Shown here one piece after another: positions 1-64,000 of a DNA stretch of 64,000 nt. The position numbers and the translations under genes are program-made. This DNA comes from Beroe ovata (lineage: Eukaryota; Ctenophora; Nuda; Beroida; Beroidae). How positions within the stretch are numbered: the stretch's first letter is position 1; each line of letters opens with the position of its first letter. The stretch covers positions 89,839 through 153,838 of the forward strand of contig CAMPET010000133.1 in the NCBI GenBank assembly GCA_946803715.1. The letters run 5' to 3'. The notes below the pieces were generated by a model, which saw only the letters and a program-made list of their open reading frames with translations, was not told where the DNA came from and did no database searches.

Positions 1-50
1 ACACACACACACACACACGCACCGCACACTCACAGTCACACACATTCACA
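1..50. repeat. (CA)n microsatellite
   Basis: A near-pure CA run opens the window and degenerates into CACACTCACAGTCACA. It lies in an intron of the minus-strand gene that follows, just past the splice donor at about position 57. Confidence 0.9.
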
Positions 51-57
51 CAAAAAC

Positions 58-3000
58 CTCTCTGGGGTCGCAGTGTATTGAGATGAGCACAGAAGAGTAT
101 GTTCATGTCTTCCTCAGAGAGATTCTTGTGAGCTTCCTCGAACTTCTTCACTTCAGACACCGAGACTCCAGCACTAATACACAAATCCGTCCTCAGTTGC
201 GGACCACTAGCCTTCATTGTGAGAGATAGGTGCTGCCTGAGAGAAATACGATTTCTAAGGGATGGAATATACGCAAGATCGTTCTGAATTGCAGAACTTA
301 TCGCCCGTTCACCCAACATGACGGATAAATATGAATAGATGATTGAATTACCTAGTACAAGTTTTGTCGAAACACTTTCCATGTAGATCGTGTGGACAGA
401 TCGGTGTTTCGGGACGTATGTTATGGGAGAACGTACTGCTAGTTAGTTGGTACTGTGACTTGATACGGTAGTAAGGACTAAACCTGAGAGAAGATGGCAA
501 TGTGAGATTCTGAGTGAAGAAAGAGAGATGAATATGGAAATGAACAAACGAATAGCAGGTACTCGGATACTACCTATAGGATCTGAAGAGGCAGAGCGGA
601 CTTCTGTACGGCGTGAACGTGGACTCAGATTTCAGAACACTCTCTGGCACTTGTCCAGGGGTCGATTTCCTGAACTGTATGCCTGATGTTCTGCCCGAAT
701 CTGAGTGTGTCGGCAGAGGCTTCAGCTCAAGTAGTGGTTTGCAATATTGCAGCATCTGTTCAGCTGATTTGAAACCCTCGTATCTCGAGGACAGCTCTCC
801 GTGTGGGCGTGGCTCATCATCGCCCTCTCCGTCAATCTCTCCGCCGTCTATTTCCGGGCTATGTTTACCGCTGGAATCGCTGTCTAATTCACCAGGCTCC
901 AACTCATCATAAGACTTCACATCGCCCGAGTTAGGTGGAATTACTGTCGTGGTGTGACTGTCATCTGCTGAGACTGGCACAGCCGGTGACCTGTCGTCGA
1001 CAGTGTCTGTGTTCTGATATGTCTCAACTGTGACCTCCTTATCCACCCCTGAGACTGATGCTTCAGTCATGTCCTGCACCGACTGATGGGAGTTACCCTC
1101 TTCGTCGTTGCGATTAGTAGTATCAGCAACAACAGTCGCAGCTGAGTCAGCGGCGGAAAGACCTGATTTTGTGACGATCGTGGCTCTTTTCTCTTCTTCC
1201 CCCTCCTTCCTCTTCAACCTCTCCTCCCACTCCTCGGGACTATTGATCCTCAGGAGGAGGTCTTGCAGCTGACCACCCTTCATCTTCAGCTCGTTCAGAC
1301 ACGAGCTCCGGCGTTGATCTAAACTCTTCAAGATCTCCGTGCTCTTCCTCACAATCTCCTCAGCCCGTTCGAGCTGCGCTGTGAGAGTCTTCACTTTTTC
1401 CGTGTGTTTGACATGGTCGTCGTGGTGCTGATTACGTTTCAGTGTGTACTGTACCAGCCTCTGTTCTAGTTGTGCAATCTGGTAACTTAGTGTGCTCTTT
1501 CTCTGGTTCAACTTCACAGTCATTTCATCGTCTGAGGAATAGAATATTATTTTCCTAATCGATATCCGATATTCGATAGTGACGTCACGATTCAGTTCAA
1601 TGCGTCGACAATCTGAATCGTGTTCTCATCATAGATACCCAAGAATGACGGCAGTGTGTCACTTACCCTGAGAGCTAGACTCTGCTACCGGCGCTTTGTT
1701 CGCTTTCACGGGTGTAGTGGGCGAGGCATCACTTTCGCTTTCGCTATCCGAATGTGTTACAGTGATAACCTGACGAGGGGGTCAGAGTGAGATTCTAGGA
1801 AATATCAAAATGGGCAAATATAAGGCAATGATAGGTACGAATCAATTCCTCACCATAGGCCGAACTCTCGGCGTTATACGCTTGAGCAATTTATCCCTCT
1901 CAGCCTGAGCTTCCAAACTGAGTTTGTTATCTTTTGAGGGCATCCGTAGATCAACATCAACCAACAACCTCCCGATGATCTTCTTCGTATTCTGACTGCT
2001 TTTCCGGATTGCATCCGGAGTCAGTGTATCCAGGCTGCGTGGCATGAGACTCTCTAGACTGTCTCCTAACCGGAGTGGCTTGTTGGATACAAGGTTTGAC
2101 GATGGTCCGGGCTTTTGAGCTGATTTGGCAGCCGGTAGATTCATTTCCGCTTCCACGCGGGGAGGGCTGGATCGTGGCGATGAAGTGTTGGAGATGTCCC
2201 GAGTCTTCAGTTTCACCACGGGTAAACCCCCCTTCTTCTTATCCTGCAGAATTGATGTCATTAGAATATTTCAAGACGATATTACCCCACAGCAACTTAC
2301 TTATTCAGATTCTCACTAACTGAGACAGACGGAGTAGCTTTGTTCTCCTTAGTCACAGGTTCCTTGCACTCAGACTCCTTGCCTCCCTTCTTGATCATCG
2401 ACTGGAGGAGAAGCTCTCTCATACTATCCAGGTCATCTTCACTCGTAGTCCGGTGCCGACCCGCTTTCTTATTTACACTTTCATTTTCTTTCTCAGCGAT
2501 ATCTTGTTCCGTAGTGTCTACTTCACATTGATTAGGAGCAACAGTTTCGAAAATTGGGGACTTAATCCCCTTAACAACAATCTTTTTGATTCGTTTGGTA
2601 ATTTCAGCCGACTTTGCTTCTTTTTCAGGAGGATTAACTGACTCAGTTGCCGTAGTTTCCTTGAATGTACTCTTGAATTTGGTGTCCATGGTCGGTGCTG
2701 TTTGATTGTCCTGGGGTTAATGTGAAGATGTGATCTAAACTAAATAGTATATCACAATTGCATTCATTTCATGAAGTAGGAGTTATAAACTAACCGTTGT
2801 ATTATCAGCCGATTCCAAGTCTTGTTTTATTGTAATTTTGATTTCTTTTGGAGAAATTGTCTTCGCAGGATCAGTTACCTTTTCAGCAGAAGAATGTATA
2901 TTTTCAGAAAGTTGAAAGAAAGTTTGAAGACGTTTCTTTCTCAGCTGTTGAACCTCTTGAAGATTCTTATCTTTCTTCCCATCGACCAATGACACATGGG

Positions 3001-6000
3001 TAGAGCCCGGTGCGAGGAATTTGGAAAGTCTCGAATAAGAAAACATGTGAGGTGGAAGTTTTGAGTTTGTATCGTTGTGAATCACCCATTCACCAATCTC
3101 TGCATCATAGTACAGTTCTTGTTTCATAATATCCGTCCTGGGAGATATGTTGCTTATCAAACCAGATCGAATATGACGGTGACGTCCACTCAATCAATAG
3201 GGTCACGTTGAATCAACAACTGGAAAATGGTCCGATTCCAAAGTTCAAACTTACGGCTCTACACGAGCCTGTCTTGCCCGTAATCGTGCGCGCTTCTGCT
3301 GTCTCTTGGTTTTGTAGAACTCTCTGAACGAAGCCTCGTTTATCTCAGGCAGCACTTTCACGGTTTCTAGCACTTCAGTGAGGGAGAAAGACGGGCCACT
3401 TTTCTTGCGTTTACTGTTTCGTTTGATGAGTGGTTCATCTGGATCTCCGTCCATTTCTTTAACAATTTCTACTTCTTTTCCGTCGGGCAATGATTCTGCA
3501 TGGGAAGTGGTTGCAATTTACTATGAATGGTTGGCCTTGTTTGACTATAGTAGGTATATAAATCTAGAATTATAGCAGGTTCTTATGATGGAGCTTTGCC
3601 AAAAGTCTATATTCGATCGCGCGCGCGTGCAATTGCAAGATCGATCGTGAATTAAAACGCGCGCGGAATCCGCGCATTTTTCAGACTCTTGAAACATATG
3701 AATATCTTAGCGCGCTCCACTAAACACCCTTTTCTTTGTGACCGTCCCACAATTTCCGTGACTGAGTGACACTATTGAAGTGTGGAGTTCTTTGACTCTG
3801 GGCTGAAAATCCGCGCCGAAATCCGAAAAAAATGGGTAGTTCCATGACATGGAATTCCGTATCAGCCTGTCAACAGCGGTGATGTAGGTCAATTACAAGT
3901 GTACAATTTTTATTGGTTGTATGCATGCTTTCATTGGTCAATCGCTGTCACGTGATCTAAATCATTTTGGACCCCTCCCCATTCCCCAAGAATACCATTC
4001 TCCCTTGATTCGATCACCAAGCAGTAGTGTCTTGTCAGAGTGACGTAGTCATGGAATGTAATGTAGTAGTGTCAATGTTACGCAGTGACGAAGAGTGGTG
4101 CATACGTCATGGAATTTTGTGTAGTGGTGTCAATGGTATGTAGTGACGAAGAGTGATGTTCACGTCATGGAATGTCATGTTGTGGTGTCAGCGGTATGAA
4201 GTGACGTAGAGTGGAGTATACGTCATGGAATGTTATAAAGTGGTGTCAGCGGTATGTAGTGACGTAGAGTGGTGTATACGTCATGGAATGTTATGTTGTG
4301 GTGTCAATGGTACGCAGTGACGAAGAGTGGTGTATACGTCACGGAATTTTGTGATGTGGTGTCAGCGGAATGTAGTGACGTAGAATGATGCATACGTCAT
4401 GGAATGTTATGTGTCAGCGGTATGCAGTGACGTAGAATGATGCTTGCGTCACGGAATGTTGTGTAGTGGTGTCAGCAGTGTGACATTTTGCTAGTAGAGA
4501 GTGACATAAGACAAAACAGTTTACTCACCACATATCGAAACAGCAGCACTCAGATTGCTTTGATCAGCAGGATTGCCAAGAACTGGTTTCGGTACAACTT
4601 TGTTACCCTTAATACTGTGCAGCAAGAGTGATCTCAGGGCTGCAGCTTCATCCACTGACAATAATATCTAGCTAACAAATTACTCGGGAAAAGCCGATAA
4701 TCTCTAGCATCAGATCAAGGAAATAATTATCAATTATTGAAAACATATACCTTCATCCTGAATTACACTATCATCTTGTTTCCCCTCATCATCCACATCA
4801 TCTAGATTGTATTTGTTGTTTATATCATCTTCCTCATCTTCACTCTTTTTGGGAGGAGTAGTAGGGGACACTTCCTCTTCCTGTTCATCCGATGAGGAAC
4901 TCTCACTCTCGTCAGATGATGAATCGGATGAACTATCGTCAGATGTATCAACTGTGTCATCACTTGTATCATCACCTTGTTGGTGTTTATCCGCTGTTTG
5001 TTTATCCGTTGTTTGTTTATCCATTGTTTGTTTATCCGTTGTTTTTTCGTCGTTTTGAAACTTGTCTACAGTAATGAGATCATTCGCTGGTCCGTGACTA
5101 TCTGATTCGTGAACTGCATCAGTATCAGGAGAAAGAGAATCTTCACTTGGTATACTGTCTTCAGCATAGCTCTCATTATCAGACTGAGGGACGTATGAAT
5201 TACCTTATGTCTCGACCGCGTTACAATTTACAGAGTATCTGTTTTCAGATTTCAACAGAATGGGAAAAGCTATCGACATGATTTTCAAGTTTTTTTAAGC
5301 TAAAATGTATAGCATCAAATACTCACCGAATCACTGGAAACAACAATGTGTTCCCTAGACCTAAGCGTCGAATTATTTGATACATCTTTCTCTTGACTCA
5401 GTGAATCTTGTGTAGGGGAATTCACTTCATCTCCAGTGAGTCCACTCTCCGATAAGACCTCGGAGGGTGGCGGTGGGGCGGGTTCTGGAGTCTGGGGAGG
5501 AGGCGGGAGGGGCGGGTACTGTTGCAGGGCATACATCTCATAAGATTGGGGGTCTGGGGTCATGGCGCTACTCGGAGGGTAATGATTATGAAAGGGTAAT
5601 TGGGTGAAAGGTGGGTTGAAGTGTGCCCGGGGAGGGAATGCTGGGAAAGCGGTGAATGGTCGAGGAATTTGAGGCGACGGGGGCACAGAATGTGGTTGCC
5701 GGAACATTTGAGGCGGTGGGAAGGGTGGAGGTCCTGGCTGAGCACGCAGCCTGTACGTCTGATTGTAAGTTTGGGCGGGAAAATTCCAGTTGTTTTGGAA
5801 AGAGGGGGAGGATGAAGAATCCTCAATCTTTTTATCAATTTCTGGAGTCTGGTTTGCAGTGACAGGCTTTCCACTGAGATTTAGTCTGTTGAGACGGGGA
5901 TCTCTAGGTCTATCATTTATAATGGGAAAATCTTGCAACTCCTTGATCTCCTCATCACTACTGTCCAACTCCATCGGTAATTCTTGATAACTGTCAACAG

Positions 6001-6738
6001 TTGTGAAGGTTTTTTTGAATCCATGCATTTCTGTGTCCACTAAAATGGCCTCGCCCTGAAAAAATCTTGCAGTGACCTGATAAATTTTTAAAGATTCAAT
6101 AAGTTAATAGGAGTAGAATATCAGCATAACTATACACGGTTTCTTACATCAAGATCTTTTGATGCCTCAGATGATTGCTGTTCACCAACCAGTTCGTTAT
6201 AGTCCTTCATTAGAACTCTGAGCTTTTCATTTTCAGCATGTCTTGCCTTTGATTTGCTACTTTTCTTTGGGAGTGAACCTTTGGGAGTGGAAGGTTTGGA
6301 AATAAGTTGATTTTTGATCGAACCACCAAAACCAATTTCAAAGTAGTTTAATGATTTTAACTCTAACTTTGCCTGGCAAGACTACGCCTCTTTGACGTTC
6401 CCTCTAGTCTTGTTTCTTGGAAATATTCTTGAAGATCATTCTTAAGACCTGGATTATCAGTGATCATGTTGACAATCTCTAACAATCCCTCAACTATATT
6501 TCCAGATGAACCGTCTTTTCCTTCTCCTTCAATTGACTGAAAAAAAGTCCTATGGATTCTCCTGAGTATTTCCCAACCACAGGTTAAGAGTTATCAATCA
6601 GTAAAAACATTCTATTGTAGAAATAGCTGAACCTTTTTATTCATTTTCCCCTTAGTGTGATCACTTAGGCTCATGCAGGATTTAACACCTGAACAACCTG
6701 ATTCATTTGACATTACCTCATAGCCCTGGTGGAGAAGC
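58..6738 (-). CDS. ZFC3H1: ZFC3H1-like zinc finger C3H1 protein, 3' end beyond window
   Basis: Nuclear scaffold that links MTR4/exosome to polyadenylated RNA in known animals (PAXT connection). Exons read on the minus strand: about 6640-6738, 6377-6541, 6148-6320, 5327-6054, 4751-5183, 4530-4650, 3255-3495, 2796-3190, 2302-2711, 1851-2246, 1669-1770, 574-1531, 352-483 and 58-236. The diagnostic part is the join of the last three: a coiled coil (residues of exon 574-1531), then PYRSPLCLFRSYR-FSPYYR, then a CCCH finger split by an intron (C-x7-C-x4-C-x3-H, reading CPHDLHGKCFDKTC then TRQH). That matches the conserved zf-C3H1 block. Upstream exons are low complexity: acidic/serine-rich (4751-5183), proline-rich (5327-6054), and two short LR-LLL-S motifs (VDEAAALRSLLLHS, DDLDSMRELLLQS). 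The first exon and the start codon were not found. The TPR-like C-terminal half lies beyond position 1. Confidence 0.85.
4031..4492. repeat. 58-bp tandem array in ZFC3H1 intron
   Basis: About eight head-to-tail copies. The GTGACG word recurs at 4085, 4143, 4201, 4259, 4317, 4375 (exactly 58 apart) and 4427 (52). Each unit carries TGACG(A/T)AG, then TACGTCA(T/C)GGAAT, then GTGGTGTCA(G/A)(C/T)GG. The array lies in the intron between exons 3255-3495 and 4530-4650. The GTGGTGTCAGC and TGACG/CGTCA words recur in the longer-period satellites at 27.7 and 63.6 kb. Confidence 0.9.
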
Positions 6739-6744
6739 CTGAAA

Positions 6745-8612
6745 ATACTCATGAAGTTCAATTATGAAATAAGTATATGAGAATCAACAGTCAATTGAGC
6801 ACAATAAGAAAAATAAATAGTTAAATAAAACTAGAAAACCCGTCGGTTGGATGCAATTCTTCCGGTGGGATGTGAATTCTAATGGTGAATTCTAATGGTT
6901 TGTGCAACTGTATTGTCATGCATTTTCTTAATTTTCCCTTCATCATTTTCATTGATGTTAAGAAACAATGGACCATTTACAACCTGTGAAGCAGACACAA
7001 CTACCTTGGGTTAGGGCTAGAGGTTTGCCCTTCACACATACAGGGAGACAGAAATCAGAAGGGTGTTCATCTTTAAGCTTCCTCCTTAAAACATTGGCAG
7101 AGTTGCCGCAAATCTTTGTCAACAGAAAGTTGTGTCAGGCAGATGTGATGTAGAGAAAAAACTGCCAAGAAAAGAAGTGATGTCAAGAGAGAATAGTGCC
7201 AAGAGAAAGTGCAGTACACAGAAGAAGTGCAGGAGAAATTGATGTCAAGAGAAAATGGTGTCAAGAGAGAATTGTAAAGAGGGTTTCAAGTGCTGTTTAG
7301 AGAAGAAGTAGGTAGTGTATACTAGAAAGTGAACTCTTTTTCTTCCTAAACAATCCCAGAACATGTTGAATAAGCTCAAAATATGCACAAACTACTATGA
7401 TAATAACACTGTAACTTGTGCACATTCTAGCATAGTTGTCTTGTAACCCTGGTAATGCGCAAATTTCTACATGCATTTTACCATTTATTCCTCTAGTCCA
7501 AATATTTCGAAAAACTCTTAAGCCCAACTTTCAACATCAATTAACAAGTCGTGACCTCACGCATGACGTCACCGTCTAGCGCCTCGCATTTCCTCCATTT
7601 TATCACTTGGGTAGCAAAATAAGCAACAAAGTCAACAATAAGATCAACAAGATTCAGGTCAGTTCTCTGTAAAAGTGGACAGTTCAAGGGAGGGAAACTG
7701 ATCAAGTGACACCATAAGTACAACTCCACAAGAAAAATGGTGTATCCTACAACACAGCTATGGGAGTCTAACTCGAAAAATGATGTGTCACCCCTGAATC
7801 ATCTTTCTTGAACCCTGCCAAAAATTGTGGAGTTTCGTGCTCAAAGAACACTTTTTGAGAATTTTTCCTTTATTTCAATTATACATGGGTAAATTGTCAT
7901 GGATTAGAATGTTCCTGTGTGACAGGACTAAAGCTAAGCTTATAATGACAAATAGCTATTAAGACATTCCAGATCCCAAAGCAAGGATAGTGAACTACAC
8001 AAACATTTTGGTGCCTCACTAAAAAGAACACATAAGTCACACCAACATGAAAAATTCTTTTGAGACATCTATTTTGTAATTCTAAGGCTAAACACACATT
8101 TGAAGAATAAATAGAAATAGAATGGAATAGAATAAATAATGTTATTGAACCATCACAATTATCAAGTCTATGAGAAGATTCGATGATGTCATGATGAGAA
8201 CAAGTGAATGAAACTCAAGACATATGACACATTGATCATAAATTGAACCTTACACATCTCACTAATCAACTGACAGTTTCGAAATGAAAACTTAAAATAT
8301 CCATAACAATTATCAGGTGTTGTAATACCAGCCAAAGCTGCTAAGGTGTCCAGTTTACTCACTCAAATTTGATCACTTTTTCAACATAAGCAACAATATC
8401 CAAATTTTTTATCAATGCAATTTAATTGTCAGTTTGATGATCGGGTGCGCGCGTCGCGCCGCGCATTCGAAAAACCTCACTCAAAAATAAAATTGAAAAC
8501 TTTGCATTGCATACGTTGCGCGCCTGGACCTTTATTCTACTCGGTAGTGTAGAAAATTGTAAATATAGTCCAAACTTAACCACGGAGACGCGCAGCGCGA
8601 GCGAAGTATTTG
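6745..8612. other. Intergenic, no gene recognised
   Basis: AT-rich and without a recognisable coding run. A purine-rich patch at about 7140-7280 repeats GTCAAGAGA/GTGCAAGAGA-like words. A strongly GC-rich CGCG patch at 8440-8470 and 8588-8600 precedes the fold-back element. The missing first exon of the ZFC3H1-like gene may lie here, but I could not identify it. Confidence 0.5.
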
Positions 8613-8731
8613 GGACACACATTGTCAGATTTTATCTGACCTCAGTTTCTCGCGCGCGGCGCGCGCGCCTTCATCGAAGAAGGTGCGCGTGCGCGAGAAA
8701 CAGGTCAGGTAACATCTGACAAGGACACACA
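8613..8731. mobile_element. 101-bp fold-back MITE with perfect 9-bp TSD
   Basis: Direct repeats GGACACACA at 8613-8621 and 8723-8731 flank a 101-bp hairpin (8622-8722). Its ends are TTGTCAGAT and ATCTGACAA. The arms of about 45-50 bp pair with few mismatches: TCTGACCTCAGTTTCTCGCG on the left, and CGCGAGAAACAGGTCAGG on the right. Only a few bases (ATCGAA) form the loop. A 9-bp target duplication is typical of Mutator-like elements, so this is best read as a tiny non-autonomous MULE-type element. No transposase is present in the window. Confidence 0.8.
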
Positions 8732-9130
8732 ATCAACAATGAAAAATAGATTTTATTTCAATTTCATATCCAATTTAGAAATTTGCTAAATCTCTTTGCT
8801 CACATGATTATTTGTGCTTGCCAGTTGACAAACTTCAATCCAGTAATTGCAAATTTCAACATGCTGATTAGATCAACAATGGATTGAATTTGAGATTACA
8901 ATTGTAGACCACATCAGAATTATTCAATTATCATCCTGTTACCTATATGGTTTTTTGGTCACATAATTTTGAGTAACATGTTATCCAATTGCATTCTCAT
9001 ACTATACAGTCAATTGCCTAATCCCTAAAATATAACACACAGGTGAGAACAGGTAGATACAATCAAACTGACGAAATGAATTTCTGCCGTTAGCGCTTCC
9101 ATTATATCAACCTAGCATTTTACTTTTTGA

Positions 9131-9171
9131 TTTTAAACTTATCAACACTACTTATTACAATCAAATTTGAG
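9131..9171 (+). promoter_or_regulatory. 41-nt block shared by both LINE 5' regions
   Basis: TTTTAAACTTATCAACACTA starts the block and CAATCAAATTTGAG ends it. The same block is at 59952-59996 with one 4-nt insertion. Sequence on either side is unrelated. It sits about 190 nt 5' of the ORF1 ATG here and about 135 nt 5' of it in the second LINE. It could be a 5' UTR or internal promoter remnant. Confidence 0.5.
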
Positions 9172-9354
9172 TAGGTACATGGCGAACAAGAACACCCCCA
9201 AAGGGGAGTAATGTCATGCGAATGTTAATGGAGTGTTGTGACGAGTAAAGGAGGTGAAGCCAGCTCAACTACCCAAGTTTCCTCATCTTCCGACTCGGTA
9301 GGCAGGACCATCACTACAAAGTGTGAGTTCAATACTTTCAAACTTGAATCAAAC

Positions 9355-11016
9355 ATGGATGAACAGAATTGTCTCAAATGTGCATCCCTAACTGCTCAAT
9401 GCCTTGAACTTAAAGAAGAAGTTAAGAGGCTTAACAGGAAAATAGAACATTTACTAGACTCATTGTCACACGGTACAATTGAATCTAGCTGTCAAGCAGC
9501 GCCTAATGTTTTATCCCAGCTAACCCAGACAGATTCTTACCCTGATGCAGAACATTTTTCCTCAAGCAAAACCCAACCAGATATCATGTCTGTGAACCCT
9601 ACAAGCACAGCCCTCGAGGCATCTGTTCTATCATCAAATGGGCAGGAGGGAGTTCTGTTGGACCTTTTCCTCAATTCAGGTGCTGTTCACTCAAATATCT
9701 ATGCTGTTCCACTGGTGAAACTGCCATTCGTTCATGTTCCAGACCAACCATTCTCCCAATTTGATCATAAGATGCTAGATGCTGAACTCAAGTTTGATAC
9801 TCAATTGAGTAGTAGGCTACTTTCATATTTTGGTGAGGTCAATTACTCCTACAGCAACATAACTCATGTTGCAAGAGAGTTCCCAACAGGTGATAATTAT
9901 CTCAATCAGATACGCAATCATCTGAGCCAAACCCTTCCTGACTTCAAATATAATAGTGTACTAATAACAAAGTATAGGAATGGTTCAGACCACATAGCAT
10001 TCCACTCAGACAATGAGCCAAATATTGTTGCAAACTCAGATATAGTTACCATATCTCTGGGAGAGAGACGCACATTGAAATTCAGGAGTAAGACCAGAAC
10101 TGATGACTATCCTGAGCAATCACTTGAAGTTGTGCATGGAGATGTATTTGTGATGAGCAGGGACTCACAGAATTACTTTGAACATGCTGTTGCAAATGAC
10201 TCCACTTCATTACCGAGATACAGCTTAACGTTTAGACTGCTTGAACCTTCATCAGAAACAGCAGTCAATGCCCCACCTGCCATTTCTTCAGCTGTCAATC
10301 CCCCACCAGCTGTTTATCCATCCGTCGAGGGTTATCAATCTTGTCACTTACCAGATGTAAGCTCAACATCTAATTCCAAAGAAATAACTTTATACATTGG
10401 TGACAGCATGTTTAGAAACCTTAAACAGGATAAAATGTCATCAACCACTCAGAAAGCAATTGTTCTAGCATATCCAGGTGCTACTATATCTGGTGTTCTG
10501 AACAAGATAAAGTCAGATCCTAACTTCTTGAATATTGACCCCCACAACATAGGCAAAATCTTTTTGTTTTGTGGTGCAAATGATGTAGATAAGATCCTGG
10601 AAATACCATTTTCTAGGAACTCTGACTTCATTGATGCTAGCACCCACCCACTAACCGACTCATCTGCTGACAGATCCTTGCAACAGCGCAAAACAGACCT
10701 CGCAAACCTAGTCAACTTTTTGCAGTCATGGTCACTCAATGCATCATTGAACTACATCAACATTTTACCCCGGGAAAGTTATGTGAGAAACTTCGCTATC
10801 AATCAGTTGAACAACCATATTGAACATCTCAGCAATATTTGCCCTCATTTGACTTATGTTTCAACAGAACTAAACCGAAACCTTTTTGCCTCTAAATCCG
10901 GTTTTAGGAAGAATGTTTTCTTCTCTGACAAGGGTTTAGATAATGTCCATCTTAACCAGATAGGAACTGCTAGGCTCGCAAAACACCTGAAGTACCTTTC
11001 CCACTGCAATTCCTGA
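9355..11016 (+). CDS. LINE ORF1: coiled coil + AlkB dioxygenase + SGNH hydrolase
   Basis: The open frame runs from a stop at 9226, and the first in-frame ATG is at 9355, giving 553 aa (numbered from there). Residues 1-40: CxxC and a short coiled coil (ECVK-like heptads around LKEEVKRLNRKIEHLL). Residues about 105-300: a 2-oxoglutarate/Fe(II) oxygenase of the AlkB family, with HSD (H217, D219), then TISLGERRTLKFR, then GDVFVMS, the distal ligand H277 (YFEHAV), and R288...R294 (RYSLTFR). All expected metal and 2OG ligands are present. A proline-rich linker follows. Residues about 345-550: an SGNH/GDSL hydrolase with GDS (S351), GAND (N409) and DNVH (D529, H532). An esterase in CR1 ORF1 is known, and AlkB demethylates alkylated nucleic acid. 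AlkB in a LINE ORF1 is the odd part. Confidence 0.85.
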   Translation: MDEQNCLKCASLTAQCLELKEEVKRLNRKIEHLLDSLSHGTIESSCQAAPNVLSQLTQTDSYPDAEHFSSSKTQPDIMSVNPTSTALEASVLSSNGQEGVLLDLFLNSGAVHSNIYAVPLVKLPFVHVPDQPFSQFDHKMLDAELKFDTQLSSRLLSYFGEVNYSYSNITHVAREFPTGDNYLNQIRNHLSQTLPDFKYNSVLITKYRNGSDHIAFHSDNEPNIVANSDIVTISLGERRTLKFRSKTRTDDYPEQSLEVVHGDVFVMSRDSQNYFEHAVANDSTSLPRYSLTFRLLEPSSETAVNAPPAISSAVNPPPAVYPSVEGYQSCHLPDVSSTSNSKEITLYIGDSMFRNLKQDKMSSTTQKAIVLAYPGATISGVLNKIKSDPNFLNIDPHNIGKIFLFCGANDVDKILEIPFSRNSDFIDASTHPLTDSSADRSLQQRKTDLANLVNFLQSWSLNASLNYINILPRESYVRNFAINQLNNHIEHLSNICPHLTYVSTELNRNLFASKSGFRKNVFFSDKGLDNVHLNQIGTARLAKHLKYLSHCNS

Positions 11017-11136
11017 TGTATTTTCCTACCCTTAATCAATTATTATTTGATCACCTTTAATCAACTCTTATTAAATGTTGGCTGATTTTTATCTCCAAAT
11101 GATACAACACTCCTCATTTGACATTTAATAAACGTC

Positions 11137-12025
11137 ATGGTGTGCCAAAATTTTCATAATATGACAATTGGTCATTGCAATATACAAGGAGGGCTAATAG
11201 GCCTATCCAAGTCAACCCAAATTTCGCAGCTAGTGAAACAGCACAATCTTGACATTCTCTCTATCAATGAAACAAACTTAAACGATAGCATTGCAACTGA
11301 ATCTCTAAACATCCCCATTAGTTACTCCTTCAAGCGTATGGATCGGGGAATCGGTAACAGAGGAGGGTGTGGGCTGATAATAAGTGATAGAGTTGCTTAC
11401 ATCCCCATCAACTTCAAAACTAATATAAGTAATATCGAGGCTAAATGGATTAAGCTTAAGAACTGCAATATATATCTCTGTGGCTTCTATAGATCAAGTG
11501 GGTACTGCAAATTAGACACCTTTATTGACTACTTTACAGAATGTATGAACAAATTGAAGGGCAAAAAGGTTATTTGGATCGGAGATATTAACGTTGATCA
11601 GAATAAGATAAGTAGTACAGACTATAAGAAGTTGGACTCAACTCTTAAATCATTCAATATGGTACAAACAATACAGAACTACACTAGGATAGCTAAAAAA
11701 GGCACCAAATTTAGTTTTACCACAATAGATGTCACCATTACAAATTGCTATTCCGACTTTGTTGACTCTTCTGTCTTACCTGAACGTATAGGAGATCACT
11801 ATCCAATTAAGCTTCAGTTGCAATTTAAAGTAGAATTACCACCTAAATTTGAAAAAATAACTATTCGTGACTATAGCAGCAATAATGTTAAAGCATATCA
11901 GACGTATCTAGCTCATACTGATTTCTCGTATCTTCTAAGAAGCAGGAGTGTTGATGATGCCATAAACTTTTTCGATACCACACTCACTAAATATCATGAC
12001 CACTACTTTCCATTGAAAACCATAA
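11137..12025 (+). CDS. LINE ORF2, APE endonuclease domain only (cut at N)
   Basis: Starts 120 nt after the ORF1 stop with a good ATG. The apurinic-like endonuclease motifs are in order: GHCNIQGG, DILSINETNL (catalytic Glu), RGGCGLIIS, GDINVD (Asp-Asn), SFTTIDVTI, and GDHYPIKL (Asp-His). The frame continues to YFPLKTI, the usual segment before the RT domain, and then meets the N at 12026. No reverse transcriptase motif is present, so this is a partial ORF2 of about 296 aa. Confidence 0.85.
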
Positions 12026-12026
12026 A
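12026..12026. other. Single-N contig join
   Basis: A lone N interrupts ORF2 of the LINE. Sequence on the right (GAGGAATAGTCAG...) is not LINE coding sequence. It probably marks an unresolved repeat boundary. Confidence 0.8.
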
Positions 12027-12134
12027 NGAGGAATAGTCAGTTCATTTCCCACAGGAAAATGTTAGGAAAGGATGGAAAATACTGAATCCTGTGACCCAAA
12101 AATTTGATCTGTAGTTTCTGCTTTCAACACAGTC

Positions 12135-13470
12135 ATGAGAATTGAGTCTGATGAGGAGGAATGCCCTACCCTGTTTCAAAGGTAAAAGCGGTATTCACAT
12201 AGCAGAACAATAAGATAACTTCTGTAAACCAAGTAAAAATATTTCCTATCACCAATCATGATACTTAACTTCTAATCAAACTTCTAACTTAGTTTCCTTA
12301 AAGCCTGATAGCGTCTTTCACAGGTTCACAGGTATGATAATTTCCTTGCTTACAGGTTTACAAGTCAAGTTGCTGTTTACTCGATGTGGATGGTTCTTGT
12401 GTCCCTATTTCCAGTTCTTGGATGGAAGTCACTGAAATGGGTAAAGCCAAACAATGCAGTTGTCAAACATAGACTTGGCAGCAAGCCATCTGTGAGATAT
12501 TCTGGAGTTGAAATTGTTCTGCCTGTCATAGGTTAGTGTCCATGAATTCATTGAACAGTGATTTGTCAATAACTCCCAGTGATCCCCATGGGAATTAAAA
12601 AGATATCCATTTTTCAGATAAAATTGTTGAAGTCAATCTCAGTCCCCAAAGCTTGGTACTTCCATCATCTGTTTATTACTCAAAAGACAGAATCCCAATT
12701 GATTCTGGTCTTATAGTAGAATATCAAGTGAAAGATCCTGCACTATGTTAGTTCAAAATGTCTTCTACTTGGCTATCTTGGTTTTGGTATTATTACAAAG
12801 TTTTTTACTGTGATGAAGTGAACTAATGCCATTATTGTATCACAACCTAATTTCAGGTGTATGTGAATTACAGGATGTCACAGAAAGTTTACAATTCGCT
12901 GCAAGAACTGCTTTACCAAGAGCTTTTTCACAAAATTCATCGCAGATGATTGTATGTTCTAAGAAACTGTTGGAATATGCAGTTGTGAAAAATATAAGTA
13001 ATGCTGTGCGCATCTGGGGAATTGAGATCATATCTGCAGAATTAGCACCATTCAAATTTGCTGCAATACCTGATTCAGAGCATGATGAAAGTCCAGTTTC
13101 AAAAGCCATCAATTTCATCCAGAAGATAGCTGGACATAATCCTCTCCCATCAAAAGATAAGTTGTCTATTGATGAAATTATGTCATGTTTAAAGCCAATG
13201 CTCACCAAGAAAGTTTGTAAAGCAGTTAACGCTGTGATTGTGCTGAAACTTGTTGGTACAAATGGAGGCATGTGCCTTATCGACTTTAAGAATTGCTCTA
13301 TGGTAAAGAATCCAAAAAACTTCCATTGTGACCTGACTGTAGAAATGACTGTTGATACCTTCTTTGATATGTTCGATCTGAGAGACAATATTATTGATCT
13401 ATACAAGTCTGGAAAGGTCGCTATAGATGGTGATTTGAGTGTGGCTCAAAGACTGCAGCATATGTTTTGA
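12135..13470 (+). CDS. STOML1: Stomatin-like protein 1 (SPFH + SCP2)
   Basis: Four exons: 12135-12181, 12356-12531, 12618-12746 and 12857-13470. Phases join cleanly (FQ-R-FTSQ; VKDPALC-VCELQD). The N-terminus is acidic (MRIESDEEECP). A single hydrophobic hairpin-like segment follows (VAVYSMWMVLVSLFPVLGW), then the SPFH/prohibitin core in exons 2-4 (ending at AVRIWGIEIISAEL). The C-terminal half of exon 4 is an SCP2 sterol-carrier fold (ENIIDLYKSGKVAIDGDLSV-like ending at QRLQHMF). SPFH plus SCP2 is specific to STOML1/UNC-24, a membrane protein of late endosomes that tunes acid-sensing and stomatin-type channels. The short 5' exon directly follows a contig join, so upstream exons cannot be excluded. 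Confidence 0.88.
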
Positions 13471-13868
13471 ATTAAGAGGTATTTCAACTACCTATTAGTG
13501 AAAAGTTGCTAGGTAGTACATTGCTTTGTATGGTGCAGTAGTTTGTAGTCACTGTTGATGAGTTTCGTAATATTATTTGTCTTTGTTACTGTATAAGTCG
13601 TGTTAAATAGTATGCTGAATTATTGCCATATTTTCTTCATTCCATTTGCTAGCATGAAACTGTAAAATTGCAAAAAGTTATAATTATGCAAATACGATAC
13701 ATCATGTTGGTGAACGATATAACAGCAATGCAAACAATATTGTATTATTTAGGTATATTTACTATTTAGGTATGTTCTCATATTAGATATATGTACCAAT
13801 GATCGCTTCACTATCCTGAATGGTCCACATCTTGGACTGTTAATATTGTTCAATATAGGTACGTCATT
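13471..13868. other. Intergenic between convergent genes
   Basis: AT-rich spacer between the 3' ends of the STOML1 gene (+) and the GPCR gene (-). It likely holds both 3' UTRs. No coding signal seen. Confidence 0.5.
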
Positions 13869-14894
13869 TCATCCCGTTGCATTTTCATTGGCGATTGTTT
13901 TCCTGCACCCCTCCTGCTGAAATACATTCGAACTCTGTTGGGTAGAAATTTTCGAGGCAACAGTTGTGTTCCATATTGCTTGTTTGGTGGTTACAAACAC
14001 ACTCCTTAAGAACTCTTGGTAACTCTTGACTGTAAAAATGTAAATGATTGGGTTAGCCGAGAAGTTGAGGTACACCATGTAGACAGCAAATCTGTAATAG
14101 TGTACAGAAATGGCAACGTTGGTATCAATATCAGCAATTACTACTTTCATAACATAGTAGGCACCATAGGGAATGTAGGAGCTAAGGTAGCAAATGGAGA
14201 TGAGCAGGAGTGTAAGCATGGTTTGTTTCTGAAGCCCCTGCACCCTTCGAACATAGTAGAAGATCCAGATCACTGCTAAAACAACGACCAGCATGGGCAT
14301 CAAAACAAAGAGTGTAGATGCTATGGCTGGGAATATTCGCGAGATCCTTGTTTTTCCATCAAAATATCCCTCGCAAGTGAAATAGCTCAATCTAAACGAT
14401 TGAATCCTATTCAATATCAATGTAGGGATGGTGTGCAGTATCGGCTGAACTAGCCACATAGCTATTGCCACCATATGACCACTCTTGGCTGTTCTGACTC
14501 TTGCTTGCAACGGGAATAGTAGAACATGAAGCTTACTAACATTGAGTGCACATATAAGAAATATTTCTGATATTCCGAAAAAGAGATGCCAATAACTGGC
14601 GAGGTTACAAAAGAAATCTCCGAAAACCCATTCATTTTTGATGATAGTTATCAAAGTGACCATTATGTAGAATGAATATCCAATATCAGCTAGGGCTATG
14701 TTCTTGATCAGTATACTGGAAATCCTATCCAGTTTTATTGCATCATGCTTGAGCGAAGCATATAAAACCACAGAGTTCCCAACACTAGCTAGGAACCAGG
14801 TAGTGAAGCACCACCCTCCCAGAAATAGTCGTTCAGTAACTGTACTGGGCTCATTGTACACGTCTGTTGCTACTGTTACATTCGCTGGATTCAT
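13869..14894 (-). CDS. Orphan rhodopsin-family GPCR, intronless, DRY replaced
   Basis: 341 aa with seven hydrophobic segments. TM1 has GNSVVLYASL, TM2 has NIALADIGY, the conserved extracellular Cys is in FFCNLASYW, and TM7 has NPIIYIF. The N-terminus carries an N-V-T glycosylation site. The TM3 end reads NVSKLHVLLFPL where D-R-Y-x-A-I-x-x-P-L is expected, so the DRY switch is SKL. TM6 has CYLSSYIPY instead of CWxP. The ligand cannot be predicted. Class A membership is secure from the TM1 and TM7 motifs. The coding part is a single exon. The 5' UTR may contain an intron, because the sequence directly upstream (CCTAAATAAAAG) allows an acceptor. Confidence 0.85.
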   Translation of the reverse strand: MNPANVTVATDVYNEPSTVTERLFLGGWCFTTWFLASVGNSVVLYASLKHDAIKLDRISSILIKNIALADIGYSFYIMVTLITIIKNEWVFGDFFCNLASYWHLFFGISEIFLICALNVSKLHVLLFPLQARVRTAKSGHMVAIAMWLVQPILHTIPTLILNRIQSFRLSYFTCEGYFDGKTRISRIFPAIASTLFVLMPMLVVVLAVIWIFYYVRRVQGLQKQTMLTLLLISICYLSSYIPYGAYYVMKVVIADIDTNVAISVHYYRFAVYMVYLNFSANPIIYIFTVKSYQEFLRSVFVTTKQAIWNTTVASKISTQQSSNVFQQEGCRKTIANENATG

Positions 14895-15496
14895 TGCATT
14901 CCCTAAATAAAAGATGTTAAGTTATTCCAAACAAATCACATGAATAAAATTTACACATAACACACATATCACATGAACAACATATATAATACCTAATATT
15001 TCCAAGAGTGATTTTGCTAAGGAGACTGCTAGACACTTGTAAACAGCGTCGTTGCAAATCCAACCACGCAACAGCGAACTGTCCATGATCTTCCCATGCC
15101 GGGTCCTTGATTTAAGGACTAAGAGTGACAAAATGCTGAGATATTATTAAATGGAATTAGTCTACCTGTCACAGGGCATCACCTCATATGCATATATCAT
15201 CGAGGAACGGTTCTCGAATTTAGATTTGTCACGTCTACGATTTTCATAGCTGTAATTGGCCCAATTCTTGAATGCATTTCGGAATCCAATAGGTGAATAT
15301 CAATGGCAGATAACTAGAAATGGAATAGCAATTCAACGTCAATAGAAGATAGAATGCATCAAAATATGTTATTACTCGATAGAAAATGTAATAAGATTCA
15401 AGCTTATAGGTAAATACGTAATAGATTTGTAAATCTCAAAAAAGTCTGGAAAACATCTTCATTCAATCATTTAATCAGTTCTAGGAGGGAGCTTGC
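14895..15496. other. Divergent promoter region, GPCR / GPAM
   Basis: Roughly 600 bp between the GPCR start (-) and the GPAM start (+). AT-rich, with no clear ORF or repeat. It must hold both promoters. Confidence 0.45.
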
Positions 15497-17848
15497 ATGA
15501 ACTCTACAACGACAGAAAAACTTGATGCAGTGTTCAAGAAATGGGAGAAGAAAAGGTCATCAGCTCAAATTAAAGAAAGCGTTGTGACAGGTAATGACAA
15601 ATGGATTTCGAAATATGGAAGAAATCCAGCTCCATTACCACGCATGGCCAGGAACTACAGGACTCCAAGTCAGCGACAGAAAGTACAACTGGAAGGTTAT
15701 ACTGGCTTTCTTCCTAACTTGGGCATAAAATTGACCCACAAAACTGTACAAGTCCCGAATAAATGTTGCGCTCGATGCTCTCCGCAGAGTAATTCTGCTT
15801 GGCGCCCTTCAGAAGATACTCAAATTAACTTGACAGACTTGAAATCGTATCGAAGGCAAGGGCTCTTTGCATACAATTTTAATGACGTGGCAGCCTGTTC
15901 GAGGCTGAAAGTAACAGCGTTGCCAGAAACTGAAAAACCGACTTTATCATCAGAAAAAGTGAAAGAACAGCTTGAATCATATCAAGATCCACAATATGCT
16001 GCGAAAATTGCGAAAAAACTTTATCAGAAAATTTGTGCTTATTCATGGTCATGGATAGCAAAGGTCTCCGGATGGGTCCTCATGAAAGTCTTCCAGTACT
16101 CAACCAGTGGAATATTTGTCGAGCAGCGAGAGATTGAAATAGTCAAGCAAGCTGTCGATTTGAAACTTCCCATATTGTACCTACCTCTCCATCGGTCGCA
16201 CCTGGACTACGTGATACTGATGTGGGTTCTTTGTCTCTGTGATATCCCTTCTCCGTTTGTGGCAGCCGGTGATAATCTCGATATCCCAGTTGTCGGGCCG
16301 TTTTTGAGACGGCTGGGAGCTTTCTACATTAGACGACGTCCCCGAGAAGATCATGAACTTTACAAGGCGATACTCGGTCAGTACATGATTGAGTTATTAA
16401 AGAGTGGTTGTTCGATCGAGTTCTTTATTGAAGGTCGTCGGTCAAGAAGTGGATTGATAAACGCATCAAAAGTTGGTTTACTGAGTCAGATTGTGTGTGC
16501 GGTCAAAGATGGTGTGATACGAGACGTATTGCTTTGTCCTCTTTCCATAACCTATGATAAGGTTCCAGAAGAAAGTCTCACTCTCGAACTTCAAGGAGCC
16601 AAGAAAAATCCTGAAAATGTGTTTTCTGCTTTGTGGCATAGCATCACATTTCCCCTTCGACAACATTACGGTTCCATCAAGGTACACTTCTCAGAGCCAT
16701 TCTCGCTCTCTGAATACATTGAGAAGTGTATTTTAGACATACGGCTGCCGTCAGATGCTTGGCGAAACGCAGCTGATATGGACACAGCAGCTGTGTATCG
16801 ACTAACTAGTCACCTTGGCGACCATGTTCTGTATGATGCAATGAAGACGAGTAGTGTCAGTGAAACTGCACTCGTCTCTGCCCTTGTCTTGAATATCACC
16901 TCCCCAACTTCACAGACACAGTTAGAGAAGGATGGGGATGTCCTGAGAACGGTCCTGGAAACTATAAAGAAGACATCCGTTCTCTCAGTAACTTCAGGGT
17001 ACTTGACTGATACTATCATCGATCTAAGTAGTAACAACTTCTTTGCCATTGAACATGACAGTCGCTGCTCAGATAATATTATTACCAGATGCAAGGATAG
17101 TCAAACGGAACTTCTCTTACATTACTACTCTGCACCAGTTGTCACATTCACCTTTTCTGTGAGCTGTCTTTGCATCAGTATCCCTGGAATAATGGAAGAA
17201 GTTCAAGAGGAGTACAGAATTTCGAAACACAAGCTCATGCAACGTACTCAGTACATCTACAAGATTCTCGAGTCGAACATCAAAGCTCTGCCGCCCTGCA
17301 TTGCCGTCGATCAGCAGCTTTCGGCTGACCTCGATTCGCTTTTCAGTCTGGGGATATTGAAAGCAAAACAGACCTCCTTGTCGACCACCGATCAAGTTAG
17401 AATGAATAGAGCCACTGCAATTTGGGACGAATCCCAAGATGTGGGTTCGGTCAATCCTGAATTCTACGACGACTCTCTCATTGTAGATCCCGAAAAACTT
17501 GACTTATGTCTTCAAATTGGTTCCATCTTACTGCCGTACGTGAAGACGCTTTGGTTTATCATTGAGTTTCTCCCCATACTTACAGATCCAATCCAAGTTA
17601 CGAAGGAAGAATTTGTAAGAAACCTATGTGATATCGGGGAGGAAAAATACAAGGACGGGACATGCCCCGCTCTTTGTTCATCACAGTTTCACGTTTCAAA
17701 CTTTGTGGAAAAACTTCTGGTGATGGGTATCATCCATGTTGAGGGTGAATGTGTGAGTCTCAGTGACAATTACAACGACTCTGAATCCCTGCTGGCCATG
17801 GTGCAGTATTTGTCGCTTTTCTTGTGCGAGTGCCTGCCAAGTCCTTGA
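15497..17848 (+). CDS. GPAM: Mitochondrial glycerol-3-phosphate acyltransferase (GPAT1/2 type)
   Basis: 783 aa in one exon; vertebrate GPAM has about 830. It transfers acyl-CoA to sn-1 of glycerol-3-phosphate, the first step of glycerolipid synthesis, on the outer mitochondrial membrane. Acyltransferase motifs: I HRSHLD (H232-D237), II GAFYIRRR (274-281), III FIEGRRSRSG (310-319), IV LCPLSITYD (346-354). The N-terminal cysteine patch CCARCSPQS (90-98) and the GLFAYN and GWVLMKVF segments before motif I match GPAM better than GNPAT, as does YGSIKVHFSEPFSLSEY after motif IV. Motif III has GRR where GTR is usual. The absence of introns in 2.35 kb contrasts with the split genes around it. Confidence 0.85.
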   Translation: MNSTTTEKLDAVFKKWEKKRSSAQIKESVVTGNDKWISKYGRNPAPLPRMARNYRTPSQRQKVQLEGYTGFLPNLGIKLTHKTVQVPNKCCARCSPQSNSAWRPSEDTQINLTDLKSYRRQGLFAYNFNDVAACSRLKVTALPETEKPTLSSEKVKEQLESYQDPQYAAKIAKKLYQKICAYSWSWIAKVSGWVLMKVFQYSTSGIFVEQREIEIVKQAVDLKLPILYLPLHRSHLDYVILMWVLCLCDIPSPFVAAGDNLDIPVVGPFLRRLGAFYIRRRPREDHELYKAILGQYMIELLKSGCSIEFFIEGRRSRSGLINASKVGLLSQIVCAVKDGVIRDVLLCPLSITYDKVPEESLTLELQGAKKNPENVFSALWHSITFPLRQHYGSIKVHFSEPFSLSEYIEKCILDIRLPSDAWRNAADMDTAAVYRLTSHLGDHVLYDAMKTSSVSETALVSALVLNITSPTSQTQLEKDGDVLRTVLETIKKTSVLSVTSGYLTDTIIDLSSNNFFAIEHDSRCSDNIITRCKDSQTELLLHYYSAPVVTFTFSVSCLCISIPGIMEEVQEEYRISKHKLMQRTQYIYKILESNIKALPPCIAVDQQLSADLDSLFSLGILKAKQTSLSTTDQVRMNRATAIWDESQDVGSVNPEFYDDSLIVDPEKLDLCLQIGSILLPYVKTLWFIIEFLPILTDPIQVTKEEFVRNLCDIGEEKYKDGTCPALCSSQFHVSNFVEKLLVMGIIHVEGECVSLSDNYNDSESLLAMVQYLSLFLCECLPSP

Positions 17849-18034
17849 TATTAAATAGTTACAACTTGTTCAAGGTTCTGTTATTATTTCAGTTATAAAA
17901 CCCACCGATTTATTGTTTTTCCAGTGATCATTCTCGATTCTTATGACTCATATTGTCAATTTTGTTGATGAATGATATGAAAGTTGCCCCCATATTATTA
18001 TTCAATGCAGAAATACAAGCTCACTCTAATTAGG

Positions 18035-21000
18035 ATGTCACTGTTCAAGCTCGCCAAGAACTCCCGACCACTTGCATCTCGGTGCATGTCCATGCTGGTC
18101 AATGACCCTGCCTACTCATGGTTAGGAGACATTGGGATCAAGGAGCTGAATGAGGGAGTGTACAGTGGTTCATGGGGTGGTCGGGGTCCAGTTGTTCCCT
18201 CTATCTCTCCAATCAATGAGCAGCCAATTGCTAACGTCATTGAGGTAAGAATTGGAATTCTACCGAATTCTCGACATCTCTTTTCGATGTCACGTGTTGA
18301 CAATTTCTCTAAGATGACATTTATCGAGAATCCAAAGATGAGTAATTACGTTATGGCGACGAATGAATTCCCTGAATTCTGATTGGGCCCAGAAAATCAT
18401 CATAGCTCTATGATAATTGCAATTTTCTCTCACTACGGCGCTATCATTATTGACGTGAACTTAGTATGAGAAGATCTCCCCTCCCCATTGGTCGATTGTT
18501 ACAGGGAACAGTTGAGGATTACGAGGAGGTGATCTGTGCGTCAAGGGAAGCATCGAAGCAGTGGGCTATGGTGAGTGTAGGTGACAGTGATATATAGCAG
18601 CTGAGGAATTATGGGGGAACCATTTGATCCGCCGTCGCGTATTTCGGTCATTAGGATTTCGGAATATAATAGGTACGATGATCCTACGATGAAAATGGTT
18701 TCAAACTTTCAGACGCCAGCACCAGTAAGAGGTGAAGTAATCCGGCAAATCGGTGAGAACCTCCGGGCTAAGTTGGAACCTCTCGGCAAGTTGGTATCGC
18801 TGGAGATGGGCAAAATCTTACCTGAAGGTATTGGAGAGGTTCAGGAAGCGGTTGACATCGCCGATTACGCCACAGGACTGTCGAGGATGATTAACGGCAA
18901 AGTCATACCGTCTGAGCGTGAGTCACAATGTTGTTTATACGCAGTTGCCCTGGGGAATTGTCCAGGAGATGTCATTCTATCACTGAACTCTCAAAAATCA
19001 CCATGGTAACAGGTCCAGCTCACATGATGCTTGAGCAGTGGCACCCGCTTGGCGTGGTCGGTGTCATCACCGCCTTTAACTTCCCCGTCGCACCATACTT
19101 CTGGAACTTCACCATTGCTTCCGTGTGCGGAAATGCTTGTGTCTGGAAAGGGGCACCTACCACGTCACTCTCCGGAATTGCTTGTACCAAGTGAGTGTCG
19201 AATTGAACCAGCTGAGTAATCTTTGACCTATTTGGTATTCCACCCAACCCATTCCTCATACTGTTCTGTGTCTCTTCCCTATTCAAGTATTCAGTAGGTA
19301 CTTATACTTATTGGACATTATCTCATTCAAATGAAATAACATCAGCTTTGGATAAATCTTGTCTATATCTGGGACTTGTCACTATTCAGATTGGATAATC
19401 TCTGACAGCTTCCTTTTTCAGACTCATAGCCGAAGTTTTGGAGTCTAACAAGTTGCCTGGCGCTCTTTCTGGACTGGTATCAGGAGGCGCTGATGTCGGG
19501 TAGGTACTTGGATACACTATACACGCAACAACTACACATTATACACGCAAAAAACAAATAATTGTGGTTCGAAAAAGTCTACTATATATAATTGCCCGGT
19601 ATTACTCTGGATTTTGAATGTCTACTGTTTTCAGTGAATCCATGGTCAATGATCCAAGAGTAAATCTACTGTCTTTTACCGGAAGTTGCCAAATCGGTAA
19701 ACAAGTAGGAACTAAGGTAAGCACTAAGCATCATCAATACTGTACTTAGTAAGGGCGATATATATTGTACTGTGGAGTAGACATGGTTTATACTTGTATA
19801 GAGTGAAGAATAGAGTAGACAGAATACTCCAATGCATGAGAAGGTGTGGTGCCTTCATTTCATTTACTATCATCCAATAGGTATCAGTTAGGTATTACTG
19901 TAACCCGAATTCCTATTCTCTCGACGAAATGATCGCTTCAGGTCCAGCAGCGTATGGGTAAGCTTATCCTGGAGCTTGGTGGTAATAACGCTATCTCAGT
20001 AATGGAAGATGCTGATCTAGACATGCTGGTTCCTGCCGTGTGTTTTGCCAGTGTCGGAACAGCTGGACAGAGATGCACGACTACCCGCCGATTGGTGCGT
20101 AATGAAACGTGACAGGGTATAATTGGTGACAGCAGAATGACTGACTACAGAATAACCGTGACAGCAACATAAGTGACAACTGGATTGAATACTAGGTATC
20201 ACGAACCCCACCCCCAGATTGTACACAAATCTCTGGTGGAGGAAGTGGTTCGGAGACTGGTATCAGCGTACAAACAAGTCAAGATTGGCGACCCCTTGGT
20301 AAAGGGAAACCTCTGTGGACCACTCCACACGGTTGCGGCTGTGGAGTCGTACAAAAGCGCCATCGCCGAGGCGCAGCAACTGGTACAGTCCCTATTACAG
20401 GATATGATTCAGTAAGAGAAACGTGTCATTGATACTGTCATATTAACGTGTCATACTGTCACGCTGTCATCATTTGTTCCTGACCTTGACACCTTGTCTT
20501 CTCGATGATCATCATGATGCGAGCGTTGCACAAGTTGCTAAAGACCCATGCTATCATTAAGATTGGTTGCTTTGTTCAAATTATGGGCTGCTTTCTTTTA
20601 ATTCGAATCCATAAAAAGCAATTACCCATGCACACAGATTGTCACAACATTGTTGTCAGGGAGGTAACATAGAGACGGGTGGTAACGTTGTGGGCGGCAG
20701 GTATGTGGAGCCTACAATCGTAACGGGGCTGTCACACGATGCACCGCTAGTGCTACGAGAAACGTTCGCTCCCATCCTCTATATACTGCCTTGCGAGGTG
20801 AGAGACGGAGTTTATGCAGGAGTAAACACCCTTCATATGATACCCGGCGTACACCAGCGTACAATTCGTAATCTTGGAATTTTGAAGTGTGATGTCGTCT
20901 GGCATGTGAACTGTTTTGGCTAAGACGAGGTTTAGGAGCAAACTATCCTTTTTATCTTGGCATGTTTACAGGATTTCGAAGATGCTGTCGCGATCAACAA

Positions 21001-21932
21001 CGAAGTTTCACAAGGTCTTTCCTCTTCCATTTTCACAACAAACCCCGAGTACATTTTCCGGTGAGAGAGACATATTATGTACAATCATGTACAAATTATG
21101 CACAAGGTATTATGTACATTGTACGATCTGTCCCACATACTCGAATATTGCATTCGTATTTCTAGTGCCATGCACCGTATATACATCTCTATGTCACTTC
21201 GTACATACATCCTACTGAGCTTGCTGTTCACCGTATGTTTGTGTAACACCGTGTGTTTCAATAACACCGTGACGTGTCTCTATGACACCGTGACGTGACT
21301 CTATGACACCGTGTGTCTCTATAGGTAACACCGTGTGTTACTAAGTGTATGACACCGTGTGTCTCTATAGGTAACACCGTGTGTTAGTGTGTTACTATGA
21401 CACCATGACGTGTCTCTATGACACCATGACATGTCTCTATAACACTGTATGTTACTATGACACCGTGTGTCCCTATAGGTAACACCGTGTGTTAGTGTGT
21501 TACTATGACACCGCTGTGATCCAGACACATCCTGTAGGTGGGTCGGTGCTGGAGGGGCTGACAGCGGTATTTGTAACGTGAATATCCCAACTAACGGAGC
21601 AGAGATAGGTGGAGCTTTCGGAGGAGAGAAGGAAACCGGTGGAGGAAGAGAGAGTGGGAGTGACGCGTGGAAACAGTACTGCAGACGCGCAACTTGGTGA
21701 GTGAATGATAATTGTCACTGCATTGTGTCATGAAATATGCTTGATTCTGATTGATTGTACCACAAAGTATAAACAAACAAATGCCACATTTTGCGATTCA
21801 CAGACCTCAAATGATCCACAAATTTTGTTTCAAAATCATATTTTTCGTAATCCTTCCTAAGTACCTACTCCCTTCAGTACGATCAACTACTCCAAAGAAC
21901 TCCCCCTTGCCCAAGGAATTGATTTCAGTTAA
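18035..21932 (+). CDS. ALDH7A1: Alpha-aminoadipic semialdehyde dehydrogenase (antiquitin)
   Basis: Twelve exons: 18035-18244, 18505-18570, 18713-18917, 19013-19190, 19422-19499, 19635-19716, 19942-20094, 20218-20382, 20660-20797, 20972-21060, 21538-21695 and 21878-21932. NAD-dependent oxidation of aminoadipic semialdehyde in lysine breakdown. The N-terminus is basic and mitochondrial-like ([17 protein letters not shown]), followed by the ALDH7 hallmark [13 protein letters not shown]. The fold motifs are [33 protein letters not shown] and [12 protein letters not shown] (catalytic Cys; Glu in ELGGNN). The C-terminus is [27 protein letters not shown] then [13 protein letters not shown]. Every exon joins in frame. 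An in-frame ATG lies 51 nt upstream (17984), so the leader could be longer. Confidence 0.92.
21230..21515. repeat. GTAACACCGTGTG minisatellite in ALDH7A1 intron 10
   Basis: Irregular tandem units alternate (T)ATGACACCGTG(A/T)CGTGTCTC and TAGGTAACACCGTGTGTTA over about 285 bp. The tract ends about 20 bp before the acceptor of exon 11. The unit holds GTAACAC/GTGTTAC inverted words that also recur near 39.95 and 53.7 kb. Confidence 0.85.
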
Positions 21933-22337
21933 AATAAGTCGAGCTTTCGATCGCTTTTTGGTACCCTCTTTTTCATACATTTTTACTTGTTTTTCATATC
22001 ACGTAGTTTTGGAATTCATATATTGTTAGAAGTAGATTTGGAAAAATTCCAATTTCATATTTGTATTTGGGGATTCCCAGTTCTTTTGTAAATAAGAAAA
22101 TAGTTAGCTGTTTAAAATTGTTTCCTCTATAATTTGATGTTAAACTAAAACTTCAATAAAAAATGATAACTGTGTATCACCTAGTTTTATTGTATCTCTT
22201 GATCCTCTCACTCGAAATCTCTGGGCAAATGCAACATAATGAAACCTATCTACTTATCTAATTGATGACTCTCAAGGACATGCTCTCTGAGATACCTTTT
22301 TCTCACCAACCTGTTATTTTCGTACATAGCTTTAGCA
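21933..22337. other. 3' UTR and short promoter region
   Basis: Contains the ALDH7A1 3' end, with AATAAA at about 22155-22160, then roughly 175 bp to the SUPT4H1 start. No other coding signal. Confidence 0.5.
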
Positions 22338-23026
22338 ATGGAAGTTGTACCAAAGGACATGAACAACATACGGGCGTGTATGATGTGCTCTCTCCTCAAG
22401 AACACTGAACAGTTCCTATCCGATGGATGTGACAACTGTGATCAATGGTAAGAGAACAAAACTTTTTGATAGAAAATGATCATTCTCGGCAAACGCTGAT
22501 TCATGACAGTTTCATTCGGAATTCCGGTAAGCAAAGTCAAAGTCATCTCCTAATTTCTGTACCCAGTACCCCTCTCTACACGTGGCACGTGTTCATGACA
22601 CGTGATACCATGTACCAGGTTGAGTATGAAGAATAACCGGGACCGTGTGCTGGATTGCACCTCTCCAAATTACGAGGGAATGATAGCTCTAACCACGCCG
22701 GATGAGAGTTGGGTCGCAAGATGGCAGCGAATTCGAGGCTTGGTTAGTGTGATACAATTACCTGCTAAGCAGCATGACTAGCTCGATAACTTTATTCGTG
22801 GTAGTGTCATTCTTGTGCATTCATTGTGCGCTCATTTCCTAAATACTTAAATAATCGCATTTGTGATAAAATATCGCATGGAAGTCATGTTTTCCGATGT
22901 CATATTCGTGTATTTCAGGTGCGTGGTTTATACGCAGTCTCCGTAATGGGTAAAATACCGGCTTACATTCAGAGGGAACTTGAACGACAGGGTATCAAGT
23001 ACAAAAGTAGAGACCTGGGCATCTGA
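22338..23026 (+). CDS. SUPT4H1: Transcription elongation factor SPT4
   Basis: Three exons: 22338-22447, 22619-22742 and 22919-23026, about 113 aa. Small zinc-finger subunit of DSIF that pairs with SPT5 NGN to control RNA polymerase II pausing and processivity. MEVVPKDMNNIRACMMCSLL opens the protein. The four zinc cysteines are in RACMMCSL and DGCDNCDQ. Downstream, DCTSPNYEGMIALTTPDESWVARWQR and GLYAVSVMGKIP match the SPT4 core, ending YKSRDLGI. The length is normal for the family and all splice sites are canonical. Confidence 0.95.
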
Positions 23027-23419
23027 TCAAATCCTGTGAGATCAGAACATCGTTTGACATCTCAAATATAGTTTCAATTATTTGTGTGTGGCGACAGCTT
23101 TTCATGGGTTGAAGTCAAATCTGTTGACATGTTGAAACCAAATTGGGACAGTGATTACTGATATCATCCAGTTTTAATATCATCCATCCAGAATCCAGAT
23201 CAGTTTACACGGATTATCACATGTTAGACTACTGATTTATTGTGTACCTAGTAGACTCGGTCTCAATTCAACAAATCTTTGCTGTGATTTTTTTGAGTTC
23301 ATGTGATGTAATGGTATCGATGATGTTTTACCGATCACGGATTCGTTACAATTCTCTATCAATGTTTGACCCCGCAGGTTCTATGCTCGCAGTCCCATCC
23401 CTCATCCCACCACTACGCT
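23027..23419. other. Intergenic, SUPT4H1 to FAM210-like
   Basis: About 390 bp, AT-rich. The reading frame is open for part of it, but there is no recognisable protein. It likely holds the 3' UTR and promoter. Confidence 0.4.
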
Positions 23420-23935
23420 ATGATGTTGTTGACCACACAAAGGATGGTCGTCCGTGCAGGCTCAAGTGCATGCTGTCTGTTTAGTAGATCATGTCTCCAC
23501 AATACCTCATCTGACAATAGCAACAACAACAAGTTCTATCCCAGTTTTCCCCCTGTCAAAACAACAAGATCGTTATCAAACACCACTTCATCTCCCCCTA
23601 AAACATTATCTCAGAAGTTGAAGAGATACGGCATATCGTTTGTCCTCCTCGATTTCTGTACATGGACCATGACTGTGTCCACGTTTTTCTTTCTCTACTC
23701 CATCGGTGTGGAAATGGTGACAATTCTAGACTTTGTAGAGCAGATGATTGACGTGGCATACTGGGCAGATGTGTTTGGCGTGCCTGTCAAATCTTTGACA
23801 GGTGACAAGGCAGCACTGTCACTAGCCCTTGTGTCTGCCACTATCACCTTTCCCATCAGGTTCTTCATAGACTTGGTCATACTCGTGGTGCTCAACAGAA
23901 TCGGAATCATTCATGGCCCCAAACAGTCTTCTTAG
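23420..23935 (+). CDS. FAM210-like (DUF1279) mitochondrial membrane protein, copy 1
   Basis: About 171 aa from the ATG at 23420; an ATG at 23447 is an alternative. A basic, serine/arginine-rich leader suggests mitochondrial import. The domain begins LKRYGISFVLLDFCTW, has a hydrophobic segment (STFFFLYSIGVEM), and ends with a second one carrying the family's P-x-R word (TFPIRFFIDLVILVVL). Known FAM210A/B proteins sit in the inner mitochondrial membrane and influence mitochondrial translation and haem synthesis. Intronless. A related copy follows 360 bp downstream on the same strand. The acidic insert DVAYWADVFGV is shared by both copies and is longer than in the vertebrate proteins I know. Confidence 0.65.
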   Translation: MMLLTTQRMVVRAGSSACCLFSRSCLHNTSSDNSNNNKFYPSFPPVKTTRSLSNTTSSPPKTLSQKLKRYGISFVLLDFCTWTMTVSTFFFLYSIGVEMVTILDFVEQMIDVAYWADVFGVPVKSLTGDKAALSLALVSATITFPIRFFIDLVILVVLNRIGIIHGPKQSS

Positions 23936-24295
23936 ATTGGAGTCCGTAGCAGTTGGACTCTTTAGTGTTGAAAAGGTGGAGTTTTTGTCAATAAGATGCA
24001 TCCGTTTGAACAAATGGTTCTTAGAATTCGTTTATACTATTTATTATTTGAGTCATTTAATAACTCATAATATATTCTTTCTGTTTTTATACCTAATTCC
24101 GGAGTTTATAAGTGACGTTTTGATTGTTCGCTGCAGTCTTGAATCTTGGATTCATTTAAATGAAGCGTTTGACAGCGTTTCATTGCTATACTCATGTACC
24201 CTTGAGAGAATAAAATTCCGGGCCTATACGTATTTCACCTCATCTCTACCTTCCGTAATTCCTACAATTTGATAAACTAAGTTCTCAACAGGACC

Positions 24296-24922
24296 ATGAA
24301 CGCTCCCATCAGGAACTTCAGGACGAAAAGGTGCTATCCTTATGATCTGTTGAACAGTTGCCATCTTATCTTCAACAAACACACATATCCCAAACACCAT
24401 AGAACTTTGGCTAGTAAATGCTATGATCAACACTGCAGTAAAAGTGGATGTCAACGTGTCCTTACCTTGTCTAGCACGTTGATAAGTGCCAAAACTGTAC
24501 CACCTAGCCCGTCTCTTCTCCGTTCTCGATTTCTTTCTTCATCTCCCATGAGGGAAAACAAAGTTGCTGCTGGGGAAAACCCGACGAAAAAGCAATCTAA
24601 ATTCAGGAGACTGTTGACGGTATATGGTGTTCCGTTCTTGATCGTTGAGACAATAACATACTCAATTTCAGCGGGTATGTTTTACCTTCTCCTGTCTAAC
24701 GGTCAGTCAATGTCCGATATTTTACTCCTGATAGAAAAGATTCTCGATGTAGATTACTGGGTAGAGTTTTGGGGGATAGACAAATCGTTGTTAACCGGTA
24801 ATGGGTCTAAAATCGCACTATCGTTGCTCCTAGCTGAGATAACCGCACCACTTAGATTCCCTATTGATATTTTCATAGTGCTGAGACTGAAAAAGTCTAG
24901 TGAATCAAGAGGAAATAAGTAG
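24296..24922 (+). CDS. FAM210-like (DUF1279) mitochondrial membrane protein, copy 2
   Basis: 208 aa, intronless. A long basic leader ends in LLRSRFLSSSP, typical of mitochondrial presequences. The domain has LLTVYGVPFLIVETI, then GMFYLLLSNGQSM, then EKILDVDYWVEFWGIDKSLLTGNG and APLRFPIDIFIVLRL. Alignment by eye to copy 1 (DVAYWADVFGVPVKSLTGDK) shows a diverged tandem duplicate. An AATAAA follows at about 24983. Confidence 0.65.
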   Translation: MNAPIRNFRTKRCYPYDLLNSCHLIFNKHTYPKHHRTLASKCYDQHCSKSGCQRVLTLSSTLISAKTVPPSPSLLRSRFLSSSPMRENKVAAGENPTKKQSKFRRLLTVYGVPFLIVETITYSISAGMFYLLLSNGQSMSDILLLIEKILDVDYWVEFWGIDKSLLTGNGSKIALSLLLAEITAPLRFPIDIFIVLRLKKSSESRGNK

Positions 24923-25082
24923 ATAACTTTTTGGGTTGTGTTATTAATGTAATTAAAGTAGGCAATATGTTCAATCTTTCTAAATAAAGTTTACACTTTA
25001 CAGAAGTAGTTTTTTATTTGGCGATGATAAAAGCAACAAAAGTCTTGACCATCACAGATCCACAGCGAATGCACAGCGAGAC

Positions 25083-26534
25083 ATGTTCCTGATCTCATGT
25101 CAAGATGCTCTTCACAAGAAATGTCCGTTACCACTCCTCAAGTTTCTATCCACGACTCTGGTGATCGGTTCCCTGTATCTCGCCTGTCTCGCCACAACCC
25201 AGACTCTCTCCCTGCCAGGGGGACCGATATTCTCTCTCTTCATGGTGGTTCTACTTGGTACTCTAGCTGGGGAGGGAGTGAGGTTGCTACGGATACCACC
25301 CATGCTCGGTATGCTCATTGTCGGCATTGCTCTGAGCAATATCCCAGCAGTGATGGACTCAACCCCCCTAGATCCTGAAATATCATCTGCACTCAAAACA
25401 GTTGCCCTCATGATCATCCTCATGAAGGGAGGACTTAGTTTGGACATCATGGACATTAAGAGAGTTGGATTTGCTGTAATAAGACTGGCTTTTCTTCCCT
25501 GTTTTGTTGAAGCATCAATATTTGCCATTCTCTCCGTCCTCCTGCTTGATTTACCCTGGATTTGGGGGTTTATGCTCGGGTTTGTCATAGCAGCAGTAAC
25601 TCCTGCCATCATAGTTCCGTGTCTGATGGAACTCAAACGGAGGAAATACAAAGTGGGGTCGAACAACATCACGACTTTGCTGATATCGGCATCTTCTTTC
25701 GACGACGTTCTCTCGATCAGTGCGTTTATGGTGTGTCTATCGTCAGCATTCTCCTCTAATAAGCCACTCTACCGCCAGATACTGCAGGGACCTCTGGAGA
25801 TTTTGCTGGGAATCCTGATCGGAGCTCTCTTCGGGATGGTCCTGTGGATTCTACCACCTACTGGTACGGGTGGTGGGGTTGATAGTAAAACCGGGAAAAC
25901 CAGACTTGCTCTGGTGATATCTCTAGCTCTGTTCTCAGTTTTTGGAATGAACTATGTTGGGTTCAGCGGTTCTGGACCTCTATCGGTAATTGTGATGTCA
26001 CTCACCGCTATCAAGGGATGGGGAGAAGATAAGCTTGTGAGTAAAGGGGTTGATTATCTATGGTTAATCGGCGAGCCCCTCCTCTTTGGACTGGTCGGCA
26101 TGGACATACGCCTGAGCTTGATAACACCTGATCTCCTCTGGAAATCACTCGTAGTCATCTTTGTCTCACTCATATTCCGGCTTCTCACTGCATTCACCGC
26201 AGTTTCACGGACAGGATTGTCACTGAGAGAGAAGGTGTTCGTCAGCTTATCCTGGATTCCGAAAGCGACAGTTCAAGCTGCAATCGGTTCCTACGCTCTC
26301 GGTGTCGCTATTGATCAAGGATCAGGTGACAAGGTGGTGTCATACGCCAAAGTAGTGGTTACGGTGGCAGTCCTGGTGATACTGGTGTCAGCACCACTCG
26401 GCTCCATCCTGATGTTTGTTACTGCCCCGTGTTTGTTAGAGAGAGCAGTGGTAGAGAGCAGTGATGTGGAGGATGAGGAACAGGGTGATGAGCATGATGA
26501 GTGTTCCTCACATGATGACGTCACGAAATTGTGA
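25083..26534 (+). CDS. SLC9B-type Na+/H+ antiporter (NHA)
   Basis: 483 aa, intronless, with about 12 hydrophobic segments. Cation/proton antiporter 1 family. The conserved acidic pair is in SASSFDDVLSI (D207, D208), the ion-coupling site of NHA proteins. Other matches to the NHA1/NHA2 group: PPMLGMLIVGIALSNIP, ALMIILMKGGLSLD, LPWIWGFMLGFVIAAVTPAI, GEPLLFGLVGMDI and SWIPKATVQAAIGSYAL. The C-terminal tail is acidic (VESSDVEDEEQGDEHDE). The N-terminal cytosolic tail is shorter than in human NHA2. It likely exchanges Na+ or Li+ for H+; plasma membrane or organelle cannot be told from sequence. Confidence 0.85.
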   Translation: MFLISCQDALHKKCPLPLLKFLSTTLVIGSLYLACLATTQTLSLPGGPIFSLFMVVLLGTLAGEGVRLLRIPPMLGMLIVGIALSNIPAVMDSTPLDPEISSALKTVALMIILMKGGLSLDIMDIKRVGFAVIRLAFLPCFVEASIFAILSVLLLDLPWIWGFMLGFVIAAVTPAIIVPCLMELKRRKYKVGSNNITTLLISASSFDDVLSISAFMVCLSSAFSSNKPLYRQILQGPLEILLGILIGALFGMVLWILPPTGTGGGVDSKTGKTRLALVISLALFSVFGMNYVGFSGSGPLSVIVMSLTAIKGWGEDKLVSKGVDYLWLIGEPLLFGLVGMDIRLSLITPDLLWKSLVVIFVSLIFRLLTAFTAVSRTGLSLREKVFVSLSWIPKATVQAAIGSYALGVAIDQGSGDKVVSYAKVVVTVAVLVILVSAPLGSILMFVTAPCLLERAVVESSDVEDEEQGDEHDECSSHDDVTKL

Positions 26535-26843
26535 ACTATACGCTGCTTATTTCGTGGTGATTACTCAAAATTTTGTTGATTGCCGATTTATGACGATCAT
26601 TGATCATGATTCATACTGAATTGTATACGTGCGTTTCTTCGACACATAATGAAAATTACTTTCGGAATTTTTCCTTGAAAAACGTGGTTTATCTAATTAC
26701 CGATGTGTATTATTCTGTTTTGAAATTACACTGTCGGATAGACTGTTAGCCTGTAACAGCCTGTGTAAGGTAACAGTCTGTTAGTGGACACACTGTTATC
26801 CTGAATATTTGTCTCTATTAAAATGCCTCATCTGCAGTAGCTA
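26535..26843. other. Short intergenic with TGTAACAG words
   Basis: About 300 bp between the antiporter stop and the DHX34 start. Positions 26745-26805 repeat CTGTTAGCCTGTAACAGCCTGT-like words. No ORF. Confidence 0.4.
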
Positions 26844-29800
26844 ATGAGTGATGATAACAATCGCACCTACGGATATGTCTATCCCAAGAGTTACCTGAAG
26901 CCATCGTCCACAGATCTAAATGAGTTTTGGAAATTTCACCAGAAGTTTAGCAAGATTAAGCAGAGACAACCCCGGCCAGCTTATCCGGTTGTGAAGAATG
27001 AACTTGGTGTGCCATGTGAATTCCACACCCGGCACACCCTGCCTTTCGTGTGTATATCAGACAAAGACGGCGGTGATAAACGGAATGCAGAGGAATTTCA
27101 CGATGTTATGCGACATTACGTACAGTTCAAAACAAAGCAATCGTTCAGCAAAATGTCGAAACAGATACAGTATCAGAAGGAATTGCCAATTTTCCGCTTC
27201 AAAAATCAGATCATCGCCGCTGTAAACAGTCACCCGATTACCATAATTGCTGGTGAGTGGAATGATTAAGTGATGTTATAAACTTAATGTTTGTTAGTAT
27301 TGTTTCAAACTTTGTTTGTGTCTGTGACTACATTTTACAGAGAAATAAGTTAACAGTGCCTGATTTTGCCAGCTTTTTCTAATCGAATATGTATGTAGGG
27401 CACATATTATCGAATATGTATGTATTTGTGAACACAACCCATGTTCAGGTGACACTGGTTGTGGCAAGAGTACCCAAGTTCCCCAGTATTTCCTGGGTTG
27501 TGGATATCAAAGTATTGCGTGTACTCAACCTAGGAGGATTGCTTGTGTCTCACTTGCTACTAGAGTCAGTCAGGAGACTTTCAATAGATACGGACAAGAT
27601 ATTGGATACCAGGCGAGTCCTCCGTTTGTCACAGAGAACTGTCCTGACGTAGTTATTGCATACTGGTGTCAGCGCATTCCTACGTCATAGTCATGCTGTG
27701 GTGTCAGCAAGTTATGACGAATGAGTCTCCCATTCGTCGCAGAGGCCTGTCATGACGTACTGCATACTGGTGTCAACGAATTCCTTCGTCATAGCTGCGC
27801 AGTGGTGTCAGTAAGTTGTGACGAATGATTTCCCCCTTCGTCACAGAGGCCTATCATGACGTACTGCATACTGGTGTCAACGAATTCCTTCGTCATAACT
27901 GCGCAGTGGTGTCAGCAAGTTATGACGAATGATTCCCCCGTTCGTCACAGAGGCCTGTCATGACGTACTGCATACCGGTGTCAAAGAATTCCTTCGTCAT
28001 AGCTGCCTAGTGGTGTCAACAAAGTCGAGATCTCTCTCGTAATATTTTCCACGTGCTATGTTGAGTCCATGTTGTGCGGACTGCTGAGGCGCCCGTGTTC
28101 TGCAATCTTAATATTATAAGTTGTCTTGTTTCCACACACTCGTGTTAATAAAAGCAGTGGAACATTTGTTCAGGTGAGGTTCGATCAAATGCTGTACGCC
28201 AAGACAAAGCTACGATTCCTTACCGAGGGTTTACTACTGCGACAACTACAGAATGATACAGAGCTGTACGCTTACGATATGATAATCCTTGACGAGGTAA
28301 GCATCCGATAGTATTTGTTCACCCCTCCCAAAAGCAAAGGGAAAGGAATGCAAAAGGAATGGCAGACTACAACGAAGGTAGTGCCCATGGGTTGCACTCA
28401 ACTGGAGTTAATGGCTCGCTTGTTTGGAAATCTCCTCAACAGTGCGCTTCCCGCCGACCAGGGATGCAGCTGGAGGATGTGTCGGTACAGTATGACATAT
28501 TTAACAGATCTGCCTATCGGGAGACGAGCGATCGATGTCGATGCATAGAGTACACTAAGCAACCCACTCACATTGTGCAAAAGCGGATTATATAACTCCA
28601 GAATCACAGAAATGTTTCCTTGTGTTTGACAAGAGGATTGGTGATAGAGGTTTTTCCAATGTTTGAGTCTCCATATCTATTGACTTACATGAGTACTAAT
28701 AGTTTTGAATGATGGTTCCGGTGATACTCCGTTGGTTTTGACGTTCCACCTCAGCCTCTATACACTGTATTCCAGCAATTTCGGTTAATTTGGCAATTTT
28801 GTACTTCGGTACCACAAACACAACAACGAAATTGTAACGCGCGATAAACTTTTTGGTGATCACTGCCACGTGAGTTTATTTTGCGCGCACTCTGTCCAGA
28901 ACAAATGTCAAAACACCGCGCTCGCTTGCTACGGACAAAATGTATGGACACAATGTGTCCGACGTATTTTACGAATTACGGCTTGACGTAATGACGTTTG
29001 CTGTTTGAGATAGAAGAATGAACTGTCAGTTTCCCTTTTCACGGAGTGAATAGCTGTATTCCACAGGTTCACGAGCGACATTTACACGGAGATCTGTTAC
29101 TGGGCATTCTCAAAGGAGTCGTAGAGAGAAGACCAGATATCAAGATTGTTCTGATGAGTGCTACCATGAATCTCCAGTTGTTCAGTTCCTACTTACCTGG
29201 TAAGTTCCTACCTGGTAAGAAGCATCAATACTTGATAGATGAAAGTCCCGTCTTCGCAGCGCCACATCAACTGGTCCTAGCGTCGTTAGGGACACTCATT
29301 CTCGATTGTTCTATCACTGGGAATCAGTATTTCTGCTTTTGTCAGACGCTCCCTTGATAACGGTTCCTGGACGGATGCATCCTGTGGAAGTCAGGTACTG
29401 CCCCACTCACGAGGTGGCCACAGATAGACCCTCCTCGGCAAAGATAGATCCCAAGCCCTACCTTATCATCCTTCAACTTATCGATAAGAAGTATGTTCAG
29501 GGGGACCCACTCATTAAACTTATGCCCCTATTTCCCCATGGTTTGTTCTTTGTTCTTCATATGACTTCAATCATAGATACGTCACAGTCTTGAAACGCAA
29601 TGTATAGTTGTGTAATTGTACAGTAGCATCAGCATGCAGCATGTGATTTCGGTACTTCCATTGTCAATAGCATGAGTACAAAATAACACAATAAAAATGA
29701 AGATAATTGTAATGGATTTCCTATTCAGATATACATCAGAAGAGAGGGGTGACCTCCTGATATTCGCTAGCGGCTTCGCGGAGATAATGGCACTGGCGGA

Positions 29801-32800
29801 AGCAATATCGGAATATGACAGCGAACAAGGCAAGTGAGTTGGGAGAGAGAGAGCAAGGTTAATCATGTTCCGGAGAATTGTATGCTTTTATCATTCAAAT
29901 CGATACTATCATCAAAGATGATGGAGGGATCCTTGACGAAATACAGAACGGATTGACACGCTTCAAAATTGAATGTTATGACAGAATGCTCCTTGCAGGT
30001 GGATAACACTACCCCTGCACAGCTCGCTCTCAGTTGAGGAACAGCAGAAAGTGTTTGACTACCCTCCGCCAGGTTTGATGATATCTCAGCACTATAAAAT
30101 GTGTGAGGAATATGCCACGCCCCCGTGTCTGTTTTCGTTTGTGAAAATGTCTATTTCAGGTGTGAGAAAGTGTATCATCTCCACAAATATAGCGGAAACC
30201 TCTCTCACCATTGATGGAGTTCGGTTCATTGTGGATTCTGGTGAGAATTAACTTTGGATTATCATTCCATATCTGAAACCCAATATCCATAAATGGACAC
30301 GTAATGTCGACGGGGGAGGTGCAACGTGCATTAATGCACGTTGCACCACCCCAATGTCGGCAGCACTTACAAAACAATCCATAAACAGCTGTCAAGGTTG
30401 ATCCATTAACCCTCAAAAGGTAAATTCAAAGAAATGGCTTTCGATCCCAATAAGAAGCTGCAACGATTGCAAGAGTTCTGGGTGAGCAAAGCCAGTGCTG
30501 AACAGAGAAAAGGGAGAGCAGGAAGAACTGGTCCTGGAGTCTGTTTCAGGTGAGAATCTTACCGATTATTGTTACTTCTCTACTTTCCATTCCGCATCAT
30601 GCACCTCTCTTCAGTTTTATATTCTGTTATGTAGGTTGTACTCTGAGGACGATTTCGCGTCATTCGCAGACTACCCTACTCCGGAAATACTACGAGTTCC
30701 CCTCGACTCCCTCATACTACAGGTCGGTATTACTGTGAGCTACCACTGTATTGGACCTCAGGGAACAAAAACGCACGATTCTAACACACAAGTTGGTTTC
30801 AGTTGGTGAGTATGGGTCTCGATATACGGACGTTCCCGTTCCTGCAAGAACCACCGTCCACAAATCTAAACGAGAGTCTCGCGTTCCTACAGCAGCAAGG
30901 AGCTCTCAAATCAGGTGAGTGATTTGCAACTGGTGGGTGTTTCTCGGATATAAATTCAGAAAAAAAGTCTACAAGTCCGGGAAGTTGGACGTTGTATTAG
31001 TATCGCATATTGTGGACGTTAGTCTCCATGTATAACCTTGTGGACATAGAAGAGCAATTCCTGATACTTCCTATCTCCAGAGGACGAACTCTCTTCGATT
31101 GGTCAAGTGTTAGCTAGACTCCCTGTGGAGGTGGCACTCGGCAAGCTCATATTCTGTGCGGCTGTGTTGGGTGTTCTGGAGCCTGCTCTTACCATAGCAG
31201 CTGGACTCAACATCCAGGTTTACTGCATGACCGTCGCGGTAAACTTTTCACACAATTGATTGAAACCGCGATAACTCATTGTGTCAATATGGGCAATTAG
31301 CAATGTGTTTAGTAAACACTGTTTAGTAAACACTGTTTACTCTTAGTCAGTGTTCAATAAAAGTACGTGTAAAGGCGAGGAGCTCCAAGTGCGATCGCTG
31401 TTGGAGTCCAGCAAAGGGGATCTGGTCACCCTCCTCAACATTTTCGAGGAGTGGTCTCAGGTATATTTAAGGAAACCCCGTTTCATCTCCTTCATCATCT
31501 GTAATGCGCATAGATTTTGGGGTCAGTGATCTATCTCTGATAGATTCAGATACTTTGATAGTCATCATATAATATGCGACGGGCGTCAGAACTGTGGTTC
31601 TCATCCAAATGATCCACAGAAAAAGGCGGAGGGAGCTAATACTCGGAAGTGGTGTCGACACCGAGGTTTAAAAGAGCAACAGCTGTACGAGATGAGCAAA
31701 CTCCGCAGACAATTCAGAAAGATTCTCCGCGACCATCTTAACCTTGGTAAATACTTCCGATCATAATAGAGTTTGTGAAACATAACCCCAGACTTATCCT
31801 GCGATTTGCGATGCACAAATATATCGTGGTATATCAATTATCAGGAGGAACAGAGGAAAAAGTGGACGAAGAAAAGGTGCAGGAGATCAGAAGAGCAAAG
31901 TGGAAACGGAAACTAGATGAACCATCCAGGAAGATGCTCAAGCTATCACACGGGAAACATCGGAGTGACGCACATACTGAATCAGATGTAAGTTTTATCT
32001 TCTGCGGGCACTTTTCATGCAGCTATTTCACTTGGTATTCATATATCCTCCAGTTTTTAACACCGCAATTTGTTTGTCCCAGGATGACGAGGATAATGGG
32101 GAGGACCAGATATCCTCGATGGAATACTTCCTCACCAATCCTCAACCCAACCTAGATCTGTCGCGACAAGTTCGAGACACCCTGAACTTCGTATCCGTGT
32201 TTGGCTTGTATCCAAACATAGCAGTTTCCGACCAGGTATAACGATCATTAAGAGATCTTCTTCACTCCCATTCCGGAATCATCACACATCTCATCGTTTT
32301 GTTGACACCTGCCCTCTCCAATATCAGCATAACGCCGATAAGCGACCCTCCGATTTTGTGTTTCACACGCAACGGAAAAACTTTGTGGTCCTCCATCCCA
32401 ACTGTATCTTCAACACGATGTATGAGGAGTTGTATCCTAGCAACGAGGAGGCCGAGCAGATATTGGCATATAGCTGCCTCCTGGAGACAAACAAACCTTA
32501 TCTCACTAACGTGACGCGCATACCCGGACTAACGTCTACCCTTCTAAGTGAGTATATCAGTTGGGCATTCAATATTTCTTGATAGAATATGTCAGGCCAT
32601 GAAATTAAAAGTCCTCTGATTGTCAGAATTGAACTGGAAGTTCGTATGCTAGTAAGTGGTCAATGGTCATACTATTCGATCAGTTTATATTATTCGATCA
32701 GTTTATAATGCTGATAAAATGGGCAGTTCCTCGCTTACCATGAATAAAGTTATCATTAAAAGTTCATTTCAATGATTTCAGTTTGTAAGGAAGTATCCAC

Positions 32801-34400
32801 TAACGTGGATTGCACTGACATCATATGCGATTTGTGGTTACGGTTCAAACTCGAGTCGTCGGCTGAAGACCTAGTTCACGAAGCAGTTAACATTCGGAAG
32901 ATATGGAGTTCCATGGTTAAAGATGTCCTCGATCACAGTGTGGTAATTCATTTGATCCTCGCGAAGAGGAGGAAAAAAATCCAAATTTGGAAATATTTTA
33001 GCCGAAAATCTTAAATTTCACAATATTTCTTCCTCTCAGACACTGATATATCAAAGCGGTTAAGCCGTTCATCAGGGATTCACCACTGGTTGAGATTTGA
33101 GAACCCGCCCATAGTGTTGCCCTTCTCCCCGCAGATTGATTACCGGGAGTTTTCCAAGAGACAGAGTCGTCTCCAGAAGAAAATCTCCAAGTTCTTACGG
33201 AGTGATGTGAAATATACACTCCATGTTGTGAAGAGTAGTGAAGTGAGCGGTCTTGTCAAGTACGATCGAGCTGTCAAGATGGACGACAATATCACAATAA
33301 ACGCGATTCAGGTTCGTATCTAAACCCCATATGACGTCATATCATATGTGGAAATATAAACTGACCAAGGAATGTTTGCTAGGATCATGTCACGAGTATT
33401 CGTTACTGTGGGCACTACCTCCTTTGACGAGCTCATCTCCACGGTGACATCTCCCTCGTTCCAAGAGGTTCTCTTAGCCCGAGGATTCACTCACATGACC
33501 ACGCAAATCGGACGGTATCAGGACCTCATAACGCCTATCACAGGCATGACAATCCGCCATTTTGACTACTCCTCCTCAATTCAAAACGAGATAAGATCAT
33601 CAGATCTGGTGATAGCTCATGCCGGAGCGGGTACTGCGTTAGAGGTGTTGCGCGCCGGTAAACCGCTCATTTGTGTGATAAACAACAACCTCATGGACAA
33701 TCATCAGACTGAATTAGCAGACGAGTTGTCACGGTTAGGTCACGTGTTATCCGCTACTCCGGAAAATCTGGGTGAGGTGCTCAGAGGTGCTTGTTTGGGG
33801 GAGCTTCAACCACTCCCGCCTGCTGATCCGAATGTTTTCAAGATGTTCATTGATTCAGTTGCCGTGTCATGATGACCTTTTATAGAGTGGTGTGACTTGC
33901 GAGAGTTCATGCATGACAGTCGTTGTTAATACGTGAGATTTTCAATTGTTAGAATTTCAGTGTGACGAAACTCAAAAGGGGTAGTTTGCATATGCGTTTT
34001 TGTATAATCAATGGTATTTGTAACCACACTACTGAATTATATGTTACTAGAATTATTTGAATAGAATTGAGTTTTTTCGTCTTACAAATTGCAGTACTTT
34101 CAGGAAACAGGTACATCAGAGATGGAAGTTTATCTCAAAAGACCCTGGAAGTGTAAGCTATGCGGAACCTCGGGTCTGTTCAGCCTCACTGAGAAGAGTG
34201 AACACTTGGCAAAGTGCCAGGAGATAGAGGAGGAGCAGGGACAGAAGGTGGACGAGGTGACGAAGAAGTGTGAGGCAGCAGAGACCAAGTCTCGCGGCAT
34301 ACCCACGAGGGAGTACTCGTGCGATAAGTGTGGGGAGGTGTTCCAGTTTACCAATGTAGAGATTCTCAGGCACATGAGAGAACATGATGTCAAAACGTGA
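26844..34400 (+). CDS. DHX34: DEAH-box RNA helicase DHX34
   Basis: Twenty exons: 26844-27252, 27449-27612, 28174-28296, 29067-29199, 29346-29490, 29729-29833, 30001-30072, 30160-30240, 30420-30549, 30635-30722, 30803-30914, 31081-31217, 31351-31460, 31620-31746, 31845-31987, 32083-32235, 32328-32547, 32782-about 32940, 33135-33311 and 34095-34400. Scaffold helicase of nonsense-mediated decay that helps recruit UPF1 kinase. Motifs: [16 protein letters not shown] (split DE|VH across exons 3/4), [35 protein letters not shown]. The HA2/OB region follows. The last exon holds the DHX34-specific pair of zinc fingers (CKLCG...C and [22 protein letters not shown]). The exon 2 donor is CAG|GCGAGT, a GC-AG intron. 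ALG13 lies inside the last intron. Confidence 0.92.
27650..28022. repeat. 104-bp satellite array in DHX34 intron 2
   Basis: CATGACGTAC recurs at 27751, 27855 and 27959, exactly 104 bp apart, with a partial copy on the left. Each unit reads GTGGTGTCAG(C/T)AAGTT(A/G)TGACGAATGA, a short spacer, then TTCGTC(A/G)CAGAGGCC. The TGACGAA and TTCGTCA words face each other as an imperfect palindrome. The same family makes up the right end of the window. Confidence 0.9.
28297..29066. other. DHX34 intron 3
   Basis: Long intron with no ORF of its own. A GC-rich patch at 28838-28886 has facing GCGCGATAAACT and AGTTTATTTTGCGCGC, a possible short fold-back. I saw no convincing target duplication. Confidence 0.4.
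30303..30361. mobile_element. 41-bp palindrome with 9-bp near-TSD in DHX34 intron
   Basis: Positions 30318-30347 form a perfect 30-bp palindrome (centre TGCATTAATGCA). Beyond an A/A mismatch it extends to GGGG/CCCC. AATGTCGAC (30303-30311) and AATGTCGGC (30353-30361) flank it directly with one mismatch. The structure matches the larger fold-back element at 8.6 kb. Confidence 0.6.
33387..33872 (+). CDS. ALG13: UDP-GlcNAc transferase subunit ALG13 (short form), nested
   Basis: 161 aa from the ATG at 33387 ([16 protein letters not shown]); an in-frame ATG at 33372 would add five residues. Catalytic half of the ALG13/ALG14 enzyme that adds the second GlcNAc to dolichol-PP-GlcNAc on the cytosolic face of the ER. 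Landmarks: [40 protein letters not shown] (UDP-GlcNAc-binding Gly/His loop), [21 protein letters not shown]. The length fits the yeast-like and short animal form; there is no OTU or Tudor extension. The gene lies complete and intronless in the last intron of DHX34 (33312-34094), same strand, so it needs its own promoter or arises by alternative processing. Confidence 0.88.
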   Translation: MSRVFVTVGTTSFDELISTVTSPSFQEVLLARGFTHMTTQIGRYQDLITPITGMTIRHFDYSSSIQNEIRSSDLVIAHAGAGTALEVLRAGKPLICVINNNLMDNHQTELADELSRLGHVLSATPENLGEVLRGACLGELQPLPPADPNVFKMFIDSVAVS

Positions 34401-34433
34401 ACTTGTAACGTGCGCGAAATTTTGAAAGCGTGA

Positions 34434-34544
34434 ACATATTGGGGGATGCCGATGCAGTGGAAATGGCGAATTTTCCATTTTTTTCACCCAATTCATCATG
34501 AAAATTTTTCGCCATTTTTCATCATCGGCATCGCCCCACGTATT
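34434..34544. mobile_element. 97-bp fold-back element 3' of DHX34
   Basis: GGGGGATGCCGATG...AAATGGCGAA (from 34441) pairs with TTCGCCATTTTT...CATCGGCATCGCCCC (to 34537), about 35-bp arms with a few mismatches and a short AT-rich loop. ACATATT (34434-34440) and ACGTATT (34538-34544) flank it, a possible 7-bp target duplication with one mismatch. It starts 40 bp after the DHX34 stop codon and could be transcribed in its 3' UTR. Confidence 0.55.
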
Positions 34545-34767
34545 ATGATACGTGGAAGTATGATGAGATGAAGGTCAAAACTGACCGATGGATTGGGCCA
34601 ACATAAATAACCCTATTTGGTACAATAACATTCAGAAATTTTATTTTGTCTCGTGCTATTACTTCTGGCTTTGATTCTATTTACATTATTACTGTTTCCT
34701 CACTATTATACTTCCAGATTCCCTCCCTCCCCCTTGAATCCTCACCCGCTATGCTCATCATAGGATA

Positions 34768-37700
34768 ATGGGTGCCTCAGAGTCAATTCCCATAAACGAT
34801 TCCCAGCTGCAAATTTACCAGGACGAGACTTTCTTCACCCGAAAAGAAATTCGTCACATCTACAAACAGTAATATTTTGATTTATATACAAATTTTCATC
34901 ATTTGTGGAAATTAAAAATACTTTTTCATTGGATGAAACTGTCTTTTCCCTCTAGATTTGAGAAGTTGAACCAAGATAAAGTGAGAGAAGCATTTGTTGC
35001 CGAGAATTACAACGTCAAGATGAATTATGATGAGGTCATACAGCTAGCTGAGTTGAGAAACAGCCCATTCAAAGACAGGATTTGCAAGGTAAAATCTGAC
35101 GCTTGTCAGGCAGCGGCTTTTTCTTTTTTCTGTCGAAAACTTCATTCTTGCGGCACTGGGGCTACAGACGAAAGTGGGCCCATTGTAGAAATTTGTCTTT
35201 TGACAAACGCTCTGAATGATACGCTCGAAATGTAGAATATAATTGGATTCGAGCAAATGTTGAGTGACACGCTGTACTGACAGAATAGCATGAACCAACT
35301 TCGTATTGACTCCATTTTGGATAGTATAGCTGGGTTCCCTGAAAATTAATATCGTGAAATGTCACCAAACGATATCTTGTTACCATGACAATTACCTACG
35401 TTACTACTTAGTATTACCAGTTACCAGTATGGGATATATTGTGTTACCATGACAACGTTACCATGACAACGTTACCACGTGGTCCATGAACAACACACGT
35501 ACCTGACACACTCATGAGGATGAGGCTATTGAAGGGGAGGAGAGAAAGAACCTCCATGTAAACCACGACCGTCAACATAACGAGTGGTTTCCTCACGTTT
35601 TTTATGGAGTTGTTGGACCTCCTGTTGGCCATGAACACTGCAATCTGTATCTGCTTGTTTAGCACCACTATGAAAAGCAGAGGAATCACGTTGAATATGA
35701 CTGAGATGTATCGACCGGATCTGAAATGAGGCGGTGTAATAATGGAATTTCAGAATGAGGGAGACATAGCATGGAAAACCGAGTTTCCAGTTTATCAAGC
35801 AAGGGATGTAGATTACCTGTTCACAAGGAATACGTCTGTTATGCAGGTCAGAGCCTGTGGCGTATACACGGCCGTGGCATGCAAAGTGGAGTAGATCAGC
35901 AGACTCATGGAGGTGATGGTCAGAGTTCCAAGCACAGCCGACATCAGCAGTTTCATGCTGGGTTTCCGGGTTCTAGGCTGTCGTATGCGCCATGATCTGT
36001 ATACTGATAGGACGAGGACGAGCCAAGTTCCGTTCAGGACAACAAGGAAGCCGCTCTGGGCACTGATGTAGCACACAACGGGTCCGAGGATCCACTTGCC
36101 GGCTATCAGTGTCACGAGGATAGTGAAGTAGACCAGGACCACGCCTATCATATCACAAGCTGCGATAATTTCTATCAGAGTCTTGCTCACCGGCTCCAGT
36201 TGTAGGGCGTTGTCGGTCAAGGATCCGTACAGGACAGCGAAGTTACCTAGAACAATTCAGGGTACACGTGAGAATTATACGAAAAAAAAGGTTTTTCCAT
36301 GTTGAGGCGTTGAGTTAATATACCATCCTAAATTCAATTCGCTGACAACTCACCAACGAGTCCGAAGAAACATATTGCTGCTGTTACCAAAGTGAGAGTT
36401 GGTCCCACAAAGGGTGACCAGTTGATCGTGAAATCTACTCCGGCTTCAGAGATATTCACCCAATGCGAGTATTCCATCTTACTGGGGATGTAAATCAATG
36501 ATCACTTATATTCCAACAGAACGAAGTGGAATTACAGTAAACACTCCGTTTTACTGAGCAGCTGATGGGTGTCGTAAGATCGAATGAAGGGTAATGGCAA
36601 CTGCATTATCATCAGGTATCGAGCAGTTTAAATAGTTGATCAAGAAAGTTACGTGGTTACCATCTTAAAGACGTAGTTCCCAGATAAAATGCTTACAAGA
36701 CGAATTAAACCGCTACATCGCGAATCAAGCGAGCTGATAGCACCCACTTTCTATGAAATTGAATTAATGAATGTCAATCAAAATGATTTGTTCAAGCGGT
36801 CGCCATGAAACAGAAGTTAAACATAATGGAGCTTTAATTGAGAGCTTGCAATTAATTGGTATTTACTAGCAAGCGCGTAGACAGTTGCATCAAATTAAAC
36901 CGTCAAATTAAACCGATTTGAATTGTTCCACTTATGAGTCACGGGGTGCTTTGTATGAAACCGAACTATTTCAGTGGTAATGGAACTCTAGTGTTAGAAC
37001 ATGGCAGACACGGCGCTATGATCCATAATGTAGTATGCTGATGCATGATATGATTGCACCGGATACTACGTTGACGCATCTTGACATTTGACAAGTTATG
37101 TTGGCTTCAGCTTCAAGTTCAACAGACACTGGCGTCTTGGAATGACACATCCTATGAGGCATCCTATGAAACATCCTATATGAGACACATCCTATTAGAC
37201 ATGATGATACTGGAGTTTTTAGCCAATACTACCCCATATATACCCCACAGACCCATAGACATTAGACACCATCTAAGTGATCCCTGGACCAAGCCCGCGT
37301 AAATGATACGGGTCCCTCAGACTATTTAGTATTGAAATATGCTGTTTAGTAAGGCAAGATTATGGACTCGTGTTAACAAAAAAAGAAAAGAATGATACCG
37401 GCCAATACTTAAAACATCAAATTTGCGACAAATAATAAACTAGTAAGAAATTAACTTTAATTAAGAAACTGTAGAAGTTAACAAATGTCATAGTTGTTAC
37501 AATGTCGAAATTTCAAAATAATGTAAATATTCAACAAATATTAAGTGAGAAAAAAATCTATCATTATGTAACTTTAAATCTATTCAGTCCAACTAAGTCA
37601 GCTTAGGTTGTAAAAATGAAGGCAATCTTCGACTTTATCTAAATCCAATGGACTTACTGACTTAACGACTCCGAAATCAAAAATCGAGATTTTTGCTGAA

Positions 37701-39933
37701 ACGCTCGCTTTTGAATTGACACATATAGCCTATAGGGCGAAAAATAAAGTGATCGTCAGAAAAAGGATGCTTGATGGTTACTGGTGTGAGCTTGCCTTCA
37801 AGTGTGCATACATCACAAACAGCACATCACAAACAGCAAGGGTGCCCTATAACTGCTGTCAATGATTTTAGCAGATTGGGCACAAATTGAGTCGTGACAT
37901 CAAAAAGCACATGGCACTCTTCTATAGCTTGTGGCGTAATCAATTAGGGGGATAAAGGGGAACTTTGGAAAAGTCTCCCAAGATTTCTGCGGTTCCGCAA
38001 GGTTCCCCATGATCCCCCATCAATACCCTCTGAGGCAATACGAGTGACAAAATTGGGGAAAATTGCAGGTGTTCTCTGAGGATATGTCTGGCGATATGAC
38101 ATTCAGTGACTTCCTGGATATGCTAAGTGTAATGAGCAACCAAGCTCCCAAAGATCTAAAAGCAGCGTACGCTTTCAAGGTAAGATATAATAACGATAAT
38201 GTAATATATAGTTGGTGTGCCATTATAGTAGAGCAGTCTGAGCTAATGTAACACATGATCAGCTTATCAATCGTCATGATAGTCAGTGTAGTAGCCTGCT
38301 CAGAAAGCTGAATGCATGGAAATTGGAAGTCAAACCGAATACCGATTCTAGATTTATGATATTCGATAATAACTTATCACGCATGTCTACCTAGATTTAC
38401 GACTTCAATGACGATGGTGAGATTGACCGCATGGATCTGGACGAGCTGGTGAACCGTGTCACGGGATTCGACATGAAGACAGAGGACGTCGATGGAATTG
38501 TGGACGAGGTCCTCAAGGAGTGTGACCTCGACGAAAATGGGTATTTGTTATTATATGTATGCCATTATTGCTCGCAATATATCAACATTCACAAGAAATT
38601 ATTGAACCGACGTTGATCCCGGAAAATCATATCATGGCAAAGTCATGGAATTCATTAATTTGTGTCTGGAGTAGAGATATTGGCACGGGATCACTTCTAT
38701 GACACATGACATCTATAGTATCTGAGCAAAGCCCATATTATACACAATATCATTATAGGCAAGCACCATGGATATATTGCTTTTGCCGAGAGAAAAATTG
38801 CTTGTCGAATATAGCTATTGATGGATTTTTATGTTTTAGTTTTATATCAACAGACGCGCGGGTTTTTGAGCCACAAATATAAAGCTGCCTAACCATTAAA
38901 TACTAGGGCATGCCAGACAATAACGGTTTTGAATATATGATATTGTTTATGCCTTATAGAGGTGATGGGAACTAAAGCACTCAAAAATGCACGTGCATGC
39001 ACGTGGTGTATTAGTGTAGAGCTCGGGGGAAAACAGAGGGATGAAAACTGAATAGGATAGTGAATAGTTATACTCGTAGTGGAAGGTAGTCATATGGGTA
39101 TTTTACCTCTCCCCTCCCGCGCTATTTTACCCTCTGAGTCCCCCCAATCCCATTTGTCATCCATTGTCTGTGATTCTCCCATTCAGATGCAGGGCAATCA
39201 CTATAATCGCCTCGGTTTTCCCCTTATCCAGCATTTAAAGTGGTTATATATTCGGTACGGATTGGAATTGTGTTATATGATGTGATGGAATATTCTGACA
39301 TTATAACATGCTAAATAATTCTGACATTATGACATGCTTGATATGGCGGTAAAAGGTGATGTTGGATCACATCGCTTAACAACATATCACTTGAAAACAT
39401 CACTCGATAAAACTGACGTCGCTGATCGTTTTCCATTTGTTAATATGCACATCATATCCCTTTGCAATTGAGGGGCAATATATATTTCTCCATTTGTAGA
39501 GTGGCAAATTGAAAATGGAATAGGTACCACACCTAGAGCAGTCATACTTCCAGAAAATATGATGAGTTTCATAATTTGATATCATGGATAAATATCATTT
39601 GTTCACATATTATTATGATCATAAAAAGATCGGAGTTAAATCTGTGCAAGTGGTCGAACTTGAAGTGAAACGGAATTGGATTGGTTTAAGGGAAGCCATG
39701 AGATTCAAGTTTTGAAACTAATCCTAAAGTAACATGTTTACATGACCCCCTACCGAGTTCCGACCCTCATCTGGCATTTAGGGTGTGTTCAGCGTTTAAG
39801 GGGGAATTAAGGATACGTTTATATTAATTCGTATTAACCACCCTACTATTTCAGGACCATATCAAGCGCAGAATTTGAGGATATCGTACAGAAATGTCCG
39901 GAGTTCACTTCACACTTCAACATTGAGGTGTAA
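34768..39933 (+). CDS. Calcium and integrin-binding (CIB) family EF-hand protein
   Basis: Five exons: 34768-34868, 34956-35088, 38069-38179, 38395-38540 and 39855-39933. Phases join as KQ-FEKL, ICK-VFSED, FK-IYDF and NG-TISS. MGASES at the N-terminus fits N-myristoylation at Gly2. YQDETFFTRKEI is the CIB signature. EF-hands 1-2 are degenerate; EF3 (DFNDDGEIDRMDL) and EF4 (DLDENGTISSAEF) look calcium-competent. Overall it resembles CIB2/CIB3 and CIB1 about equally, so no number is assigned. Family roles include integrin tail binding and, for CIB2/3, TMC channel complexes. Intron 2 is nearly 3 kb and contains a complete GPCR gene on the opposite strand. Confidence 0.85.
35142..36477 (-). CDS. 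Rhodopsin-family-like GPCR nested in CIB intron
   Basis: Four exons on the minus strand: 36354-36477, 35817-36246, 35503-35720 and 35142-35338. They join as FFGLVG-NFAVLYG, LVNR-SGRY and MSVSG-NPAIL. Seven hydrophobic segments are present, with the TM1 GN motif, an N-glycosylation site near the start (WVNIS), and TM7 CSNPIIFYISS (NPxxY as NPIIF). At the DRY position the sequence reads YRS (SVYRSWRIRQP), which keeps the Arg. The tail is short (VKRQISTMGPLSSVAPVPQE). No ligand is predictable. The whole gene lies between CIB exons 2 and 3 (35089-38068). Confidence 0.75.
36478..38068. other. Rest of CIB intron 2 and GPCR upstream region
   Basis: AT-rich with no coding run. A short direct repeat CATCCTATGA/CATCCTATAT lies at 37150-37195. 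It must hold the promoter of the nested GPCR. No mobile element recognised. Confidence 0.4.
38990..39005. other. 16-bp double E-box palindrome
   Basis: CACGTGCATGCACGTG is a perfect palindrome of two CACGTG E-boxes, in CIB intron 4. It may be fortuitous. bHLH-type factors bind CACGTG. Confidence 0.35.
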
Positions 39934-40650
39934 CGTGGCCGTGTTACACCGTTACCACACTGTAACCATATGTTACCAAGACGTGTTACAGTGTAACAAT
40001 TGCAGATAAGTATTACTGATAATAGATCAGTGATCATGTAAACTGTAGGTATAGAAATGATCAACCCAAAAACGATAATACTGTTGACATTAGTGAAGTT
40101 ATCTCTCTCTCTCTTTAGCTCCGTACTCTCTGCATGTTCATAATGCCACACCTTTTTCTCCGAATACTATATAAGCGTGTGATTGTGTGAATGCACCTTA
40201 CAATGCAATGGCAATCATGTTCGGGCATTACACTGTATACTCTGTTTATGCCCATCTAAGTGCAAAATAATACAAATTAAATAATACAATTCAACCGAAT
40301 CTTAATAGCCTAGAAGCTATTGTTTTTAATCAGACAGACTATTTTATTCCTTAATTTAGTTTATAGATTCTTTGTAAATAGTTATGTGTTACGTTATTTC
40401 TGCTCTTTTAGATGTAAATATTAGACTATCAGACGTATTTCAATCATTTTGTTTGGTTTCCACCATCAAAAAGCATACTTTGTATCATGTAGAATCGATG
40501 TAGATTGATCAATCGATGGAAACTGGTTAATGGTTCGCCATGATTATTGTCAGCTATCATATGGTCACTGATAACTGATTATTTACGGATAGATCTACTT
40601 ATCATGACAGCTACTAACCCCCTCTCCCTGTCAATAGGAAATCCATGTGA
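39934..40650. other. Intergenic with GTTAC/GTAAC words
   Basis: Right after the CIB stop, 39940-39995 repeats GTGTTACAC, GTTACCA, GTAACCA and GTGTTACAGTGTAAC. The rest is AT-rich, with AATAAT-type 3' signals, and no ORF. The FBXO21 promoter lies at its right end. Confidence 0.45.
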
Positions 40651-42306
40651 ATGCTTCTAGACCTACCCTCCGAGCTCACCGAGCACATACTCTCCTACCT
40701 CTCCCTCCCCGACCTCCTGACGATAACCACCGTCTCGGTGCGACTGTGTGAAGCTGTCCGACATTCCCACCCCCTGTGGTCACTCCACCTGACCGTCAGG
40801 AAGCTGACACTCCCCCAGGATGAGGGCTCCCCCTGCTCCCTAGCCCGGTTCAGGACCAGGTATGGACAAGTCAGGGAGTTGGCGCGGTATCTCACCGCGT
40901 TGTCTCACCGGCACATATACGCCCCCGTCATTGAGATAGATCTGGAGGACGAGTTTGTTGTATCGTGCTATTCCGACCCTGAGAACCGGGAAATTGCTAT
41001 CCGGTATCTACGAGATATCGTGACGTCATCCAACGAGTACACGAAGCTCACTGCTCGGTTATACGCGAGACAAGTCCTCGTCGCACTCGCACAGCTGGAC
41101 ATCCTGTCCGATCTCCACAGCACCTCCACAAGGAGTCTCTTCTCCTCATCTCTCCTCATTTCCCGGTGGATTGGGGCGTGTCTGTTCGAGCCGGCCATCA
41201 TTCACCGGTCTGTTGATCTGGAGTGTATCCCGGTGGAGGAGACTATAGAGGAGCTGGTCCAGCAGTGTAGGAACCGGATCAATGCGAATTCGAGGATCGA
41301 GGAAATTCTGGAGATAATCAATAAAGTTCTGTATGAGGACTTTGGTTTGAGGACCAGCCAGGGCGTTAGCTTTTACAACTTTGGTAATAACAGAACTGAC
41401 AGAGTGCTGTATAATCGGAAAGGGATACCTATCACCATGGCGTTAATCTACCACGAGATAGGGACGAAGTTGGGCATCACACTGTCACTGATCAACTTCC
41501 CCCGTCGATTCCTCCTCTCTTTCACCAACTCTGACGGAGCTACCATGTATCTGGACTGTTACAGCGGCGGAGAGATTATGTCCCGATCACAGTGCCTCGA
41601 GTTGTGCCCCATTTCCGATATCGCTGATAATGACGCATACTTCCAGTCTGTGAGTGGTGATGTGGTCCTGGCTCGACTCCTCAGAAACACAATTGCGTTT
41701 ATCCAGATGCGTCCACCCCCCGCGTTTAATCACAGGGAATTTTTCATCCTCAATCTGTACAAACTCATGACATACGTGTTTCCATCAGACTTAGACTCAG
41801 CAATTCATGCCGTCAGTTTGTCCCAAGACCTGGGTATCAGGTGCAACTTTCTCCGGCGATTCAAGCACATCCTCTCGGAGAAATGGGGTCAGTACGAGAA
41901 GATGATTGACAATGTAGAGGCTTCCCTCAAGCGGAACATGACCCGTGAGAAGCCCACCAAACCGGATATTGTGAAATTTGACATCGGTTCCGTTATGCTG
42001 CACAAGCGGTACAATTACACGTGCGTTCTGTACGGATGGGACGAGATATGCTCCATGAGCCCACAATGGGAGCTACAGAACGGCGTATCTAATCTCGAGT
42101 ACCAGGGCAATCAGCCGTTCTACCGTGTCCTGGCCGAGGACGGGAGCGAGCGGTATGTCGCCCAGGAGAACCTCCTAGAGACGAGGAGTGTGTTTATCCC
42201 ACACAGGGATATCGGGAAATACTTTGACTTGTACGACGGCGAGAGATTCGTCCCGAACTCTGCTCTGAGGTCGATATACTCCTACCTCCGGGCGCAGGGA
42301 CCTTGA
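40651..42306 (+). CDS. FBXO21: F-box only protein 21
   Basis: 551 aa in one exon. Substrate receptor of an SCF (SKP1-CUL1) ubiquitin ligase. Domains: F-box at residues 1-45 (LPSELTEHILSYLSLPDLLTI); a central transglutaminase-like fold (about 200-330, with SFYNFGNNRTDRVLYNRKGIPITMALIY); a C-terminal YccV/hemimethylated-DNA-binding-like domain (about 445-540, with FDIGSVMLHKRYNYTCVLYGWD and QPFYRVLAEDGSERYVAQENL). That domain order is specific to FBXO21. The start is the first ATG after an in-frame TGA-containing leader (CCATGTGAATG). Codon use is more GC-rich than in neighbouring genes. Confidence 0.92.
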   Translation: MLLDLPSELTEHILSYLSLPDLLTITTVSVRLCEAVRHSHPLWSLHLTVRKLTLPQDEGSPCSLARFRTRYGQVRELARYLTALSHRHIYAPVIEIDLEDEFVVSCYSDPENREIAIRYLRDIVTSSNEYTKLTARLYARQVLVALAQLDILSDLHSTSTRSLFSSSLLISRWIGACLFEPAIIHRSVDLECIPVEETIEELVQQCRNRINANSRIEEILEIINKVLYEDFGLRTSQGVSFYNFGNNRTDRVLYNRKGIPITMALIYHEIGTKLGITLSLINFPRRFLLSFTNSDGATMYLDCYSGGEIMSRSQCLELCPISDIADNDAYFQSVSGDVVLARLLRNTIAFIQMRPPPAFNHREFFILNLYKLMTYVFPSDLDSAIHAVSLSQDLGIRCNFLRRFKHILSEKWGQYEKMIDNVEASLKRNMTREKPTKPDIVKFDIGSVMLHKRYNYTCVLYGWDEICSMSPQWELQNGVSNLEYQGNQPFYRVLAEDGSERYVAQENLLETRSVFIPHRDIGKYFDLYDGERFVPNSALRSIYSYLRAQGP

Positions 42307-43150
42307 TGCATGGGTACAGAGGGGGTTGAAAAGTTGTTTGCTCAGTGCACATCATGGGTTATATTGTGGTACGTGTAAATTTTCCGTGACAAATTTGTGA
42401 GGTGTCATGAACTTTGCTGGTAGGAAAACTGAGTAGGTTCTTCATCGCTGATTTGATCCTTGTCAAGTTTTTTGTGTATTACAACTACAAGTTTGTTTCA
42501 TAGTCGTGTATTTCTCGGTAATCACTTGGAGGTTTAGTTGATTCAGTAAAACGACAGATTTGAATGGTTTTCAACATAATCAGAAGTCGCTGTTGAACAC
42601 TGAACAGAAAACTTAATTGATTTTTTAAATAATCCAAAATTTGAGAATCTTTTTTATTTTAAACGCTTCACATATTACCGTGTTTTCATCATGGAGGAAG
42701 GGTCCCAATGTCTTTGATTAAGTTTCACTAGTACCAATAATGGTGAAAAACTCTGTTTCTTGACTTGAGACATTGGTGACCCTTCTCTCAAATTTATTTT
42801 TTACTTGGTCGAATTATTCATTGATGTTATTATTCATTATTCATGCTTAAGTAAAATTAATTAACTAACATACTTCCCAGCAGCTAGCAAAATGTATGAT
42901 AGTGTGCAAAAAGGAGGAATATACGCACTCTTAGTCCGCTGTTGCTGTAGTGAGTTTACTCAACTAACCCAATTATTTAGTCAATATTAATATTTTAACT
43001 CTTGGAAATATTTCTTTTCCAAACCAGGGATCGCTAATAACATTGTCATGGAACGACAGATGCCATAGCTTCAATGATAACTATGACATCACTGTCGCAT
43101 AAAGTTGTCAATGTATATTTATGGAAACTGATATAAGCAAAGGCGCACAA
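42307..43150. other. Intergenic between convergent genes
   Basis: AT-rich, no ORF or repeat. Probably the 3' UTRs of FBXO21 (+) and the EF-hand gene (-). Confidence 0.45.
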
Positions 43151-43902
43151 TTAATTCCTGGTGGATTTCCATTTTCCGAATCGGGTGTTCTTCTTGGCGA
43201 CTGCATGCTCGGCGTCAGAGTCACTGCTTGTACCACTGCTGGAGTCACTCTCCTTGGGCATGTCTCGCATCTTCTGTAGCTCCTTCAAGTGATCCAGCTT
43301 TATCTTCCTGTAACATATACAGCAGGGTATTATAGTGGACAGTGGTCTCTAAAGGGTTATGCCACCCTTATTATTAAGATCATATATTCTAACGCCCAGC
43401 TGTAGCCTTCCAGCCTTCTCAATATGATTTGACAATATGCACTGACTCACGTTTGCGCTCTGAAGAATGGTTTGAATTCATTGGCATTGATGTGGCCACT
43501 CTTATCCTTATCCAAGGAGTCGAACAAATCATCGATAGCTCCGAAATCATGTATTTCCAGGTCAACTTGAAGAATTTTCTGAGAAGAGGCATCGGTTACC
43601 CACATACTTTTACTAGCTAGTCCTTCTCACATTCAGCATGGCAATATGACAGTATAGCGATGTTCGAATACATCTAACGGCAGCAATGAATCCTTCTTGG
43701 CTCCCTCATGTCACCTGAACCTATATCACGTGGAAAACTGGGTGGATCACGTGCATGATTATACCTGAAACTCGGCTCTGCTTATCTCGTGATCGTTGTT
43801 CATGTCGGAGTTACTGATCAGTGCATGGACTGTCTTAGTAAGGAGCTCCTCGTCATTCACTATCTTAGTCAGAACCACTATCTTCTTATCTAACTTTCTC
43901 AT
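43151..43902 (-). CDS. Small EF-hand protein with serine-rich tail
   Basis: Three exons: 43765-43902, 43451-43578 and 43151-43307, about 140 aa. Two EF-hand loops: DMNNDHEISRAEF at the end of exon 1 and DKDKSGHINANEF in exon 2 (the second is canonical). The tail carries SDSSSGTSSDSDAEH then a basic end (KKNTRFGKWKSTRN). Splice sites are canonical (GT at each donor, CAG at each acceptor). I do not recognise the orthologue. It may be a lineage-specific calcium sensor; calmodulin itself is excluded by length and by the tail. Confidence 0.7.
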
Positions 43903-45926
43903 TGTCTCCAACTATCCTACAAATATTCTAACGGGACAGTTTGGTCAAAAGTATAAGTATGCTTGAATACTCTTAGTAAGGACTAATAAAAAGAGTGTAC
44001 AAAGTTACTGCATAGCTATATCTCTACATCGAACTATCTAGCAAAATCTCCTGTTTCTCTAGTGGGCAGTGGGCACTATCTAAGAAGCCGATAACCTCCA
44101 TGCGGAATCCTGCGCATAGTCTGTACTCAATTTAATCGGGAATTCCGCGAAATTCCCAATTTCGTAAGTTCGAAGTCATCTGAAATACAGCACCTCAGGA
44201 AAGTGAGACAAAGTGGTGCTATTGCGACTAATGTAGGCGAACAACTGCTATGTACAATATTTGTCCTGATGAGTGTATAATCAATGAAACGCAAGAGAAC
44301 GCACAAGACAATATCATTATCAAAAAACAATGGGACCCTATTCAAAAGATCTAATTATATAGGTTGTTTCTCACAATTACAAAAGTTATGCCTCTCGAGA
44401 AAACAAACTTGTTAATCCTCACTATGATAAACAGTAATAGCCCAATGGCTGCTAATGATTGTCGTCCTTTACTTACACGCCGCAACACTCAAAAACAGAA
44501 GAAATGGGGGTAACACCACTTGTTTTTAAAGAAATGCATTCTAGAAAAGATTGATGTAAATCTTAGTGCAGCTGTTCAAAACATTTTAGCCCCATCAAAA
44601 CGTAGAAACATGATACAACCTCAAGGAATAATACCATCTGACGAACTATTAACTAATGTAGTGCTTTCTGGAATTTGGATAGCATGGTCATTAGGTTGAA
44701 GTGTGAACTTCACGAATAAGGTCAATGATCAAAATTGCTCGAAAAGGGAACAATTAGCTCGTTCAAAACAGCATGTATACGGTGGCTCAAATTGTGGACT
44801 ATAACAAAACGCAGAGTGGCATTTGTATTATGATGACCAGCCTCCGGCCGCAGCTGACATTATTTGAATACTCTGAATAGAGCTGGTGCCATTTGAGTGT
44901 GTGAATGTGTGTACTCTTAGAAACAGCATTGTTCAGCTGCGACCATCATACAATGACACATTGGTTTCTCCCCATCGAAACAAGCACACTAGTATATTCT
45001 ACGGCTTGTGGGAATATTATTGAAAGAGTAAAACATTTACTCAAGGATTATGCAATGTTTGAAATCGGCGCGGTCTACGGGTGATATGATCACAGCCAAA
45101 GCAAAGACCTAAGCCCTAACGGCTAACACCTAACACAAGTGATCACGTGTGTGACGATCTGTATAGGCCCATGTTATGCACGTGTGTTTTACACGTGTTG
45201 TTAATACATCATTTTGCGGGTATCTGACTACTCTTGGGGGTGTATCTGTGTGATGTGGACAAACGTACACACGTCCCTTTGTTACACACCGAGCGATGCG
45301 CTGTGAGGTGTCGTGACATTGGCGTGTTTGTGTGGCATCACTTAGGATTATTGCTCGATCCGGCACTCATGTAACATGAAAATATACACGAATATGTCTC
45401 CTCAACACACTTGGAACACTGTTTCAAGCTTAGTCTTACATTGCGCAGCGGTCTAACATTGCGCAACGGGATACACACTGTCGACGTGTGTGCAGTAAGT
45501 GAGGATCTGATGTTCAGCCACAGCTTGTGTCTTGTGATTAATTTGAATATTGCAAGCATATATGCAGTATGTATGCACTCTTTTTGAACATAAAGGTGGA
45601 TACTAAAAAGTAAAATAAAATAAGTGGTCCTTTTGAAAAGCTCAGAGTCTTTGAGGTTTATCATTCATACATCGACTGCATGTCGCATATGATCGAAAGA
45701 AGACATTTCATGTACCTATTATAGTGGGACTCTCAATAGCAGAACTCATCTAGTGGACTGGTGTCTGTGTTGAAAAATCAACATGGTACATTTTCCTTTT
45801 TTCCCCACATTTCTCCATTCATTTTTCCCACCACATTTCACCACCGAGGCACCCACCCCCCTCGCGACACCGCTCACTATGATAACTCAATTTATAACGA
45901 ACACCTTGCTAATTATAGCTCACATG
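43903..45926. other. 2 kb intergenic, possible decayed ORF
   Basis: 44388-44505 encodes MPLEKTNLLILTMINS... (about 39 codons). 44526-44697, in another frame, encodes KKCILEKIDVNLSAAVQNIL...IWIAWSLG (about 56 codons). Together they look like one decayed reading frame of unknown origin. CACGTG-rich sequence lies at 45143-45210. No other gene was seen. Confidence 0.3.
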
Positions 45927-47849
45927 TACGCAGCCCCTCTCATATACGACAATCTAGCTGTGACAGAGCCGTGCACTATTTCCATGTACAAGATGAAGCC
46001 AATCTACGACCACCTATCTGCCACTGAGTCGCCGTGTTCTGGGGATTTGGACGCCCGACAGGACAAGTGCATCAGTGATTTGGAGCAGCTGATGTCTCGA
46101 GTCCACAAGTTACAGGTAATTTCCCTATCCCCCCTTCATAATGTGACAGGACGACGCTCATTGTGATAGATCTGTTTAAAATCGAGAATTTATTGAATCT
46201 TGTATGTGGAGCTGTTTAACTTAAGTGTTCATTCGAATTGGACACATACTTCCACTTATGCGCCCATTATAAGCAATAAGCATTTAATCTTGTAGGTATG
46301 GGTTTATCAACTCAGATATAACTATAATTTAGTCCATTATTATAGACGAGTGTACCGTCACGAAATGGCGAGGACGTATCATTGTGTGATCTCGAAATGC
46401 GGCAAGACAAATGCCTGGAAGATTTGAAAATGCTCATGAATCGCGTTGAGAAACTCCAGGTTGAGCTGTTACCTATGTATACCTACCTACTGTTTATGTG
46501 CGGCGCTTATACACTTCTTCTCTCCTTGCATTTTCTCCTAAAGCAATGTCTATAATATAATCCTTCCTATTTTCTTCCTGTCTTTGCACACTTTTACCTG
46601 GAAAAATCGCCCTTTACGTAGATCTGTCTATATTATGAACCAATTAATGTCCCTAACCAATGAGCATTGAGTGTGCTGGCTCGATCTATGATATGTTAGG
46701 GACCCTTTGCTATAATATGATCCTAATATTCCCAGGCTGAATGCTGCAGTCCCAAGCCCAGTGCCAGCTCCAAGAAGCTCGACTTGGCGATTGGTTGTTC
46801 CGTTGGATCTCCAGCTGTTTATGCAACTGCTATCATGGCACGAAAAGTTAACTGTCTCATCAAGGTTTGCCTGCCATAGACTGTAGTTCACCAAAATTAT
46901 TCCCCCTCCCAACTTTGGCATCTTCTATCTATTCCAGTCGCATACAACCTCATAGGTGATCATTTTGCAGGTATTTTCTCACTCAAGCAACAAGAAAGAT
47001 GTGGACGGTAGTGTAACCGAGAAGTTACAGAAAGTGAATCGTAACGATTCGGACTATTGTGGGATAAACATGATTTACAAGGACGTGGCAGCGCCGTACT
47101 TCATGGCATCACCAGGTAACTATAAATCTATCCTACATATCACAAATCCTACATATCACAAATCTATCCTACATATCACTGTGCACAATTTTGTGATTTC
47201 GAGCCTACTGCTACACACTACAGTCTACACTACTGCACTATACGTATACTGAGTTTTTGTGCGATGTTTAGTGTGCAATGTACATTGTATAGTGCAGACA
47301 ATGTATAGTGTATGCCAGAGTACACACTGTACGCTGTATTCCAGGTCGTCAGATACCAGTTTCCGGATTGAGTAACATCCTGAGGTTCATAGCTCGACAC
47401 CAGGGCTACTCATCGTTGTACGACGAAACACAACTCGAATCTGCCGCTCTGATAGATGAGATTCTATCACTCATCGATTCGTTAGAGGTGAGACAAACGC
47501 CGGATATGTGCTCATGTAAAGTTTGTATAATTACACCAGACTCCAGCTTTTTGTAGGTGCTCTTTGTTCACTATTATCTCATACTGCCTCTCCGCAGCAA
47601 CGGATAAGCGGTTCTACCTCAACTGATATGGGGCAGTTACTCAACCAGATTGCGGAGTATAGCAAATCCACACCCTATCTCGGCAGCCAGAGTTTATCTA
47701 TCGCCGATATCGGGCTCTGCTCGTGTCTGGCTGCGATGGATCCCACAGCCATACCTAACTCGCTCAAAGCATACCTCAGTAACTGCGTGAAAGCGAACTA
47801 CGAGCTCAAGGTTCTCAAAGCGTTCGTTCCTGGCCTCACGAAGCAATAA
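45927..47849 (+). CDS. AIMP2: Aminoacyl-tRNA synthetase scaffold AIMP2 (p38)
   Basis: Six exons: to 46115, 46346-46459, 46735-46864, 46971-47115, 47345-47487 and 47598-47849. It is the core scaffold of the multi-synthetase complex. The N-terminus MYKMKPIYDHL (ATG 45984) aligns with the lysyl-tRNA-synthetase-binding peptide of AIMP2. An upstream in-frame ATG (45927) adds a near-repeat, LIYDNLAVTEPC. Two leucine-zipper-like segments follow, LDARQDKCISDLEQLMSRVHKLQ-type in exon 1 and a copy in exon 2. The second half is a GST-C-like fold ending SLSIADIGLCSCLAAMD and VLKAFVPGLTKQ. The start is uncertain; orthology rests on the N-terminal peptide, the zipper and the GST-C domain. Confidence 0.78.
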
Positions 47850-48033
47850 TGGATGTTTGATTCCTTTGACGTCTTAGATTTGTACATGATATATTGGCAT
47901 TGTATTTATTTGTAAGGGGATATCGTAGAGATACTATATATCGAGTTCTATTTTTGACTCATTATGTCTGGCTGACTCAATCTACCAATCACAAGACTGC
48001 TAGACTAAATCATGCCATCTCGCATATAGTAGG

Positions 48034-49552
48034 ATGGGCGATGATAATTTGGAGAATCATCCTAACTGGAATGCCATTTTGCAATGGTCACTCCGACTAC
48101 AGGATACCGAACAGGAGGGTAGACAACTAGAACCTATGGATGAGGAGGTCTGCTATCTGTGATATTGCAATTGATCGCAGAGTTGACCACGCCCACTTCA
48201 CTTGACCACGCCCATTTCCCATTTTCAGCGCAGAGAGTTCTTGGCCGCAGCATTTGCTGAAGCGAGCGCCCTGATGGAGGATCCCGTTAAGAATATGCGT
48301 GGACATCTGGCCACGATCAAGAACACGGACAGCTCCAAGGAGGATTGTGTTGCTGCTCTTGAGGAGTTGGCTGATTATGCAGAGGACATCGACCAGGCCA
48401 ATGGTAATTTCGAGCAAACTCTGTCAGCCAAACATCTGATTCTGAGCACATGATAGCGCCACAGTGCTATGACTGAGAGTCATGATTGTCTATTTCAGAT
48501 CTGTATCTATTGGGTGGATTGCAAGTGTGCTGTGTTTACATCAAGCATTCTGATCCGTGAGTGAACCTGGTTCTTCATTCTCTTTGTCACCCTTTCCTCG
48601 AGTTGAACTCGATTGACCAAACAATCATGTCTTCTCCTATAGTGAGTTACAGAGTCTCGCGTGTGTTGTCATTGGCAACGCTGTACAGAACAACGAGAAG
48701 ATTGTGAGATTTGCTACCGAGTCCTTTGTGTTGAAAGATTTGTTAGCCATGGTTGATGACGAGCATTCGCCGGATACTGTCAGAATAAAGAGTCTCTTCG
48801 CCCTTTCGTGTAAGATGTGTATAGGACATGGGTCCACCTGTGGATCAGCTGATAATGCGTAAATCTTTGCCGGATCGGAAACCCATATTCCCCCTAGGTT
48901 TGGTTCGTGGAAACAGGAGCGCGCTGGACAAATTTAACGAGTTGCATGGGTACAATGCCCTCATCTGTGCCCTACAGTCGGATGTCAAGAAACTACAGAC
49001 GAAGGCTCTATTTCTGATCAGCAACGTGTGCACTGATTTTCCTGACCAATGTGCCACGTACTCAAGTATGGGGATATCTCACCAGGTTCTGTGAATTTGA
49101 GCTGCTTATCTTCGGCGAATACTATAAGTATTCGACAATCAATATGAAATCACAGTTCAAAGCGCGTCATCTCTCCGTTTCTTTTACCGCGTTACCCCTC
49201 ACGCAGTTGCTGTCATTCTGTTACGTGACGGATCACGCGGAACATGACGTCACGATTCATCACGCGTTACGTGTACTGCTCCTGCTCGTCCGGGGTAGTC
49301 ACTTGCAACTGTCGGCCGATGCATCACGGACACTGACGGATCTTCTATCTAAACTAGGTAAGTACCATTTGTCAATCCTCATGGTTAAGATGATGCTATT
49401 TGACGGGTGTTAGGACTTCTTTCCAGAAAATTCTATGATTTCCATCCCTCTGTTCTTCAGATAAAGATCGTCACAGTGAGCAGGGTGAGATGTGCTCGGA
49501 GCTGATCAGACTATCACAATCGTCCTCCCCGGCCAACTCGGCCGAGAGGTAA
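48034..49552 (+). CDS. HSPBP1: Hsp70-binding protein 1 (armadillo nucleotide-exchange factor)
   Basis: Seven exons: 48034-48147, 48229-48403, 48499-48556, 48643-48809, 48899-49085, 49207-49356 and 49461-49552. HspBP1/Fes1 proteins wrap the Hsp70 ATPase domain with armadillo repeats and release ADP. Evidence: MGDDNLENHPNWNAILQWSL matches the HspBP1 N-terminal helix; EALEELADYAEDIDQAN-DLYLLGGLQVC, SLACVVIGNAVQNNEKI, HSPDTVRIKSLFALS and KLQTKALFLISNVCTDFP are successive armadillo helices in family order. The last exon ends GCCGAGAGGTAA; the GTAA there could also act as a donor, so a further 3' exon is not excluded. Confidence 0.85.
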
Positions 49553-50332
49553 CACTACTCTCTCTCAGGGTATTATTGTAGCACCAGGTATCAGGTGATA
49601 CAGAATCATCATAGACTCTGGTGTTGGCAGGGCTTTTTATGTACTTTAGAGGCGTGTTGCGCACGCACAGNATAGGAGTACATGGTATTGAATTTACTGA
49701 CGGACGAAGGGGTATCTTAGACGTTTAGACTTGGTCATGCATTGCAGTCTTAGGTGATGTAAATTCGGTTTTCGGAACTGTGAGGTTCATTATTGATGAT
49801 ATACCGAGTGAAATAATGTTCAACATGCCTTATATATATCTTAGTCCTAGCTTATTTAACCCTAGCTTTTCAACGATCATTTTAGCATTTTGACTCGTAT
49901 TCCGAATCCTTTGTTCCAGTACCTCTAAAGACTTCGTTTTACAAGTTAAACAAGTTTCATTTTTTACTTCATGAATAGAATAAACTGATCCCTGCTTGCA
50001 ATATTTCCACAGCTTCAGATATTGTACTTTTTGTACAAGTTTCCTGATGGAACGTCCGTACACATACAGTTAAACCTCAGATTTTCCTACTCACTGTCAG
50101 CTTTCAGATGAGACGCAGTTTCATATTCTCAGTATCAGTTGCCGAAAACATTGATATTATTGCATCCTGTCAGTTTTTTTCTCACTGTGCCTGAAGAAGC
50201 TTGTCACACCGGTCATGGTTGAAAATTGGTTGCTGCACCAATAATTGGTTGCTCTGCTGGTGGCTGTCTGGTCACTATAGTAACCGCTCTGGTAACTGAT
50301 TGTTGCTCCGAAACACGGTGATCTCGAAAGAC
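49553..50332. other. Intergenic containing single-N join at 49671
   Basis: No coding run recognised. The lone N at 49671 follows GCACGCACAG and marks an assembly join, with no duplicated flank visible. A minus-strand open frame at 49830-50063 has no recognisable motif and is not called. Confidence 0.4.
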
Positions 50333-51343
50333 ATGGGATGCTGTTTCACTCGAGCTGTGAGCAGTAACTTCTCCCTGAACTCTCTCCCAACTGACCTGCC
50401 CAGTGTCCTGCTCCTCGGGCTGGACGGGGCTGGGAAGTCCAGTATATTCTACCGTCTCAAGATCAACCTGTTCCTGTCCACCCAACCGACGAGGGGATAC
50501 AATGTGGACGTTGTTTCTCCTGTTAAAGGTCGGCGGAATAAATGCCCCCTTGCTTTGATTATTTTGTGCCGGATACTTAATGTGGATGTGCTTATTGCAA
50601 ACGTGGAGATGCTTATTGCAAATGTGGAGGTGCATGATCGTATTCAAGCTGGACTGACAGCTGCGCGACTAATAGCACATGTCTCAACTTTTCCCTGTTA
50701 CAGGACTGAAGTTCATAATGTGGGATGTGGGCGGACAGGATCGTCTCCGTGCTATGTGGAACCATTACTACTCATCCTGTAAAGCTATCATTTTCGTTGT
50801 GGACAGTACAGATTCCCACAGATTCTCCGTGAGTTATTTTGCAGTCCTCACAGTATAGTCCATGTCACGATGGGTCCTCATGGATGATTCGATAATAGGT
50901 ACCTCGAAAGGGGTGGGAAGTTTCTGGTTTTGGTAAGAAAACAAACCTCACACCGGCAGGAAGTAAGGACAGTTTTACACGAGATTATGTCCGATCCATC
51001 CATGCCTGAATCCATACCAGTTCTGGTCATGGCGAACAAGCAGGACGTGCAGTGTGCCTTCCCTCCTGAACAGATAGCACAGCATCTCGACACACATATC
51101 ATAGAGAGGTGTGTATGAATGTCACTGATCTGTGAATTTTGACACATATCTGTCAGAATTTGTCCAATATACTTGTTCAGTTTTGATGTTCTGAGAGTTG
51201 CGCTTATGTCTCAGTTTACCTGCAGGATACGAAGATGTGAAGTAATTGGTACTTCAGCATTCAATGGGAACGGTATCGACCAAGCTATGATAGAGTTAAA
51301 GAAAGCGTTGAGAGATACAGATGAACAAACTGGCTGGGTTTGA
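50333..51343 (+). CDS. ARF-like small GTPase
   Basis: Four exons: 50333-50528, 50704-50828, 50960-51108 and 51226-51343. G1 GLDGAGKS, G2 region PTRGYNV, G3 WDVGGQDRLR, G4 NKQD and G5 TSA are all present. MGCC at the N-terminus fits myristoylation at Gly2 with adjacent palmitoylatable cysteines. WDVGGQ plus NKQD places it in the ARF/ARL group. Residues after G3 (AMWNHYYSSCKAIIFVVDSTD) are ARF-like. I cannot assign an ARL number; ARL4/ARL14-type relatives are possible. It likely regulates membrane traffic. About 160 aa by splicing, slightly short between G3 and G4, so one small exon could be missed. Confidence 0.8.
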
Positions 51344-51358
51344 TGAACTTTCATATGG

Positions 51359-51520
51359 CTCTTACTTAATCCATCGCCCTAATTTTATCATGTGACTCAG
51401 GTTTTTTCGGTTTCCTGACCCATCCCAAACCCTAAAAATACGTCGATTCATGTCTGTTTTACCGAAAAAGAGACAAAAATAAGAATTTTCAAAAAATTAG
51501 GGCGATGAATTAAGTACGAG
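51359..51520. repeat. 162-bp inverted-repeat element 3' of ARF-like gene
   Basis: CTCTTACTTAATCCATCGCC (51359 on) and GGCGATGAATTAAGTACGAG (to 51520) are inverted copies, 28 bp with two mismatches. An inner pair (TTTTTTCGGT/ACCGAAAAAG) also faces. I found no clear target duplication. It begins 16 bp after the GTPase stop, so it may fold in the 3' UTR or be a MITE. Confidence 0.6.
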
Positions 51521-52165
51521 TGCTTTCATGTAGTTTCATCTTGATTTTGATTTGTCAATTGTATTTTTTGTGGGTGTTTCTTATGTAAAATGTCCTTGAG
51601 TATGTCTGATTCTGTTTAAGGTTTATCAATCATGTGATTCATTCCATTCTGATATTTCGCAGATAAATCCGTCTGTCAGAACTGAATTTCCCACGCCGCG
51701 CGCGCATACGGATGTGACGCGCAGCACAGCACGCGCGTAAGTACGTACGTACGTACGGCAATAAAACGCGCGATACGGATATGATGCAGTGTTTAGCACA
51801 ATTGAATTGTTGCCGCGCAGTCCAATCATGAGATATCAAAACATAAGATTGCCACATGGTATGAAAACTGTCACAACATAGGTTCTAAAAGACCACAGTA
51901 AAACGTCTTTATTCACATACGAACAATGGCATAAGAATAGAAATATAGTTTTTACACTCGTGAATATAGTTTATTTCACCTCCAATCTGTTACTGAATAT
52001 TAGGTCATATCATTGATTCCAGTTCTCGCAAATCGTCGATAAAAATAAGAAGTTGTCACACAACGAAGTTTGATTTGGAAAAGCAGCTTCTAAACCACCT
52101 TTTATATTATTACAACTTTACAGGATAAAAATACTCGCACTCAATTAAAAAAGTAGTAATACAAG
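51521..52165. other. Intergenic, GC patch and (TACG)n
   Basis: A CGCG-rich stretch at 51690-51775 includes a short (TACG)n run (about 51740-51758). The rest is AT-rich, with no gene. It likely includes the 3' UTR of the LIM kinase gene. Confidence 0.45.
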
Positions 52166-55100
52166 TCAATCGTCCTCAATGATACTGTGAAGTGTCCTGG
52201 TTATGGAAAAGAGTATCTCATTGTAGTCCTCAGGCGAGGTACTAGACCGGAAATGCAGTATGAACTCGCATATCCGGGCAAAGGGCGGTCTGTGTTCAGG
52301 CGATGGGCAGCAACATTGCAGGATAACCGACAGGAATGGTTCAGGGCAATCACTGGGTATGAGTTCCCTGAATTTGCCCTCGTCCAGACCCCAGTCGTCG
52401 GATTTGCGGGGCAAGATGTCCGGGTCTGCTTTAATCCGTGCTATCAGTTCACACATCACTATACCGTACGAGAAAATGTCGACCTGGGGTAGAGAAATGG
52501 GAGTATAGATGAGTTATAGATGTGGGGAAATGTGAGCTCGAGCCAAGAAGTTTATGATACAAGAAATGAGTGGAACTGCAAGCCATCCATTGGACCTACT
52601 TTGGAATCGTAAGGTTTGTTATCAATCATTTCAGGCGCCCTCCAATAGTAGCCTCCAACAGCATCATTTCGCCGCTTCCCTGTTGTAACTTGCGTTATAG
52701 CCGTACATAATAAGGTACTTTTGTTAAACAAAGGAGACAGAATATTACATTGATGCTAAATCTGAATTCTCCACATCATTCGTATAATTTGTTGGATTAG
52801 TCACATTTTGACGAAGTGGAGAATTATTGAGAGTCGTGTAACGCTGTTCATTAGTCCACATAGTGTCATAAATGGCAAGTACATGGTAATCGCATAGTAT
52901 TGTGTGTGTGTGTGTGTGCGTGTGTTTGTGAGTGTGTGTGTACTGTGTGTGTGTTAGTTTGTTTCTGTGTGTCTCAGTTTGTACATCACACCATGTCGTG
53001 TACATGAGTTTAAAATGATAGTTAATACGATTTTGCGTCACTCAAAATACCTAATACGAATTAAAAATACAAAGCTCTGTGGAAACTGAAAAGTATGACA
53101 TACCTTTACATAGTGCATAATATGAAAGCAGATCTTCGCTTTTTTATTTCGTGTAGAACTATGCCTAAACAATATCCAGTCATAAACGCCAAAATTGTTG
53201 GCGAGTGCATCGTTATATGAATCGCAAACGTAAACAACAACAATTATACACCTCTCTTACTTCCTTCTTGTCAACACTATACACAGTACAAACTGAAAAA
53301 ACAACTTTCACGCATGTGTAAACGGTAGCATACAAGCAAAGTGTACGTTTAGCAAAATTCTCATGGCTACTCATACATTTTTTAACTGAGCGAATGGTTC
53401 CCTTTTGGGTTTTAGGTGTCAAACTTATTCAGCAATCCACATTCCACCCAATAATTAGTCACACATACCTATAACAGTTGCAGCTACAGTATTTACAGAA
53501 TTCCACGGGAGTTAATTATTTGGTGATGTTTACAGTCGATTTGAGTTACTGTACAGTGTGGTTCAGTTACAGTCAATTTCAGTTACAGTGTGTTTCAGTT
53601 ACAGTGTGTTTCAGTTACAGTTTACGTCACGAAAAAGAGTTACACGGACACGTGTGTTACAGTTTTACACAAGAGTTTGTAACAAGAGTTTTGGTGTAAC
53701 AGGGTGTTACATCCTGTAACAGCTGGATGTTACCTGGTGCAATGGGAGGTGACAGGAAAGTGGTGTTATAGTGTGTTGTGTGGTGGTACTGGGCCAGACC
53801 AAAGTCAGCCACGACCACACTCCCATTACCCCGTAGTAGACAGTTCTTGCTCGTCAAGTCTCGGTGTATTATCTGAAAATACGGATATGTGACTGAGTAT
53901 GTGTGTGTGTGTGTGTGTGNNGTGTGTGTGTGTATGTATGTGTATTGTGTGTATGTGTGTGTGCGGCAGTTTTTTCTACGATGTCCCTGTTGCTAGAATA
54001 TCGTGAAAAGGAAAACGCAGTTTCCGAATCTTTTCCCTTGAAGAATTCCTCGTTAACATCTATAATTTCTAGACGTGTACACACAAAGCTTGCCCCACAT
54101 CAAAGTGATACTACTTTATCAGCTGTAATCTGAAACTTGTTCGAAACTCAATATTTCATTTCAAGAGGGACGAGACACAGCTAAATTTCCAGCTTTCTCC
54201 GTGAGATAACAGGAAACTCCGTCTTGTTTGGAAACTTCGAACAGGAAGCAAAGGACTGCAGATTAGTGCTAAATTGTCATGGCTCGTTAATTTGAAATAT
54301 GTAATCACCACTGATGACTGATGACGAATATGACAGCTATTATATAACTTGACCGCACCTCTCAGTTACTAGATACTACACATCGTGTAATGGTATACAT
54401 TATACATACATGATTTAGTGTACAGTACACGTCATGTATATTGTATAGTTTGTGTGGTGTGTATACATGATTGCACGCATTGCACACACACAGCACCCTG
54501 GCCCACCCTGGTGGCTGGTACATAGAGCGGAACATGCCCCCAAAACAATGTACACGATATTGAGGCCTGGTAGTCGCATATAATTACTCAATGTGCCGCG
54601 AGAGAGAGCACAGGCCGAACCGGGATCAATGCACGCATTCTGAAAATCTCACTGGTCTTATTACCAGCAGCTAGCTAAGCCATTAAAAATCCTGAAATTT
54701 CTGATGTGGGCATTTGAAAATCTGTGGAGGCGCCATGCAGAGTGTAATTTAGCTATCATGGTAATGGTCTTCACTCATTGGACCGCTTCATGGATGACTA
54801 GGTAATGTGTCATAGTGAATTGATGAATGGATATATAGCTCAAAGAATGGACATTGTAGTGAGAGACAAATGGGTGGAAAGTGGAATCATGNTACTTTAT
54901 CAGCTGTAATCTGAAACTTGTTCGAAACTCAATATTTCATTTCAAGAGGGACGAGACACAGCAATATTTCCAGCTTTTTCCGTGAGATAACAGGAAACTC
55001 CGTCTTGTTTGGAAACTTCGAACAGGAAGCATAGGACTGCATATTAGTGCCAGATTGTCATGGCTCGTTCATTTGAAATATGTAATCACCACTGATGACT

Positions 55101-58100
55101 GATGACGAATATGACAGCTATTATATAACTTGACCGCACCTCTCAGTTACTAGATACTACACATCGTATAATTGTATACATACATGATACAATGTACAGT
55201 GTACAGTACACGTCATGTATATTGTATAGTTTGTATGTTGTGTATACATGATTTGAGTTGCACGCATTGCACACACACCCTTGTGGCTGGTACATAGAGC
55301 GGAACGTGCCCCCAAAACAATGTACACGCACGATATTGAGGCCTGGTAGTCGCATATAATTACTCAATGTGCCGCGAGAGAGAGCACAGGCCGAACCGGG
55401 ATCAATGTACGCATTCTGGAAATCTCACTGGTTTTATTACCAGCAGCTAGCTAAGCCATTAAAAATACTGAAATTTCAGATGTGGGCATTTAAAAATCTG
55501 TGCAGGCGCCATGCAGAGTGTAATTTAGCAATCATGGTAATGGTCTTCACTCATTGGACCGCTTCATGGATGACTAGGTAATGTGTCATATATTGAATTG
55601 ATGAATGAATATATAGCTCAAAGAATGGACATTGTAGTGAGAGACAAATGGGTGGAAAGTGGAATCATGTATTGTGCCCACACATGTCGATAGTGAGGAT
55701 ATTCGAAAAGTTGCATGGGCATATGACATGGGCAAGTCATATCGGCACACATGACATGGGCACATGATATGGGCTGTGTGAGAACACTCTCACCTCTTTA
55801 GAGTGAAGGTAAGCCATGCCGGAACTGACATCGAGTGCGATTTGTAACCTCTGTGTCCACGGAATTGGGGTTTCTAAATTCTTGATGAGTTTTCTAAGAG
55901 TCCCGCCGTCAATGTATTCTGTGATGGGGTGATGGTAGGGACTCACTTTTGTAATATATCATACACAGATAGATAACCTTATCTTTTCAGATAAGCGGGA
56001 TACAATATTTCAGCATGCACTTCGTGTACAATGGCTTGTTATAGAACTGTTAACATTTAGTAGACACACATTAGAACCAGGTACTGACTTTTAACTGGAT
56101 AAAATGTGGAGAAAAACAACATGTGTGTGTGTGTGTGTGTGTGTGTNNNNNNNNNNNNNNNNNNNNNNNNNNNNNNNNNNNNNNNNNNNNNNNNNNNNNN
56201 NNNNNNNNNNNNNNNNNNNNNNNNNNNNNNNNNNNNNNNNNNNNNNNNNNNNNNNNNNNNNNNNNNNNNNNNNNNNNNNNNNNNNNNNNNNNNNNNNNNN
56301 NNNNNNNNNNNNNNNNNNNNNNNNNNNNNNNNNNNNNNNNNNNNNNNNNNNNNNNNNNNNNNNNNNNNNNNNNNNNNNNNNNNNNNNNNNNNNNNNNNNN
56401 NNNNNNNNNNNNNNNNNNNNNNNNNNNNNNNNNNNNNNNNNNNNNNNNNNNNNNNNNNNNNNNNNNNNNNNNNNNNNNNNNNNNNNNNNNNNNNNNNNNN
56501 NNNNNNNTGTGTGTGTGTGTGTGTGTGTGCACACCGTGGTGCATCTCTCATAAGCAGATTATTAGTGTCTAGTGTCTTAGCTAGTGTCTGTTACTTCCAC
56601 AGGCTGCTACTTCCATAGGCTGACCCTGCAACCGACCTGTCAGAAGGGAGAAGTTGTGTGGACTCGATACGATTCCCTTGAATGTCAACACGTTGACATG
56701 CCGCAGATTCTTGAGGAGCGCAACCTCGTCGACAAACAGCTGAAACATTCTATTATTAGCGATCCAGTTTAATATTTGTTAGCATATAACGGTGTATGAA
56801 CCAATTAACTATGCTAATAATAGCGTGCGTACTGCGTAGTCTTGATTTTATTCCTCCGTGGGAAACCCTAGTTCCCGACGAGATTGTTAAAACTAGTTCT
56901 GGAATGTAGGAAAGCCTCCTTGAATACGTATTGAAAAACGTGTCTAAAATATCATCAGCCATGATTGGCGCCGTACAGAGCTATTCACATTTCAAATTCT
57001 TGTCTAAATTGTCAAAGCTCATTGTCTCGGTGTTCAGATCACAGCTATTGTTGTCAAGTAACACCGGATCATGATAAATATTACATAGGATCAAGTTTCC
57101 TCTTCAGCCCTCCTAACACAGACACACTCATAGCTACACAGACATACAAACACACACGTATACAGTATAAATACGTCACAAACACACACACAAACATCTT
57201 TGTGTTTAAAAAGCGCTATGAGCAGCCATCATCTTTGCTCAGATATTTGGCAAATATCCATCTTCGTAGGCAGACTATCCATGTTTTCTCATGAGTTGTG
57301 TGAAATGATGCGTGCCAAATAATCACAAGAATTTATACAAACAAAGTTACAACTCGTCAGCCATCCGCAATGACTGTAATTACACGAAAGCACGGAGGAC
57401 ATTTGAACATGCTGTTTACTGTGTAGGAATAATATATACAACTCGTCATCATGACTGGTATCATAACACTGCCAACAAATTTTTCAACTAAACCGTGACA
57501 ACTAAACCGTGACATTTGACAACATTTGATAAAATTTGACAACATGATGCTATCAATATGATGCGATCTACCTTTGCTGAGACAGGATCCATGACATCCT
57601 GCAATTCCTTGAGACAAACAATCTCTCCCGTTCTTGTCAGTTTAGCTCTCCGTACCCGACCGTAGAAGCCTTGTCCAATAACGTCACCAACCTCAACCTG
57701 GGAAATAAGTGTGAGGAGTTGTGTGTGTGTATGTGTGTGTGAGTGTGTGTGTGTCTGTTTGTGTGTGTGTGTGTGTGTGTATGAGTGTGTGTGTGTATCA
57801 TGGCCACATGATATCGAACCTGATAGCTGCAGGTTTCTAAACCCCTGCAAACATGGGGAAGTGAGTTTCACTTGGTATACTATATAAAAATGAGGATGGT
57901 GTCGCACCATGCATGGTTTGAAGATGTAACTGGACGAGTAGGGTTCAGGTGGGGGCGGAGAGGCGGACAGAGACTTGTTTATCCTCCGTTTGTGTGATCG
58001 TGAGAAGGGTGGCGGGGGCGAGGGAGGGCTGGTGGGAGGGGGAGGCGGACTTGTCTCGCTGGCATTCCTACTCCGGGATACTCCGTTACTGATAGTCAAC

Positions 58101-59387
58101 GTCACCACTGCTCCAGGGTTTATATCTTGCCTGAGATGGAGGTCATTGGGTGATAGAGCATGATCAGAGTAGAATTGGGGTGGGTCAGTGAACTGGAGAC
58201 TCACAGTGGGACATCAGATGTAATATTGCCATTGATCGTCATGACTATGTCATTTCGTCGAACTGGACTATGTTCATTGGCTTCAGTTACCCTGTACAGT
58301 AAAACGGCGGTATTGTTACCTTGGGTGTGAGGAATTAGAGATCAACTTTGTAGTCTTGTTTTCCTTCCTTCGTGAAGGGATCATGTTATTACCTCAATAT
58401 GCAGTCCTCTGACAGTTCAGTCTTGATATCTCCCCATTTCACTTGGACACACTTATCCCCAGATATCAAAGATAGTATATTGCTCTGAAAAGACATAAGT
58501 TTCACTGATCATCTTTCATGAGTTCAGTTATTGATGCATAGTAACTTTTCCAAAATATGGTACCTGATGACAATTATCACAGATTATCTGACTTTCACCA
58601 CAGAGAGTGTAATTCTCATTAGTCCCAAGAGGAAGTCTGCATTGAGAACATTGAAAACACTCTGAAAGATAACTTAGGTAATCTCCTTATTCAGATCTTA
58701 GGAGTTAGGACACCTGTCATAGGTCATTGAAGTAGATGCGGTTCATAGAAAGTGGACTGATTTTACCTACTTGTATGGTACTTCCTATCATTAGATATAA
58801 CATAGCTCGTCCCCAGACACTCTTTGCAGACATCACAGCCACCAACAAGCTGCAGTATAACAAATGCTCACAAAAATATATTCTTATCAGAATTGATACA
58901 GAACTATAATATTTAGTTGGTATGCTACGATGAAAGAGGTTTAATGATTATCATTGAGCTGTGAGTATGCTCTACCTGTATTAAACATTGTTTGCAAAGC
59001 AATTTTCCTTCATGTTCACAATAATCCGAGAGCAAAGCCAAGCAGTTAGAACACACAAAACAGTCCACATGCCATGAATGTCCTGCAGCAACTATGACCA
59101 TTCCAGCATTAATGAGATCTGCAAAAAATGAGATCTTTACTCTCTTTATATCATACTATAATATATAATAGGGAAATTTTGTTAACCAAAATCAGACAAT
59201 TTGGACAATAGTTACATTGTGAATTGCTAATTATGATTGCAGTACCTGAACACAGTCTACAAGTTTTTCTGAACTCAGTTAGAGTATCATCTGCAAATGA
59301 ACTGTGATGTTGTCTTTCTGTGAGAGATCGGTTTTCAACCCTGAGACCAGATGTTCTGAAAGAACCAGTGCTACTCCTCCTTTGCAT
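52166..59387 (-). CDS. LIM-PDZ protein kinase, LIMK/TESK family
   Basis: Minus-strand exons include 59246-59387 (start MQRRSSTGSF), about 58979-59118, 58773-58855, 58564-58659, 58395-58485, about 58205-58290, 57850-58204, 57572-57697, about 56635-56745, 55791-55944, about 53740-53873, about 52605-52690 and 52166-52486. Two LIM zinc fingers (CRLC...HVDCFVCSNC...CKQC; CDVCKEC...CFQCSQC...CDNC), a PDZ-like part (RRNDIVMTINGNI), a proline/serine linker, then the kinase: GQGFYGRVRRA, CLKEL, HRDLTSKNC, DFGLAQ, GGYYWRAPEM, CELIARIKADPDILPR. LIMKs phosphorylate cofilin. LIM plus PDZ plus kinase is LIMK-specific, yet HRDLTSKNC and IARxxADPDxLPR are TESK-like. The activation-loop Thr of LIMK is Ala here (NDAVG). 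Confidence 0.85.
52904..52960. repeat. (TG)n microsatellite in kinase intron
   Basis: Interrupted TG run. Further TG runs in this gene lie at 53900-53965 (with NN inside), 56120-56146, 56508-56528 and 57720-57798. Confidence 0.9.
53570..53735. repeat. CAGTTACAGTGTGTTT short tandem repeat
   Basis: Units of about 18 bp (TTTCAGTTACAGTGTG) repeat four to five times from 53545 to 53620, then GTTACA/TGTAAC words continue to 53735. Intron of the LIM kinase gene. Confidence 0.75.
54112..54891. repeat. First copy of a ~780-bp repeat abutting N
   Basis: Starts TACTTTATCAGCTGTAATCT and ends AGTGGAATCATG directly before the N at 54892. It matches 54893-55669 almost throughout, with scattered substitutions and small indels. 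Confidence 0.9.
54893..55669. repeat. Second copy of the ~780-bp repeat, after N
   Basis: Begins immediately after the N with TACTTTATCAGCTGTAATCT and ends AGTGGAATCATG. The two copies together behave like overlapping contig ends that were not merged. The true locus probably has one copy. Confidence 0.9.
56147..56507. other. Assembly gap of about 360 N
   Basis: A block of N flanked on both sides by TGTGTG. The missing sequence is probably an extended (TG)n tract in an intron of the LIM kinase gene. The reading frames that cross it are meaningless. Confidence 0.95.
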
Positions 59388-59951
59388 GATATATTAATGA
59401 CCATTATCTGAAAGCAGTACCACAAACAATTTTAGATTTGCGAAGTAATTCTATTTATATCCTTCACTGCAATATTAATATCACACACACCCACACACAA
59501 GCATGACACATATCATACACCCTGCTGTACAACAGCCAAGGGAACACACATCATCTCAGCTTAGGATTAAGGGGTTTTCAATTTAATGAGATCATAACCA
59601 AGTACTGAATAGGGAAGAAACTCAGAAAAGTATGAGATTGACTGGAGCTTTTAGATTTATTTGATTAAAAGACTTAATAACACAAATTTACTATGACGCA
59701 ACAAAGAATGAACCTCTTTACATTGTTCATGTCCAGAAAAAATCCTTCAAAAACCTTGTGGCAAAAGCAGGCATGTTTGAAAGAACACGTGTCGCAGCTA
59801 TTAACTATTTTAACTATGGAAACTACATTCAAGCACCTAACAGCTAGTCCATAGTGATGGAATATTTATTAATTTTGCATTCAATTGTGCAAGTTATTTG
59901 CTCTCCAATCTAATTGTATGACACAGCTTATCCAGAATTATTGCAGTAAAG
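59388..59951. other. Upstream of LIM kinase / left flank of LINE 2
   Basis: AT-rich, with a short CACACACCCACACACAAGC tract at 59484-59503. No ORF. The LIM kinase promoter should be here. The left end of the LINE is not defined by a target duplication. Confidence 0.4.
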
Positions 59952-60129
59952 TTTTAAACTTATCAACACTACCTACTTATTACAATCAAATTTGAGGAAC
60001 CCCAGCCAAAATTGTGATAAAAGTATAAAGTTCTGCTGTATTGTTTGGAGCTCACAGAGAAAGCACTTTTGCTAAATCTGCTAATTGACAAGGAACAAAT
60101 TTGGTAGATTCTGGGGTTCTTCAAATAGG

Positions 60130-61590
60130 ATGGTACTCTTTCAGGACCCAGACCCCAATGATTCTAATGACAAGACCCCATCAACCATTGATAAGAATGG
60201 GGGCAAGGAAAAGCCACAAGGTGTCATGGACAGTTGTGATGCAAATACTTTGAAGTCTAAACCCAGTTTTGATATTCCAAAGGATCTCAACACTCCTCCC
60301 CCTCCTTACTTATGCTCTGCAAGGAAGGTACGACCACTGAATACCCCTCCCCCAAGTAAGCATTTATTTGACAATGGTACAACACTTCTCAGTGATTTTG
60401 GAGTTTGTCTAGCATGCGGTGATGAAAATGCATTTGATAAAAGTGTCTCTTGCCTTCTTTGCAACAACAGCTTCCATGCTATTTGCAAATCTGACAATGG
60501 GAGCTCCCAGAACATCCTGTGTAACAAAACCTTCCTCGAACAGTTCACAAAACGTACTGAGAAGAACGACACATTCACTGGTTCTTTCTGTTTTGTATGT
60601 GACCCCTGCCTAACTAGTCACGAACAAAGACAGGCTGCTTCTGTGAAAGCGCATGTTCAATCACTTGAAAGAAAAGTTGAATCCATGGAATCTAATATAT
60701 CTGAAATCAAGAGTCTACTAACTGCCCAACAGAACCAGTCAGTACCTAACGAACCAAGCAGTGAAGTTGCTCCTTTGGTCAGAAACAGTGTTTGGGGTGA
60801 TTTGGCTGGCCTGCAGAGGGTAAAGTCTAGCATCCCTGTAATTGTTAAACATGGGGCTGCTGGAGCCAATGTGCCTGATACAGAGCTAGAGAAACTGATA
60901 ACTGACAATAAAATCCACGTGGAGAAAAATTACAAAAACAAGTCAGGTGAAAATGTTCTGGTTGTATCATCACAAGAAGGCAGAGAAAAACTCACCACAA
61001 AGCTCCAAGAGTCATATCCAGATCACAACATCTTCCATCCCCCTGAACGGCTACCTACTATTTCAGTTGCCAACCTCATAGATAACATTCCACCTGACCA
61101 CTTGAAGAACAAGATTCTGTCCTTGCATGAGGAAATAGCCTCACTTGTGGATCAAGGATCCGTGTTTGATGTCCTCTATATCAGACCTCAAAGGCAAGGC
61201 AAGAGGTTCCAAGCGTGTATTCGAGTTAGTAATGAGATCAGGAAATTCATTCAGTGCCTTGGTGACAGACTCTACATTGGCATGTACAGTTGTAATGTGT
61301 ATGATCACTTCTATATAAAGAGATGCAACAACTGCCAGAAATACCATCATTATCAGGACAAATGTAAAGCTGTAAAACCAACTTGTGCAAAATGTGCTGG
61401 AGATCATAATACTGCTGACTGCACCAGGTGCCACAGCACTAATTTTGTTCCTACCTGCATCAACTGTAAACATGAAAAAAGTTCTTTCACCCACACCCAT
61501 GAAGCAAGTTCTCTTGAATGTCCAACTTACAAAGCCGCACAGGACAAACTGAAGAACTCAATCACATTCTACAAGTCAAAAAACATGTAA
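60130..61590 (+). CDS. LINE ORF1: PHD finger + zinc knuckles
   Basis: 486 aa from the ATG at 60130; the frame is open 45 nt further upstream without an ATG. A proline-rich start is followed by a PHD-type finger (CLACG, CLLC, FHAIC, CFVCDPC) at about residues 95-160. A coiled coil follows (VQSLERKVESMESNISEIKSL-like), then two RRM-like alpha/beta segments (VEKNYKNKSGENVLVVSS; DVLYIRPQRQGKRFQACIRV). Zinc knuckles come last: CNNCQKYHHYQDKC, CAKCAGDHNTADC and CINC...ECP. This is a nucleic-acid-binding ORF1 of the kind found in CR1/I/jockey-type LINEs; a PHD in CR1 ORF1 is known. Confidence 0.85.
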   Translation: MVLFQDPDPNDSNDKTPSTIDKNGGKEKPQGVMDSCDANTLKSKPSFDIPKDLNTPPPPYLCSARKVRPLNTPPPSKHLFDNGTTLLSDFGVCLACGDENAFDKSVSCLLCNNSFHAICKSDNGSSQNILCNKTFLEQFTKRTEKNDTFTGSFCFVCDPCLTSHEQRQAASVKAHVQSLERKVESMESNISEIKSLLTAQQNQSVPNEPSSEVAPLVRNSVWGDLAGLQRVKSSIPVIVKHGAAGANVPDTELEKLITDNKIHVEKNYKNKSGENVLVVSSQEGREKLTTKLQESYPDHNIFHPPERLPTISVANLIDNIPPDHLKNKILSLHEEIASLVDQGSVFDVLYIRPQRQGKRFQACIRVSNEIRKFIQCLGDRLYIGMYSCNVYDHFYIKRCNNCQKYHHYQDKCKAVKPTCAKCAGDHNTADCTRCHSTNFVPTCINCKHEKSSFTHTHEASSLECPTYKAAQDKLKNSITFYKSKNM

Positions 61591-63378
61591 TGGTAAATCA
61601 CATGCCTGGGAAGGATCTCACTCTCACTTGTTTGTCATGGAATGTAAGATCACTCAATAACAAGGTCGAATCTATTATGGACTACATAACAGATCAAGAC
61701 ATATCCATTGTTTTCATTCAGGAGACCTGGTTGAGGGAATTGACTAGTCATACCACAGCTATTATCAAGACACATGGTTACAATGTTCATCACTATCATC
61801 GCTCTGATGTCACAGGAGGTGGTGTTGCAATCTTATCTAAATCTTTCATCAAAGTGGTGAGAGTGCATGTTTCTAATGAACCTTCTTTTGAGTCAGTATG
61901 TGTGAAAATAGTTCTTCCAAATCACAAGTCGTATCTTGCAGCATGCATCTACAGAACTGGTCCTATAAGCTCATTCTCAGAAGATTTTGATGAATTTCTA
62001 GCAAATTTATATTCAAAATCAGACAAACTGCTTATATGTGGGGACTTCAACATACACATGGATGAGATAACAAAGGCTCAGAAAGAACTGTCGCATGTAT
62101 ACTCATCTTATGGACTCAGTCAGTTATGTAAGGATGCCACCCACAGATCTGGTCACATGCTTGACTTAGTAGTAGCATCACCCAAAGTCATCAAGAATGA
62201 TGTAGTCAGTGTTCTCCCCCTATCCTCAGACTATCCCACCTGTGATCACTCAAGAATACTCTTTACATTGAATGCCAAAGGAGTGCCTTCTGAAAATAAG
62301 AAAAGGATAACATTCAGAAACATTCAGAATATAACCCAAGAAGAGTTTAGGGCTGATCTCTCGGACACCCTAACATCAATTTCAAGTGATCAGTCTTCTT
62401 TTGGAAACAAGATGTCCAGGTATAACAATGAGGTCACTCAAGTTCTTGACAAGCATGCTCCTAAACTGAGTAAGTGGATAAGAGACGAACCAGATTCAAA
62501 GTGGTTTGATTCCTCTTACAAAGCTGCAAGGGCAAAACGCAGGAAAGCAGAAAAAGAATGGAAAAAAACTCTCTCTGATGATGACAGGTACTACTTTGAG
62601 TATCTTAGAACATTCTGCAATGATTTGGCGCATGCCAAAAAGAAGGAGTTTTTCAAAGAACACTTTGTAAAGTACAACTACTCTCAGAAAAGCTTGTTTC
62701 AATTTGTTGACACTTTTCTTGATCAAGACAAATCTCTAGTTCTACCATCAAATGAAAACATCCAGGAAGTTGTTAATGAATTCAACCAGTTTTTCACAAA
62801 TAAAATAACAAAAATCAGACAGTCTTTCAAACAACTGCAAGAGATAAGTCAGGACCAATCTTCCACCACTTATCCAGCTATCAGTGAGATGAGTCAATTT
62901 GAGTTGACAACTGAAGACGAAATCAGAGAAATCCTGAGTGACACTAATATCAAATCCTGTGATCTTGATCCCTTACCAGCCAGCCTCACAAACGATAACA
63001 AAGATCTTCTTGTACCTACGTTATGCGATCTGGTAAATGCTTCTCTTACCTGTGGCTCTATGGAAGGACTAAAATCAGCCCATCTTACACCCTTGTTGAA
63101 AGGCAGTTCATTGGACCCAAATAAGATGAAAAACTATAGACCCGTTTCTAACCTTGCATTTGTCGGTAAAATCATAGAAAAGGTTGTCCTCATGCGACTC
63201 AATGCACACTTGACAATAAACAACCTCAACATTGACCATCAGTCTGCGTACAAGAAAAAGTTCAGCACAGAAACTCTCCTGATCCGCATTGTAAATGATC
63301 TCCTCATTGCATCTGATGAGAACAAGGCTACTGTAGTTATGCTTTTGGACTTATCTGCTGCTTTCGACACAGTGGACC
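61590..63378 (+). CDS. LINE ORF2: APE endonuclease + partial reverse transcriptase
   Basis: The natural start is the ATG at 61590-61592, whose A is the last base of the ORF1 stop TAA; an ATG 72 nt upstream in the same frame is inside ORF1. Endonuclease motifs: SWNVRSLNNK, VFIQETWL, GGGVAILSK, YRTGP, CGDFNIH, GHMLDLVV and CDHSRI. After a basic linker the RT begins: LTPLLKGSSLDPNKMKNYRP, HQSAYKKKFSTETLL and motif A VVMLLDLSAAFDTVD. The frame ends at the N at 63379. The catalytic YADD and the 3' end are missing. Confidence 0.88.
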
Positions 63379-63554
63379 NATCCAATTGAGCTACATGTGG
63401 TTCCAGTAGTTATTTGTGATATCGAACTGATGTATGTGACGAACTTTTTGAGTCCATCGACCTTTGGGGTGCCACCAGAGAGCCACCAAAGCAGCATTTT
63501 ACCGCATGCGCATTAAGTCCGCTTATAAACGGGTTTCTTTGAGTCACACAAGCT
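63379..63554. other. Single-N join and unassigned sequence
   Basis: The N at 63379 breaks the LINE. The next 175 bp have no LINE coding match and lead into the satellite. Confidence 0.6.
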
Positions 63555-64000
63555 ATTCCGACGAACTGGTGTCAACGAATACCATCGCAAACAAGCATTT
63601 CTACGTCACTTTTATGCAGTGGTGCCAGCGGCTTGTGACGAATAGGTACCCCATTCGTCACACAGGTCTGTTCTGACAGCGAATTCTATCGTCAGCATTC
63701 CTACGTCAGCATTCCTACGTCACAGTTATGAAGTGGTGTCAGCAAGTTGTGACGAATGGGTACCCAAATCGTCACACAGTCCTGTTTTGACGTACTGATG
63801 TCAGCGAATTCCTTCGCAAGCATTCCTACGTCACAGGTTCACTCTATACAGTGGTGTCAGCGAGTTGTGACGAATAGGTACCCCATTCGTCACAGATGCC
63901 AGTTCTGACAAACTGGTGTCAACGAATGCCATTATAAGCATCCCTGCGTCACATTCATGCAGTGGTGTCAGCAAATTGTGACGAATGGGTACCCAAATCG
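63555..64000. repeat. 111-118-bp palindromic TGACGAAT satellite, runs off window
   Basis: GTGACGAAT recurs at 63635, 63749, 63867 and 63978 (spacing 114, 118, 111). Each unit holds TGTGACGAATGGGTACCC followed by (A/C)A(T/A)TCGTCACA, an almost perfect palindrome centred on GGTACC, then TGACGTACTG-type and CCTACGTCAC words and GTGGTGTCAGC. It belongs to the same family as the 27.7 kb array. Confidence 0.9.

Follow-up and report, generated by a model that had tools for sequence, protein, structure and literature searches.

The window analysed here, a 64-kb stretch of Beroe ovata contig C133 with a GC content of 41.8%, carries on its forward strand a LINE whose ORF1 joins an AlkB domain to an SGNH hydrolase domain. 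The element begins with a 42-bp leader (9130–9171), a candidate trans-spliced leader exon, and continues with a 5′ untranslated stretch (9172–9354) that reaches to the start codon and whose first part can be aligned with that of contig C99. ORF1 follows (9355–11016; ATG at 9355, stop codon at 11014–11016, stop-to-stop frame starting at 9229) and encodes 553 residues. Its N-terminal segment (residues 1–40; 9355–9474) holds the C6xxC9 motif and a predicted helix at residues 7–38, in keeping with the CxxC/coiled coil that the original prediction had placed there. The AlkB (2OG-Fe(II) dioxygenase) domain spans residues 120–298 (9712–10248) and is recognized by a profile search at residues 161–294 (PF13532, E 6.5e-21). 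The signature previously described as complete is complete: the iron ligands H217 (10003–10005) and D219 (10009–10011) of the H217-S-D219 motif and the distal H277 (10183–10185), all verified at codon level, are accompanied by the 2OG-contacting arginines R288 (10216–10218) and R294 (10234–10236) in R288YSLTFR294.

The SGNH/GDSL hydrolase domain occupies residues 341–553 (10375–11013), and the proposed triad motifs are present as G-D-S351 (S351 at 10405–10407), G-A-N409-D (N409 at 10579–10581) and D529-N-V-H532 (D529 at 10939–10941, H532 at 10948–10950), together with G375. The predicted fold is that of an SGNH hydrolase. Family-level searches give a mixed answer for this domain: the window copy itself matches no SGNH family with Pfam or phmmer, whereas GDSL_2 is matched at E ≤ 0.01 in 15 of the 56 aligned ORF1 rows described below. 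Downstream, the 5′ part of ORF2 (11137–12026, ATG at 11137) encodes an AP-like endonuclease (PF03372, E 3.6e-7, over the cut-off), as expected from the earlier reading. ORF2 is broken at 12027 by an assembly join at a single N, from which the last codons and the stop of the endonuclease frame derive; the window copy has no reverse transcriptase, and its 3′ end lies beyond the join. An SCP2-domain host frame is found past the join (12817–13470), and a rhodopsin-type receptor frame (7tm_1, E 2e-20), a sign of an animal genome, adjoins the LINE. All tblastn matches of AlkB-SGNH ORF1s within the window fall inside 9355–11013.

The missing part of ORF2 is supplied by other contigs. C105 matches the window over 2,166 bp with 1 mismatch and carries the window endonuclease frame onward into a reverse transcriptase in an open 985-residue frame (L009:5340–8294; RVT_1 2e-32, Exo_endo_phos 3.5e-6 with Pfam), and it shows short ATTCA repeats at another single N, where a 3′ tail was looked for. 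Because a single N lies at one end of the overlap in each contig, C133 and C105 may hold separate copies or the parts of a single insertion that was broken up in assembly. C99 encodes a 609-residue ORF1, 54% identical to that of the window, and a 1,002-residue ORF2 (RVT_1 6e-35, Exo_endo_phos 1.6e-6), and C127 an ORF1 with 44% identity followed by an endonuclease and then an N run. In all four (window, C105, C99 and C127), ORF1 lies upstream of ORF2 on the same strand. Reverse transcriptase pieces 60–92% identical to C99 are further present on C345, C248, C100, C106 and C82. Two Mnemiopsis gene models (P0293 and P0299) run from AlkB-SGNH into endonuclease and reverse transcriptase (EN-RT), and relatives of this ORF1 exist in Mnemiopsis, a ctenophore, and among environmental sequences. 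The search for an attached reverse transcriptase was answered by C105 and C99, and the reading of the locus as a LINE is borne out by the EN and RT ORFs downstream of related ORF1s and by the Mnemiopsis fusions. The architecture, the predicted folds, the EN-RT linkage in relatives and the conservation of both active sites are direct observations, and the locus is almost certainly a LINE with a genuine AlkB-bearing ORF1.

The 42-bp leader recurs well beyond this element. With at most one mismatch allowed, the genome holds 237 matches to its last 21 bases and 0 to the reversed control. Upstream of other AlkB frames it is kept at 41 of 42 bases on C99 and C127, 38 of 42 on C420 and 37 of 42 on C414, and past the leader these sequences diverge. 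It is also found at LINEs that lack AlkB (41/42 on C110 and C79; 30/42 on C29, in the 3′ part only) and heads unrelated sequences as well. Because the match is 41/42 on C99 and C127 although their ORF1s are just 54% and 44% identical to that of the window, the leader looks like a trans-spliced exon that would be copied in at every retrotransposition; no gene for such an SL RNA was found. On C26, C28 and C41 (L050, L051 and L055), leaders are paired head to head in inverted orientation, and the two arms of a pair carry like sequence; the 21-base ends are 48–53 bp apart and the leaders nearly touch.

Scoring of the 7,997 database candidates with the most shared words gave at least 54 relatives of the window ORF1. 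An alignment of 56 rows (hereinafter designated the window lineage) combines 53 of them with the window, C99 and C127, P0054 being omitted as distant, and a second lineage with a PHD-like N-terminus (hereinafter designated the PHD lineage) was aligned in 97 rows. AlkB-bearing ORF1s of LINE type are therefore numerous, and the original prediction would have failed had there been no others. PF13532 is detected in 56/56 rows, and H217, D219, E221, H277, R288, R294 and S351 are identical in every one of them, at identities down to 32%. N409 is kept in 54/54 rows, D529 and H532 in the 51/51 rows that reach them, and C6 and C9 each in 44 of 45, counting only rows that have a residue at the position. 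The PHD lineage retains its iron ligands in 97/97 rows and its R-x5-R motif in 97/97 except for one arginine in one row. Loss of metal ligands, proposed as a sign of decay, is accordingly absent from both alignments (56/56 and 97/97) and is met in a single AlkB-like ORF, on C235.

Selection on the two domains can be compared only in part, since synonymous sites of the window lineage are saturated (pS 0.83–0.91 in AlkB and SGNH over the three window/C99/C127 pairs) and only pN and pS can be given in place of the suggested dN/dS. In the same three pairs, pN is 0.23–0.36 in AlkB and 0.24–0.37 in SGNH, compared with 0.40–0.51 in the first linker and 0.54–0.70 in the AlkB-SGNH linker (23–32 codons). 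The low and alike pN values indicate similar constraint on both enzymatic domains, with looser linkers. The closely related pair C86 and C414 gives dN 0.018 and dS 0.068 in the AlkB part, from 8 and 8 changes, which are too few to lean on, and dN 0.024 and dS 0.027 in the rest of the ORF, a stretch that includes a misaligned end. Neither an RRM nor a zinc knuckle was found by Pfam in the 56 ORF1s at E 0.01, so that the AlkB domain may be the nucleic-acid-contacting part. The median pI of the SGNH domain is basic (9.3, n=48) and that of the AlkB domain is not (6.0, n=54), which does not favour a strong general RNA-binding role for the latter.

Both sequence and fold place ALKBH3 and ABH2 as the nearest solved structures, with 26–28% identity to ABH2/ALKBH3 in fold alignments. 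Among PDB chains, the family profile matches ALKBH3 (7e-25) and E. coli AlkB (1.6e-7), whereas neither ALKBH5 nor FTO appears at E 0.01; the two are likewise absent among the best 50 fold matches of the window model, a list that excludes nothing. In the AlkB tree, the window lineage falls outside the group that holds human ALKBH2/3. These comparisons point more to a domain of ALKBH2/ALKBH3 type than to one of the m6A-eraser type, as judged from sequence and predicted fold. With its complete set of catalytic residues, it is very probably an active enzyme, and we infer RNA or DNA demethylation as its function.

Two positions that would bear on activity vary between the lineages. The column that we take, from AlkB motifs, to match the substrate-steering D135 of E. 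coli AlkB holds N in 46/56, D in 8/56 and otherwise S or Y in the window lineage, and N (36), D (32) or R (18) in 86 of the 97 rows of the PHD lineage, where S, K, C and Q also occur; isoleucine is found in no row of either lineage (56 and 97). At the presumed N-x-Y 2OG-contact motif of the AlkB family, likewise placed on the alignment by us, the asparagine is replaced by T in 48/56 rows of the window lineage and kept in 4, the tyrosine being Y in 52 and F in 4, whereas the PHD lineage keeps the asparagine in 97/97. E. coli AlkB prefers m1A and m3C and relieves base marks that block reverse transcription; its D135S and D135R variants shift towards m1G and its D135I variant towards m6A, according to PMC7968990. 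Since the D135-like site varies, specificity could have shifted among these ORF1s.

Across the Beroe ovata genome, PF13532 is matched at 18 places at E 0.001, 16 of them over the cut-off and some representing two pieces of one locus. By reading, C12 is an ALKBH3-like host gene, and an AlkB frame with a methyltransferase domain on C36 is ALKBH8-like; further AlkB frames lie on C64, C259 and C105:217402, and AlkB pieces at contig ends on C181 and C420. The PHD lineage is represented by a 737-residue frame on C244, identified by protein search, with a PHD-like finger, coiled coil, AlkB and SGNH, and downstream of it by a fragment, silent in Pfam, that is 50–58% identical over 106–138 residues to Mnemiopsis endonuclease sequences. 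Within this lineage the Pfam PHD match exceeds the cut-off in P0206 and stays under it in P0203 and P0191, and Pfam reports none for P0213 and P0057 themselves.

C86 and C414, 94% identical over 1,381 bp, encode AlkB, a proline-rich linker and SGNH. Behind C86 lies a frame that ends at an N run, and a stretch there resembles, by eye, the start of the C6 endonuclease, with no Pfam match. C6 has both AlkB (1.1e-15) and GDSL_2 (1.5e-11) over the cut-off, and the frame after it an endonuclease match just below the cut-off (E 2.7e-4). The ORF2-side frames of C86 (L018:6497–7162) and C6 (L019:3218–4420) begin, by eye, with hydrophobic stretches ahead of the endonuclease; the middle part of the C86 AlkB appears twice around two single Ns (L018:4491–5400) and may be an assembly duplicate. 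A frame of more than 1,000 residues on C235 (L037) has GDSL_2 over the cut-off and an AlkB-like piece below it, in which HxD is missing and the sequence reads YESY, possibly a catalytically dead relative. On the 11-kb contig C500 (L017:1441–4204, L058), SGNH and AlkB are encoded by separate ORFs that follow a long frame with no match in Pfam, and its AlkB clusters with cellular ALKBH3 and not with the window-lineage AlkBs.

The AlkB tree was computed from 39 hand-picked rows and 167 columns, with C86, C6 and ALKBH8 on long branches. One split (98/94) separates the window lineage, the PHD lineage, C181, C420, P0054 and host ALKBH8 from ALKBH2/3, the viral AlkBs, C12, C500 and the C86/C6 pair. 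Rows labelled window lineage need 3 changes on this tree and those of the PHD lineage 2; C181 and C420 fall outside the window lineage and P0054 inside the PHD lineage. No firm conclusion is drawn between single and repeated capture of AlkB. The ORF1 profile also matches seven IMG/VR loci, in the AlkB part only; the five with a readable AlkB frame form their own clade, L039 and L043 having been dropped from the tree as their frames read poorly through the domain. A viral origin was considered and rejected as far as these seven loci go. The EN/RT tree (18 rows, from lineages of the host genome, Mnemiopsis and unnamed database sequences) recovers the window lineage at 96/100 and the PHD lineage at 100/100; the AlkB-less C226 stands on a long branch next to the latter (81/84), and support for the deepest split is low (64/61). 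EN/RT identity between the two lineages is about 27%, much like that of either to LINEs without AlkB.

Five such AlkB-less LINEs (C110, C107, C79, C29 and C226) were taken as controls from a genome-wide RT search. The ORF1s of C110 and C107 have a zinc knuckle with Pfam over the cut-off, that of C79 is zinc-rich with a weak PHD-like match (E 0.012, below the cut-off), and that of C29 is similar by eye; no ORF1 was seen for C226, whose upstream region contains N runs. The AlkB-SGNH ORF1s have no tblastn match in these five at E 1e-3. A sixth lies in the window itself (59952–63378), with its leader at 59952–59996 (4 extra bases), a zinc-rich ORF1 with a weak PHD-like match (60085–61590) and an ORF2 with EN and partial RT from 61518, cut by a single N at 63379. 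With no AlkB in these six LINEs of the genome, AlkB therefore belongs to certain ORF1 classes and not to LINEs generally.

The life cycle of a LINE includes reverse transcription of the element's own RNA, which ORF1p coats. The best overall explanation starts from a two-ORF LINE whose ORF1p joins a coiled coil to ALKBH2/3-like demethylase and SGNH esterase domains; together with the roles proposed below, we give it about an even chance of being right. ORF1p would coat the RNA of its element in cis, and the AlkB domain would strip from the RNA template, and possibly from the first cDNA strand, those Watson-Crick-face methyls (m1A, m3C and perhaps m1G) that stop the element's RT; we favour such a cis-acting cleaner of template or cDNA because an ALKBH2/3-like domain in ORF1p keeps its catalytic residues. 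It is slightly less likely than not that AlkB acts chiefly on a lesion that blocks reverse transcription of the nucleic acid of the element itself. Following the proposal made for the esterase of zebrafish ZfL2-1, the SGNH domain would tie the particle to membranes, and by that analogy it is probably a membrane- or lipid-contacting esterase. More tentatively still, AlkB-SGNH could form an ancient ORF1 class of its own, spread over at least two and probably three RT lineages of LINEs in ctenophores and other animals, acting in cis as a template-cleaning dealkylase with its range tuned at the D135-like site.

Among the alternatives, an m6A-type RNA eraser that alters the element or host RNA epitranscriptome to escape host control, a role suggested for the AlkB of the orchid Gypsy element and of plant RNA viruses, is the strongest, and is unlikely. 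The AlkB encoded by an orchid Gypsy element demethylates m6A in vitro (PMC9289625), and a single substitution, D135I, allows m6A activity in E. coli AlkB (PMC7968990) at a site that, by our match, varies here. Yet the family profile reaches ALKBH3 and ALKBH2 and no ALKBH5 or FTO chain at E 0.01, E221 is invariant in 56/56 rows, and the D135-like residue is never isoleucine. An action on DNA, whether repair of the first cDNA strand or nicked target, or removal of 6mA from element copies or target chromatin against silencing, is improbable: ORF1 proteins are generally RNP components and these data give no sign of a DNA preference, as against a report of higher N6-mA levels at young L1s of the mouse once host Alkbh1 is lost (PMC4982230). 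Retention of the AlkB fold as a nucleic-acid-binding or scaffold module without catalysis is more improbable again; C235 lost HxD while retaining its SGNH domain, but the iron ligands and 2OG arginines are invariant in the 56 and 97 aligned rows, bar the one arginine noted above. An artefact, either a chimera made in assembly or a host AlkB gene or retrocopy that came to lie next to a piece of LINE, which the join at 12027 and the presence of host gene C12 could suggest, is rejected as having a negligible chance because of the independent copies (the ORF1-ORF2 order shared by C99 and C127, the database relatives, the Mnemiopsis fusions) and the invariant ligands, the C12 protein being just 28% identical.

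Of all parts of a LINE, the ORF1 proteins are understood least. A conserved and apparently catalytic ORF1 demethylase would suggest that retrotransposition is truly hampered by methylation or alkylation damage of RNA (or DNA), and the data suggest that some LINEs carry their own tool for cleaning or unmasking their genetic message. This would be a natural counterpart to the AlkB treatment that RNA is given in the laboratory ahead of reverse transcription. The conserved domain offers a ready assay of which mark is removed. As far as searched, the AlkB-SGNH fusion is a new ORF1 architecture, real and conserved, and present also in the ctenophore Mnemiopsis. The original prediction knew of no described LINE with such an ORF1, and this agrees with the literature searched, the full text of papers in PMC: among the matches listed, none describes an AlkB-carrying LINE by title and abstract. 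On the same basis, the orchid Gypsy paper (PMC9289625) is the only one among them on an AlkB-carrying retrotransposon; in the excerpts of PMC4982230 and PMC8141815, AlkB appears only as host ALKBH genes, and the words AlkB and dioxygenase are absent from the main text of PMC4120745, which surveys 448 ORF1s of the Jockey superfamily.

Compared with known ORF1s, the closest in layout is zebrafish ZfL2-1, an esterase-type (type IV) ORF1 of CR1/L2 LINEs with a coiled coil, a C-terminal SGNH domain with S/G/N/D/H and no structural RNA-binding domain; here, by contrast, AlkB sits between coiled coil and SGNH. Chordates, cnidarians and sponges are reported to have such esterases in their CR1, RTEX and Penelope elements, and the lipid-binding ZfL2-1 esterase has a pI of 10.8, basic like the SGNH part here (both PMC3905857). 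The second lineage (C244 and Mnemiopsis) begins, like PHD-bearing CR1/L2 ORF1s, with a PHD-like zinc finger and coiled coil, and differs from them in having AlkB and SGNH in place of an RRM/zinc knuckle. Human ALKBH2 and ALKBH3 and E. coli AlkB share with the ORF1 domain the fold, HxD...H and R-x5-R, whereas the latter is fused to a coiled coil and SGNH on a mobile element. AlkB domains also occur in plant RNA virus replicases, where again a genetic parasite carries its own AlkB, though in a virus replicase and with no reverse transcription involved. The orchid Ty3/Gypsy element of Phalaenopsis is likewise a retrotransposon that codes for an AlkB-family demethylase, but it is an LTR element with AlkB in a separate ORF, near plant RNA demethylases and with m6A activity (PMC9289625), whereas here the element is a LINE and an ALKBH2/3-like AlkB is fused within ORF1 in several lineages. 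Animal LINEs would thus join RNA viruses and one plant LTR lineage as genetic parasites equipped with AlkB.
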